Position numbers and translations under genes: made by a program. From IMG/VR virus record IMGVR_UViG_3300036851_000235, positions 1 to 42,004 of that record: a stretch of 42,004 nucleotides of DNA; one strand, 5' to 3'. The stretch is from a virus. This document shows positions 1 to 42,004 of the stretch, in pieces. Position 1 is the first letter of the stretch; every line of letters begins with the position of its first letter. The notes beneath the pieces were generated by a model. It saw only the letters and a list, made by a program, of their open reading frames with translations. It had not been told where the DNA came from and did not search any database.

Positions 1-69
1 GGCCAGCGCGTCGAGGCGGGCGTTAAGGTCGTGCTCGCGCTGCTGGAGGGCGATGAGGTTATCTCGCAC
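1..69 (-). CDS. Second copy of the first 23 codons of the major capsid gene (cut by window edge)
   Basis: Bases 69 down to 1 repeat the start of the capsid gene found complete at 40642-41946. The GTG start is preceded by AAAGGAG seven bases upstream. This is not a separate gene: it appears only because the circular genome was cut inside this gene. Confidence 0.9.
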   Translation of the reverse strand, partial: MRDNLIALQQREHDLNARLDALA

Positions 70-127
70 CGGTCTGCTCCTTTGCCGACCGGCATGGAGC
101 AGACGCGGGACGCAAAAAGAGGCGGAA
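1..127. repeat. Direct terminal repeat, left copy (assembly overlap of a circular genome)
   Basis: The first 127 bases match bases 41878-42004 exactly. The repeat lies inside the major capsid gene start and its leader, so the two ends join into one continuous gene order. The length of 127 equals a common assembler k-mer, which points to a circular contig rather than physical terminal repeats. The genome is therefore circular or circularly permuted, with a unit of 41,877 bp. Confidence 0.93.
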
Positions 128-176
128 CCCCAGACCGGCCACTAGATTTCTCTAGAACCTGTCCAGGACTCCGCCT
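113..176 (-). terminator. Structured intrinsic terminator just before the capsid gene
   Basis: On the minus strand AGGCGGA (176-170) pairs with TCCGCCT (126-120), followed by CTTTTTGCG. The loop holds its own hairpin, CTAGA/TCTAG (142-146 with 151-155). This lies in the only long gap (about 200 bp) of the head module, between the zinc protein ending at 283 and the capsid start at 69. It would separate packaging/protease transcripts from capsid transcripts or attenuate read-through. No convincing -10 box for a separate capsid promoter was found. Confidence 0.6.
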
Positions 177-282
177 ACTTAGAAGCGCTGGTTTCCCTGG
201 CTTTACATTCGCGCTGACGTGGGCCGAGAGGCTACCTGCGCGTTTGCGTGCTATTCAGTTGCCGTTACGGTAACACGTAACG

Positions 283-525
283 TCAAGCGCGTGTCAAGCG
301 CGAATGCTCCTCTGCATAGCTCGCAAGACAACCGAACGAGCAGAAGTCCTTGTCATGTTCATCGACGGTCTGATCGGTATATTTCACTCGCCTAATCTGA
401 AACCAATCTTCAGGAGCTGTCATTAGATTCTTGACAGGGTGCTCGTCATTGCAATTGTCACAGGTCCAAATCGTCACTCTCTCTACGTGTGTGTAATGAA
501 TCTCCCGGTCATCGACGACTCTCAC
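283..525 (-). CDS. Small zinc-binding protein, 80 aa
   Basis: The start is an ATG overlapping the protease stop in ATGA, so the gene is translationally coupled to the prohead protease. The protein has a CxxC (CDNC) near residues 22-25 and a second cysteine pair (CSFGC) near residues 62-66, which looks like a treble-clef or zinc-ribbon pair. Function is unknown. It is one of several small Cys-pair proteins in this genome and is the last gene before the capsid leader. The 3' end contains two copies of CGCGCTTGAC, each with a TTGAC core resembling a -35 box. Confidence 0.75.
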   Translation of the reverse strand: MRVVDDREIHYTHVERVTIWTCDNCNDEHPVKNLMTAPEDWFQIRRVKYTDQTVDEHDKDFCSFGCLASYAEEHSRLTRA

Positions 526-1631
526 GAGCGCGCCCCTACTCGGTCACGGTCGAGTTGCAGCAGGTCGCGGTCGCGGGCAACCGCATCGGGGTCGGGAACT
601 ATCGCTTCTTCGAGTGAACGGCGCGCATAAACACCGTCCTCGATTTCGATCATTAATGGATCGGCCAGCGTTGCTTCTTTGTCCTGCAGGCTCCGTGTGC
701 GATTCTCGTCCTCCACCACTACCTGACTCGTGAGGTATTCGAGTGCATGTTGTTCACTAGCCGACAAGGCGTCGGCCTTCACCCCCCGGCGCTGGACACG
801 CCCACCGGACGCCAAGCGCTGGACCGTCTCGTCCAAGGTAGCGATGCGGTCGGCCATGCCCAGCCTTACCGCTTCTTGCGCGCCGACGACGCGGCCTTCG
901 CCGAAGCCGTCGCGAACGGTCTGGACGCTGACGCCACGGCCGCGAGCGACGGCCCGGACGAACATGCCGTAATAGCGGTCGACGTCCTGCTGGAAGTGGT
1001 CGCGGGCATCGTCTGAGAGTGGAAAGTCGGGGTGTCCTTCCGCCTTGTACTTACCCGCCTTGATCAGCGTGGGCTTGACGCCTTCCATTTCGGCCATCGC
1101 GGAGAAATCGTAATGCACGCCCAAGACGCCGATGCTACCGACTTCGCCGCCCGGCGTGACGATTAGCTCATCAGCCTGAGAGCCGAAGTAGTAGGCCGCG
1201 CTGGCCATGAGGCTGTTAGCCACGGCCACGATGGGCTTCTGTTCGCGCGCCTTATAGACCTCAGAGGCCAGCTCGTCCGTACCGTAGACCGACCCGCCGG
1301 GCGAGTCGATATCGAGCACGATAGCTTTGACCTGGGAGTTGTTTGCCTGCTCGCGGAAGGCGGCGAGAAACTTGTCCGTCGATGTGCCGCCGCTCATTTC
1401 CTGCATCATGCTCAAGCGCTGGGCCATGACGCCGTAGAGGGGCAGCACGGCAATAGACCCGCCGCCGTTAGTCGGGACACTGGTAGCGGCGAAAGGCTCG
1501 ACGCGGCCTTCCCATTCCAGCTCTTCGCCAGCCATCTTGGCACGCAGGAAGCGGTCGATGACGAGCGCCTTGCTGGGCATGATCATCAGCGGCCGGTCGT
1601 AGAACAGCGTCGCGACGTGGGCGTACTTCAT
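522..1631 (-). CDS. Prohead protease, S49/SppA (ClpP fold) family
   Basis: A 369-aa serine protease expected to cleave scaffold or capsid N-termini during head maturation. Family features are visible: the oxyanion-type DSPGG segment (residues 109-113), the nucleophile in LMASAAYY (Ser144), and the lysine of the Ser-Lys dyad in AGKYKAEG (about Lys196). The C-terminal third (about 290-369) is charged and helical and could serve as a fused scaffold, since no separate scaffold gene is seen. The start is ATG in an ATGA overlap with the upstream 89-aa gene. Position between portal and capsid fits the role. An alternative start at Met18 is possible. Confidence 0.9.
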   Translation of the reverse strand: MKYAHVATLFYDRPLMIMPSKALVIDRFLRAKMAGEELEWEGRVEPFAATSVPTNGGGSIAVLPLYGVMAQRLSMMQEMSGGTSTDKFLAAFREQANNSQVKAIVLDIDSPGGSVYGTDELASEVYKAREQKPIVAVANSLMASAAYYFGSQADELIVTPGGEVGSIGVLGVHYDFSAMAEMEGVKPTLIKAGKYKAEGHPDFPLSDDARDHFQQDVDRYYGMFVRAVARGRGVSVQTVRDGFGEGRVVGAQEAVRLGMADRIATLDETVQRLASGGRVQRRGVKADALSASEQHALEYLTSQVVVEDENRTRSLQDKEATLADPLMIEIEDGVYARRSLEEAIVPDPDAVARDRDLLQLDRDRVGARS

Positions 1632-1897
1632 GTTACCTGCCTCAGTTTCAGTTCGGCGATTTCTTCGCGCACGACCTCACGGATCATCGCCACCAGCTCC
1701 CGAGCCGTGACCATGCTCTTGCGGCCCGCGACCGCCACGGGTACCATCTGGCCGCCGCCCGCGTTCTGTAACTCTACGCGCTCCGGCTCGAACTGGCACT
1801 TGTCGTCCATATCGAGCACGAGCCCCACGATGGCCTGGACGCTGCCCTTGATCTTGGCGCCGCCGATCATCGGTACGTTATTGTTGCCGTTGGTCAT
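1628..1897 (-). CDS. Small protein between portal and protease, 89 aa
   Basis: Function unknown. The ATG overlaps the portal stop and the stop overlaps the protease start, both by ATGA, so it is locked into the head operon. The N-terminal half is beta-rich; the C-terminal 30 residues form a charged amphipathic helix (REVVREEIAELKLR). It could be a small head accessory protein, but there is no recognisable domain. Confidence 0.75.
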   Translation of the reverse strand: MTNGNNNVPMIGGAKIKGSVQAIVGLVLDMDDKCQFEPERVELQNAGGGQMVPVAVAGRKSMVTARELVAMIREVVREEIAELKLRQVT

Positions 1898-3462
1898 TCT
1901 CCCGCTCCCTCCCTCAGCATGAGGCCGAGCAGCTCATCCGTCTTTTCCTGCTCCCAGGACTCGATGACACCAGCGCCGTTTTGCAACAGCCGCTCGCACC
2001 AGCCCGACGCGTAGCTGCTGGAGCTCGTAGGATGAACGTAACACTTTTCCGATATGCCCCGCGCCTGCTCGCTGTAGAACTCGCGCACCGCCTGCTCCCA
2101 GCCAGCGCCATCATCCGCATAGCGTTTCGCCAACTGCTGAACCCGCTGCGTCTCCTTGTGGACGATCTGGCGCGCCATCGCGGTCGCGTAGCCCTTGAGC
2201 CGCGGGTCGGCTGGCGGCAATAACGCTGCCTGACGCGGCACGGTCCCGCGCGGCGTTGGCTCCATGCCGGCCTCGATCATGTTCATAGGCTGCAGGAAGT
2301 CGTCAAGCTCGCGCGGTCCCTGGTTGAGGTTCTCTTTGCGCCGCACTTCCTGTCGGCTCATCCAGGGTCCGTTGCCGCCGACCGCGATCTGGTAAGCCTC
2401 GAAACGGCTCTTGATATCACCGCGCAGCAGGCCCTCGATGCTGAACTCACTGAAATAGTCGCCGCCCAGCGGTTGGACCAGTTGCTTGTTGATGCGCTTC
2501 TCGTAGCGGATGAACCAGGGCAGCATGGTAAAGGTGACGAAGCCAATCTGGTACTGCTGGACGCCGGTGCCCCAATTCGAGGTCGATTCTTGCTCACCGA
2601 CCATGACGAGCGGCATGCGGAACCAGCGCGCCACGTCCGACACCTGCCACTGCTCGGAGGCTAGCATCTGCATATCGTTTGGGCTCATCGAGATGCCCTT
2701 GTACTTCATGTCATTCTCGAGAATGACGGTCTTGCCCGCGTTGGCCGCGCCGCCGTAGGTCTGCTCCCACTGCTTGCGCAGCCGCTCCGCTGCGTCCTGG
2801 TCCTTGAACGTGCCGGGGAACTCCAGCACCGCGCTGTGACGGCCGCCGTGGCGGAAGTTGCTGCCCGCGTACTGCTGCAAGGCCTGGCTGATTCCCAGCG
2901 TCTCGCGCGCGTAGTCCAGCACCGACAGCCCACCGCCGACGCCGGGGAAGGCAAAGACCTGCTCGGCGTTCAGCGTCTCGGTCGTGCCATTGATCTCGTT
3001 GCGCACCTTGTAGCGCTTGACGCCGTTTGGCAACCGCTCTTGCGTAACGCGGTCTGGGTGCAGGTATTCGAGGCTATCCACGGGGCCGCGCGGCCCGGGA
3101 CGGATGCGCGAGTAGGACCAGCCGCGCATCGCCGTGTGGATCGTGTGCGTCTCCGTCCACTCGACCGATGTCTGGTCGTCGTTGGGGTCATCGCCGTGCA
3201 GCAAGGGCCAGAGGGGATGCTCCGGCGCCTGGTCGCGGTCGCCATTGGGTAGCCGGCGATAGACGAAGAGCGGGGCACTGAGTACGGATTCGCCGATGGC
3301 GCGCAAGCAGGCGAAGAAGGTCGAGACCTTGAGCGCCGTCTCGGCCGTGACCGTGAGGCCGGCACCGCTGACGCTGCCCACGGGGCCGTACCAGAAATCA
3401 TCGTGAGGCGGGTAAGCCGCCGCCTGCGGATTGAACAAGCGGACCAGCAGGTCAGCAGTCAT
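1894..3462 (-). CDS. Portal protein, HK97 family
   Basis: A 522-aa portal, the dodecameric ring through which DNA enters the head. HK97-portal features include the N-terminal helix with VSTFFACLRAIGESV (about 46-60), a segment with GTGVQQYQIGFV that matches the family's conserved QN-type region, and the LLRGD segment before a C-terminal helical region. The C-terminal about 110 residues contain more Cys and His than usual (KCYVHPTSS). The ATG start overlaps the stop of the tiny membrane gene upstream. The order terminase, portal, protease, capsid is standard. Confidence 0.93.
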   Translation of the reverse strand: MTADLLVRLFNPQAAAYPPHDDFWYGPVGSVSGAGLTVTAETALKVSTFFACLRAIGESVLSAPLFVYRRLPNGDRDQAPEHPLWPLLHGDDPNDDQTSVEWTETHTIHTAMRGWSYSRIRPGPRGPVDSLEYLHPDRVTQERLPNGVKRYKVRNEINGTTETLNAEQVFAFPGVGGGLSVLDYARETLGISQALQQYAGSNFRHGGRHSAVLEFPGTFKDQDAAERLRKQWEQTYGGAANAGKTVILENDMKYKGISMSPNDMQMLASEQWQVSDVARWFRMPLVMVGEQESTSNWGTGVQQYQIGFVTFTMLPWFIRYEKRINKQLVQPLGGDYFSEFSIEGLLRGDIKSRFEAYQIAVGGNGPWMSRQEVRRKENLNQGPRELDDFLQPMNMIEAGMEPTPRGTVPRQAALLPPADPRLKGYATAMARQIVHKETQRVQQLAKRYADDGAGWEQAVREFYSEQARGISEKCYVHPTSSSSYASGWCERLLQNGAGVIESWEQEKTDELLGLMLREGAGE

Positions 3463-3551
3463 TGATGGAATATCAAAGAAAAGAGGAAGGCTAAGATTAT
3501 TCCCACGAGAGCACCAGCAAATACCAGCCCTACCAGGTCAGTGGCGGCCAA
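3459..3551 (-). CDS. 30-aa single-pass membrane microprotein
   Basis: The TTG start (3551-3549) has GAGG seven bases upstream. The reading frame ends in a TGA that overlaps the portal ATG (ATGA). Almost the whole product is one hydrophobic helix: a short AATDL head, then about 22 hydrophobic residues, ending in FHQ. It overlaps the 3' end of the preceding membrane gene by 14 bases in another frame. It is too short for routine gene callers. Function unknown. Confidence 0.6.
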   Translation of the reverse strand: MAATDLVGLVFAGALVGIILAFLFSLIFHQ

Positions 3552-3732
3552 CGGACATCCTCAGCACCGTGACCATCGAGGCGCCCAGCAGGATGGAGCC
3601 TACGACGGTCAGGGCGGTTGCCGCGTCATACTTCATCGTCAGGCCCGCTCCCAGGCACAAGAGACCCGTAACGGCTATGAAGAATAAGCCGTTGTTCACG
3701 AGTATAGACCCTAGCCTTGACAATGCATTCAT
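3538..3732 (-). CDS. Small membrane protein, 64 aa, two transmembrane segments
   Basis: Hydrophobic stretches near residues 16-32 and 40-56 with short polar ends suggest a two-pass inner-membrane protein. The ATG overlaps the large terminase stop by ATGA. A membrane protein here is unusual, because terminase and portal genes normally adjoin. It may be a holin-like or membrane-targeted accessory protein. No family was recognised. Confidence 0.7.
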   Translation of the reverse strand: MNALSRLGSILVNNGLFFIAVTGLLCLGAGLTMKYDAATALTVVGSILLGASMVTVLRMSVGRH

Positions 3733-5459
3733 AAAGTGATGAAGCCGCGGCTCTCCATGAGATTCTCTTCGTCGCCCTCGTGCCGGCTGGCGCGGTCCAG
3801 CGCCATGACCAGACCCAGGACGCCGACGATGGGGCCGGGGCTCTTGGCGATGCTCGGCATGATCGCCTGCCCGGGCCCGTGTTGCGCGACCGTATTCGAC
3901 ACCTGCCAGCGCAACACCGGCTGCCCGCCGTGGCGCAGCGACTCGCCCTTGAGCAGCAATTCCAGCTCCTTTGCCGCCGCGCTCATGCCCGCGTAGCTCT
4001 GATGAAACGAGACGATATCGAAGCCGTCACCCATAAGCTGCGTCGTTAGCGCCGTGGTGTTATTGGCCAGCACGCCGACTTCTCGTATCTCGTAGAGGTC
4101 GCGCAGCCCCAGCAGCTTCTCCCGGATGGCCTCGTAATCGACTACGTTGCCCTCAGTGGCGTCGAGGTCACCGTCCGCGACCCATTGGCTTACAGGCACG
4201 TCGAAGGCCTCGGCCATCTCCTGCACGTTATCCTCGGGCAGCCAGAAGAAGGACAGCACATCGCCGCCGCCCTGTTCGTCGGGGAAGTAGAGTTGCAGCG
4301 CCGCCAGCCCCTGCGTCGATGGCGCCGCCAGCCCGGCGAAGCACGCTTTACCAGCCAGCGGCTCCGGCGGCGGCTTCGCTCCCTTCTCCCACACGTCGGC
4401 GCCAATCCAGCGCGTCACGCTCTCCGTCCAGACGCAGAAGTTGAGGCGCTTGACGATGTTGGCCTTGGCCGGCATCCCCAGAGCGGCCGCGACCTGCTGA
4501 CGTAGGTATTTGAGCGTGACGCTGACGCCGAGGTTCGGGTTGGGCTTCTGCCAGACCGCTTCGTCCGTCCAGTCGTCGCAGTCCGCGCAGCCTTCTTGCG
4601 GCATCGTGTGGCCTTCGGCGTAGCACTTCTCGCAGGAGTCGAGGCCGCAGACGAAGGCGAACCACGAATCGTTCTCGATCACGCCTTCGAGGATGCGCAC
4701 GCTCAACTCGTGGTGCTGATAGCAGACGCTCTGGCGGTCGTAGCCCGAGTTGGTGATCTCGATGATTAGCGCTTGGGTCCGGCCCTTGGTACCAGCGCCC
4801 ATTTTGTCAACCACCAGCGACGTCGGATGCTCGTGGATCTCGTCGATGATCGCGCAGTGAACCCGCTTACTGTCGAGCGCCCGGTGCTCACTCGATACCG
4901 CGCGGAAGAAGCTGTTGGTCTGGTGAAACGAGATATTGTGTTCCTTGATGTCCAGACGCCGTACCAGAGCGGGCGACGATTCGCCCATCAGCTTAGCGTC
5001 CCGGAAGCAAGTCGATGCCTGCTCCCTGGTCACGGCCGCCGCGTAGACCTCAGCCGATGCCTCACCATCCGCCACCAGCATGTACAGCCCGATGCCGGCA
5101 GCCAGAGGCGTCTTACCGTTGCCCTTGGCAATCTCGATGTAGGCATCGCGGAAGCGCCGATAGCCATCGTTACCCTTCCAGCCAAAGAGACAACCGACGA
5201 TGAAGATTTGCCAGGGCTGCAACGTGAAGGGCTTGCCCGCGTGCTCACCCTCGGCGAGATGGAGGAAGCCGAAGAAGGCGATGGCATCGTTAGCCGCGGC
5301 TTCCTCGAACCAGAGGCCGCGCTCGCCGCCGTTCTCCAGGTCGCGCAGATGGCGCTCGCAGGCGAGACGCACGAAGCGCCCAGCGATAACGGCGCCGGCA
5401 ACAACGGATTGCGCGTAGAGCGTGACGGGATGAGTCGCGGCGGGCGCGGCGGTGGTCAT
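3729..5459 (-). CDS. terL: Large terminase (Terminase_1 type) with intact ATPase and degenerate nuclease motifs
   Basis: A 576-aa packaging motor. The ATPase is intact: adenine-binding LQPWQ near residue 80, Walker A GNGKT at 113-117, Walker B AIIDE with Asp206/Glu207. The C-terminal RNase H-like domain is recognisable from its conserved backbone (FHQSYAGMSAAAKELE, PVLRW, SN). Its catalytic positions are not acidic: motif I reads GLAAP instead of the usual GLDLS (Ala378), motif II has Leu464 where YDP is usual, and motif III has IVG (Val545) instead of IDG. A Cys cluster at 271-294 (CxxC pairs) is inserted between the domains. The chosen ATG (5459) overlaps the stop of the zinc protein by ATGA; the open frame upstream of it looks non-coding. 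Confidence 0.92.
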   Translation of the reverse strand: MTTAAPAATHPVTLYAQSVVAGAVIAGRFVRLACERHLRDLENGGERGLWFEEAAANDAIAFFGFLHLAEGEHAGKPFTLQPWQIFIVGCLFGWKGNDGYRRFRDAYIEIAKGNGKTPLAAGIGLYMLVADGEASAEVYAAAVTREQASTCFRDAKLMGESSPALVRRLDIKEHNISFHQTNSFFRAVSSEHRALDSKRVHCAIIDEIHEHPTSLVVDKMGAGTKGRTQALIIEITNSGYDRQSVCYQHHELSVRILEGVIENDSWFAFVCGLDSCEKCYAEGHTMPQEGCADCDDWTDEAVWQKPNPNLGVSVTLKYLRQQVAAALGMPAKANIVKRLNFCVWTESVTRWIGADVWEKGAKPPPEPLAGKACFAGLAAPSTQGLAALQLYFPDEQGGGDVLSFFWLPEDNVQEMAEAFDVPVSQWVADGDLDATEGNVVDYEAIREKLLGLRDLYEIREVGVLANNTTALTTQLMGDGFDIVSFHQSYAGMSAAAKELELLLKGESLRHGGQPVLRWQVSNTVAQHGPGQAIMPSIAKSPGPIVGVLGLVMALDRASRHEGDEENLMESRGFITL

Positions 5460-5662
5460 GGGTTCGTGTTCCGATAACTGACCGGGACCATCGCCGCCGG
5501 TTGGCTTAGAGCGCGCTTTATGCAATCGACACAGAAATGCGGCCCGGCGGCGGCACCGAATGTTGAGGGTTGCGCCCAACCCGACGGGACGCTGAGAGTA
5601 TCGCGCTCGACCTTCAGACCACAGCCGTCGCAGCGAAAGAGGACCGTCATGCTGTAACTCAT
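5456..5662 (-). CDS. Zinc-ribbon protein between the terminase subunits, 68 aa
   Basis: Two CxxC pairs (CDGC near 11-14 and CVDC near 44-47) indicate one zinc site. The ATG overlaps the small terminase stop and the TGA overlaps the large terminase start, both by ATGA, so the three are made together. Its place inside the terminase operon suggests a packaging accessory, but this is only inferred from position. Confidence 0.75.
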   Translation of the reverse strand: MSYSMTVLFRCDGCGLKVERDTLSVPSGWAQPSTFGAAAGPHFCVDCIKRALSQPAAMVPVSYRNTNP

Positions 5663-6147
5663 GCCTTGTTCTTCTTTGCCATGTAGGCCTCGAAGGGGTC
5701 CTCTGCGCCAGCGGCCGGCGGCACCTTAATCCGGCTTCTGGACGTAGCGCCGGCGCCGAACTCGCGCAGGATGGCAAGCGCGTCCTGCAACGCGGCCTTG
5801 CTGATGGCGATCTCGGCCCGCGCCTGGTCGCCGTTCGATGGCGTCTTGCGCGTAATCGCCCTCCCAAGCTTCCTGACCGAGCGCCGATAGAGAGACCAGC
5901 GCTCACAGGCGGCAGCGATCATCGGCACATCCACGACGGATAGCACGCCGGCCTGAAGCAGCGGTGGCACAATCTCAGCCCACAGCTCCCGGCCGAAATC
6001 GTCCAGCCAGGTCGGCGATTCGGCGGGCGCAGGCGCGAACTGCGGCTCATTTTCGTTAAGTGGGCGATGGCCAGGGTTGTCGTTGAGGATGTGAATCCGC
6101 GTCGGTAGCTTGTTGTGGCCGCCGGACCTGCCGGGCTTACCGGCCAC
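5659..6147 (-). CDS. terS: Small terminase, P27 family
   Basis: A 162-aa DNA-recognition subunit of the packaging motor. The N-terminus has the family pattern: a basic GKPGRSGG start, HILNDNPGHRPLNENEP, then a helical bundle rich in Trp and Leu. The GTG at 6147 is chosen because GAGG lies six bases upstream and the product then begins like the family. Longer in-frame extensions are Arg-rich and overlap the HNH gene antiparallel to no purpose. It overlaps the HNH stop by 11 bases. Confidence 0.88.
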   Translation of the reverse strand: MAGKPGRSGGHNKLPTRIHILNDNPGHRPLNENEPQFAPAPAESPTWLDDFGRELWAEIVPPLLQAGVLSVVDVPMIAAACERWSLYRRSVRKLGRAITRKTPSNGDQARAEIAISKAALQDALAILREFGAGATSRSRIKVPPAAGAEDPFEAYMAKKNKA

Positions 6148-6559
6148 GGGCCACCTCGATTTGATGCGACGGTGTGTATGTACCGAAGGCGCCGCTCGCA
6201 AGCGATGATCGTTTTCGACTTTCGATCCGCCCTTCCCTTGCTCGCTTTCGTATCTCGCCCGCCGTCTTGCTGTTGTGGCAGGCCGCGCACATCGAACGGT
6301 AACGACTGCGATCGAAGAAGGCGTCGACATTGCCTCGCGGTGCTGGCTCGTGGTCAACCACGGTAGCTAGCCTACCGCACTGGACGCAGAAGGGATGAGC
6401 AGCAAGCCACGCCTTGCTCTCGTGCGTCCAGCGTGAGGTCGAGTAGAGCTGGTTGCTACGCTCGGCGCCTTCGAACGGCCGTCGTGCGGCGTGGACCGGG
6501 CAAGGCTGCGTATTCGGACAGCGTGGCTCCCGGCAGGGCGTGGCGGGCTTTGAGGGCAT
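6137..6559 (-). CDS. HNH endonuclease adjacent to the terminase genes
   Basis: A 140-aa HNH protein. The beta-beta-alpha-metal core is visible: CxxC at residues 58-61, VVDH (Asp69/His70), then CAACHN at 91-96 with the final His/Asn. A Cys-rich N-terminus (CxxxxC, CPVH) may bind another metal. HNH proteins in this position cooperate with the terminase in DNA packaging in HK97-like phages. That matters here because the large terminase appears to have lost its own nuclease residues. Confidence 0.9.
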   Translation of the reverse strand: MPSKPATPCREPRCPNTQPCPVHAARRPFEGAERSNQLYSTSRWTHESKAWLAAHPFCVQCGRLATVVDHEPAPRGNVDAFFDRSRYRSMCAACHNSKTAGEIRKRAREGRIESRKRSSLASGAFGTYTPSHQIEVARGR

Positions 6560-6563
6560 CTCT

Positions 6564-6992
6564 CTACGCCGTCTCTGCCGGCGCTGGCGTAGTCAGGGCA
6601 TGAGCTTTCGCGTAGTCGTCGCGCCATGACTTGATGCCATCATCGTCAATCAGTGTGGGCGCATCGCCCTGCTCAACCCATTCGAACGCTGCGCCAAAGT
6701 TCTCTAGCCACTCCTCCATCGCGTCGGCTAGCGTCGCCTTCGCCCGCAGCGCCTCAAGCTCAGCCGTTAATTCCTGTTCGCGTTCACTGGCCGTTAAACC
6801 GCAGTGTTGACGTAACCAAGCTAACTCATACCTTTGACCAGCTATCACTCGTTCTGCCGCCTCAGCTCTCTCGGTAGCAGCCTTGAGCAGAGCCTCAAAC
6901 CTAAATGCCGCTTGAGTTTCTGCATCTACAGCATCCTTCTCAGCAGCCGTCAGCGCAGCCTGGAGGGCGTTGAGATCATTGTCATATCCCAT
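6564..6992 (-). CDS. Coiled-coil protein, 142 aa, function unknown
   Basis: Residues 5-95 are heptad-rich Ala/Glu/Leu helices, followed by an acidic C-terminus with WLENF and WVEQGD. Similar Ala-Glu coiled coils are common small phage proteins without known role. The ATG at 6992 (MGYDND) is preferred because it follows the upstream microgene stop within four bases; the longer form adds a Cys-containing segment that belongs to that other frame. Confidence 0.65.
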   Translation of the reverse strand: MGYDNDLNALQAALTAAEKDAVDAETQAAFRFEALLKAATERAEAAERVIAGQRYELAWLRQHCGLTASEREQELTAELEALRAKATLADAMEEWLENFGAAFEWVEQGDAPTLIDDDGIKSWRDDYAKAHALTTPAPAETA

Positions 6993-6993
6993 G

Positions 6994-7128
6994 TTAATTT
7001 GGCAGAGGGGACAGGGCCAAACCGTCGTACCGACATGCAATCCCCTGACAGGCATAGCCCCATGCCAGGCACACCTGAACCACTGCCCCCGCCGCCGTAG
7101 CCTGCGCGCCTGTGTCGTCGCTCATCAT
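6994..7128 (-). CDS. 44-aa protein, function unknown
   Basis: Starts with two ATG codons in an ATGA overlap with the 20-codon gene upstream. The product is Ala/Gly rich with three cysteines (VCL, ACQ, ACR). No domain was recognised. The coupling on both sides is the main support. Confidence 0.45.
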   Translation of the reverse strand: MMSDDTGAQATAAGAVVQVCLAWGYACQGIACRYDGLALSPLPN

Positions 7129-7187
7129 GGCCACTCCCTTAATTCATAGCGCGATAGCTCCGTCCACTCGATCTTTGTGGGGTTCAT
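7125..7187 (-). CDS. 20-codon microgene, possible remnant of a DUF5131 (Gp37/Gp68) gene
   Basis: The ATG overlaps the J-domain stop (ATGA) and the TGA overlaps the next ATG. The product starts MNPTKIEWTE, which resembles the TKIEWT opening of DUF5131 phage proteins, then ends after ten more residues. It may be a truncated remnant whose start was kept to preserve translational coupling. This comparison is from memory and is tentative. Confidence 0.35.
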   Translation of the reverse strand: MNPTKIEWTELSRYELREWP

Positions 7188-7684
7188 GACGCGCCCTTGA
7201 GTTTCTTGTAAGCCTCGTCCAGTTCCCTAAACGCCGCCGCGTCGCCACCCTGGACATCGGGGTGCAGTTTCTTCGCCAGCGTCCGGTAGGCCGCGTCGAC
7301 CATCTCGGACGGCGCACCGCGTTGTAGTTGCATGATCTCCCAAGAGTCGCGCTCCGTCTTGCCCGCAGGCAGCGCCATGAGAGACTCACGCAGCGAACTT
7401 AGGGACCCGCGGGCTTCGGCCAGGCGCATGTCGCGGATATTCAGGTAGCAGCAACGCAAGTTCGTACCGAAGTCCTCCCATGCGTCGATACGAACGTTGA
7501 TGCGGGCACCGCGCATTAGGAACACGACCGACGATTCGCGCTGGTTAGATCGCTGCATTGGCAGGTCGTAGTCCGTGATGATGCGGTCGCCAGCCTGTAT
7601 GTTCCACTTGCGAAACTCGTCCTCGATGTCACGGCGGGTCACTGACGGGCTTGCACCACGCCGCGGGGTGTATTTGTACGCCAT
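7184..7684 (-). CDS. DnaJ-like (J-domain) protein, 166 aa
   Basis: The C-terminal 50 residues form a J domain: helix II with YRTLAKKL, the invariant HPD (141-143), the GGD loop, and helix III with FRELDEAYKKL. Such domains recruit and stimulate host Hsp70 (DnaK). The N-terminal about 110 residues are a mixed alpha/beta region of unknown role, with WEDFGTNLR and paired cysteines at 78-79. The domain lies at the C-terminus, as in several phage J-proteins and unlike cellular DnaJ. It may redirect DnaK to replication or virion assembly. Confidence 0.85.
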   Translation of the reverse strand: MAYKYTPRRGASPSVTRRDIEDEFRKWNIQAGDRIITDYDLPMQRSNQRESSVVFLMRGARINVRIDAWEDFGTNLRCCYLNIRDMRLAEARGSLSSLRESLMALPAGKTERDSWEIMQLQRGAPSEMVDAAYRTLAKKLHPDVQGGDAAAFRELDEAYKKLKGAS

Positions 7685-7694
7685 CTACGCCTCC

Positions 7695-8243
7695 TCAGCC
7701 TTCGTCACGGCTCGAGGGCCACGATGGTGACGGGGCAGTTGCCGGACCCGGGGCAGATGGCTGTGAGGCCTGCCTCTGAGAGGTCGATGGTGTTGAGGCC
7801 ACAGCCTGGACAGGAGTCCTGCCGAATGACCACGAGGCACAGCATATCTTGCATCTCACGATCAGTCGCAAGGGTTCCGTCAGTGTGCCTTCCTGATCGA
7901 CCACTATCAGGTCGCCCTTCTTCTCGTGCGCACACTCTGAGCCTTGTGCCGCAAGGCCATTCGCGGTCTCGTCCTGGGTAGGCGACGGCGGCGATGTCGA
8001 GCCGGCGTGACTCATAAACTCCGGCGCCAGCGCATCCGAGGGGCTGGCCGTTGTAGGACTCGCCGTAGTGAGTGGCCCAGCCTGCGATTCCAGCGCGTCC
8101 TCCATCTCCGCGTTGAACCAGTTCCCCCCCTCGTTCTGCATCCAACCCTGGTTCAGAAGCCATCCCTCCAGGTGGTTGATCCTCTTCGCCAAGCCTACCG
8201 TGAACCTGAGCTCGTTCTCCCATCGCTCCGCTGAAATCGCCAT
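7695..8243 (-). CDS. Protein with helical N-terminus and Cys pair, up to 182 aa
   Basis: The ATG at 8243 has GAGG at good spacing. Residues 1-45 look helical and well composed (AERWENELRF, LLNQGWMQNEGG). A Ser/Thr/Pro linker follows, then a possible zinc site with SECAHE and VRCKIC (about residues 100-130). The last about 50 residues are low-complexity and overlap a better coding frame, so the functional protein may end near the CKIC motif. The frame is open upstream to an ATG at 8375 with a GGGAG site, but that extension has non-coding composition. Confidence 0.5.
   Translation of the reverse strand: MAISAERWENELRFTVGLAKRINHLEGWLLNQGWMQNEGGNWFNAEMEDALESQAGPLTTASPTTASPSDALAPEFMSHAGSTSPPSPTQDETANGLAAQGSECAHEKKGDLIVVDQEGTLTEPLRLIVRCKICCASWSFGRTPVQAVASTPSTSQRQASQPSAPGPATAPSPSWPSSRDEG
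7705..7854 (-). CDS. Zinc-ribbon protein, 49 aa, overlapping in another frame
   Basis: CxxC at residues 15-18 (CPGC), then CPGSGNC near 34-40, forms a compact zinc ribbon. Third codon positions are strongly GC-biased in this frame and much less so in the overlapping frame, so this frame is probably the real one here. It overlaps the 3' part of the gene at 7695-8243. An in-frame open extension runs upstream to 8448 (see findings). Confidence 0.55.
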   Translation of the reverse strand: MQDMLCLVVIRQDSCPGCGLNTIDLSEAGLTAICPGSGNCPVTIVALEP

Positions 8244-8371
8244 CTCGCCCATCCTCACTGACGCCCGACAGCACGAGCTCAGGCGCGTCAAGCCGAATAT
8301 CCGGCTCCGGCTGATGTACCAGGCGCAGGGCCTCAGACAGCAGCTGCAGGTCGCTTGCGATCGCTCTTGTG

Positions 8372-8488
8372 TCATGGGCACTCCCTTCGTTCGAAGCTAG
8401 GACGCCCATCGCACATGCCACCGTTAGTAAGCCGGCAGCTCCGGGCAACAGACGTCTGGACCATGTCAGGGATCTCTCCTTCGGTCAT
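8372..8488 (-). CDS. 38-aa Cys-containing microprotein (tentative)
   Basis: The ATG lies eight bases after the primase stop, and the TGA overlaps the ATG at 8375 (ATGA). An internal ATG (8464) has GGAG upstream and would give 30 aa. The product has three cysteines (SCRL, MCDG, RECP). It sits in a stretch where coding signal changes frame, so this call is uncertain. Confidence 0.3.
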   Translation of the reverse strand: MTEGEIPDMVQTSVARSCRLTNGGMCDGRPSFERRECP

Positions 8489-8495
8489 CGCGGGG

Positions 8496-10337
8496 CTAAC
8501 TCCCTCCTATTGGCCTCAACCTGTGCCACGGCGTATCCCCTATGCGTTCGACTATCTGCCCTGGTTCAACACTCCAACCCATCTTTTCCAGCGGCTCATG
8601 GCAAATCGGGCAACTCAAGGCGACCCTGCTACCGGAATGGCCACTACCACCTGATGGGGGAGGGGGTGCCTTATTCCCTTCTTTAGCGCTTATGGGGGAA
8701 TTACTCACCCCTTTGAAGAGCGGGCCAGCGGCTTGAAAGCGATGACGGCCCTTCCACTCAGCTATGAGTAAGGCGAGTTCTGTAGCGTTCTCCCAGCTTG
8801 ATGCCGCTTCGTCCTCGTAGTGCCACGAGAGCCATTGCAGGACTTCATCTGCTGTCGCGCGCTCGGCGATAAGCGTTCTCTCGAAAGCGCTGTTTTCGAC
8901 TAGGGGGCTAGCTTGTTCTTCAGCCAGTAGAAGCAGGGGCTTCATTCCCTTGGTCAGGCGTATGCCGTAGATGATGCTCGGTGAGCCATTCTTGGCTTTG
9001 CTGCGTTCCTTAGCCTTAATGAAGCGCTTGCGCAACGCCTTGATGGAGCCGGGGCCTTCCAATCCGCCCGAGGGTCTAATTTCGTATAGCCGCCAAGATG
9101 TGCCCTTAATCAGATCCGCCATTTTCAGGCGCCAGTCGATGGCCATGCGTGAAGGGCCGCAATGCGGACAGAACTGATTGCCGCAAGTGATACGCTTACC
9201 AACCAGGTGATGAGATGGGCAACGGAAGGCAGCAAAGCGACGGCCACACTCCGCTACCTTGCGGGCTTTGTCGTAATCAAAGACCTCCAGTGCCGCTACT
9301 AGGCGCTCCTGAACAGCGTCCCGGTCGAGCAATTGAGGCAGTTGGTCTATGACTGAACCGACGGGTGTGGCGTGTTTCAAGAGATGATGGACGTCGCCCA
9401 GGAAGTCGGCTGCATCGCCGCCCTTTGGGGCGTCCTGCCAGCCGATCAGCCATGGACTTGTGCCTAACACCAGCAGCCGGGCGCTGATGCGCTCCATATG
9501 AGATGCGCCCATATCATCGCGGTCGGGCCAAAGATAGACCGTGAAGCGGATCAGCAAAGATAGAACGGCATCATTCGGTGTGGACTGAGCCCCGCAGGTG
9601 GTACTCACGGCCGCAAAGCCTCGCTCCCACAACGACTCACACGCCTTCTCGCCTTCCGTCACGATGACAATGTCGCCGTCATCAAGGGAGTCGAGTTTCT
9701 CGGTGCCATAAAATGGCAACGAGACAGAAGGACGGCCCTCAAGCGAAGCCGTCTTACCATCCACGGAGAACCATAGGAATTTCTTGTCAAGACTGCCGTC
9801 TTCGTAGACATAATTAAAGCGGCGATGTATGGCCTGCGAAACGCCGAAGCGATCCCGCACGATGTAGTCTCTCGTGCCGGTTAATCGCTTCTTGGGCTGC
9901 TGATTCTGGGCAGACGCTGCAGAGCGATTGCCAAGCGGCTTCGAGTTCGTCAATGCCCGCAAAATATTGCCAGTCTTCCGGTCCATCCTCTGGGCCGTCA
10001 TCGATCCGGTGTCCGATCCAGACACCTTCCTTTCTAGTGCGCTCCATGATCCTGTGCGGGCAGACCAGCTGTTCGCCGAGCGTTTTTGCCATGAATCGAA
10101 GCTCCCTATTCCATGTGTATCGCCACAATCGCAGCGGCCTTCAAGCCGATGCCGGTAACCCCACGCACCTTGACGCAGTGAACCCGCGTATTCCTCGCGG
10201 TCACAAATTGCATATTTGCCATCCGCCGACATATAGCCCCAACAGCGCACGCCGGCGTGCTGACGTGCCGTTCGGTGACCGCCGCAAATAGGGCAAGGAA
10301 AGTCACGCGTAAATCTCTGACTGGCTGTTACGACCAT
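8496..10337 (-). CDS. Primase-like protein: zinc finger, TOPRIM domain and Rep-like Cys cluster, 613 aa
   Basis: Residues 15-45 carry a primase-type zinc site (CPICGG and later Cys). A TOPRIM domain follows: VTEGEKAC with Glu228, LWPDRDD with Asp272/Asp274, and GGDAADFL. Residues 364-393 hold a second cluster (RCPSHH, CGNQFCPHCG) that resembles the zinc segment of rolling-circle Rep and IS91-type proteins. The region after it has a KGRHRF motif but no His-hydrophobic-His pair. A final CPICHE ribbon lies near residue 575. It probably makes primers or helps open the replication fork. The start at 10337 overlaps a 50-codon gene and could instead be slightly downstream. Confidence 0.75.
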   Translation of the reverse strand: MVVTASQRFTRDFPCPICGGHRTARQHAGVRCWGYMSADGKYAICDREEYAGSLRQGAWGYRHRLEGRCDCGDTHGIGSFDSWQKRSANSWSARTGSWSALERKVSGSDTGSMTAQRMDRKTGNILRALTNSKPLGNRSAASAQNQQPKKRLTGTRDYIVRDRFGVSQAIHRRFNYVYEDGSLDKKFLWFSVDGKTASLEGRPSVSLPFYGTEKLDSLDDGDIVIVTEGEKACESLWERGFAAVSTTCGAQSTPNDAVLSLLIRFTVYLWPDRDDMGASHMERISARLLVLGTSPWLIGWQDAPKGGDAADFLGDVHHLLKHATPVGSVIDQLPQLLDRDAVQERLVAALEVFDYDKARKVAECGRRFAAFRCPSHHLVGKRITCGNQFCPHCGPSRMAIDWRLKMADLIKGTSWRLYEIRPSGGLEGPGSIKALRKRFIKAKERSKAKNGSPSIIYGIRLTKGMKPLLLLAEEQASPLVENSAFERTLIAERATADEVLQWLSWHYEDEAASSWENATELALLIAEWKGRHRFQAAGPLFKGVSNSPISAKEGNKAPPPPSGGSGHSGSRVALSCPICHEPLEKMGWSVEPGQIVERIGDTPWHRLRPIGGS

Positions 10338-10455
10338 GACGGGGGAATGGCCTTTCTAATGCGTTAGATGCGCTTCCAATCGGCGGCTTCTTGCGGCGTG
10401 CAACAACAGTCCCGCCGCCACCGGAGAACGTGTCGAAGCAGACGGGCCTGCTCAT
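10303..10455 (-). CDS. 50-aa protein, function unknown
   Basis: The ATG overlaps the methyltransferase stop (ATGA), and the end overlaps the primase start by 35 bases. The product begins with VCFDTFSGGGG and continues with a basic stretch. The FSGGGG segment faintly recalls the SAM-binding start of cytosine-5 methyltransferases, but nothing else of that family is present. Confidence 0.45.
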   Translation of the reverse strand: MSRPVCFDTFSGGGGTVVARRKKPPIGSASNALERPFPRHGRNSQSEIYA

Positions 10456-11318
10456 AGCAGGCGCCTCGACGTGCCCTCTTCGGCCATACGCAGGTTACGC
10501 ACCGCTACGTCGAAGTATTCCGGTTTCAGCTCAACCCCCACAAAGCGGCGGCCATGCTTGATCGCGACGTGGCCGGTCGAGCCGATGCCGGCAAAGGGGT
10601 CCAGTACCGTCTCGCCGGGGTTCGACCAAAGACGGATGCAGCGCTCCAAAGTCCCGAGTTGCAGTGGCGCAATATGGCGTTCGTCGTTCGCTTTTGACGG
10701 CGCTTGCAGCGTGTCGGTCTCGCGGATGCCGTACCAGACCGGTCGCGCCCATTCGATCCACTGGTCGTCCGTCATGGGTTCCTGGTCGATGGCGACAGCG
10801 GGGTCTTCAATGCCCTTGCGGAAGGTGAGGATAAAGTCGGCGATAGCGGGGCCTATCCAACTACGGTCCTTACGCTTCTGAACGAATAGCAGTGCCTTGG
10901 AGTGAGTGCGGATGGCCTGCGCCTGTGGGTCCTTGTCGATACAGACTTCACGGTGGTAATAGAAGCCGTGCTTGCGGTAGTGCTCGATCAGTTGGCCACG
11001 AAAGTCCTTGAGTCCGATCCAGCCGTCGAGTACCTTCTGCGCTGCTATCTGGGCGCAATGAACCGCCATCAGGCGGCCGGGTTTCAGCACGCGGTAAAGC
11101 TCGCGGGTGATGAAATCCATGTGCTCGAAGAACTCTGCCGGCGTGGCGCAGTTGCCAAGGTCGCGCTCGGTCGGCGAGTAGACATAGAGCGCCTGAAAAG
11201 GCGGCGAGAACACCATGAAGTCGATGCTCTCATCGGGAATGCCCGGCATGACTTCGGCGCTGTCGCCGCAGTAGAGCACAAATCTGTCGCCGTTTACTTG
11301 CTCGATTACTGAGGTCAC
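10452..11318 (-). CDS. DNA methyltransferase, N4-cytosine/N6-adenine type (beta class)
   Basis: A 288-aa SAM-dependent methylase in which the catalytic motif precedes the SAM motif. The catalytic SPPF is at residues 38-41 (MVFSPPFQ); the SAM-binding DPFAGIGSTG is near 240; the ending GVELKPEYFD is typical. The central region (about 90-200) is probably the target-recognition part. No restriction enzyme is linked, so it more likely protects phage DNA or marks it. The GTG start overlaps the stop of the 50-aa gene upstream (GTGA). It is part of the replication cluster. Confidence 0.92.
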   Translation of the reverse strand: MTSVIEQVNGDRFVLYCGDSAEVMPGIPDESIDFMVFSPPFQALYVYSPTERDLGNCATPAEFFEHMDFITRELYRVLKPGRLMAVHCAQIAAQKVLDGWIGLKDFRGQLIEHYRKHGFYYHREVCIDKDPQAQAIRTHSKALLFVQKRKDRSWIGPAIADFILTFRKGIEDPAVAIDQEPMTDDQWIEWARPVWYGIRETDTLQAPSKANDERHIAPLQLGTLERCIRLWSNPGETVLDPFAGIGSTGHVAIKHGRRFVGVELKPEYFDVAVRNLRMAEEGTSRRLL

Positions 11319-11467
11319 TTGATGACTCGCAATTGATTACGCCTATCTGCTGCCTCAGCGCCATCACTACCAGCCCAAAATAGGGCTTCTAAGATGCGCT
11401 CCGGCAAGGCGTTATAAAGACGCTCCGGTAGCCGACTCGTAAACCAATAGGCGATGCGTGAAAACAT
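11315..11467 (-). CDS. 50-aa basic protein, function unknown
   Basis: The ATG overlaps the helicase stop in TGATG and the TGA overlaps the methylase GTG start. The product is helical and basic (FTSRLPERLYNALPERILEA). The double coupling and good composition support a real gene. No family was recognised. Confidence 0.65.
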   Translation of the reverse strand: MFSRIAYWFTSRLPERLYNALPERILEALFWAGSDGAEAADRRNQLRVIK

Positions 11468-12852
11468 CAGGACACCCCGATCCATGCAGGTAGACTCATG
11501 GGCTTGCCGGCGCTGTATTCGTAATCGATGTGAATCTGGCCCAGCTCGGCCCGCTCGTAGGCCGCGACGTGCTTGACCAATTCGCGCGCCATCTCTTCGG
11601 CCTCACGCTCCTTGCGGAGGACGTTCCAGTAGATTTCCTGCTCCGGCTCCGAGAGGACTACGTAAGCCTCTACGGGCTCGCTCTGACCGAAGCGCCAGCA
11701 GCGCCGGACCGCCTGGTAGTACTGCTCGTAGCTGTCGCCGAGACCGACGAAGGCCATGCGCGCACAGTTCTGGAAATTCATGCCGAAACCGGCAATCGTA
11801 GCCTTCGTCACCAGAACTGCATCCCGCGATTCGCAGAATGCTTCTAACTTCTCGGCCTTCTCTTCCGGTGACTGACTACCCGTAACTTCGATGGCTCGCG
11901 CGCCTATCGTTCTGGCAAGCGCCGCGCTCTCGTCATTGAGGCCGCACCATGCGATGAAAGGCTGGCCAGCATGACCGTCGATTAACTCCGCCGTCGCATC
12001 GACGCGAGCCACCAGGGTCTGGCGTCTGACGGCCGTCCGATCCTGTATACCGTGCAGTTTGTCGGGAAACAGCCGCCCCGAGAGCTGGACATCGGCCTGC
12101 ACTATCAGCGGCTTAATCGATAGTGGTGTCAGGTTGTAGCCTTCGTCCTGGTAGCCGAGGTCCGAGGGCTTCTTGAGCGACATTCCCCAGGATGCCAGCC
12201 AGCGCCAGAACGTCGGCCGTGCATGATTCTTGAGACGCCAGCCCGAGGCCCGCGCGTCATCTGATTGATGAGTGAAGAACGTCGCAAGCACGTCGCGGCG
12301 CGGCATTATGCTCAGGAACGTTGCGTGGTTGGTTATCTCCTGAATGTCGTTTGGCGCCGGCGTCGCGGTACAGCACAACAACCAGGGCGTTCTCTCGAAG
12401 CACTCAATCAGCCGGTTGCGGTAGACACCTTCCGTCGCTTTGAGGATGCTGGACTCATCCAGCACGATGCACTCAAAGGCACCAGGGTCGAAGCGGTGCA
12501 GCATCTCGTAGTTGGTGATCACGGTCTGGTAGCCGCGTACATCGTCCTGGCTGCGCACATAGGGCACATCGAGGTCGATGGCTGCGGCCTCCTTGACCGT
12601 CTGCTTGGCGATGCTCAGGGGTGCCAGGATCAGCCCACGCTTCTTGCTTAGGCGAGCGAACTCCAGCTGCTGGCGCGTCTTGCCCAGGCCCGCATCCTCG
12701 AACAGAGCTGCCCGTCCCTTGGCCAGAGCCCAGCGCGTCATATCGCGCTGGAAGGGGAAGAGCGAGGCGTGGATGTGTTCAGGCTCGACCGCGATGCCCG
12801 TAGACGGCGCCGTCATGCGCTTGCCGGCCAGGAATGCAGCGTAGTCGCTCAC
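11467..12852 (-). CDS. SNF2-like superfamily 2 helicase/ATPase, 461 aa
   Basis: Walker A DAGLGKT (53-59), motif II LDESS (Asp132/Glu133), motif III CTATPAPND (about 160-168), a STTATAG-like later motif in VTKATIAGFGMNFQ, and motif VI QAVRRCWRFGQ place it in the SNF2/DEAD-like group common in phage replication modules. It probably remodels DNA at forks or during recombination with the adjacent nuclease and Bet protein. The GTG start at 12852 overlaps the nuclease stop (GTGA); the Arg-rich extension upstream is the nuclease gene read in another frame. Confidence 0.92.
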   Translation of the reverse strand: MSDYAAFLAGKRMTAPSTGIAVEPEHIHASLFPFQRDMTRWALAKGRAALFEDAGLGKTRQQLEFARLSKKRGLILAPLSIAKQTVKEAAAIDLDVPYVRSQDDVRGYQTVITNYEMLHRFDPGAFECIVLDESSILKATEGVYRNRLIECFERTPWLLCCTATPAPNDIQEITNHATFLSIMPRRDVLATFFTHQSDDARASGWRLKNHARPTFWRWLASWGMSLKKPSDLGYQDEGYNLTPLSIKPLIVQADVQLSGRLFPDKLHGIQDRTAVRRQTLVARVDATAELIDGHAGQPFIAWCGLNDESAALARTIGARAIEVTGSQSPEEKAEKLEAFCESRDAVLVTKATIAGFGMNFQNCARMAFVGLGDSYEQYYQAVRRCWRFGQSEPVEAYVVLSEPEQEIYWNVLRKEREAEEMARELVKHVAAYERAELGQIHIDYEYSAGKPMSLPAWIGVS

Positions 12853-13250
12853 AGCCCCGCCCTCGCGCGCCCGTCTGCCCGCCCTGCCTCCAGGCGTAGC
12901 ACGCGCTCTACCTCGCCCGAGAGCCAATCACTAGGCCGCCAGACATAGGCTGCGGCGCCGCCTGCCTCAAACGCAGCCAGCCACCTTGATTGATCCGGCG
13001 TTAACTTCCCGCCGATCACCTTTAGTTCAGCCGCCAGCAACCGCCCATGCCCTGCAATCACCAGGTCAGGAAAGCCCACATCGCCCTGCATCGCCGTACG
13101 CCAGCCGTGGGCCGTGCGCGCTGGCCGGAAGTGGGCGACGCGGTAGCCCAGGGCCTGTGCCAGCTTCACGACGTAGCCGGTCAGCAATTGCTCGCTCATC
13201 GACCTCGCGATCAAGGTCTGCGCTTTGTCGGCGGGGATGGTCTGCGTCAT
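12849..13250 (-). CDS. VRR-NUC nuclease, 133 aa
   Basis: A PD-(D/E)xK nuclease with the VRR-NUC pattern: GFPDLV (Asp62), AAELK (Glu75, Lys77), then LTPDQSRW with Gln87, and YVWRPSDW near the end. Stand-alone VRR-NUC proteins next to SNF2 helicases are typical of phages and are thought to cut branched DNA. Here it may partner the Bet annealing protein, since no other exonuclease is seen. A shorter start at Met18 has a closer GAGG. Confidence 0.9.
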   Translation of the reverse strand: MTQTIPADKAQTLIARSMSEQLLTGYVVKLAQALGYRVAHFRPARTAHGWRTAMQGDVGFPDLVIAGHGRLLAAELKVIGGKLTPDQSRWLAAFEAGGAAAYVWRPSDWLSGEVERVLRLEAGRADGRARAGL

Positions 13251-13276
13251 CGGCGGGGGAGCCGTTCCTCTCTGCG

Positions 13277-13519
13277 CTACTTCTTGGGCACCGTCACACT
13301 CGGGCTGCGCTTGCTGCTGAGACGGAGCCTGTAGGGGCCGACGCGGTACTCCCCCTCGTATGGTCCGTGCTGCTCGATGTAGTCCTCCAGATAGCCGCGG
13401 GCGTCCTCGTAGCGCGTCTTGGCTTCGGCTCGCTCTTCAAGCAACGCCAGTAGATCCGGGTTGTCCAGCAGCTCTTCGCCCAGCCGTAGTTGTGGGCCTA
13501 TCTTCGTCGCTGCGACCAT
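13277..13519 (-). CDS. 80-aa charged helical protein
   Basis: The ATG at 13519 is preceded by GGAAGGAA. The N-terminal 45 residues are acidic and helical (EELLDNPDLLALLEERAEAKTR); a conserved-looking GPYEGEYRVGPY segment and a basic tail follow. Function unknown, although similar short proteins occur in phage replication clusters. The frame is open upstream across the intergenic repeat region, but that extension looks non-coding. Confidence 0.65.
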   Translation of the reverse strand: MVAATKIGPQLRLGEELLDNPDLLALLEERAEAKTRYEDARGYLEDYIEQHGPYEGEYRVGPYRLRLSSKRSPSVTVPKK

Positions 13520-13543
13520 TACGCGTTCCTTCCTTCCTCTGCA

Positions 13544-13663
13544 TCGCGTCGAGGGCTGAAATTCCCAGGCTACAAATCCCTTTAAGGCCCCCGCCGCGTG
13601 TGCGGCTGTAACACACAAAAACCCAAGGGCAAACTCACCTGCAACCTTCATCCCTCGACGCGA
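13544..13663. repeat. 12-bp inverted repeat framing a gene-free stretch in the replication cluster
   Basis: TCGCGTCGAGGG (13544-13555) is repeated inverted as CCCTCGACGCGA (13652-13663), 96 bases apart. The stretch between holds a small perfect hairpin GCCGC-GTGT-GCGGC and AT-richer segments. The whole gap between genes is 13520-13706. It could be an origin, an operator or a large RNA hairpin in the transcript between the Bet gene and the nuclease/helicase genes. Confidence 0.55.
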
Positions 13664-13706
13664 CGGCGCAAGCCCTCTCCGCCTGCGCACGCCGCGACCA
13701 GTAGCC

Positions 13707-13988
13707 TTAATAGATGACCTTCAAGTCCACGGCTGGCGCGAGCGAGTAGCCTGGCTTTTCGTCAGTCGGCGGACGGCTCTCGTAGTGAACGTCCGTCATG
13801 ACCTCATGGACGGCATAGCTTTCATAGCCAGTAAGCATCGCCGCTAACTCGGCATCCGGGATCACGTAGTCAGATGTGAGTGTTTCTTGATGGTTGGCTG
13901 CCCAACCACGGATACGATCCGCGAGAGTGGTACCTGAATGGGATTTTTGAACTACCTTCACGAGTACGTCACCTTTGGCAAGTGTCAT
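13707..13988 (-). CDS. 93-aa protein, function unknown
   Basis: An ordinary-looking soluble protein with AKGDVLVKVVQKS at the start and acidic/aromatic segments after it (YESYAVHEVMTDVHYESR). The ATG follows an AAGGAAA site. It lies alone between the Bet gene and the inverted-repeat gap. No family was recognised. Confidence 0.65.
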   Translation of the reverse strand: MTLAKGDVLVKVVQKSHSGTTLADRIRGWAANHQETLTSDYVIPDAELAAMLTGYESYAVHEVMTDVHYESRPPTDEKPGYSLAPAVDLKVIY

Positions 13989-14024
13989 TTGACGGGGATT
14001 TCCTTTCCTCAGCCCTTTGGCTGG

Positions 14025-15308
14025 CTAAACGAGCGCCCCTTGCGCCGGCTGCTCGGCGGGCGGCGCGTCCTGCACGTCACCGCAGAGCAGGCACGTCAGC
14101 AGCGTCGTGTCCTCGTTGAAGGCGTACTCGTGGTCGCAAGCCGGAGACGTAGTACCAGCCTTGGGCGTGGTATCCGCACCATTCCCCACTCCCTCAACTG
14201 CTCCCGCGCTCGCGCTTACAGGCGTCTCCGGCTTCTCGCTGAGCAGCGCTATGACCGCGCATGCTTCGTCGTAGCTGAGGACCTTCGTGTCGTTGCTACC
14301 CGCCCCAGGCTGGGGGAAGGCGCGCGGGTTGACCGCTCTCACATTCTCGATGTTGTGATGGCGTGGGTTCCAAACCTTGGCGATGGCCTTGCGCTGCTCG
14401 TCCGTGATGGGCGGCGAAGGCGGCTCTATCTCTCTTGCCGTGCCCTCGATGAACCCCGCTGGCTGCTCGGGCTCCGCAATCTCGTCGTAATCAGCAATGG
14501 GACCGGACGGCAACTTGCCCATCTGTGCAGGGAAGGCGCGCCGGTAAGCCAGGGCTTCGGCGCACTTGGCCAACTGCTCCGGTCCCATCGTCTTCCACAT
14601 CGCATTGCCCTGGTTGTAGGCATCGAAGCGACAGACTGCCGTGAAGGGACGCGGGATACCACGGCGCCAGACGGCGACGCGGGCAAACTTCGGCTTCTCG
14701 TTGAAGGGATAATCGAGCCACTCAGTGCCATCGTCGGACCATTGCGGCCCGTCCATCCCCTCAAACAGTGCGGCGCCATCCTTGTCGATAAGCCGATCCC
14801 GGATGGCCCGATAGCCGTCGATCCCCACCTGGATGGTCAACTGCTTTTCGTACTTCGGATTCTGCGACGTGCCGACGTTGATGTTGCGCTGGATGGCCCA
14901 TATCTGTTTCAAGAAGGGGTTCAGCCCGACGTCCTGACAGGCGTAGATGAAGAGCTGGAGCTCGGAGTCGGAAGCCCCGCGGCAGATCGTGTTCTTGAGC
15001 GTCTTCTTGTGCTCTTCTGTAAACACCATCGGCGGCGGCGTGGCCTCGTATTGGGTAACTGCTGTTGTCATCACATACCTCCCTGTGTCTTTAGAGTGCC
15101 AGCATCCCTCTGGCCCGTTGTACGGCTCGCCCTCGCAGCCTTCCCCGTCATGCACGACACGGCCCTCGGGCGTCACGGTCATCTCGTAGCGATGTCCTGG
15201 CCTGCTCCGGCTGCGCAGCGGGAAAACATCGCCGGGCTTGAAGGCCAGCGCCTCGGCCAGCGGACGGCTGGCGGCATGAAAGGCCCGGCGGCGCATGGCG
15301 GCGTTCAT
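14025..15308 (-). CDS. bet: Bet/RecT-type single-strand annealing protein with zinc-finger-like N- and C-terminal extensions
   Basis: The Bet core starts near residue 80: TICRGASDSELQLF, then CQDVGLNPFLKQIWAI, then VGIDGYRAI, as in lambda Bet. It anneals single strands during recombination and replication. Residues 1-79 form an extra domain with GEGCEGEPYN and EGCWH (about 57-71), resembling a SWIM-type zinc site. The C-terminal tail has CDHEY and CLLCG, another zinc ribbon. The long start (15308) overlaps the upstream stop (ATGA); an internal ATG at 15071 (Met80) has a strong GGGAGG six bases upstream and would give the plain Bet protein. Both forms may be made. Confidence 0.88.
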   Translation of the reverse strand: MNAAMRRRAFHAASRPLAEALAFKPGDVFPLRSRSRPGHRYEMTVTPEGRVVHDGEGCEGEPYNGPEGCWHSKDTGRYVMTTAVTQYEATPPPMVFTEEHKKTLKNTICRGASDSELQLFIYACQDVGLNPFLKQIWAIQRNINVGTSQNPKYEKQLTIQVGIDGYRAIRDRLIDKDGAALFEGMDGPQWSDDGTEWLDYPFNEKPKFARVAVWRRGIPRPFTAVCRFDAYNQGNAMWKTMGPEQLAKCAEALAYRRAFPAQMGKLPSGPIADYDEIAEPEQPAGFIEGTAREIEPPSPPITDEQRKAIAKVWNPRHHNIENVRAVNPRAFPQPGAGSNDTKVLSYDEACAVIALLSEKPETPVSASAGAVEGVGNGADTTPKAGTTSPACDHEYAFNEDTTLLTCLLCGDVQDAPPAEQPAQGALV

Positions 15309-15685
15309 TCGCTCGGCTCCGGTGGCAGCGCTCGGCGGGCGTACGGCACGAGGTACTTCAGCGTCTCAAGGCGCTGCGACAGCATCCATGCCTGATGCAG
15401 CGGTCGCGTCGCGTGAGGCGTCCAGTACGTCCATCCGCCGCCCACAATCCACTCGACCAGTTCCGTCAGTGTCGCGAAGCCTTCACCTTTCCGATAGCGC
15501 GCCCGGCTCTTGCGGTTCGATGGCGATCGCTCGTGACGCAGCAACTTACGAGGCGGCGGCGGGCAGTCGCAGTCGAAGTAGGCGCCGCAGGTCGGGCAAA
15601 GAGATGGAATGTCGAAGGGCTTGATGTAGCCGATGCCCTCTAGGTACTTGCGGGCGTAGCGCTGGCTGCGCGTCTCGGTGGTCAC
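15305..15685 (-). CDS. 126-aa protein with N-terminal zinc site
   Basis: CPTCG near residue 30 and a nearby FDCDCPPPP give a possible zinc ribbon. The rest is basic and aromatic (WIVGGGWTYWTPH). The ATG overlaps the upstream stop (ATGA), and its own stop overlaps the Bet start. Function unknown. Confidence 0.65.
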   Translation of the reverse strand: MTTETRSQRYARKYLEGIGYIKPFDIPSLCPTCGAYFDCDCPPPPRKLLRHERSPSNRKSRARYRKGEGFATLTELVEWIVGGGWTYWTPHATRPLHQAWMLSQRLETLKYLVPYARRALPPEPSE

Positions 15686-15894
15686 TGGGAACTCGCCCCA
15701 CGAAACGTCGTGTTGCCCGCCGCCCTACCAGAGCGAGCCTCTTGTTCCCTAAGATCGTCTCGCGCCTTTTCACAGTGCCTAGCGCAGTAGCGGTTAACGA
15801 CTGCATTCCACTCGTTATGCAGCGTGAAGTCGGCGATGCGCTTACAGCCCAACTGTCCACAGATCGGTGCAGAGATCACTACGAGGTAGGCCAT
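15682..15894 (-). CDS. 70-aa zinc-finger-like protein
   Basis: Residues 12-42 contain CGQLGC and YCARHC, a likely Cys4/Cys-His zinc site. The ATG at 15894 lies in a TGATG overlap with the gene upstream; the stop overlaps the next ATG. Similar small Cys proteins recur through this genome. Confidence 0.6.
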   Translation of the reverse strand: MAYLVVISAPICGQLGCKRIADFTLHNEWNAVVNRYCARHCEKARDDLREQEARSGRAAGNTTFRGASSQ

Positions 15895-16148
15895 CACTGC
15901 CCCGCCTCGTCTAGCCAACCCTTCATCGTGGCGTTCAACGCCGGCAAGCCGTTGTCGTCGCGCGCGGCGTCGTAGCCACCAGCGTCGCCCGCCAGCCGGC
16001 GCTGCGCCTTACGCGCGCGCTCCTCCGCGTCGGCGAGCATCTGCGAGTCATAAGCAATCGTTTCAAGACACGACTGCACGTAAGCCTCGTCGAAGTCGTA
16101 GCGGGTGCGCTTGCGGTCAATCCAGGGGTCGCGTTCGCGCTCAGGCAT
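15894..16148 (-). CDS. 84-aa charged helical protein
   Basis: Highly charged, with helices rich in Ala/Glu/Arg (ADAEERARKAQRRLAG). It overlaps the ASCH gene stop by eight bases. Function unknown. Confidence 0.6.
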   Translation of the reverse strand: MPERERDPWIDRKRTRYDFDEAYVQSCLETIAYDSQMLADAEERARKAQRRLAGDAGGYDAARDDNGLPALNATMKGWLDEAGQ

Positions 16149-16575
16149 CGACGTAAACCTGCAATTGCTCGGCTATGTCATCAGGAATGTTCCATAGGCC
16201 AAGCGCACCCCTGCACGGAATAGGCGTGGCCAATCTCGTTATGAGTTCCGTCTTAAAGGCCCAGCGACCCCAGGTGAAGTCGCCATAGCGCCGTTCTAAC
16301 GCGGTGACTTCAAGGTCTACATCCTGGGTTCTCTGAACATCGACCAGCCTCACCACGCCGACGATGGCAGAGCGGATGATCCGTTTCTCTAGCCGTCCGA
16401 AGGCCACTTCTTCACTGGCAAAGTTGTATGCCCATTGCGGGAATGCCTTTGCTGCATGGATGGCTAACAGGCCGCGATAAGCGCTGTACCAACTACGCGT
16501 CTCGTAGATCTTGCGAGTCGGCGTTTCCTGCACGAGAAGCGTTGCCCACGGCTGCGTAAGACTCAGTCCCTTCAT
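16141..16575 (-). CDS. ASCH-domain protein, 144 aa
   Basis: The start MKGLSLTQPWATLL, then KIYETRSW, GLLAIHAAKAFP, AIVGVVRL and the ending GALGLWNIP follow the ASCH (PUA-like) pattern. These domains bind RNA or modified nucleotides, and some relatives hydrolyse N4-acetylcytidine. The ATG at 16575 overlaps the upstream stop (ATGA). A role in RNA handling or nucleotide modification is inferred only. Confidence 0.82.
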   Translation of the reverse strand: MKGLSLTQPWATLLVQETPTRKIYETRSWYSAYRGLLAIHAAKAFPQWAYNFASEEVAFGRLEKRIIRSAIVGVVRLVDVQRTQDVDLEVTALERRYGDFTWGRWAFKTELITRLATPIPCRGALGLWNIPDDIAEQLQVYVDA

Positions 16576-16766
16576 CGCACGCCTCCCACCTGCAACACCA
16601 CCGCCAGCAGCGCCACGCCCAGGCTGACGCCCAGCAGCACGCTGTTGTAGAGCGCCCACGTATCAATGCGGCGCCGGACCTGCTGCCTGCGTGTCGGGTG
16701 CCCCAGGGCGAGGCCGTGGGCGGCAGAGACGTAACGCAGATTTTGGTCTGGTGTTAGTGCGCTCAC
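16572..16766 (-). CDS. 64-aa single-pass membrane protein
   Basis: A basic N-terminus (HPTRRQQVRRRIDTW) precedes one C-terminal hydrophobic helix of about 22 residues (LLGVSLGVALLAVVLQV). The GTG start at 16766 lies in a GTGA overlap with GGGGGTGAGG upstream. Function unknown. Confidence 0.65.
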   Translation of the reverse strand: MSALTPDQNLRYVSAAHGLALGHPTRRQQVRRRIDTWALYNSVLLGVSLGVALLAVVLQVGGVR

Positions 16767-17116
16767 GACCTCACCCCCACGGTCAGCTGCACTTCGCCCG
16801 GCACCGGCATCTGCCCCTGGAGCGCCAGCAGCGCCGCACCACGCGAGAGGTAATCGAAGTGCACATCGTCGCCGGAGAGCCAATAACGGAAGCCCGTCAG
16901 GCCCTCGATGACGTCATGGCGCGACGGCCTCGAATACGCCACGCCCATCCAGAGGGCGTAGGCATAAGGCGTGTTCTCAAGGTGGCGCCACTTCGACGGG
17001 AAGGGCGAGAGCGCGATGGTCGTCTCGTGGTCGCTGGCCTTACGTGCCTCGCGCTCCAGGGCTGCGAGCACGAGCTGCGCGACCGAGGCGTCCAGGAAGA
17101 CCCCGGGGGAGGTCAC
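16763..17116 (-). CDS. 117-aa protein, function unknown
   Basis: A mixed soluble protein, starting VFLDASVAQLVLAALEREAR and containing YALWMGVAYSRPSRHDV. The ATG overlaps the upstream stop by ATGA. No family was recognised. Confidence 0.65.
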   Translation of the reverse strand: MTSPGVFLDASVAQLVLAALEREARKASDHETTIALSPFPSKWRHLENTPYAYALWMGVAYSRPSRHDVIEGLTGFRYWLSGDDVHFDYLSRGAALLALQGQMPVPGEVQLTVGVRS

Positions 17117-17448
17117 GACGCCACCTCACCACGGGCGGCGGCGATGAGAGCGCGGCAATGCGCTAGATGTTCATTCGTGATGGTGAACTCCCACGCAATG
17201 TAGCCCTCACCTTGATGACCGAAGCCATAGATGATTTTCACCAGCGCCTTCAGCAACTCCGGCGCGGCCGCGATAAGGCGGGCGTTAGCGAAAACTTCAG
17301 CTATAGGTATGAGCTGTCCATTGTCCAGCACACCCGCTATCTGAGAGTGCTCTGGACTACTGATGTAGAGAACGCCTGGGAAGAAATTAATGTCCTCATG
17401 TTTCCACGGTCCAGGTGTGTGCTTGCCTACTGTCGTCTTCTGCGTCAT
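17113..17448 (-). CDS. Conserved phage protein of the HTPGPW / ANARLIAAAPEL type
   Basis: The 111-aa product carries the pairing HTPGPWK near the start and ANARLIAAAPELL in the middle. This combination recurs in many phage early regions, but its function is not known to me. GAGG lies upstream of the ATG. The protein ends in an Ala-rich helix. Confidence 0.75.
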   Translation of the reverse strand: MTQKTTVGKHTPGPWKHEDINFFPGVLYISSPEHSQIAGVLDNGQLIPIAEVFANARLIAAAPELLKALVKIIYGFGHQGEGYIAWEFTITNEHLAHCRALIAAARGEVAS

Positions 17449-17520
17449 GCTGTCCTCGCTTGCCGGTCCGTATTCCCGGCTGGCTCATGCGTCCCGCTGT
17501 CCCTTAACGGCGGGGCGCTT

Positions 17521-18066
17521 CTATTCCTTCAACTCAATGAGTGCTGCGAGCAGCTCTAGTGGTTTCTCCCAGGGATCGGCGGCCCAGGCGGCGTCACTGG
17601 CGGCGGCACTGGCGGCCCAGGCGGCGGCACTGGCGGCCCTGGCGGCGGCAATGGCGGCGTCACTGGCGGCCCAGGCGGCGGCACTGGCGGCGTCACTATC
17701 AGTAATTGGAGCAAGACTCAACAGTTTGTCCGCCCATTCATCGAGTCCAGCCGCTTTGAACGCCGCTACTGCAAAGACACGCACGACACAGTCGGCACAG
17801 AGAAGTGCACGCTTCTCAGATGGGCAGCCATTCTTGGTCGCAGCTAATTGGGGAATGAACGGACGCAGGCGCCAGCGCTCGTTATCGGGCATCACATCGT
17901 TCAGAGCGCGCGCATAGTGAGCGACTACGGGATCGGTGCATTCCGGCGAGTCAGAGAAGGGCAACCCAGCAAAGATACTCACCCACTCCATGACACAGGC
18001 GCCGTCCTCGGGCGATGAATGGGAGCCGTGTTTGATCTCGATTGTTTCAATGTTCAACGTTGTCAT
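17521..18066 (-). CDS. 181-aa protein with Ala/Trp-rich repeats
   Basis: The N-terminal 120 residues are a normal folded region with several cysteines (ECTD, NGCP, LCADCVV). Residues about 125-165 are degenerate repeats of the AASDAA / AAWAA kind, ending in WEKPLELLAALIEL. Similar Ala-Trp repeat proteins are known as uncharacterised early phage proteins. AGAGG precedes the ATG. Confidence 0.65.
   Translation of the reverse strand: MTTLNIETIEIKHGSHSSPEDGACVMEWVSIFAGLPFSDSPECTDPVVAHYARALNDVMPDNERWRLRPFIPQLAATKNGCPSEKRALLCADCVVRVFAVAAFKAAGLDEWADKLLSLAPITDSDAASAAAWAASDAAIAAARAASAAAWAASAAASDAAWAADPWEKPLELLAALIELKE
17578..17700. repeat. GGCGGC-based tandem repeat inside the Ala/Trp-rich gene
   Basis: On the plus strand units such as GGCGGCACT and GGCGGCCCA alternate about ten times. 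The repeat encodes the AAS/AAW units of the protein at 17521-18066. Copy number is likely to vary by slippage. Confidence 0.75.
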
Positions 18067-18098
18067 GCCCTGCCTCTCTGCTTATTGCGTCTGCACCT

Positions 18099-18293
18099 TC
18101 AGGCAGTCGCCCGATGCGGCTGCAGTTCTTCCCGATGAATGGTCCAGTCGCGCGGCGCGTCGATGCTCAAACTCACGGCCGGCCAGCGATTCGGTGGCCA
18201 TGCAATGTTGGCGACTCGAATACGGATCACCTGACCGTCAGAGGCCGTGATTACCACGTCCTGGTCAACCTTGCGCTTGAGAATCAACGCCAC
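18099..18293 (-). CDS. csrA: CsrA/RsmA homologue, 64 aa
   Basis: Matches the small RNA-binding regulator CsrA: LILKRKVDQDVVI at the start keeps Arg7 (Arg6 of CsrA), and IDAPRDWTIHREEL at the end keeps the key Arg of HREE (residue 54). A WPPNRWP loop replaces the usual short turn between strands. CsrA dimers bind GGA motifs in mRNA leaders and block or expose ribosome sites. The GTG start has GGGAGG six bases upstream. A phage copy could reprogram host mRNAs or its own GGA-rich ribosome sites. Confidence 0.85.
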   Translation of the reverse strand: MALILKRKVDQDVVITASDGQVIRIRVANIAWPPNRWPAVSLSIDAPRDWTIHREELQPHRATA

Positions 18294-18294
18294 G

Positions 18295-18624
18295 TCAGGC
18301 CTCCCTCGCGCGAGTGGCTGAGAATGCTGCTGCTGCTAATCGTCCTGCTTGCTCGACGGGCGTTTCCTGCCATATCCAAATAGTTTTAGTTGCCGAGTCT
18401 GATTTGACCTTGAAGTTCAGTCCTCTGCGTTTCAGCGCTTTGCGAATTGAGAAGGCAACGCTGTCGAGTTGCTGACGTGTTGTCGCATTCCCATTACGAT
18501 GGCTTACCTGGAGACACCAGCCAGAGGTCACTTCCTTTTGCAGGCGTTCGATTAGGTCGTCATAGTCACCCTTGCGCTGGAACACAGGCAGTTGGTCAAT
18601 GGGCCTCACGATGAAGTCATTCAT
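18295..18624 (-). CDS. 109-aa protein, function unknown
   Basis: A soluble alpha/beta protein with basic helices (SIRKALKRRGLNFKVK). The middle part (FSIRKAL, TIWIW) suggests a small nucleic-acid-binding fold, but no family was recognised. It overlaps the upstream gene's end, starting at an ATG eight bases before that stop. Confidence 0.65.
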   Translation of the reverse strand: MNDFIVRPIDQLPVFQRKGDYDDLIERLQKEVTSGWCLQVSHRNGNATTRQQLDSVAFSIRKALKRRGLNFKVKSDSATKTIWIWQETPVEQAGRLAAAAFSATRAREA

Positions 18625-19171
18625 CTACGCCTCCCTCGCGCACCAGCGCCTGTAGGCGCTCGGCGATGCGGCGCTGCGCCCAGCCCGAGAGCGTGTCGTA
18701 GTCGCGGTGTATCCCCGTCACGGCGGCGGGAGTATCACTCCCCAGCGTCCCCGGCGCGCCTTCCCCAGGCGGGATGGATTGAGAAACGGCGCTTGCCGTG
18801 ACGGGGGCGATTGGGTGGGATAGCTGATGGCCCCGTACCCCTACGGACTCGCGCGCGACGTCAGGCCTATTTCCATCGTCGCGACCATCAGCGTTCCCAT
18901 GCGCATCGCAGGCCGGACGGCGCGAGAGGCCGTCGGTCAGCGGTTCGGTGAGCTCGTGAGTTAGGCAGAACCCGGTAAGAGGGACGTAACGATTATTCGG
19001 ACGTGCAGTAGGTTCGTCCGCTATATGATATGTCAACCGGCCAGCACCAGCGTTTGAATCAGTGTGAGGGCTTGAGCTCTCGTTATGCGGAGCCTGCGTT
19101 GTAGGACTGCCTCGCTTACCCAGCCGTAACGTTCCTGGAGAACTGCCGCGCGAACCAGTAAGTTTAGCCAC
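18617..19171 (-). CDS. 184-aa largely disordered protein
   Basis: The GTG at 19171 shares its G with the upstream TAG and has AAAGGAG eight bases before it. Most of the chain is Pro/Ser/Thr/Gly-rich and probably disordered. The last 35 residues form a charged helix (WAQRRIAERLQALVREGG). Function unknown. Confidence 0.5.
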   Translation of the reverse strand: MAKLTGSRGSSPGTLRLGKRGSPTTQAPHNESSSPHTDSNAGAGRLTYHIADEPTARPNNRYVPLTGFCLTHELTEPLTDGLSRRPACDAHGNADGRDDGNRPDVARESVGVRGHQLSHPIAPVTASAVSQSIPPGEGAPGTLGSDTPAAVTGIHRDYDTLSGWAQRRIAERLQALVREGGVDE

Positions 19172-19356
19172 TACTGAGGCTCCTTTCCCGGCACGACAGC
19201 TAAGCGTCGTGGGCGGGAACCACTCTTCTCTCCAGTATTCCAATGGCGTGTGTTGCAGTCCGGACATTGCCGAGGCATCCTATCACCCCGTCGCGTCCAT
19301 TCCCAGCCGCACACCAGGCACTTCAGACGGTATGGCAATTCGGTCGCAGTGGTCAT
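19171..19356 (-). CDS. Zinc-ribbon protein, 61 aa, first gene of the early operon
   Basis: CLVCG (about 13-17) and CPDC (about 31-34) form a zinc ribbon with basic surroundings, and the C-terminus is basic. It lies directly behind a candidate promoter and would be read from a nearly leaderless mRNA. It could be an early transcription factor, inferred from position only. Confidence 0.7.
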   Translation of the reverse strand: MTTATELPYRLKCLVCGWEWTRRGDRMPRQCPDCNTRHWNTGEKSGSRPRRLAVVPGKEPQ

Positions 19357-19363
19357 GCGCCAT

Positions 19364-19393
19364 ACGCTAGCGTCAGTGATGGTGAGTCGTCAA
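19364..19393 (-). promoter_or_regulatory. Candidate early promoter, minus strand
   Basis: TTGACG (19393-19388) and TAGCGT (19369-19364) are separated by 18 bases. The expected start point falls within a base or two of the ATG at 19356, so the mRNA would be leaderless. It is divergent from the plus-strand lipoprotein gene and heads the early block. Confidence 0.5.
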
Positions 19394-19493
19394 TAGATAC
19401 TTACTGCCATCTTCCTGACAGTTTGGAGGGCGGTGGGCTCGACTACATGCGGCAGTTGCGTTTCGGGGTGTAACGAAAGAACGCGCGCGGGAG

Positions 19494-19499
19494 TTATAC
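19494..19499 (+). promoter_or_regulatory. Possible -10 box of the lipoprotein gene
   Basis: TTATAC ends four bases before the ATG at 19504. No good -35 is seen. The spacing again implies a leaderless message, as for the other plus-strand cargo genes, but this box is the weakest of the set. Confidence 0.3.
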
Positions 19500-19503
19500 G
19501 GAC

Positions 19504-19842
19504 ATGCGGGCCGTCGCCATCATGCTTGTCACTGGCCTCTTGCTGGCCTGTAGTGGCGGCGATAATGTGAAGCCCATCACGGCCACGCCTCTCCCCACCG
19601 CAACACCAGACTCAATACAGGCGATTCTGGACAACTTCCGCGCCTCATTCCGAGGCCAGATTAATAGCGCTCAACCAAGCTGGCGAATCCTATGCAGTGA
19701 GATGAGAGGCTTACCTGCGACTTCCGTGTGGGCTTATTTGGCAGCCCGTGGCCGAAACGAAGAAGCCTTTCGCGCAAATCAGTCGGATACTGATACTGGC
19801 CGCGTCGTCCTAGAGGAGTGCGAGCGGGCCTTCGGTCGCTAA
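19504..19842 (+). CDS. Secreted lipoprotein, 112 aa, plus-strand cargo gene
   Basis: A type II signal peptide is clear: MRAVAIM, a hydrophobic core and the lipobox LLAC (Cys16). A Thr/Pro linker and a helical domain with two more cysteines (LCSEM, EECER) follow. It lies opposite to all its neighbours and between the lysis and early blocks. Phage lipoproteins made alone often block superinfection at the receptor; that role is inferred. Confidence 0.75.
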   Translation: MRAVAIMLVTGLLLACSGGDNVKPITATPLPTATPDSIQAILDNFRASFRGQINSAQPSWRILCSEMRGLPATSVWAYLAARGRNEEAFRANQSDTDTGRVVLEECERAFGR

Positions 19843-19856
19843 AAGCTTCCTTTAGC
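19838..19856. terminator. Small hairpin between convergent genes (weak)
   Basis: GCTAAA and TTTAGC form a 6-bp stem with a 7-base loop. It contains the stop codons of the plus-strand lipoprotein and the convergent minus-strand gene. There is no strong T run on either side, so termination is possible but weak. Confidence 0.3.
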
Positions 19857-20052
19857 TCGGCGCTTCTGGCCCATCCCCGACACCGAAGACGCGGAAGAAG
19901 CCGTCAATCGTGATGGTTGACGCGCCCATGATCATCGAGGCGCTTAGAGCGCCGCCGAGGTCCAATCCTGCGGCAATGGCGATGGGCACCCAGGCCGTGA
20001 CCAGGCCCTTGAGGAAGAGCCGGAGGTTGTTGGTGTTGAACTTCGCGAGCAT
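19852..20052 (-). CDS. Holin-like small membrane protein, 66 aa
   Basis: A basic amphipathic start (NNLRLFLKG) is followed by hydrophobic segments at about 17-34 and 38-56 and an acidic tail. This is the size and layout of class II holins. It is the last minus-strand gene of the lysis block, so it is a candidate holin alongside those at 22374-22517 and 22517-22888. Confidence 0.55.
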   Translation of the reverse strand: MLAKFNTNNLRLFLKGLVTAWVPIAIAAGLDLGGALSASMIMGASTITIDGFFRVFGVGDGPEAPS

Positions 20053-20054
20053 AT

Positions 20055-20447
20055 CTAACCTCCCGGCGTCGGCGGCTTGGCGCCTCTATATTTCTGCAAA
20101 GCCCGCTGATAGAAGCCAGCAAGATTCTCCCAATCACTCTCGTTCTCTTGCCAGGCGATCAGTCCTTTGAGCGGTGTGTAGGCACAGGAGCGCAGGTCGT
20201 TAGCATGAGCAACGCCGTCGTAACTAAAAGCAATTTCTTGGGGCATCCGCCCGGCACAGAACCACGTCTGGCCTGGTTCAGGGGTGCGGATATCTCTGTA
20301 GCTGCCATCTCTGAGGTTATGCAATGGCGTGCAACGCGGTTCAGGACACAGCCAAGGCCGAGGCATCGTGGCCAGTGGTTCCGGCAGCCGCGCTTTCTTA
20401 TCGGCGGCCACCCGCCTCGCAATAATTGAACGCCTGATATGACCCAT
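20055..20447 (-). CDS. 130-aa protein with Cys pairs, function unknown
   Basis: The ATG at 20447 lies in a TGATG overlap with the protease stop. The protein has a short basic start, CPEPRC near residue 33-38, WFCAG and a later RSCAY, followed by a Trp-rich helical end (ENESDWENLAGFYQRAL). Coupling to the protease suggests a lysis or virion accessory role. Confidence 0.6.
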   Translation of the reverse strand: MGHIRRSIIARRVAADKKARLPEPLATMPRPWLCPEPRCTPLHNLRDGSYRDIRTPEPGQTWFCAGRMPQEIAFSYDGVAHANDLRSCAYTPLKGLIAWQENESDWENLAGFYQRALQKYRGAKPPTPGG

Positions 20448-21601
20448 CACGACGGCGGCGCCTGGATGGTCAGTGGCCACGTCGCGCCAAGTGTGAAGTG
20501 GATATCGACCTGGCTGACACTGCCGAGAATGCGTCGCAATGTAGCCTCGTCATCGTCAGGCGGCGTCACAGGCTCAACGCTACCGAAGTCGGCTTGCATC
20601 ATGAGACTGCCGGGACCGTCCGGCGGAGCCTTGCCATGACCGAGCAGATAATTAACCGCCGCGAGCCGTGATAGTCCCCCGGCTCGCAGGAGCGCCACAA
20701 AACCGGCGACGTGAGGACATGACATCGACGTGCCGCTCATAGCCGCGATGCCGTTCAGCGTGTTCGCCTGAGCTGCGTCGATGCTGACGCCATTGGCACC
20801 CAAACGGTTCGGGTTGCTCCAGTTACGACCCGATGTGAAGGCGGCCCAGGCGCGGCCGCGGTCGTGCGCCATTACGATCAGATCCGCCGCCCTTGCTGGC
20901 GAACCTATCTGCGCGTTAGGCGTATTGCCCGCTGCCACCACGACGACTGCGCCGAGAGCTTTAGCGTAGTCACAGGCCGAGTCCATGACCTGAGAAGCGC
21001 CCCCACCCAGACTCAGATTGATGACGTCCGCCCCCGCTTCGGCAGCGGCACGGATGCCGTTTGCTATTTGTGATTCGGAGCCGGACCCTGAATCAGATAG
21101 TACCTTGTAGGCCAAGAGGCGCGCCTTGGATGCAACGCCCTTGTTGCCGCCAGCAGTCGACGCCACATGCGTCCCGTGGCCGTGACCGTCCTGGAGGTCA
21201 CCTGAGAGCTGCACCCCCTGGAAGAAGGCATGACCGGGATAAATGCCCGTATCGCAGACAGCAATCGTCGCGCCTTCGCCGTTCTTGCCTCGCGCCAGCA
21301 CGTCGGCATTGACGCCGTGCAATGCGAAAGTATCGCCTACCGCTTCGATGTCAGCCTGGAGACGTACGTCGGGGAAGCCGAGCACCTGATAGTCCGTATG
21401 CTCGACACGCCAATCGACCCATTCTTGGGTGTGCTCGTTCATAAATTGCCCGATACGGTTCACGTCCCATTCGTCGGGCAATGTGACGATCGCCTGCCGG
21501 CTGTCTGGCAGCGAGAAGGCTATCGGGTAGCTGTGCCAGGTGTCGCCTGTGTCGAGCGCGAGCAATCCGGGCAACGCGCGAAATTCGACCTTGATATTCA
21601 T
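20447..21601 (-). CDS. Subtilisin-like serine protease (peptidase S8), 384 aa
   Basis: The catalytic triad is intact: CDTGIY with Asp117, GHGTHVAS with His142, GTSMSCPHVAG with Ser292; the oxyanion Asn is in AAGN (Asn225). Residues 1-100 form a prodomain-like region. No signal peptide is seen, so export would depend on holin pores or virion packaging. The ATG at 21601 overlaps the endolysin stop (ATGA), so protease and endolysin are made together. It may cut a proteinaceous envelope layer or activate a lysis protein. Confidence 0.92.
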   Translation of the reverse strand: MNIKVEFRALPGLLALDTGDTWHSYPIAFSLPDSRQAIVTLPDEWDVNRIGQFMNEHTQEWVDWRVEHTDYQVLGFPDVRLQADIEAVGDTFALHGVNADVLARGKNGEGATIAVCDTGIYPGHAFFQGVQLSGDLQDGHGHGTHVASTAGGNKGVASKARLLAYKVLSDSGSGSESQIANGIRAAAEAGADVINLSLGGGASQVMDSACDYAKALGAVVVVAAGNTPNAQIGSPARAADLIVMAHDRGRAWAAFTSGRNWSNPNRLGANGVSIDAAQANTLNGIAAMSGTSMSCPHVAGFVALLRAGGLSRLAAVNYLLGHGKAPPDGPGSLMMQADFGSVEPVTPPDDDEATLRRILGSVSQVDIHFTLGATWPLTIQAPPS

Positions 21602-22374
21602 CTGACCTCCGGGAGCGTGTCCCAATAGCTAGGCCGGCTCAGCACCGGCAGCGTGGCGACGAAAGAGCCGTCTAGGGCACGGACCTCCATCGCGTCGCCG
21701 ACTTCGTAGACGTGGTAGTCGTTGAGCGTGGCCCACTCGAGCAGCGTCCTGCCACGTAGATTCAGCAGCTCGTCTCGTTGCTGTTCGTTCAAGCCATCTC
21801 CCTCCTGGAGATCCCTCATCAATGCATCCCATGGGAAGCCCGCGCCCGGGTCGCTGCGCTGGTTACTCACCTGGTAGTGACCGATGATGTGCTCGCGATC
21901 CAGCGGGATGCCATAGTGGCCGCAGCGGTGGCGGATAAGAGCGATCAAGCTCGCCCACTGCGCCGGCGTCAGCGTCTCGTGAATCGTTGCCGCGCGGCCC
22001 TCGATCTCGATGCTAAACGACTGCCAGTTCAGGCTCGTGCTCGGGTCCGCCCAGGACGGGTACGGCTTGCCCTCGACGCCGTTGGCGATCGCCATGCAGG
22101 ACTCCGGCACCAGCTGGTAGACGTCGCCATCGTTGTCCAAGTAATAGGTCGTGCTCGCCTCGCGGTTGGGCTGGGCAAAGAAGGCCGGCGTCGATTCGAC
22201 ATTGTCTGCCGGCTCCTCCGGCGTGTGCAGCACGCAGCCCCGCGGCCGGTTCGGCACGCCACCGTGCCCAGCCGGCGTGCGGTAGTTCGTCTGGTGAGCT
22301 GGATACACGATGGCCAGCGGGTAGTCCGGCGCGAAACTCGGGTTGCTATTCGGCGGCAGCGGCTCCGACGCCAT
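21598..22374 (-). CDS. Endolysin, N-acetylmuramoyl-L-alanine amidase (Amidase_2)
   Basis: A 258-aa peptidoglycan amidase with the family's zinc ligands: VLHT (His50), IIGHYQV (His166) and SDPGAGFPW (Asp175), plus TTYYLD in the active-site strand. The N-terminal 35 residues are Pro-rich. The C-terminal about 60 residues are a separate small domain with WATLNDYHVYEVGDAM, perhaps a wall-binding module. It starts at an ATG that overlaps the small membrane gene's stop and ends inside the ATG of the S8 protease. Confidence 0.92.
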   Translation of the reverse strand: MASEPLPPNSNPSFAPDYPLAIVYPAHQTNYRTPAGHGGVPNRPRGCVLHTPEEPADNVESTPAFFAQPNREASTTYYLDNDGDVYQLVPESCMAIANGVEGKPYPSWADPSTSLNWQSFSIEIEGRAATIHETLTPAQWASLIALIRHRCGHYGIPLDREHIIGHYQVSNQRSDPGAGFPWDALMRDLQEGDGLNEQQRDELLNLRGRTLLEWATLNDYHVYEVGDAMEVRALDGSFVATLPVLSRPSYWDTLPEVR

Positions 22375-22517
22375 CAGCCGACAAGGAACGCCGCGAAACA
22401 GATCGCGATGCCGAGTATGGCTTCGTCGGCATCGTCTAGCAGATCGACACCGAATGCAGCCAGAACCAACACGATGATTCCGACCAGCAAGATGAGCGAG
22501 CGAGCTCCAAGTGTCAT
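22374..22517 (-). CDS. Two-pass small membrane protein, 47 aa (holin candidate)
   Basis: Hydrophobic segments at about 7-22 and 32-46 are separated by an acidic turn (DLLDDADEA). The ATG lies in a TGATG overlap with the upstream gene and its stop overlaps the endolysin start. Size, topology and position fit a holin or a 2-TM phage lysis protein. The longer open frame upstream is non-coding in appearance. Confidence 0.65.
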   Translation of the reverse strand: MTLGARSLILLVGIIVLVLAAFGVDLLDDADEAILGIAICFAAFLVG

Positions 22518-22888
22518 CAAATCACCCCCATCTGCTTGAGTATCCAGGCCACGACCGTGATGACGGCACCGCTGGTCAGGAGACGGAAGGCCTCGCGTGA
22601 GCCGGTCCATATCTGCTGCCAAACGCCGCGCCTCGTTGCCTCGACGCGATCCATCGTCTCGTGAAAGCGCTTGTGCGTTTCGATCTGCTGCAACAGGTCT
22701 TGGTCCTGAGAATGCCCCAGGACTGCATTGGCCGAGACTTCTGCCTTTAATTCGGACAGCGAGTTCTTGGTGTCACGCTTGAGTTCGTCGAGGCAGTCAT
22801 CGACGTGCATGAGGGCGTCGATGATCCATTGCTCGACCAGCGAACCTGCTGGCGGCGGCGGTACGCGGATGGGCACCCTAGCAGCCAT
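22517..22888 (-). CDS. Coiled coil with C-terminal transmembrane helix, 123 aa (lysis accessory)
   Basis: Residues 18-90 are charged heptads (DDCLDELKRDTKNSLSEL); a single hydrophobic helix ends the chain (SGAVITVVAWILKQMGVI). This resembles XhlA-like proteins that work with a holin. The ATG at 22888 is chosen because the longer frame would run through the upstream terminator. First gene of the lysis block. Confidence 0.6.
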   Translation of the reverse strand: MAARVPIRVPPPPAGSLVEQWIIDALMHVDDCLDELKRDTKNSLSELKAEVSANAVLGHSQDQDLLQQIETHKRFHETMDRVEATRRGVWQQIWTGSREAFRLLTSGAVITVVAWILKQMGVI

Positions 22889-22920
22889 CCTGCGAGTGCG
22901 TTTCTGAGTTAGTCGCGTCT

Positions 22921-22953
22921 GTAAACAAAAGACCCGCCTCAACAGGAAGCGGG
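22921..22953 (-). terminator. Intrinsic terminator after the tail genes
   Basis: On the minus strand CCCGC (22953-22949) pairs with GCGGG (22937-22933) across an 11-base loop, followed by TCTTTTGTTT. It lies between the last tail-module gene (ending 23012) and the lysis genes, so lysis genes need read-through or their own promoter. Confidence 0.7.
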
Positions 22954-23011
22954 CTGTGCGGGCTTCGGTGGCTAGACGGGCGGGCTTTACGGGCGGACCC
23001 TTGACTGAACG

Positions 23012-23176
23012 TTACTTCGTCGAGTCTACCACTCCCAGCTTTTCAGCCTCTTCGCGCTTCAGCGTCACGGTCACGGTCTGCGTCTTTAGACGCGCCTCAA
23101 TGGCCTTGACTTCCAGGAGCCGGGCACGGCGCACCTCCAGCCAGAAGGCGCGGTCGGGGTCGTGGTTGGGATTCAT
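23012..23176 (-). CDS. 54-aa charged helical protein
   Basis: Starts MNPNHDPDRAFWLEVRRARLLE and ends in a Lys/Glu-rich tail. An AGG lies about eight bases before the ATG, which follows the long tail gene by eight bases. Possibly a virion or tail accessory; no family was recognised. Confidence 0.6.
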   Translation of the reverse strand: MNPNHDPDRAFWLEVRRARLLEVKAIEARLKTQTVTVTLKREEAEKLGVVDSTK

Positions 23177-23184
23177 AAGATTGC

Positions 23185-25998
23185 CTATGAGTTCAGCAGA
23201 CCGAGAATTTCTACACGTGTTGACGTAGGCCAGCCTTGGTTCGGCGCGGTAAACTGCGTCACAGTCCAGGCACCGGTAGGGGCACTGATTCTATAGAGTT
23301 GCCCCAAGGTCGGGTCTATATCGTCGGTAGTTAAGGCCCAGAGTTGCCCGTTACTGTGGACTAATCCATAGCAAAGAGTGTCGGGGATTGAAGCTATAAA
23401 TGCTTCCCAAGTCACCCCGTCCGTGCTGCGCCTGAACGTTCCGTTGTTAGCGGCGTCATTGTTGTAAAGCGCATAGCCGAGAAACGCATAGCCATCTCCG
23501 TAGGCGATAGCCTTGGGATTTGTGCCTACGAGATCCTCTACCAAAGTCCAGGTCGCCCCGTCATCATCTGAGTAATACATGGCACCGTCGCCTAAACCGG
23601 CACCGTGTGAATAAGTAACGAGCAGCCGGTCGAGGTTCTCCATCCACACGGAGTGAGGGAAGCCCTCTGCTGTTAGGGCAGAGACGTCCACCGTGGCCCA
23701 TGTCGATCCGGCATTAACCGTCCTGAGTGCGGCCATGACGCTGGCAGCGCCGGTGAGATTGGCATAGAAGAGTACGACGCGATTCGAGTCCGTGGGATGG
23801 GGCGCAAACTGATACACCGCGTCGTTGGCATCGCCATGCGTATAGGCCAAGGTCCAGTTGGCCCCGTCATCATCAGAGTAATAGAGCTCGAACGGAGCAT
23901 TGTTGCTGGATAACCACAATCTGCTTCCGCCGCTAGGCGACGGACCCAAGGCCAAGGCCTCTGAAGCAAAACTGTTCGGCACGGCCACCGTGTCCCAGGA
24001 GACGCCAACATCCAATGTGCGCGCCAGGGTTGTTTGCCCGCTGGTGACATAGAAGGCCCTCGCGCCGCGAAATGCTAATTGTCCAAGGGCTAACCGATTA
24101 GCTCCTGTGTGTGCACTCCACGAGTTGGCATTGATGTCGAATTTTTGCCCGGCAAAGCCTGCCCTTGAAGGAGTGAACAAGCTGGTTACAGTGGGAATAG
24201 TGCCCGGCGGCGGCGCGACTGGCAGCATGATGATGTCCGGCGGCGGTATCTCTGGCCCGGATTCGTCATCCGTCGTGGGGTCATCGCAGCAGTCCTCAGA
24301 TGTGCCCGGTCCCCAGTCGTCGCCACCATCCCAGGGGTCGTAGGGATCGCTGTAGCCCGTGTTGGTCGGTGGCAGGATTACCGTGTCCGGAAGGTCGGGG
24401 ATGTACATGTTGATCTCAGGCGCGACCAGCACGAAGGATACCTGACGCACGCCCGACGGGTCGCTCTGCTCAATGCGCTCGCTGACCAAGAAGATGCGGT
24501 CCTCGTCCAGAAAGGTGATGCCGCCCGCCGAAGCCTCAGCCACGCCCGTGTACTGCAAGCGCATCGAATCGCCGGGCAAGGCCCAGACGTGTGCGCCATT
24601 GGCGACAGGCACCGTGACCTCGATCATCTCCGCCTTGCGCCGGAGCAGCTCGCCCACCGCGATGGCGTAGAGCACGTTTGCCGCGGCCTGACGCGTGGCC
24701 GCGTTATCAGAGGGGTTCTTGACGTCCGTGCGCACCAGGTAGAGCTCGACAGCACCGTAGCGCGCGATGCTCTGGGTGTCCTCGACGTAATACTCGAGTT
24801 GGCCGTTGGCCTTCGTGCGGCTCAGCACCGTGTAGGGTGATGCGGTCGAGGCGCTGTTGAGCTTGAGGTCGCCGTCCGGCGTGTCGCTGCCCACGGCGAT
24901 GATCCGGTTGGCCAGACGCTGGCCCAGATAACGCACCCGCGGCTTGTCGGCGATCCAGGCGAAGCCGCTCTGGGCGCTGCTGTCGAACATTGAGGGGTCA
25001 AAATATTCCTGTTGCGTGAGGATATAGCCAGAGGATGGCGGGTTGTCGGTCTGCACGAACTGCGGCTTGTCGTAGTCCCAGGACTCGCGCAAGGCGCTAC
25101 GGCGCACTTCCGCCAGGCGCAGCATTTCGGCGTAGCGCGTCAGTTGGTCGAAGGCGATTGTCATGGGAGTAGACGAGAACGCCGGCGGGTACAGCGCGCC
25201 GCCGGGGCTGCCCATGTAGGTCGTGCCGCCGGCCAGCGAGTCGGCGATAATGTTCGGCGTCACGCTCGTGTAGGCCACGCCGTTGTTCACGCGCTCGGCC
25301 AGGTCCACGGTGCGCAAATTGCCCCTGAGCACCAGCATCGCCGCGCCGGACGCATCGACCTCATACTCGCGGTCAATTACCTTGCCCTGATACATCAGGT
25401 AGTCGTAGAGCGGGTCCTCCAGCGGCCGGTTGTTCTCCTGCACGATGCTGATGCGCCAGCCACGCCGTATCTGCGAGCTCAAGGGCGAGTTGCTGATCAG
25501 CCCATCGTCAACGGGGATGCGCACTTCGAAGTCGCCGACGCGGTTCTGGTAGCGGTGTGTCTTCCAGGAGTGGACGGCCAGCACGCCAGCGATGCCCGTA
25601 GGCGACGTGAAATCGGGCTTGTGGATGATGATGCCGGAGACGCCTTCCTTCTGCGGCTCGTAGACCTTGAAGAACTGCGTAAGCAGCGTCGGGACCTGAG
25701 CGCCGCGCGTAATGTTCGCGACCAGGCGGCGCGTCTTGCGATGCCTGCGCAGGACCTGCGGCAATGGCTGCTTTAGGGGCAGATCATACGAATCCGTGAA
25801 GGCATCGGCCGTCCAGAAGGTCTGCGTGCGGGCCTGGAGTACGGCGTTGCGGCGTCGCTTGGCCTTGCGGTCCATGCGCTTGAAGGCGTCGGGGACGCGG
25901 AAGGTCTGCGAGATTTCGGTAGGGTCGTTAGGAGCGGCGGCAGTGAAGGCACCTACTGGCGGGACGTTGAACGTATATTGATAGCCCAGGCCTGCCAT
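23185..25998 (-). CDS. Tail protein with Gp37-like N-terminal half and BNR/Asp-box propeller, 937 aa
   Basis: Residues about 120-560 resemble the Siphovirus ReqiPepy6 Gp37-like tail region (GVLAVHSWKTHRY, GDFEVRIPVDDGLI, RRGWRISIVQEN), expected at the tail tip. A disordered Asp/Pro/Gly linker (about 590-640) follows. The C-terminal third holds Asp-box repeats: SDDDGANW, SDDDGATW, STDGVTW and further WD-like units, as in sialidase-type beta propellers. The propeller probably binds or degrades a host surface glycan. The linker separates the conserved tip part from the variable host-contact part. Confidence 0.82.
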   Translation of the reverse strand: MAGLGYQYTFNVPPVGAFTAAAPNDPTEISQTFRVPDAFKRMDRKAKRRRNAVLQARTQTFWTADAFTDSYDLPLKQPLPQVLRRHRKTRRLVANITRGAQVPTLLTQFFKVYEPQKEGVSGIIIHKPDFTSPTGIAGVLAVHSWKTHRYQNRVGDFEVRIPVDDGLISNSPLSSQIRRGWRISIVQENNRPLEDPLYDYLMYQGKVIDREYEVDASGAAMLVLRGNLRTVDLAERVNNGVAYTSVTPNIIADSLAGGTTYMGSPGGALYPPAFSSTPMTIAFDQLTRYAEMLRLAEVRRSALRESWDYDKPQFVQTDNPPSSGYILTQQEYFDPSMFDSSAQSGFAWIADKPRVRYLGQRLANRIIAVGSDTPDGDLKLNSASTASPYTVLSRTKANGQLEYYVEDTQSIARYGAVELYLVRTDVKNPSDNAATRQAAANVLYAIAVGELLRRKAEMIEVTVPVANGAHVWALPGDSMRLQYTGVAEASAGGITFLDEDRIFLVSERIEQSDPSGVRQVSFVLVAPEINMYIPDLPDTVILPPTNTGYSDPYDPWDGGDDWGPGTSEDCCDDPTTDDESGPEIPPPDIIMLPVAPPPGTIPTVTSLFTPSRAGFAGQKFDINANSWSAHTGANRLALGQLAFRGARAFYVTSGQTTLARTLDVGVSWDTVAVPNSFASEALALGPSPSGGSRLWLSSNNAPFELYYSDDDGANWTLAYTHGDANDAVYQFAPHPTDSNRVVLFYANLTGAASVMAALRTVNAGSTWATVDVSALTAEGFPHSVWMENLDRLLVTYSHGAGLGDGAMYYSDDDGATWTLVEDLVGTNPKAIAYGDGYAFLGYALYNNDAANNGTFRRSTDGVTWEAFIASIPDTLCYGLVHSNGQLWALTTDDIDPTLGQLYRISAPTGAWTVTQFTAPNQGWPTSTRVEILGLLNS

Positions 25999-26355
25999 TT
26001 AGCCAACTTCGATGATCGAATAAGTGTATGTGAAGTCGGCACCTGCAACTCGCTTGATTTTGTAGGTCAAGCTGACCGACTCTGGAATAGACCGATGTGG
26101 CGTTTCAATGACTAAGGGATTCAGGCCGCCCGTATAAGTTATCGGTGAGCCTTCCATAACTCGCACCGTGCCGCTTGCCCGGACAGCCATGCTCTCGCTA
26201 ATCTCAATAACGTTTGCGGTCGTAGCAGCCACTAGAGGACTTAGGTCAAGACGTAGAAAAAACATGCCAGCAGCGTTAAGAGCAGCGCCTATGGTCTGCA
26301 ATGTTCCATCTGTTAGGATTGTTCCTCCGGCTTCTTCGACAACTGTTACTGCCAT
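25999..26355 (-). CDS. 118-aa beta-rich structural protein of the tail tip
   Basis: Beta-strand-rich with little charge clustering (LSPLVAATTANVIEISESM, YTYSIIEVG). Base composition is lower in GC than in the neighbours, as often seen in exchangeable host-recognition genes. Lies directly before the long tail protein. Function inferred from position. Confidence 0.55.
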   Translation of the reverse strand: MAVTVVEEAGGTILTDGTLQTIGAALNAAGMFFLRLDLSPLVAATTANVIEISESMAVRASGTVRVMEGSPITYTGGLNPLVIETPHRSIPESVSLTYKIKRVAGADFTYTYSIIEVG

Positions 26356-26363
26356 AAGAACTC

Positions 26364-27170
26364 CTAACTTAAACCATAAGCCGTCAGATCAAATAGCCGA
26401 TCACCTGCTGTGTTAATGTTGCATCTGCTCCGCGCTGCAACTCGTACTCCTGCTGGTATATTACACGGCAAGGACACATTCGTCGGGCTGATTTTGTCAC
26501 TAGTAGACCAACATTCAACCTGTATGTCCGGAATGATGATTTGCTCACTGCCGGCTGCACCTATCGCAATATCTATCCACCAACGGCAATTGGAGCGGAT
26601 AATGTCCGTGTTTTGTCCAATCCGAAGCACAAGCCACTTGCTATCCCGTACCGTAGTTGTTATTAGCTCACTATATGCACCTTTTGTGTCCGCCGTAGCA
26701 CCTGGGTCAACACTTGTTCCACCGCTGTCAGCAGTAGTTGCGCCCCAAGTCTCGACTACTCCGCTAAGGCCATAGCCTTGAAGAGCCCCTTGGCCGAGAA
26801 ATAATACGCCCAGATGGTTGTTCTTTATACCGCCGCTGTGCTGAGAACGATGCGCTACTCGCAGTCCAGATGGTAAATGTAAAGGTGCATAAACATGAGC
26901 GTTGGAAAGGCCATGCTCGCTAAATTGGAGATTGGGCCAGAATATCTGTTCAGCCGCGGCCGCACCTACCGCAAGATCGAATAGTACATCACCCTGCCCG
27001 GTAGAAGGCCCCATCATGACGTAGAGTCCCTGCGCCTCAAATGGGATGGCTGCCTCTATCTCGGCATAGGCTCCTTTAACATTGGCTATACCAGACGCGC
27101 TAGACAGATGGATGCCGCCAGTCGCATCATCGCGCGAGAAACGTTGACCGGCAAATAGAGCAGGTGACAT
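26364..27170 (-). CDS. 268-aa tail protein with two related halves (candidate receptor-binding protein)
   Basis: Two halves show the same order of motifs: KGAYAEIE / KGAYSELI, VGAAAAEQI / IGAAGSEQI, LPSGLRVAHRS / IPAGVRVAARS, and both end in GYGLS / AYGLS. The two domains are about 110 residues each and predicted beta-rich. Lower GC than the flanks suggests recent exchange. A duplicated beta domain near the tail tip would fit host binding. Confidence 0.6.
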   Translation of the reverse strand: MSPALFAGQRFSRDDATGGIHLSSASGIANVKGAYAEIEAAIPFEAQGLYVMMGPSTGQGDVLFDLAVGAAAAEQIFWPNLQFSEHGLSNAHVYAPLHLPSGLRVAHRSQHSGGIKNNHLGVLFLGQGALQGYGLSGVVETWGATTADSGGTSVDPGATADTKGAYSELITTTVRDSKWLVLRIGQNTDIIRSNCRWWIDIAIGAAGSEQIIIPDIQVECWSTSDKISPTNVSLPCNIPAGVRVAARSRCNINTAGDRLFDLTAYGLS

Positions 27171-27530
27171 CTATGGCTTCGCTAACTCAGCTTTAAGCTC
27201 AGTGACACGTTGTTCTAAGTTAGTCAATTCTTGTACCTTTAGTTCGCGTCCGTCTCGTGCTACGAACTCACGCCTAGTTTCATCCCACTCGTAGCGCCCA
27301 CCCTGCATTCCTAGAGGCTCCGCTTGGGGGCTGAAGGCCAACTCAATAGCTTCAAAGTCTTGAGTAGTTATCTCGTCAGGATGGGCTATGCCCCTCATGC
27401 CAGAGAGCGAGTAGGGTCGCTGCGTGACGGGGTCAACGGCCGTGTCTGGGTCGTCGAGGTCGATCGAGGCGGTGGTGTGCAGCCGTCCCGTAGCCTTCTC
27501 GTAGATCGCGTACCACTTCACATCCGCCAT
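27171..27530 (-). CDS. 119-aa protein with C-terminal coiled coil
   Basis: The N-terminal 90 residues include WYAIYEKATGRLHTTA and RYEWDETRREFV; the last 25 form a Leu/Glu heptad helix. The layout recalls tail-fibre accessory proteins. No family was recognised. Confidence 0.55.
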   Translation of the reverse strand: MADVKWYAIYEKATGRLHTTASIDLDDPDTAVDPVTQRPYSLSGMRGIAHPDEITTQDFEAIELAFSPQAEPLGMQGGRYEWDETRREFVARDGRELKVQELTNLEQRVTELKAELAKP

Positions 27531-27533
27531 GGC

Positions 27534-27989
27534 CTATAGCTCCCTGTGCACCATCTCGAGCGAGACGACGCCGGTACCGGAGGAGGACTCAAGGCTGAGC
27601 TCGTTGTTGCCCGCCGTTGCGCCCTGCACCAACAGCGAGTCCTCTTCATCGGCGGCGATCCAGTGCACCGTATTGCCGTGCGCGTCGATGCTCTCCGTCC
27701 AGATTGCGGGTGCCGACGCCGTTACGGGCTGTGTGCCTGCCGTCGTCGCGGCGTCCGTGTAGGCGGCGGGTGAGGTGCTGGACTTCTTCGACGGCGTCTG
27801 CGCCGTCGGCGTGGCCAGATTCGTCGTCGAGCGCCGCACAGCGAAGCGGTTCTTAGTTGACGTCCCGGCCTCGCCGCCGATGCGGATCTCCTCGACCTTG
27901 GCGATCTCCTGCAAGCCCGTTGTTAGGCTCAGGAGCATGTCGCCGGCAACCGGCGTCACGCCTTCGCGGGCTGTCATGTATTTAGCCAT
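27534..27989 (-). CDS. 151-aa beta-rich structural protein
   Basis: A Thr/Ala/Ser-rich chain typical of a virion surface protein, starting with YMTAREGVTPVAGDMLLSL. AGGAGG lies eight bases before the ATG, one of the strongest ribosome sites in the genome. Role unknown. Confidence 0.6.
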   Translation of the reverse strand: MAKYMTAREGVTPVAGDMLLSLTTGLQEIAKVEEIRIGGEAGTSTKNRFAVRRSTTNLATPTAQTPSKKSSTSPAAYTDAATTAGTQPVTASAPAIWTESIDAHGNTVHWIAADEEDSLLVQGATAGNNELSLESSSGTGVVSLEMVHREL

Positions 27990-28016
27990 TGAGATTTCCT
28001 CCTGCCCTACCGGGGC

Positions 28017-28262
28017 TTAAGTCAGTGGCGTTATGGTGAATCGCCAGTGCGGGTTGTATTCCTTGCTAGGAAGCGCTCGCAGCAGGGCTACTTCGTAGTC
28101 CTCTAATGGGCCTTCATAGGGCTTGCCCTCGATGACCCACGGCCCTTGCAAGCGGTTCATAGCGTCAGTGAACGATGCCGGGCTCAATGGAATCGTGCGG
28201 GGCGTTTCGTTGACGGAGCCGTCTGTCTCGATGTACCGAAACTCGACTCGATACTTAGCCAT
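28017..28262 (-). CDS. 81-aa protein, function unknown
   Basis: The ATG at 28262 (AKYRVEFRYIETDGS) follows GAGAGGGA and overlaps the stop of the zinc protein upstream. The product is a compact beta/alpha protein. No family was recognised. Confidence 0.6.
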   Translation of the reverse strand: MAKYRVEFRYIETDGSVNETPRTIPLSPASFTDAMNRLQGPWVIEGKPYEGPLEDYEVALLRALPSKEYNPHWRFTITPLT

Positions 28263-28752
28263 CGTTTCCCTCTCTTTTCTTCGCGAAGATATCGTCAATA
28301 CGCTTGCTCGCCCTGGCCGCTGGGTCACCCAAGGATGGCCGCGCCATCTTTGCTAACTCGCGTTCCGTGAAACCCGACTGCCGCCGTGGTATCAGCTTTG
28401 GCTCGCCGTCCGGCGTGTAGATGCGCAGCACGGGCTCATTGGCCTTGAACTCGCGCAGCATCCACGGCTGTCTGTGGTCCTCGCGGTAGGCCCGCTCCAC
28501 ATCGGCCTTGAAGGGGTTGCAGTCCACGCGGCAGGCCGGCGACGGGCAGACGTAGCCGTCGCACTTCGTGCAGCGCTTGATGCTTGCCAGGATCGTCTCG
28601 AAGGAAACGTCGGGGTTGTCGCAGCGCAGCGAGTAGACACGGCCGCAGTGTTTGCAGGTCACCGTGGGGTGCTCCGTCGTCTTGCCCTCGATGTCCGTCA
28701 CAAACAGCGTCGAAGGGTTTTTCAGCGCCAGCGGGTGTACGATGTTAGCCAT
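28255..28752 (-). CDS. Cys-rich zinc protein in the tail module, 165 aa
   Basis: CKHCG near residue 32, LRCDN, CTKCDGYVC, CPSPACRVDC form two or three zinc sites within the first 80 residues. A basic C-terminus with GFTERELAKMARPSLGDP follows. The ATG at 28752 has GGAGG upstream. It is the largest of a series of overlapping Cys-rich genes between the distal tail gene and the tail-tip genes. Confidence 0.7.
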   Translation of the reverse strand: MANIVHPLALKNPSTLFVTDIEGKTTEHPTVTCKHCGRVYSLRCDNPDVSFETILASIKRCTKCDGYVCPSPACRVDCNPFKADVERAYREDHRQPWMLREFKANEPVLRIYTPDGEPKLIPRRQSGFTERELAKMARPSLGDPAARASKRIDDIFAKKREGNDG

Positions 28753-28906
28753 CCTTTGCCTCCAGGTCGCGTTCTTCTTGCAGCCCACAACGTAGGCAAT
28801 GACGGTGCTGCACCATCTCCTTGTCGGCATTCCATGAAGCCCTAGGCTTCACCGCTTCCCAAGGCGTCCAGACATGAGAATCCTGACAAAGAGTCAAGTC
28901 AGCCAC
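28745..28906 (-). CDS. 53-aa zinc-ribbon microprotein
   Basis: The GTG at 28906 has GGAGG nine bases upstream. The product has LCQDSHVWTPW at the start and RHCLRCGLQEER near the end, giving one Cys/His zinc site. It overlaps both neighbours in other frames by eight bases each. The conserved-looking WTPW and CGLQE suggest a family, but I cannot name it. Confidence 0.7.
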   Translation of the reverse strand: MADLTLCQDSHVWTPWEAVKPRASWNADKEMVQHRHCLRCGLQEERDLEAKDG

Positions 28907-28988
28907 TCTTCAGGACCTCCGCTATTAGCGCCTGGCTGATGCGCTTCGCCTGCTTGCCCTTGCAGCCGTTGCACGGTCTACGCGCCAT
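28899..28988 (-). CDS. 29-aa Cys-pair microprotein
   Basis: The ATG has AAGGAG seven bases upstream. The product MARRPCNGCKGK continues into one helix; CNGC would be a single CxxC, so metal binding would need a dimer or partner. It overlaps the genes before and after it. Confidence 0.55.
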   Translation of the reverse strand: MARRPCNGCKGKQAKRISQALIAEVLKSG

Positions 28989-29124
28989 CGGCCTTCTCCT
29001 TCGCCTTGGGGCCGCAAGGTCCGTGTCCCAGGCCCTTCGCTTGTGGCGGGCAGCTAATCACTCCCTGACACCAGCAATGGTCATCCAAGGGTCGCTCGCA
29101 TCGCCCGCACACGTTCTGGCTCAT
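28978..29124 (-). CDS. 48-aa Cys-rich microprotein
   Basis: Starts two bases after the distal tail gene stop with ATG and an AGGG just before it. It has six cysteines, including CGRC and CWC, in 48 residues. It is the first of four Cys-rich genes in a row. Confidence 0.6.
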   Translation of the reverse strand: MSQNVCGRCERPLDDHCWCQGVISCPPQAKGLGHGPCGPKAKEKADGA

Positions 29125-29126
29125 CC

Positions 29127-29963
29127 CTATGTCCACGCCGGATAGAAACGGATCAGCAGCGTCGCGGTCGGCACTGCCCCGAAGCTCACGCTGAAATTGT
29201 TAGTCCCTGGGTCCAGCACCATGAGGTGCACCTGGCCGACCTGACGCACGAAATTGCTGTAGTCGCCTGAATAGGTCACGCCCGCATCGCTGGAGAACTC
29301 GACACGCCGGCTGCCGGCGTCGAAGCGCAGCTTGCTGTTCGTGGCGTCGGTGCCGTCGCGCGTGCTCTGCATCACGTAGCCCGAGGTCGTGTTCTCGATG
29401 CGCGGGTTGACGAAGACGCCGGTCAGCGTGAACACCGCGTTGTAGACGCGCGCGTTGCCGGCGTTGCTGATGCTGAACGTCTCCGTCGCCTCGTTCATGG
29501 TGAAGGCGGCGTCCGTGTTCTGCAGCTCGTTGTACCAGTCGCTGTAGGCCGTGAAGGGCAGCGCCACGGGCAGGGCGAACTTGCTCGATGCCTCCAGCCT
29601 GAAGCCCGGCACGGCCCCAAGGCGAGCGTGGCACCAGCGCCGGTCTGCCGCTGCGCTGATCGTCCAGAGCTTGCCCTTGCCGGCGCGATAGAGCTTGGAG
29701 CGGATGTTGTCGATCTCGGTGTCCAGCGTGGCGCCGGCATCGCCGAAGGCCGCGACGAAGCGGATCGACTCGACGCGGTTCTGCTTCACCGCCAGCGCCG
29801 TCCCTAATTGGTCGTAGGCGTAGTGCGCGCCGGTCAGCGCCTCAGAGGGCAGGAGCAGCGCTTGTGGCGACGGCTCCCATTCCAGCGCCTTCGTGGGGAA
29901 GTTATAGACGAAAGACGAGCCGTCATTCGAGGTAAAGCGATCGGCATATCTGGGAATAGCTAT
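29127..29963 (-). CDS. Distal tail protein (Dit-like), 278 aa, apparently starting at AUA
   Basis: Position just after the tape measure, a beta-rich N-terminal domain and a C-terminal domain with GNARVYNAVFTLTG and DPGTNNFSVSF fit a Dit-type hub protein. The first AUG/GUG/UUG in frame (GTG at 29789) would cut off about 58 residues that look coding (PRYADRF, SFVYNFPTKALEW). The frame continues up to ATA at 29963. That ATA overlaps the tape-measure TAG in ATAG, the same geometry as the ATGA overlaps elsewhere, and has GGGGGTGAT about six bases before it. Confidence 0.75.
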   Translation of the reverse strand: MAIPRYADRFTSNDGSSFVYNFPTKALEWEPSPQALLLPSEALTGAHYAYDQLGTALAVKQNRVESIRFVAAFGDAGATLDTEIDNIRSKLYRAGKGKLWTISAAADRRWCHARLGAVPGFRLEASSKFALPVALPFTAYSDWYNELQNTDAAFTMNEATETFSISNAGNARVYNAVFTLTGVFVNPRIENTTSGYVMQSTRDGTDATNSKLRFDAGSRRVEFSSDAGVTYSGDYSNFVRQVGQVHLMVLDPGTNNFSVSFGAVPTATLLIRFYPAWT

Positions 29964-32158
29964 GGCAGCATCACCCCCCGCGAGCGCGCCTGCCAGGCCA
30001 TCATGTAGCCGAGCGTCGAGATCGTCTGTTGAGTGTCCTGCTGGCCGCCGACATTGTTGACCGTGACGCCGCCGATGATGTTGATCTCGACGGGAGACGG
30101 ACCGCCACGCGCCATCTGACGGCTCTGCTCGTGGCTGAAGACCTGGGAGCCGGTGGGCAGCCTGACCAACTCTGCACCACGTTCGCCTACGAGAGTCCAG
30201 CCGGATGCGGGGCCACCGGAGGCGCGGCCCATTACACCCGTTAGCCCCTCGGAGCCTGGGCCGAAGTCTCCAGCTTGACCCGAGACGGCAATCAGGTCCT
30301 CTAATTCCTTGCGGGCACGGAAGAAATTCCTAGCCGCCTGACCAGCCTCATCGCCAGCCCAATCGAGGCCCTTCGCTAGGTTGGGTGCCCAATGCGCGGC
30401 CTTCTCCATGATTCCTGGTAGGGGCTTCGTCGCCTCTGCCAGGTCGCCTATCGGCTGCACGGCTTCCTGTGCCGCTTTCGTCTGACCCGACAATGCCTGC
30501 GCAGCACCCAAGATGATCGGCTTGAGCTGAGACTCAGGCGTGAGCAATCCCTCAGCAGCCTTCGTTGCCGCTATTTTGGCGCCCGCTGTTGCGATGGTGG
30601 CGTCACGAGATTTCAGCAAAACATCGTGTTGTGCCGCCATTACATCCCTGAGTTTTTCATGCCGCTCAATTTCCTTAGTGAAGTCCTCAGTGAGTGCAGG
30701 GCTTTGCACGTGCTCCGCCTGCTTTGCACGCAGCGATGAAAGCACGAAGTCAATGCGCGCGATCTTGGCTTCCAATTCCGCTGTCTCCGGAGTGGGTATG
30801 CGCGCAAAACCCTGAAGAGCGCGCTGCGTGTCACTCAGACTGCGGTTGAGATCACTCGAATCCTTTGTGACGTCCTTCAGGGTTTGGCTAAAGTCACCAG
30901 CCTTGCGCTTGGCTTCGGCCTCAGCAGTTGCGACCTTGTCCGTCTCCTTCGCCAGCAACCCGCTAACGCGGGCCGACTCCTGGACGGCCTTGGCCATCTT
31001 TTCCTGCTCGGTGCCGCCTTCTCGCAGTTTGCCGACGTACTTTTCCAGCACATCTCGTTCGAGACCGTGTGCACTTGTTAAGCGTGCCTCGGCCTCCGCA
31101 AGGCTCATGACTACCTTTGTGCCGTCGCCGAAGACCTTGTTAGACGCCTGCTGCAAGCCAAAGGCCGCAGCTATTCCAAGACCCAGAGGTCCGAGTACTT
31201 TTATCCAGCCTAAGGCGCCTGCGGCTGCACCCGCGCTACTGAGAGAAGCACCTGTTGATGCCGTAGAGAAAGCGCGCGCGGCCAGCGCGGCCTGCCCGAG
31301 GGCACCAGCGAGCGCAATCATCTCTGGCGCGAACTTGCCAGCTGCGAAGGCCCCGGCCTGCAAAGGTCCAGGCAGGTCGAGAAGCGCCTTATTGACCGCA
31401 ATCTGGACGGGCAGGAGCTTCGCACCCATCGAGGCCGCGAGGTCTTCCTGCGTTGCCTTGAGGATGCGCTGCTGGTTGGCTGCGCCTTCAGCCGTACGCT
31501 TGAAGTCGCCTTGCGCCTCACCGGCGCCCTTGAGCATGAGCCTGTAGACCGCGAGCGCCTTCTCCTGCGCGGTTAGCTCCTTGGCGTTGGCCTTGCCAGT
31601 CTTAGCCATCGCCTCCTGCTCGACGCTGGCGGCGTTGATCAGGGGTAGGAAGCGTTGCAGGGCGTCGTACTCACCCCTGAAGGCAGCCTGCTGCGCGGTC
31701 AGGACCTCAGTAATGTCGGCGTTGTGGAAGCTGGCGAAGTCGGACGCAAGCTCAGTGATGCCCATCGACATCTTGGCCGCTTCCTGCGACCCGACGCCGA
31801 GCTGGGAGAACATGTTGCCAAAGGCGCCCGCAGCATCGAGGGCCTGTGTCTTGCTCTGTCCGAAGCTCTTGGCCGCGCCAGAAGCCCAGCGTTGGATCTC
31901 TGCGCCGCTCTCCTTGAAGACGGCGTTGCTTTTGTTCAGCGATTCCCCGAGATCTGATGAGGCCTTGGCTGCGCCGGTCAGACCTTCAGCAAACTTGCGC
32001 GCGCCGGACTGCACCGCGCCGGCCGCGAGGAAGCCCGAGGCGATCTTGCCTACATCGTTTAGTTCTTTGCCGAAGCCACGGGCCCGCTTCTCGATATCGA
32101 CGAAGACCTTAGAGGCCTTGTCTTGCGCAGAAACAACAATGGTGATCTCGTTGGGAAT
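29960..32158 (-). CDS. Tape measure protein, about 732 aa, apparently without an AUG/GUG/UUG start
   Basis: A long helical protein with Ala/Lys heptads, a hydrophobic centre (about 270-330: GAAAGALGWIKVLGPLGLG) and a C-terminal Gly-rich region. It sets tail length. The first GTG in frame (32014) would remove 48 residues that look like a classic tape-measure start (NEITIVVSAQDKASKVF). In the natural frame the first possible start after the upstream stop is ATT (32158), directly behind the stop of the HNH gene. AAAGG lies 12 bases upstream. The HNH insertion may have replaced the original ATG. Confidence 0.85.
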   Translation of the reverse strand: MPNEITIVVSAQDKASKVFVDIEKRARGFGKELNDVGKIASGFLAAGAVQSGARKFAEGLTGAAKASSDLGESLNKSNAVFKESGAEIQRWASGAAKSFGQSKTQALDAAGAFGNMFSQLGVGSQEAAKMSMGITELASDFASFHNADITEVLTAQQAAFRGEYDALQRFLPLINAASVEQEAMAKTGKANAKELTAQEKALAVYRLMLKGAGEAQGDFKRTAEGAANQQRILKATQEDLAASMGAKLLPVQIAVNKALLDLPGPLQAGAFAAGKFAPEMIALAGALGQAALAARAFSTASTGASLSSAGAAAGALGWIKVLGPLGLGIAAAFGLQQASNKVFGDGTKVVMSLAEAEARLTSAHGLERDVLEKYVGKLREGGTEQEKMAKAVQESARVSGLLAKETDKVATAEAEAKRKAGDFSQTLKDVTKDSSDLNRSLSDTQRALQGFARIPTPETAELEAKIARIDFVLSSLRAKQAEHVQSPALTEDFTKEIERHEKLRDVMAAQHDVLLKSRDATIATAGAKIAATKAAEGLLTPESQLKPIILGAAQALSGQTKAAQEAVQPIGDLAEATKPLPGIMEKAAHWAPNLAKGLDWAGDEAGQAARNFFRARKELEDLIAVSGQAGDFGPGSEGLTGVMGRASGGPASGWTLVGERGAELVRLPTGSQVFSHEQSRQMARGGPSPVEINIIGGVTVNNVGGQQDTQQTISTLGYMMAWQARSRGVMLP

Positions 32159-32160
32159 TT

Positions 32161-32754
32161 TTACACCCCAACCTTTGCCAGACGGCGTCGATTAGCTACC
32201 TGTTGGCTTTGTGTAGCCCAGCGACAGTTGCCCAGTTCGTAATTGCCGTCATTATCTTTGCGGTCGATGGACAAGCCTGCAGGGCGTTCGCCCATGTCGG
32301 CCAGAAAATTCTCAAAGATAAGCCACCGTTGACAGACTGTGATCCCGCGCCCGCCATAGTAACGAAACCTTGTATTGTTCGGGTTCAGACAGCGCTGGAG
32401 CATACCGCTCCAACTGTTGTATGTGCTGGTGTGGATGTACTTAATCGCATGACCATGCCGAACGTGAGCAACCCTCATTTTGAGTTTGGTTTCCGATGCG
32501 TGAGTCCGTCCCTTCATAGCATTGGCGATTCGAGCGCTCCATTCCGGCGAGCGGGGCGGACGCTTTATCCCAAGACGCGCTGCACTAGCACAGTTGCGGC
32601 AACGCGCTGCTGATCGGTTGGGCTTCGGGCCACCACAGATAGGGCACTTGACCTGCTCAGGCTTTCGAGTGCTGTTGACCCTGCACTGACGACAACGCTG
32701 GGATGTCACCTTCAGTTTTGGCCCTCCGCACTCTGAGCAAATAAAGTTAGCCAC
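32161..32754 (-). CDS. HNH homing endonuclease inserted at the tape-measure start, 197 aa
   Basis: The N-terminus has two or three zinc ribbons (CSECGG, CRQCR, CPICGG, CRNC). The C-terminus has the homing-type HNH pattern YNSWSGM, YYGGRGI, FLADMGERP, DRKDNDG and NCRWAT. It is a free-standing gene with GTG start. Its TAA lies only three bases from the tape-measure reading start. Related in the C-terminal half to the plus-strand enzyme at 34350-35096. Confidence 0.9.
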   Translation of the reverse strand: MANFICSECGGPKLKVTSQRCRQCRVNSTRKPEQVKCPICGGPKPNRSAARCRNCASAARLGIKRPPRSPEWSARIANAMKGRTHASETKLKMRVAHVRHGHAIKYIHTSTYNSWSGMLQRCLNPNNTRFRYYGGRGITVCQRWLIFENFLADMGERPAGLSIDRKDNDGNYELGNCRWATQSQQVANRRRLAKVGV

Positions 32755-32764
32755 GGGTAAACCC

Positions 32765-32773
32765 TGCTATGAT
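32765..32773 (+). promoter_or_regulatory. Extended -10 promoter for the plus-strand membrane genes
   Basis: TGC-TATGAT (32765-32773) is an extended -10 (TGnTATnAT). The ATG lies nine bases further on, so the message would have about three leader bases. No clear -35 is needed for this type. Confidence 0.6.
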
Positions 32774-32782
32774 TGGGGCCGC

Positions 32783-32977
32783 ATGAAAATCTACCTGTGG
32801 CCACTGGTCTACGCTGCCGGTGTGACCACGCTGGCCTATTGGCTCTTCGAAGATGCACGCAGGGCAGGCGCCGCCAAAATCCCAACTTTCACGAGTGCCG
32901 ACGTAATTGCGATGTTCATCCCCTTCGCGATAGCGGGGATATTCCTGTTCCTCTATTTGCGCATGCGCTTTCACTAG
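32783..32977 (+). CDS. Two-pass membrane protein, 64 aa, plus-strand cargo
   Basis: Hydrophobic helices at about 4-21 and 42-60 flank a soluble loop (EDARRAGAAKIPTFTSAD). It is divergent from the HNH gene and ends ten bases before the next plus-strand gene. A cargo (moron) gene pair in a structural operon often changes the lysogen or excludes other phages; function unknown. Confidence 0.7.
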   Translation: MKIYLWPLVYAAGVTTLAYWLFEDARRAGAAKIPTFTSADVIAMFIPFAIAGIFLFLYLRMRFH

Positions 32978-32986
32978 TTGCCCTGC

Positions 32987-33145
32987 ATGAATTGGTTCAA
33001 TGTGCTGGCGACGCTTGCAAGCCTTGTAGTCTTTGCCACCTTGGTCTACGCCGCTGCCGCCATCGATGCCCTGGTTATCGCTTTGGCGGTGGCTCTTGTG
33101 GTCTATGCCCTCTACCGCGTGAGCAAGCACTTCTCGCACCGCTAG
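32987..33145 (+). CDS. Small membrane protein, 52 aa, second plus-strand cargo gene
   Basis: Starts MNWFNVLATLASLVVF and has two hydrophobic stretches (about 5-20 and 27-42) with a basic HR end. The gene begins nine bases after the preceding one, so the two are co-transcribed. Its TAG overlaps the stop of the convergent frameshift product at 33142. Confidence 0.65.
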   Translation: MNWFNVLATLASLVVFATLVYAAAAIDALVIALAVALVVYALYRVSKHFSHR

Positions 33146-33668
33146 GTTTCCGCCGGATAAGCTTCGCTCAGCACGGCCAGCATCCGCAGGAGCGACGTGT
33201 CCTCTTGCATAAGCTGACTGGGCAGGCAGTGAAAACGTTCGCATAAGCCGATAACCGTCTCCGCCTCTACAAGCTCTGGTGGTTTTCTGACAACGGAACC
33301 ATCGGAATCGACGGCTCCAGGGACAGCGCGCCATTTGAAGATGGCCCGCCTAAAGGGCTCGCTACCCTGACGACGCCCTCCTGCCAGGCGTTATAGATGG
33401 CCTTGCCCACGTCCACCGGCAGCGACAACAGCCCTTCGCCCGTGGCATCGACCGCCGCGCCCTTGATGGTCAGGTCCCAGGACTCGACCACCTCATCGCC
33501 GAAGCGCTTCAGCGTGGCGCGCAGATCATCGAGGCTGCCTAGAGCGCCGAGGTCGAGGTAGGTCAGCCATTCGTCAAGGGAGACGCTGCGGCAGAGCACT
33601 TGAGCGCCAGCGAGGTCGGCGTCCTCGAACACCAGGCGCACGGGGCGCCTGGGGACTTCGAAGCCCAT
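33142..33668 (-). CDS. Tail assembly chaperone, long form made by -1 frameshift (about 175 aa)
   Basis: The upstream gene shares its first about 106 residues. A slip at CCCTTTA (33357-33351) moves ribosomes into the -1 frame, which runs on with EPFRRAIFKW and ELVEAETVIGLCERF to a TAG at 33142. This second frame has normal protein composition, unlike a random overlap. Lambda gpG/gpGT-type chaperones use the same arrangement just before the tape measure. Confidence 0.7.
33267..33668 (-). CDS. Tail assembly chaperone, short form, 133 aa
   Basis: A helical, acidic-to-neutral protein (GFEVPRRPVRLVFEDADLAG; TYLDLGALGSLDDLRATLKRF) positioned between tail tube and tape measure, like gpG. The ATG follows the tail-tube stop closely. 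A slippery site inside the gene gives the longer partner. Confidence 0.8.
   Translation of the reverse strand: MGFEVPRRPVRLVFEDADLAGAQVLCRSVSLDEWLTYLDLGALGSLDDLRATLKRFGDEVVESWDLTIKGAAVDATGEGLLSLPVDVGKAIYNAWQEGVVRVASPLGGPSSNGALSLEPSIPMVPLSENHQSL
33351..33357 (-). promoter_or_regulatory. -1 ribosomal frameshift site CCCTTTA
   Basis: Read in the zero frame as C-CCT-TTA, it fits the X-XXY-YYZ heptamer. The -1 frame after it (AGG CGG GCC) is open to 33142. The downstream GGCGGGCC could form a stimulating structure. Confidence 0.65.
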
Positions 33669-33670
33669 CG

Positions 33671-34063
33671 CTACGTCGTCCAGACGGGCACAGTGCCGTC
33701 CGACAGCGAGCCGGGCGCACTCCAGGTCAACTCACCCGACTGTGGCCGGCTGTGGGCGAAGTCGCTGAACAGGACTTCGTTCGCCAGGATTTGGGCCGAG
33801 TGAGTGATCGTCACGGTGCGTCCCGTCTGGCCGGCCAGGATGGTCCTATAGTTCTTGAAAACCGCGAAGCTTAGGTTGGCCGCGTCGTTGAACACGCCGT
33901 TGAGGGTCAGCGTGAAGTCGGCCAGCAATAAGATCCGCTCGATGGCGCTCTTGTCTACGCCCGTCACATCCTGCACGTTGGACGGCATCGTCCAGTCCAG
34001 GTGTGTCACGTCGTTGCTGATCGTGCGCGCCGTGCCGCCGCTGTCATCCACGGCCAGAGTCAT
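33671..34063 (-). CDS. Second tail-tube-like protein, about 130 aa
   Basis: Matches the tube protein at 35475-36254 in a core block: DVTGVDKSAIERI against DVTAINKSAMERL and FNDAAN in both, followed by the same strand order. It is shorter because it lacks the inserted domain of the other copy. The ATG at 34063 is preferred to the TTG two codons earlier. It may be the real tube subunit, a tube terminator or a paralogue that caps the tube. Confidence 0.65.
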   Translation of the reverse strand: MTLAVDDSGGTARTISNDVTHLDWTMPSNVQDVTGVDKSAIERILLLADFTLTLNGVFNDAANLSFAVFKNYRTILAGQTGRTVTITHSAQILANEVLFSDFAHSRPQSGELTWSAPGSLSDGTVPVWTT

Positions 34064-34241
34064 ACCCAACGTTTTGTTGCTCCGTCTCGCGACGGGGGCC
34101 GGTCATTTCTGCCAGCCTCTGCACCTTCATTTCGAATGCAGACCAGACTATGCCATCGACTCTTGCGAGCCGCCCCTTGGTAGTCTTTACGGCCTTCCCA
34201 TTGCTGGGCTGTGCCTCGGCGTTACCATCGCAGGCTTCCAC
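34044..34241 (-). CDS. Possible 65-aa protein in the gap before the second tube gene
   Basis: A GTG-started frame with fair composition (KGRLARVDGIVWSAFEMKVQRLAEM), with no ribosome site and a 20-base overlap into the next gene. It could be a remnant of a gene interrupted by the homing endonuclease island. Between 34242 and 34349 I see only a short hairpin (34262-34277, CCAGCG-TCAC-CGCTGG). Confidence 0.3.
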   Translation of the reverse strand: MEACDGNAEAQPSNGKAVKTTKGRLARVDGIVWSAFEMKVQRLAEMTGPRRETEQQNVGYDSGRG

Positions 34242-34334
34242 CGATATTCAGGGTTATTCAACCAGCGTCACCGCTGGAGGGGGCTATATCTAACCCGATT
34301 CTTTCGCCAATTTTTATCCCCTTTCTCAGAGCCA

Positions 34335-34343
34335 TGTTATAAT
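34335..34343 (+). promoter_or_regulatory. Extended -10 promoter of the homing endonuclease
   Basis: TGT-TATAAT is a perfect extended -10. Six bases later comes the ATG at 34350, so transcription would begin at the A of the start codon and give a leaderless mRNA. No ribosome site precedes the ATG. Confidence 0.7.
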
Positions 34344-34349
34344 GGCCTA

Positions 34350-35096
34350 ATGAACTGCGAGTGTGGCTGCGGGCAAGAGATTCCCGCCAAACACCTGTTC
34401 CGTTACAAGCCTCCATACCTCTTGCGAGGACATCGGCTGGAAACGCCTTTGTGCGCGTGCGGTTGCGGTGAACGGATCACTTGGAGTCCGAATCTTCGTT
34501 ATCAACACCGCAAAGGTTTCGTGAAGGGACATGACAAACGAGGAGTGCCAATGAGTTCGGCAACCCGAGCTGCACTGTCCGCCAGTATGAAGGGTCGGCC
34601 AGGTAACAGATTGGGCTCTAAGCAATCGCCAGAAACGAGAGCTAAAATCGCGGCGGCTCGCGCCCACCAAGTACTTAGAATCGGCTTTAAGCATTCCGAA
34701 GAGTCGAAAGCAAAGATTCGTGCTGCGAGAGCCGTGCAGACCAACGTCAACGGCAAAGCACCACATTACATGTCGAAGACTCCGACTTATCGCAGTTGGA
34801 TTTCGATGCAATGGCGCTGCTACGATCCGCGCGACGCGTCTTATCCCCACTATGGAGGCCGTGGCATTTCGGTTTGCGAACGCTGGGATCGACGTAGAGG
34901 CGGTAATTTCCCCAACTTCCTCGCCGACATGGGCGAGAGACCAAGCCTTGAGTACTCTATCGACCGCATCGACAACGATGGCGATTACACGCCCGAGAAT
35001 TGCCGCTGGTCCACGCGCAAAGAGCAGGCCGCAAACAGACGTGATTTCTGGGCAACACGTCGCGCTAACCATGCTTCCGCGCCTCCACTACCTTGA
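34350..35096 (+). CDS. NUMOD3/HNH homing endonuclease, 248 aa, plus strand
   Basis: The N-terminus has CECGCGQEI and CACGCGERI zinc/Cys motifs, then two NUMOD3-type DNA-binding helices (SPETRAKIAAAR, SEESKAKIRAAR). The C-terminus is an HNH of the YGGRGI / FLADMGERP / DNDGDY / NCRWST type. The ATG at 34350 is preferred to upstream frames because of the promoter and the protein start. It overlaps the convergent gene at 35065 by 32 bases. It lies between the two tail-tube paralogues on the opposite strand. Confidence 0.9.
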   Translation: MNCECGCGQEIPAKHLFRYKPPYLLRGHRLETPLCACGCGERITWSPNLRYQHRKGFVKGHDKRGVPMSSATRAALSASMKGRPGNRLGSKQSPETRAKIAAARAHQVLRIGFKHSEESKAKIRAARAVQTNVNGKAPHYMSKTPTYRSWISMQWRCYDPRDASYPHYGGRGISVCERWDRRRGGNFPNFLADMGERPSLEYSIDRIDNDGDYTPENCRWSTRKEQAANRRDFWATRRANHASAPPLP

Positions 35097-35472
35097 AAGC
35101 CTGCTCGTTAAAACTCTCATTGAACTCACGTGGCCTGACGTGCTCGTAGCCGTCGTGCAGAAACTGCACTTCTCTATCGGCATGAACGCGAAAGCACTTC
35201 TGCCCCGGCGCAAAAATGAAGACGCTGAGGCCCGGCGGCAGCGATGAGAACTGCGGGAACTCGACCGCTGCGTTCTCAGAGCTATATTCCTTGAAGCCGC
35301 GGCCGCTCTCGCGCCGGATGTAATGCGCCTGCTGCTTGCCCAGGTCGCTCGACTCATCGACGATCGTCGCCCAGCCGTTCTCGTAATCTGGACAATGGGC
35401 TTCCAGGCATTTCATGATCGTCGCCATGTCGCGCCTTAGACGGATGGTGAAGTGTTGTCGCCGCTGATTCAT
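35065..35472 (-). CDS. 135-aa protein, function unknown
   Basis: Folded-looking protein with CLEAHCPDYENGWATIV near the start and beta-rich centre (GLSVFIFAPGQKCFRVHADRE). Either the first ATG (35472) or Met16 (35427, with AAGGCG upstream) may be the true start. Lies between the tail-tube gene and the homing endonuclease. Possibly a tail accessory. Confidence 0.65.
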   Translation of the reverse strand: MNQRRQHFTIRLRRDMATIMKCLEAHCPDYENGWATIVDESSDLGKQQAHYIRRESGRGFKEYSSENAAVEFPQFSSLPPGLSVFIFAPGQKCFRVHADREVQFLHDGYEHVRPREFNESFNEQAFKVVEARKHG

Positions 35473-35474
35473 AC

Positions 35475-36254
35475 CTAATCGTCCACCGGGTAGCGAGTGT
35501 GGCTGACGGCGAAAACTGCGTTGCTAAATGTCCCCGTCGTAACGACGCGCAGATAACGCTCGACCGCTAGGGTCAGACTGGTCACGATGCGCTGTGCCGC
35601 CGGTGCCGCGCTCACAGCAGTAAAGGCACCGCCCGTCACGGCGGCAAAAGCATCCCCAGCACCATCATCAGAGGACCCCTGGATTGCCACGGTAACGCTG
35701 GTCCCAGCGAACTCGAAGACGTGCAGTGCGGCCGCCAGCCCGAGGGCTGTGCCGCCGACAATGCCGCTATCTAGGCTGGCACCGTTGGTCGCGGCCGTGT
35801 CGGTGCGCTTGCCCGCCGTGAGTTGGCCATCCTTGGCTACCAGCGTTCCACCGGGACCCCCGTACTCGAGGCCGTAGCCGTTGCCTTGGCAGTTGGTAGG
35901 ACCAGAGAGTGCGCCGTCCTGCGAGCGCGTCCAGTTGAAGTCGATCTGCTTGGCGACGAGCTGCGCGGCCATGTTGCCGATAGCGGAGCCGTGGAAGTAG
36001 GAGACGACGCGGTCCGCCCCTGAGCCCTTGGCTTTGAGCACGGGATGCTCCTGGTTGGCCGCGTCGTTGAAGAACTGGTTGAAGGTGATCGCACCGTCAA
36101 ACAACCCATAGAGGCGCTCCATCGCGCTCTTGTTAATGGCCGTCACGTCCAGCGGGTTGCTCGGTGCGCTCAGCGTATCGACGCTGCCAATGTCGCCACT
36201 AAGGTCATAGCCATCTATGAATAGCTGGTCGCCAAGGCCACTTCCTTTCGCCAC
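35475..36254 (-). CDS. Major tail tube protein, 259 aa, with C-terminal decoration domain
   Basis: The tube core is in the first about 130 residues (DQLFIDGYDLSGDIGSV, FNQFFNDAANQEHPV, DFNWTRSQDGALSG). The remaining 130 form a Gly/Ala/Thr-rich beta domain, probably exposed on the tail surface. GTG start. Position after the completion genes and before the chaperone genes is standard. Confidence 0.8.
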   Translation of the reverse strand: MAKGSGLGDQLFIDGYDLSGDIGSVDTLSAPSNPLDVTAINKSAMERLYGLFDGAITFNQFFNDAANQEHPVLKAKGSGADRVVSYFHGSAIGNMAAQLVAKQIDFNWTRSQDGALSGPTNCQGNGYGLEYGGPGGTLVAKDGQLTAGKRTDTAATNGASLDSGIVGGTALGLAAALHVFEFAGTSVTVAIQGSSDDGAGDAFAAVTGGAFTAVSAAPAAQRIVTSLTLAVERYLRVVTTGTFSNAVFAVSHTRYPVDD

Positions 36255-36256
36255 GG

Positions 36257-36463
36257 CTAGCTCACCTCCTCCAGCATCCCCAGCGCGACGGCCTCATCCA
36301 GACTCTTGCCGCCGCCAAGCGATTTCATGTGTGGTGGCGGCGTGAAGACATCGCCATCAGTCCAGTCAAACCATTCCTCGTACTTCGGGCTCGTCTTGTC
36401 CGGCGACTGGCGCAGGCTGATAGGGCCGGCTCCGGGCATGACGCGGTACTTCTTAGCTGCCAT
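36257..36463 (-). CDS. 68-aa protein, function unknown
   Basis: Basic start (AAKKYRVMPGAGPISLRQ) and acidic Trp-rich middle (YEEWFDWTDGDVF). It lies between the tail completion and tail tube genes. Small virion accessory by position only. Confidence 0.55.
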   Translation of the reverse strand: MAAKKYRVMPGAGPISLRQSPDKTSPKYEEWFDWTDGDVFTPPPHMKSLGGGKSLDEAVALGMLEEVS

Positions 36464-36472
36464 CTCTCACCT

Positions 36473-36910
36473 CTAGGACGGAGTGAACGTTGTCGTTTCC
36501 GGATCGACGCGGTAAGCCACAAGAAAATCAAGAACTCGAAACATCGTGTTGCCCAGATCCACTCTGCCGTACTCCCAACCCCACTGCGTCGGCTCCGGAT
36601 TGGCAATGTTGCCGCCCAGCGTGAACTTCGCGAAAAAGTCCTCCTCGACTTCTATGCGCCACGAGTCAAGGCGAAATTCGATCTCGTCGGCTGGCTCATG
36701 AATGAAATTCTCGTAGCGGCGCAATATGACGCGGTGAATCTCGCGCGGGTGACTGGTCACTGAATCGATCTCGCCGCCGTCCGGGATGATCGCCACGGTT
36801 CCGCTCTCGCAGGGACTCCGAGGCTCGCCGATTACCACATTTGTGGCATCACCGATAGCCAGCAGCTTTGACTTAAGGTCTTCCAATGCCAGCCGGGTCG
36901 CCGTGGCCAT
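36473..36910 (-). CDS. Tail completion / tail terminator-like protein, 145 aa
   Basis: The ATG at 36910 lies in a TGATG overlap. The chain (LEDLKSKLLAIGDATNVVIG, RVILRRYENF, RLDSWRIEVEEDFF, TMFRVLDFLVAYRVD) has the size and position of gpU-type tail terminators that cap the tail. Not recognised from sequence alone. Confidence 0.6.
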   Translation of the reverse strand: MATATRLALEDLKSKLLAIGDATNVVIGEPRSPCESGTVAIIPDGGEIDSVTSHPREIHRVILRRYENFIHEPADEIEFRLDSWRIEVEEDFFAKFTLGGNIANPEPTQWGWEYGRVDLGNTMFRVLDFLVAYRVDPETTTFTPS

Positions 36911-37296
36911 CAGGCGTACCTCTTGACCGCACGCGCGTAGCGGTGGCCCGCCGTCTCTTTCGCCACGCGGCGGAGGTGCTGCTTGCCGAGACGAAAGGCC
37001 CTGTAGCCCTTGAAGCGCTTGCCTCGTGCGCCGCCCTCCAGCCAGGGACCGTAGACCGCGCCGTTGTTCTCGATCAGCCCATGCGCGGTCTTTGTCACCC
37101 CGCCGTGCGCCGACTTCTCGATGCGGCCGCGGATGCCCGCCTTGTAGGCGCCGCTGTCGACGCCGTGGCCGGGATAGAGTTGCGCCTTGACCCGCGCCTC
37201 GCCCTCTTTGACCAGGTCGCGTATCGTCTCGGCCTGCGCATCGACCAGCGGCTGCGTGCCGAGCTTGAAGAACGGCCCCTTGAACTCGGCGGTCAT
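36910..37296 (-). CDS. HK97 gp10-like tail component, 128 aa
   Basis: A basic, small protein with VKAQLYPGHGVDSGAYKAGIRGRIE and GPWLEGGARG, a pattern of gp10/gpZ-type minor head-tail proteins. The ATG overlaps the connector stop (ATGA). Confidence 0.65.
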   Translation of the reverse strand: MTAEFKGPFFKLGTQPLVDAQAETIRDLVKEGEARVKAQLYPGHGVDSGAYKAGIRGRIEKSAHGGVTKTAHGLIENNGAVYGPWLEGGARGKRFKGYRAFRLGKQHLRRVAKETAGHRYARAVKRYA

Positions 37297-38345
37297 GCGA
37301 ACACCCAGCGCCTGTACTTGGCCATGATCTGCTTGCGCAGTTCGGAGACATCCAGCGGCTGGACATTCACGTTGCCTTCGCCGCCGCCCATCTGGCCCGT
37401 CCAGCCAGAGCGGTCCTGCTGCAGCTTCGCCACGGCCTCGGCGGTGCAGAGCTCGACGATATCCGCCGGCGGCGCGAACTTGGTAATCGCTGCCGCATCC
37501 AGGTGCGTCGCGGCTGTCGTGCCATTGATGCCGCGCACGACGGTCAGGGTGCGGTAGGCGTAAACGTTGACGCCGGCACCGCTATGGGCAGCCAGGACGG
37601 ATTTGTCGTAGGCGCGCTGGACGGTCAGGTTGTTGCCGGTGATCGATTCGACAAGCATCTTTTCCGAGTCGATAAGGATGACTTCGCCCTGCTTGACCTT
37701 GGTGCCGTCCGTGACCGTGACCGTGACGTCGTTGACTCCGGCCGTGAGCGTGTCGTTGAGGTCTGCCGTGGTGTCGAAGGTGCTGCGCTCGCTGACAAAG
37801 AGTTGCTCGCTATCGATCTTCAGCGTGTCGCCGACGTTGACCTTGGAAGCATCCAACACGTCAAGCGTGGTCGCGGCTGCGTCCGTAATCGCGTTCTCAA
37901 GCACGCCCGCCGCCTTGGTGTCTTCGCCGTAGCCCCAGCGGCCCGTAACACGGACGGCGCGCTGCGGCGTGTCCTCCCAGGTGAAGTATTCGCTGGACGA
38001 AAGGTCGATCTCGATGCGGTCGTAGGGTGGTCCTGTGTTGACCGGCTCCAGGAAGTAATCAGCCGCAGCAATGGCCGTCGCGTCGTCCGTGGCCTTGGTC
38101 AGGGCCGTGACGGCGATCAGGTCTTCGTCCAGCTCCAGGCAGTAGGCGTTGCGGTTGCGCGTCGAGGGCCAGCGGTATTGCTTCGTGGCGGTGTAGGGGA
38201 TGAAACGCCGACCGAGCAGGCGCTCGATGTCTTCCGAGGCAGCTTCGACTTTGGCATCCACAAGCGCGTTGATCTGCGCGCCATCGATGCGGACGGCAGC
38301 CTTAGTGGCTTCTCTGGACGTGTACCAGCGAGTAGCGTTCGACAC
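37293..38345 (-). CDS. Head-tail connector (gp6-like) with large inserted beta domain, 350 aa
   Basis: The N-terminal about 140 residues and the C-terminal about 50 are connector-like (WYTSREATKAAVRIDGAQ, ASEDIERLLGRRF, ADIVELCTAEAVAKL). Between them about 145-285 are two tandem related units (VGDTLKIDSEQLFVSE and QGEVILIDSEKMLVES), then LTVVRGINGT. Usual gp6 proteins are 100-200 residues, so this copy is enlarged. GTG start behind AGAGGG. Confidence 0.75.
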   Translation of the reverse strand: MSNATRWYTSREATKAAVRIDGAQINALVDAKVEAASEDIERLLGRRFIPYTATKQYRWPSTRNRNAYCLELDEDLIAVTALTKATDDATAIAAADYFLEPVNTGPPYDRIEIDLSSSEYFTWEDTPQRAVRVTGRWGYGEDTKAAGVLENAITDAAATTLDVLDASKVNVGDTLKIDSEQLFVSERSTFDTTADLNDTLTAGVNDVTVTVTDGTKVKQGEVILIDSEKMLVESITGNNLTVQRAYDKSVLAAHSGAGVNVYAYRTLTVVRGINGTTAATHLDAAAITKFAPPADIVELCTAEAVAKLQQDRSGWTGQMGGGEGNVNVQPLDVSELRKQIMAKYRRWVFA

Positions 38346-38405
38346 TTTGCCCTCTTAACTCCTTCTGCTTTCTGAAAGAAAGGGCTTGCTTATTCGAAGA
38401 TCCGG

Positions 38406-38885
38406 TTAGCGCGCCATCACCAGGCCCTCGTGCTTTGGGTGGGCGGCGGCTGGCGGCGGAACCAGGTCAACTACGAGATGGATGCGCACCGTGTCGCCCC
38501 AATTGATCGAGGCATGCTCAATCGTTGGGTCTACCATGTAGATGCCACCCATCTCTAATTGCTGCCAGTCGCCGCCGTGGAAGTTCCAGCAGTGCGAGTT
38601 GGTCTGGAGCACCAGGTGATGGCGCAGGAGACCTTCGCGCAGTGGCAGGTCCCGATGAACGGGAATGTTGCCACCGAGGGGCCGCAGTGCCACCAGCATC
38701 GAATAGGCCCATTCGCCGGGCATCCATCCTGCAAGGTCGCCTCGGAACGCCTCCCGGACCGCGATCAGATGGTCGGTCGTCGTCCCGTGGCCGTCCGATG
38801 CCCAGGCCAGGTCAAAGGACGCAAGCCTAGCCGCCAACTCCTGCAGAGGGATCTTCCCGTCGTAGCTGCCGACCCGCTGGTACAT
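38406..38885 (-). CDS. Aspartyl/asparaginyl beta-hydroxylase-like 2-oxoglutarate oxygenase, 159 aa
   Basis: Fe(II)-binding facial triad His77-x-Asp79 (PVHRDL) and His124 (EHASIN); Arg134 (TVRIHLVVD) would bind 2-oxoglutarate. The framework (RHHLVLQTN, GGIYMVDP) follows the AspH-type cupin family. It lies between virion surface genes and the connector. The substrate may be a virion protein or a host protein, not seen in the sequence. Confidence 0.8.
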   Translation of the reverse strand: MYQRVGSYDGKIPLQELAARLASFDLAWASDGHGTTTDHLIAVREAFRGDLAGWMPGEWAYSMLVALRPLGGNIPVHRDLPLREGLLRHHLVLQTNSHCWNFHGGDWQQLEMGGIYMVDPTIEHASINWGDTVRIHLVVDLVPPPAAAHPKHEGLVMAR

Positions 38886-38888
38886 CGA

Positions 38889-39629
38889 TCAGCGCTGCCA
38901 GAGCCCGAGGCTGTACTCCGCCGACATACCGGTGATCGCGTTTGAGGTGCCGTACATGTGGATCGAGGCAGAACAGCCGGGCGGGATGACGACCGGCGGC
39001 GCCGATGCCGTGCGCCGGCCTACGGTGGTGATCGCGTTTGCGTCCGTGTCGCCCTGACCGAACTTCAGGACCATCTCGTCGAGCACAATCGGGATGGACT
39101 GCGCCCAAGCACCGTGCGCGACAGTGCGTTTGTTGGTCGCGCCCATGACGGTCAACACCGTCCCGCCAGTGAAGGCGTAGATCACGCCCTCGAAATCGTT
39201 GGGCATCAAGGGGTTGACATTGAACACGCCGTCCGTGCGGTCAGCGCCGCCGGTCGGGGCGGTCGAAAGACGCGTGGAGCTATCGATGTCCACAACGTAT
39301 TTCCAGTTCGTCGCCGAGGCCGGCGCCACGGTCACGCGCAGCTTGAGGAAGTCCAGAAAGATCGACCGGCCACCTGCCGGCGCGGTGTTGGCAATATGGA
39401 AAGCCGGCGTCGTGACCACGTAGGCCGTGATAACACCGTAGGCCACAGTGGTATCGATGGTCGGGTTGGTAACGACGTAGTAACTACCCTCATCCGCAAG
39501 CGCGTTGCGCTGCGACTGATAGCTGACCAAGTCGCCGTAGGGAGAACGCCGGTCAGCGGATTGGCCTGTTAGGCCATCCGTTACGGGGGTCGGCCGGCGG
39601 CGCGTGACAACGGAATCTGCAAGTGCCAT
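38889..39629 (-). CDS. Putative virion surface/decoration protein, 246 aa
   Basis: Beta-rich and Thr/Ala/Val-heavy with few charges (YYVVTNPTIDTTVAYGVI, GVIYAFTGGTVLTVMG). Good AAAGGAG seven bases upstream. It follows two smaller similar-looking proteins directly behind the capsid gene. Decoration role is inferred from order. Confidence 0.6.
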   Translation of the reverse strand: MALADSVVTRRRPTPVTDGLTGQSADRRSPYGDLVSYQSQRNALADEGSYYVVTNPTIDTTVAYGVITAYVVTTPAFHIANTAPAGGRSIFLDFLKLRVTVAPASATNWKYVVDIDSSTRLSTAPTGGADRTDGVFNVNPLMPNDFEGVIYAFTGGTVLTVMGATNKRTVAHGAWAQSIPIVLDEMVLKFGQGDTDANAITTVGRRTASAPPVVIPPGCSASIHMYGTSNAITGMSAEYSLGLWQR

Positions 39630-39641
39630 GTTCGTTCTCCT

Positions 39642-40100
39642 TTAGGCCGAGACCACTGAGGCGCCAACGTCCAGCGGCACATAGAACAAGTCCCATTTGA
39701 CCGAGCCGGTGTTGTTGCCGGCGCAGTCGAGGTCGATGGTCCCGATGGGCAAGACTTGTTTGCGGTAGGGCCAAGGACCGAAACCCGCATTTGTCCCTAC
39801 CAGGGCATCAGAGGGCAGGCCGGTAATGCCGTAGAGACAGCCGACTTCGTCGTTCTCGGTCGCGAGTACGGCGCACATATCGACGCTTGTCCCGGTAGTC
39901 GGATTCGAGACCAGCTTAGTGTTGTTCGCCGTCGCGCCCATGATCACCGTCACTTCGCCGATGATCCCCATGAGGATGACGCGCCCGCCGGCGATGGTGT
40001 ACAGCGCCGAAGCGGCGGTTTGGGGCAAGGTCGCCGTTGGCTTGGCGACGTGAATCCCCTGGAACTTGCGAAGTCCGATGCCTGCTGAGTAGTCGTTCAT
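39642..40100 (-). CDS. Putative decoration protein, 152 aa
   Basis: Beta-rich with Gly turns (YTIAGGRVILMGIIGEVTVIMG; WDLFYVPLDVGA). TAGGAG precedes the ATG. The TVIMGATAN block resembles TVMGATNKR in the next protein, so the two may share a beta-sandwich fold. Confidence 0.55.
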   Translation of the reverse strand: MNDYSAGIGLRKFQGIHVAKPTATLPQTAASALYTIAGGRVILMGIIGEVTVIMGATANNTKLVSNPTTGTSVDMCAVLATENDEVGCLYGITGLPSDALVGTNAGFGPWPYRKQVLPIGTIDLDCAGNNTGSVKWDLFYVPLDVGASVVSA

Positions 40101-40124
40101 TTCGTACTCCTACCTTCAGCCTGC

Positions 40125-40610
40125 CTAGACGATGACCGTGGCGCTGACCGAGCGGGCGTAGCGGTTCGGGCGTCCACCAGCGATGAACATGACGCCGCCG
40201 AGTACCGGCGAGTCCACGGATTCAATCGCCGTCAGCTCGACAAAGCCGCGGTCGCTGGCCGTCACCGCTGCCAGGTCCTTGGCATCGACTTCGACCAGGA
40301 TGATCTTCGAAGAGCCCGCCGTCGTGACGAAGCCCGTCGACGTAGCGCGGGTGATCGCGCCCTGGGTATCACCGCTGGTGATCTCGCGATACCAGAAGGC
40401 GATGGCAGTGCGAGTCGTGGGCACCACGTCGTCGCAGGCGTTGATCGTGATCGTCGATGTGCCCGTGGCGCCGACGCCGGCGTAGATGACGAAGAGACCA
40501 CGGCCGTGGCCGCGCATCGAGTACACGTCCGACCGGACCGTGGCGGCAAAGGCATCCGCGATCGGGTCGATGCCCTTGGCGAAATGCAGGTTTTCCATCA
40601 TCAACGTCAT
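40125..40610 (-). CDS. Putative head decoration protein, 161 aa
   Basis: The first gene after the capsid, with AAAGGAG upstream. Chain with GRGLFVIYAGVGATGTSTITI and GGVMFIAGGRPNRYARS. Similar small beta proteins behind HK97-type capsid genes stabilise the head. No family named. Confidence 0.6.
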   Translation of the reverse strand: MTLMMENLHFAKGIDPIADAFAATVRSDVYSMRGHGRGLFVIYAGVGATGTSTITINACDDVVPTTRTAIAFWYREITSGDTQGAITRATSTGFVTTAGSSKIILVEVDAKDLAAVTASDRGFVELTAIESVDSPVLGGVMFIAGGRPNRYARSVSATVIV

Positions 40611-40641
40611 GAGTGCTTCTCCTTTGCCCTACCGGGACTTA

Positions 40642-41946
40642 CTAGGCTCGCGTCGCCAACGTGACAAAGGCGCTCTGCGCCTTGGTCCCCTGAGCTGGTG
40701 TTAGGGTGCTGTTGCGGATGGGCTGGCCGTCGAAGCGTAGAATCCAGCGGAAGCACTCTTCGTCGGTCAGGAAGGCGACGTGAAGGCTTGAGGCTTGGGC
40801 GATGCCGCCCTTGTCGATGGTGATGTATCCATCCCAGTCGGCGAAAATGATGTCGCCGACTGTGCCGAGCGTAGCCGCCTGCTCGATTGGCGTGATGGGC
40901 CTGCCCAGCAAGAGGCCGAAAGGTGCAGCCGAGAGACCGCCCGGAGGGATGAATACCGGCACGCCGCCGACGCCGACTTCAGCCGTGAGACTGAAGAGTG
41001 CTGGCCAGACATCCTGATTCATGTACCACTCGGCCCGGGGAATCGAAGAGGCAAAGATTTGGGCAAACATCTTTTCCAGGTTGGCCCTGAGGATGGTCGC
41101 CGCCGGCTGGTTGGTTTCCTTGGCAATGCTCACCGTGCCGGCATGGCCGACGATGCCCAGCGGCATACCAGCGCCTGTGCCGCGAATCAGCGCATCGTCA
41201 ACCTTGAACGCCATCTCTTCCGTGAACGCCATGCCTGCGGCGGCGCCAAGGGCAGCGGCATCCTGGATGAGCTCGTCCGTCGCGTAGTAGAGCGCCGTCA
41301 GCTTGTTCAGTTCTAGCGCGATCTGGCGGTACTTGGGCTTAGTGCCGGTGAGTGTCCCGCCCTCAGCGGTCCAGTAAGCCTGGACGCCACCCCAGCGCGA
41401 GCCATTGACGCGGCTGGTTTCGTCGACGCCGTTGATCTTCAGGCCGTTGGCATTGGTCGAGATCGGCACGCGTCGCGTCCGGCTGACCAGGACGCTTGCC
41501 TGGTGGACCTCTCGCAACAGCTCCGTCGAGAAGTCGGTCTGCACCGCGAAGCCGCCATCAGAGGCGACGCCTTCACTGGCGCCAGTAACCGCCGCCTGAA
41601 TGTCCAGGAGCCGCGGATCCGGCCGGTGCGGGTTCATGGCCGCTTGACGCACGGCTATCAACTGGTCGCCGAGGCTGGCAAAGGGCGTAACCAGCGCCGT
41701 CTGGCTGACCACGCGCCCCGTCTGCTCTTCCACGGCGCCCGGCGCTTCGCGAATCTCGCGGCGGCGCTCCTGCACGAAGGCGATGTCAGAACGCAGGCCC
41801 GGCAGTTCGGCCATGATGGCGTCGCGCTCGGCGCGCTCTTCCGCCGTCAGCGGGCGGTTCTCTGTCTCGATAAGGGTGGCCAGCGCGTCGAGGCGGGCGT
41901 TAAGGTCGTGCTCGCGCTGCTGGAGGGCGATGAGGTTATCTCGCAC
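40642..41946 (-). CDS. Major capsid protein, HK97 fold, 434 aa
   Basis: The first about 100 residues are a charged helical delta domain (EREHDLNARLDAL, FVQERRREIREAP) removed after scaffolding. The capsid core follows: TEGGTLTGTKPKYRQIALELNK in part, LYYATDELIQDA, RGTGAGMPLGI, MNQDVWPAL, GRPITPIEQA, VGDIIFADW. GTG start with AAAGGAG. The gene continues in the other end of the window because the genome is circular. Confidence 0.95.
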   Translation of the reverse strand: MRDNLIALQQREHDLNARLDALATLIETENRPLTAEERAERDAIMAELPGLRSDIAFVQERRREIREAPGAVEEQTGRVVSQTALVTPFASLGDQLIAVRQAAMNPHRPDPRLLDIQAAVTGASEGVASDGGFAVQTDFSTELLREVHQASVLVSRTRRVPISTNANGLKINGVDETSRVNGSRWGGVQAYWTAEGGTLTGTKPKYRQIALELNKLTALYYATDELIQDAAALGAAAGMAFTEEMAFKVDDALIRGTGAGMPLGIVGHAGTVSIAKETNQPAATILRANLEKMFAQIFASSIPRAEWYMNQDVWPALFSLTAEVGVGGVPVFIPPGGLSAAPFGLLLGRPITPIEQAATLGTVGDIIFADWDGYITIDKGGIAQASSLHVAFLTDEECFRWILRFDGQPIRNSTLTPAQGTKAQSAFVTLATRA

Positions 41947-42004
41947 CGGTCTGCTCCTTTGCCGACCGGCATGGAGCAGACGCGGGACGCAAAAAGAGGC
42001 GGAA
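41878..42004. repeat. Direct terminal repeat, right copy
   Basis: Identical to bases 1-127. Joining the two copies restores the order protease, zinc protein, terminator, capsid. Confidence 0.93.

Follow-up and report, generated by a model that had tools for sequence, protein, structure and literature searches.

A large terminase subunit without the catalytic aspartates of its nuclease domain in a circular HK97-like phage genome

The large terminase subunit (TerL) encoded in the window, by which we mean the whole 42,004-nucleotide stretch of viral DNA analysed here (IMG/VR record IMGVR_UViG_3300036851_000235), has lost all three metal-binding aspartates and the active-site lysine of its nuclease domain, and has kept its ATPase motifs. 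The initial annotation of this DNA had suggested that the protein is a motor that cannot cut DNA itself. Based on sequence comparison and a predicted structure this seems the best reading to us as well, since other terminases share the loss, the predicted fold is intact and purifying selection acts on the domain. Beyond that annotation, we found a conserved and selected lineage of nuclease-dead TerLs, which has apparently been exchanged between phages. Below, TerLs that lack all three aspartates are called dead and those that have them active.

Genome and packaging genes

The first and last 127 bp of the window are identical, so that the record of 42,004 bases is circularly closed. Across the junction the genes read through, from the protease gene over a small ORF and the junction to the capsid gene. 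A length of 127 is a common assembler word size, and the repeat is probably an assembly overlap. Lysis, tail, capsid, portal and protease genes are all present in the 42-kb circle, the products recognised including connector and tail proteins, an endolysin, RecT, a helicase, a methylase and a primase-like protein, and many ORFs have no family match. Only one match to the TerL_nuclease family was found. The window is a complete HK97-like tailed-phage genome with a single TerL, and its gene order HNH-TerS-TerL-portal-protease-capsid is that of HK97 (Table 1). No integrase or polymerase A was matched among the window ORFs, and a search of the window for a type-B polymerase, performed without a positive control, gave no match either.

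An Asp/Asn beta-hydroxylase-like protein (38406-38885; PF05118, E 2e-11) is encoded among the head and connector genes, a DnaJ-domain protein with a C-terminal J domain (7184-7684) between the primase-like gene and the packaging genes, and a subtilase (20447-21625; Peptidase_S8, E 4e-33; phrog_3677 protease) adjoining the endolysin gene.

Table 1. Features of the window, with positions, strand and the basis of each assignment
Feature	Position	Strand	Basis
127-bp terminal direct repeat, copy 1	1..127		identical to 41878-42004
Head maturation protease (S49)	522..1631	minus	PF01343, phrog_53
Portal protein	1894..3462	minus	PF04860, 271 bits
TerL, 576 aa, predicted nuclease-dead	3729..5459	minus	Pfam, PHROGs, HK97 TerL 6z6d (sequence and fold)
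TerL RNase H-like nuclease domain, residues 293-561, predicted catalytically dead	3777..4583	minus	PF20441; AlphaFold2 model; dN/dS
V545, replaces motif III Asp (HK97 D471)	3825..3827	minus	D in 153/156 other TerL ORFs; HK97 alignment
I537, replaces active-site Lys (HK97 K463 by spacing)	3849..3851	minus	K in 95% of relatives; PMC9410871
L464, replaces motif II Asp (HK97 D388)	4068..4070	minus	D in 153/156 other TerL ORFs; HK97 alignment
A378, replaces motif I Asp (HK97 D302)	4326..4328	minus	D in 153/156 other TerL ORFs; HK97 alignment
TerL ATPase domain, residues 82-251	4707..5216	minus	PF03354
Walker B IIDE, residues 204-207, intact	4839..4850	minus	alignment with relatives
Walker A GNGKT, residues 113-117, intact	5109..5123	minus	alignment with relatives
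Small terminase subunit (TerS; P27/Terminase_4 family); start probably downstream of that of the listed ORF	5659..6357	minus	PF05119, phrog_83
HNH protein, in the position of HK97 gp74	6137..6559	minus	phrog_144 E 8e-20; alignment
VRR-NUC/PD-(D/E)XK-type nuclease with FPD...ELK motif, alternative candidate cutter	12849..13250	minus	PF08774 just under cut-off; phrog_93
Major capsid protein, beside the protease via the circular junction	40642..41946	minus	phrog_10
127-bp terminal direct repeat, copy 2	41878..42004		identical to 1..127

The TerL gene starts with ATG at 5459 and its span includes the stop codon. The protein matched the Pfam families TerL_ATPase (PF03354, 96 bits) and TerL_nuclease (PF20441, 82 bits), both well over the curated cut-offs, as well as the large terminase family of PHROGs (phrog_9, E 4e-145), and HK97 TerL (6z6d) was its sole relative in the PDB by sequence (phmmer, E 1.4e-27). 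It has the two-domain architecture of the HK97 protein, with an N-terminal ASCE ATPase containing the Walker A and B motifs, which were found intact as the initial annotation had stated, and a C-terminal RNase H-like domain of the TerL_nuclease family. Its locus, compared with those of relatives, shows the order TerS-TerL-portal-protease-capsid with the HNH gene upstream, as in HK97-type systems; what is missing are the three metal-binding aspartates. The window TerL is a variant of the HK97-type terminase that is new in its dead nuclease site.

Loss of the nuclease active site

In HK97 TerL the catalytic aspartates are D302, D388 and D471, and K463 reaches into the active site (PMC9410871); the window protein has A, L and V at the three aspartate positions and I at that of the lysine. 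In the phmmer alignment the window motifs GLAAPSTQG (motif I), GVLANNTT (motif II) and GPIVG (motif III) stand opposite GLDLS, FDRW and RIDG of HK97 6z6d, the usual forms in HK97 and its relatives being GLDLS, the [YF]D[PRQ]W type and [KR]IDG. Loss of the three metal-binding residues had been noticed in the initial annotation, and both the HK97 alignment and the alignment of 156 ORFs bear it out; its residue numbering (e.g. Leu464) is also correct. Misalignment was rejected as a cause, as the flanks of motifs II and III aligned without gaps and both a three-way alignment and the HK97 alignment concurred. A chance mutation or sequencing error was likewise rejected, because two further TerLs (L002 and L023, see below) carry losses at identical positions.

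The three dead TerLs were compared at the positions that are conserved in at least 70% of the active relatives. Changed in all three were N342, D378, L379, D384, R415, Y423, D464, W466, P495, N532, K537, D545 and V548; eight of these lost residues (D378, L379, D384, D464, W466, N532, K537 and D545) lie at or beside the active site. Kept in all three were, among others, G430, T435, the NP of 307-308, and the scaffold residues W426, G437, H510, P514, W518 and N522. At column 433 all three have gained an acid (D/E/E), where only 5% of the relatives are acidic, and D431 is a new acid in two of the three. The glutamate of the TEGN motif (436) was considered as a substitute ligand and rejected, being common in active TerLs.

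A structural model of the window TerL was made with AlphaFold2 from an alignment of 60 relatives, from which five phage-record rows were left out. The mean pLDDT was 92.9 and the RNase H core was intact; strands 372-378 and 457-464 each end at a lost position, and the third lost position marks the start of helix 545-558. Foldseek ranked HK97 TerL first (1e-36), which makes this protein the best PDB match by structure as well as by sequence, and also found the RuvC-like nuclease of the headful terminase of G20c / P74-26 (5m1f; prob 1.00, TM 0.64 over target). Whole-chain TM-scores were low (0.4-0.5), which is expected with two hinged domains. According to the model, the RNase H fold is kept despite the lost active site. 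R415, Y423 and the acidic column 433 fall in a helix-helix-strand segment of the model (409-435). An alpha-alpha-beta element of HK97 TerL was proposed as a platform for the HNH protein (PMC9410871), and by its position only segment 409-435 may be the same element.

Prevalence of the loss

Both an alignment with large terminase subunits and a search of metagenomes for close relatives had been proposed in the initial annotation. We aligned the window protein with 156 TerL ORFs, from loci obtained in three protein scans of viral contigs and from records of phages and one genome. Asp was present at all three catalytic columns in 153 of the 156; the window, L002 and L023 were the only sequences without all three, the remaining exception (L105_223) being a fragment without the nuclease domain. 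Apart from this fragment, a partial loss of one or two aspartates was not seen among the window and the 156 ORFs. A further 31 TerL ORFs all had D/D/D: one came from a Bradyrhizobium phage and 30, including one identical to L058, from a sample of 399 bacterial genomes.

In addition, 2.9 million viral contigs were searched with two degenerate DNA patterns based on the dead motifs II and III, and these returned only L002 and L023; an earlier, stricter DNA pattern had recovered L023 only. A scan for dead TerLs in genome contigs gave only one active relative. Loss of the aspartates is rare and all-or-none, and is thus more than sporadic decay. Three dead TerLs are known, two of them on 5-kb fragments, and nuclease-dead cos TerLs were not found in the literature searched.

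Common origin, selection and exchange

The TerL of L002 is 84% identical to that of the window overall and 93% in the nuclease domain, with the motifs GLAAPTTQG, GVLANNTT and GPIVG. L023 is more distant (about 40-44% identity; nuclease domain 40%) and has GLVTAEDG, AVRQHNTT and GSIVG. In a tree of the nuclease domain the three dead TerLs formed one clade (support 0.976). This clade branches from among active domains; the 18-leaf node around it has a support of only 0.66. Six catalytic columns had been removed before the tree was built, so the clade was checked against convergent placement through the lost columns. These results show that the loss of the aspartates in the window, L002 and L023 has a shared origin. 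With 0.61 substitutions per site the stem branch of the window and L002 is long, in keeping with accelerated change once catalysis was lost.

Between the window and L002, the dead half of the protein (residues 233-565) had a dN of 0.047 and a dS of 0.53 (ratio 0.09), against 0.27 and 0.95 for the ATPase half. The dead nuclease domain is under purifying selection. These two proteins are about 67% identical up to around residue 238 and about 93% identical beyond it. A tree of the ATPase domain paired the window with L002 (0.94), with L023 placed elsewhere; the portal protein of the window is 59% identical to that of L023 and only 25% to that of L002. Since the dead domain thus stands beside different ATPase domains and different portals, these comparisons mark it as a module that has been exchanged between phages.

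A probable motor without cutting activity

To our knowledge, all tailed phages that cut concatemers are described as having the TerL nuclease, and the sole natural exception we know of, the phi29-like phages, does no cutting. We propose that in the window phage the ATPase of the sole TerL still pumps DNA, and that the nuclease domain, without its two-metal site (D378A, D464L, D545V, K537I), would contribute to the motor only structurally, in DNA binding and in docking to the portal. A single loss, in the ancestor of the small lineage formed by the window, L002 and L023, would have been followed by spread of the dead domain between phages via recombination. Another enzyme would cut the genome ends in trans; the most likely one is the HNH protein, whose gene lies immediately upstream of that for TerS and which TerS would guide. 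We put the probability of this whole account, a motor-only TerL with HNH cutting in trans, at about 0.5. Taken by themselves, absence of activity from the nuclease domain is very likely and a working motor is likely. In the first respect the active G20c enzyme is instructive: it uses D294, D347 and D429, Asn substitution at any of which gave the lowest activity, and mutating any one equivalent Asp nearly abolishes cutting (PMC5389553).

If true, such a cos-type TerL, with the entire domain present and under selection but no active site, would uncouple the motor role from the cutting role, the sharing of the cos cut between HNH and TerL would become directly testable, and a natural uncoupled motor would be available for packaging studies.

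Candidate nucleases

The initial annotation had suggested the HNH protein as a possible cutter, and this stands as regards the gene, which lies upstream of TerS in an HK97-like place; it is weakened by the protein itself and by the company in which such genes are found. The protein matches an HNH packaging family and, like GVE2 HNHE and HK97 gp74, has the DH and CH residues and both CxxC pairs. Unlike these two, it has Arg for the middle Asn, so that of the His/Asn/His motif only the first and last His are present. The middle Asn is present in about 38 HNH ORFs that neighbour TerL at related loci; L052, in which TerL is active, has Trp at this position. The window protein did not match the Pfam HNH model, although the HNH of a Halomonas phage did, but other HNH relatives are also poor matches and the miss is weak evidence. 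The N109A mutant of GVE2 HNHE lost 60% of its nicking and kept about 40% (PMC5304195), so activity of the window HNH is possible, although this protein could be weak or even inactive.

HNH genes occur beside active TerLs too (L017, L019 and L020); the HNH is therefore not an added compensator and its presence is not specific. In the cos systems known to us, an HNH protein works with an active TerL and never in its place. In HK97 the partner, gp74, stimulates cos cutting by the active TerL (PMC9410871). As the cutter of the window phage the HNH protein is the most likely candidate, an assignment that we make tentatively and at somewhat less than even odds.

A motor-only TerL might instead be served by a cutter other than HNH, for example the VRR-NUC-type enzyme, a host nuclease or a phage protein that is not annotated. 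The damaged motif of the window HNH, the FPD...ELK motif retained in the VRR-NUC-type protein and the many window ORFs that match no family all fit this; we nevertheless regard it as rather unlikely. The VRR-NUC-type gene lies in a replication/recombination cluster by RecT and the helicase, outside the packaging cluster, and a direct link to packaging was not found. Equally doubtful is a cos-type phage lineage with cutting wholly outside TerL, in which the HNH is degenerate too and a nuclease new to packaging makes the cuts; TerL would then do no more than translocate DNA, its pseudo-nuclease domain being retained for the assembly of the motor. A homing-type HNH gene (32161-32754) was set aside as a candidate cutter, as it resembles widespread free-standing phage HNH genes and sits among tail genes.

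Alternative explanations

No cut at all would be needed if the phage packaged unit-length genomes as phi29 does. The packaging ATPases gp16 of phi29 and gp11 of asccphi28 have an RNase H-like domain without nuclease residues, as the window TerL has, and phi29 gp16, which keeps a RuvC-like fold without activity, packages unit-length genomes (PMC7672431). These genomes are linear, protein-primed and protein-capped, and packaging uses pRNA and no TerS; the phi29 domain has also lost one strand and a helix and has no recognisable sequence similarity to that of the window, which is full-size. The 127-bp circular closure sets the window apart from a linear genome whose ends are fixed and protein-capped. 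TerS and HNH genes, unused by phi29-like phages, are present, and for replication the window encodes a primase, a helicase, RecT and a VRR-NUC-type protein, with neither polymerase A nor, in the search without positive control, a type-B polymerase found. The window TerL resembles the vestigial-nuclease motor of phi29 in one respect and is outside that family, and unit-length packaging is improbable here.

It is more improbable still that the nuclease cuts by means of relocated metal ligands; column 433 and the altered segment 429-436 are examples of where these could be. The rare acid at column 433 and the new D431 would suit this, but three carboxylates have been lost along with the active-site Lys, the three dead TerLs have no conserved new triad in common, the acid at 436 is common in active TerLs, and RuvC-type catalysis requires residues at fixed places (PMC5389553). 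We give the least credence to a decayed, non-functional gene copy or a defective element aided by the terminase of another phage: substitutions have removed a normally essential activity and L002 and L023 are fragments of unknown completeness, but the reading frame is intact, dN/dS is 0.09, the fold is predicted with high confidence, the Walker motifs are kept, the same positions are lost in three separate contigs, and the closed 42-kb genome has capsid, portal, protease, tail and lysis genes. A motor-only TerL, with HNH cutting in trans, thus remains our preferred reading.

Unusual loci among the relatives

Downstream of the portal gene in L023 (2393-5277) the usual protease and capsid genes are absent and a gene on the opposite strand is present instead; from this layout, L023 could be a remnant or else a prophage that was rearranged. 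In L011, L012 and L013 (about 540-2600) an intein-like insertion of ~390 residues was found in the Walker A motif of TerL, after GNGK.
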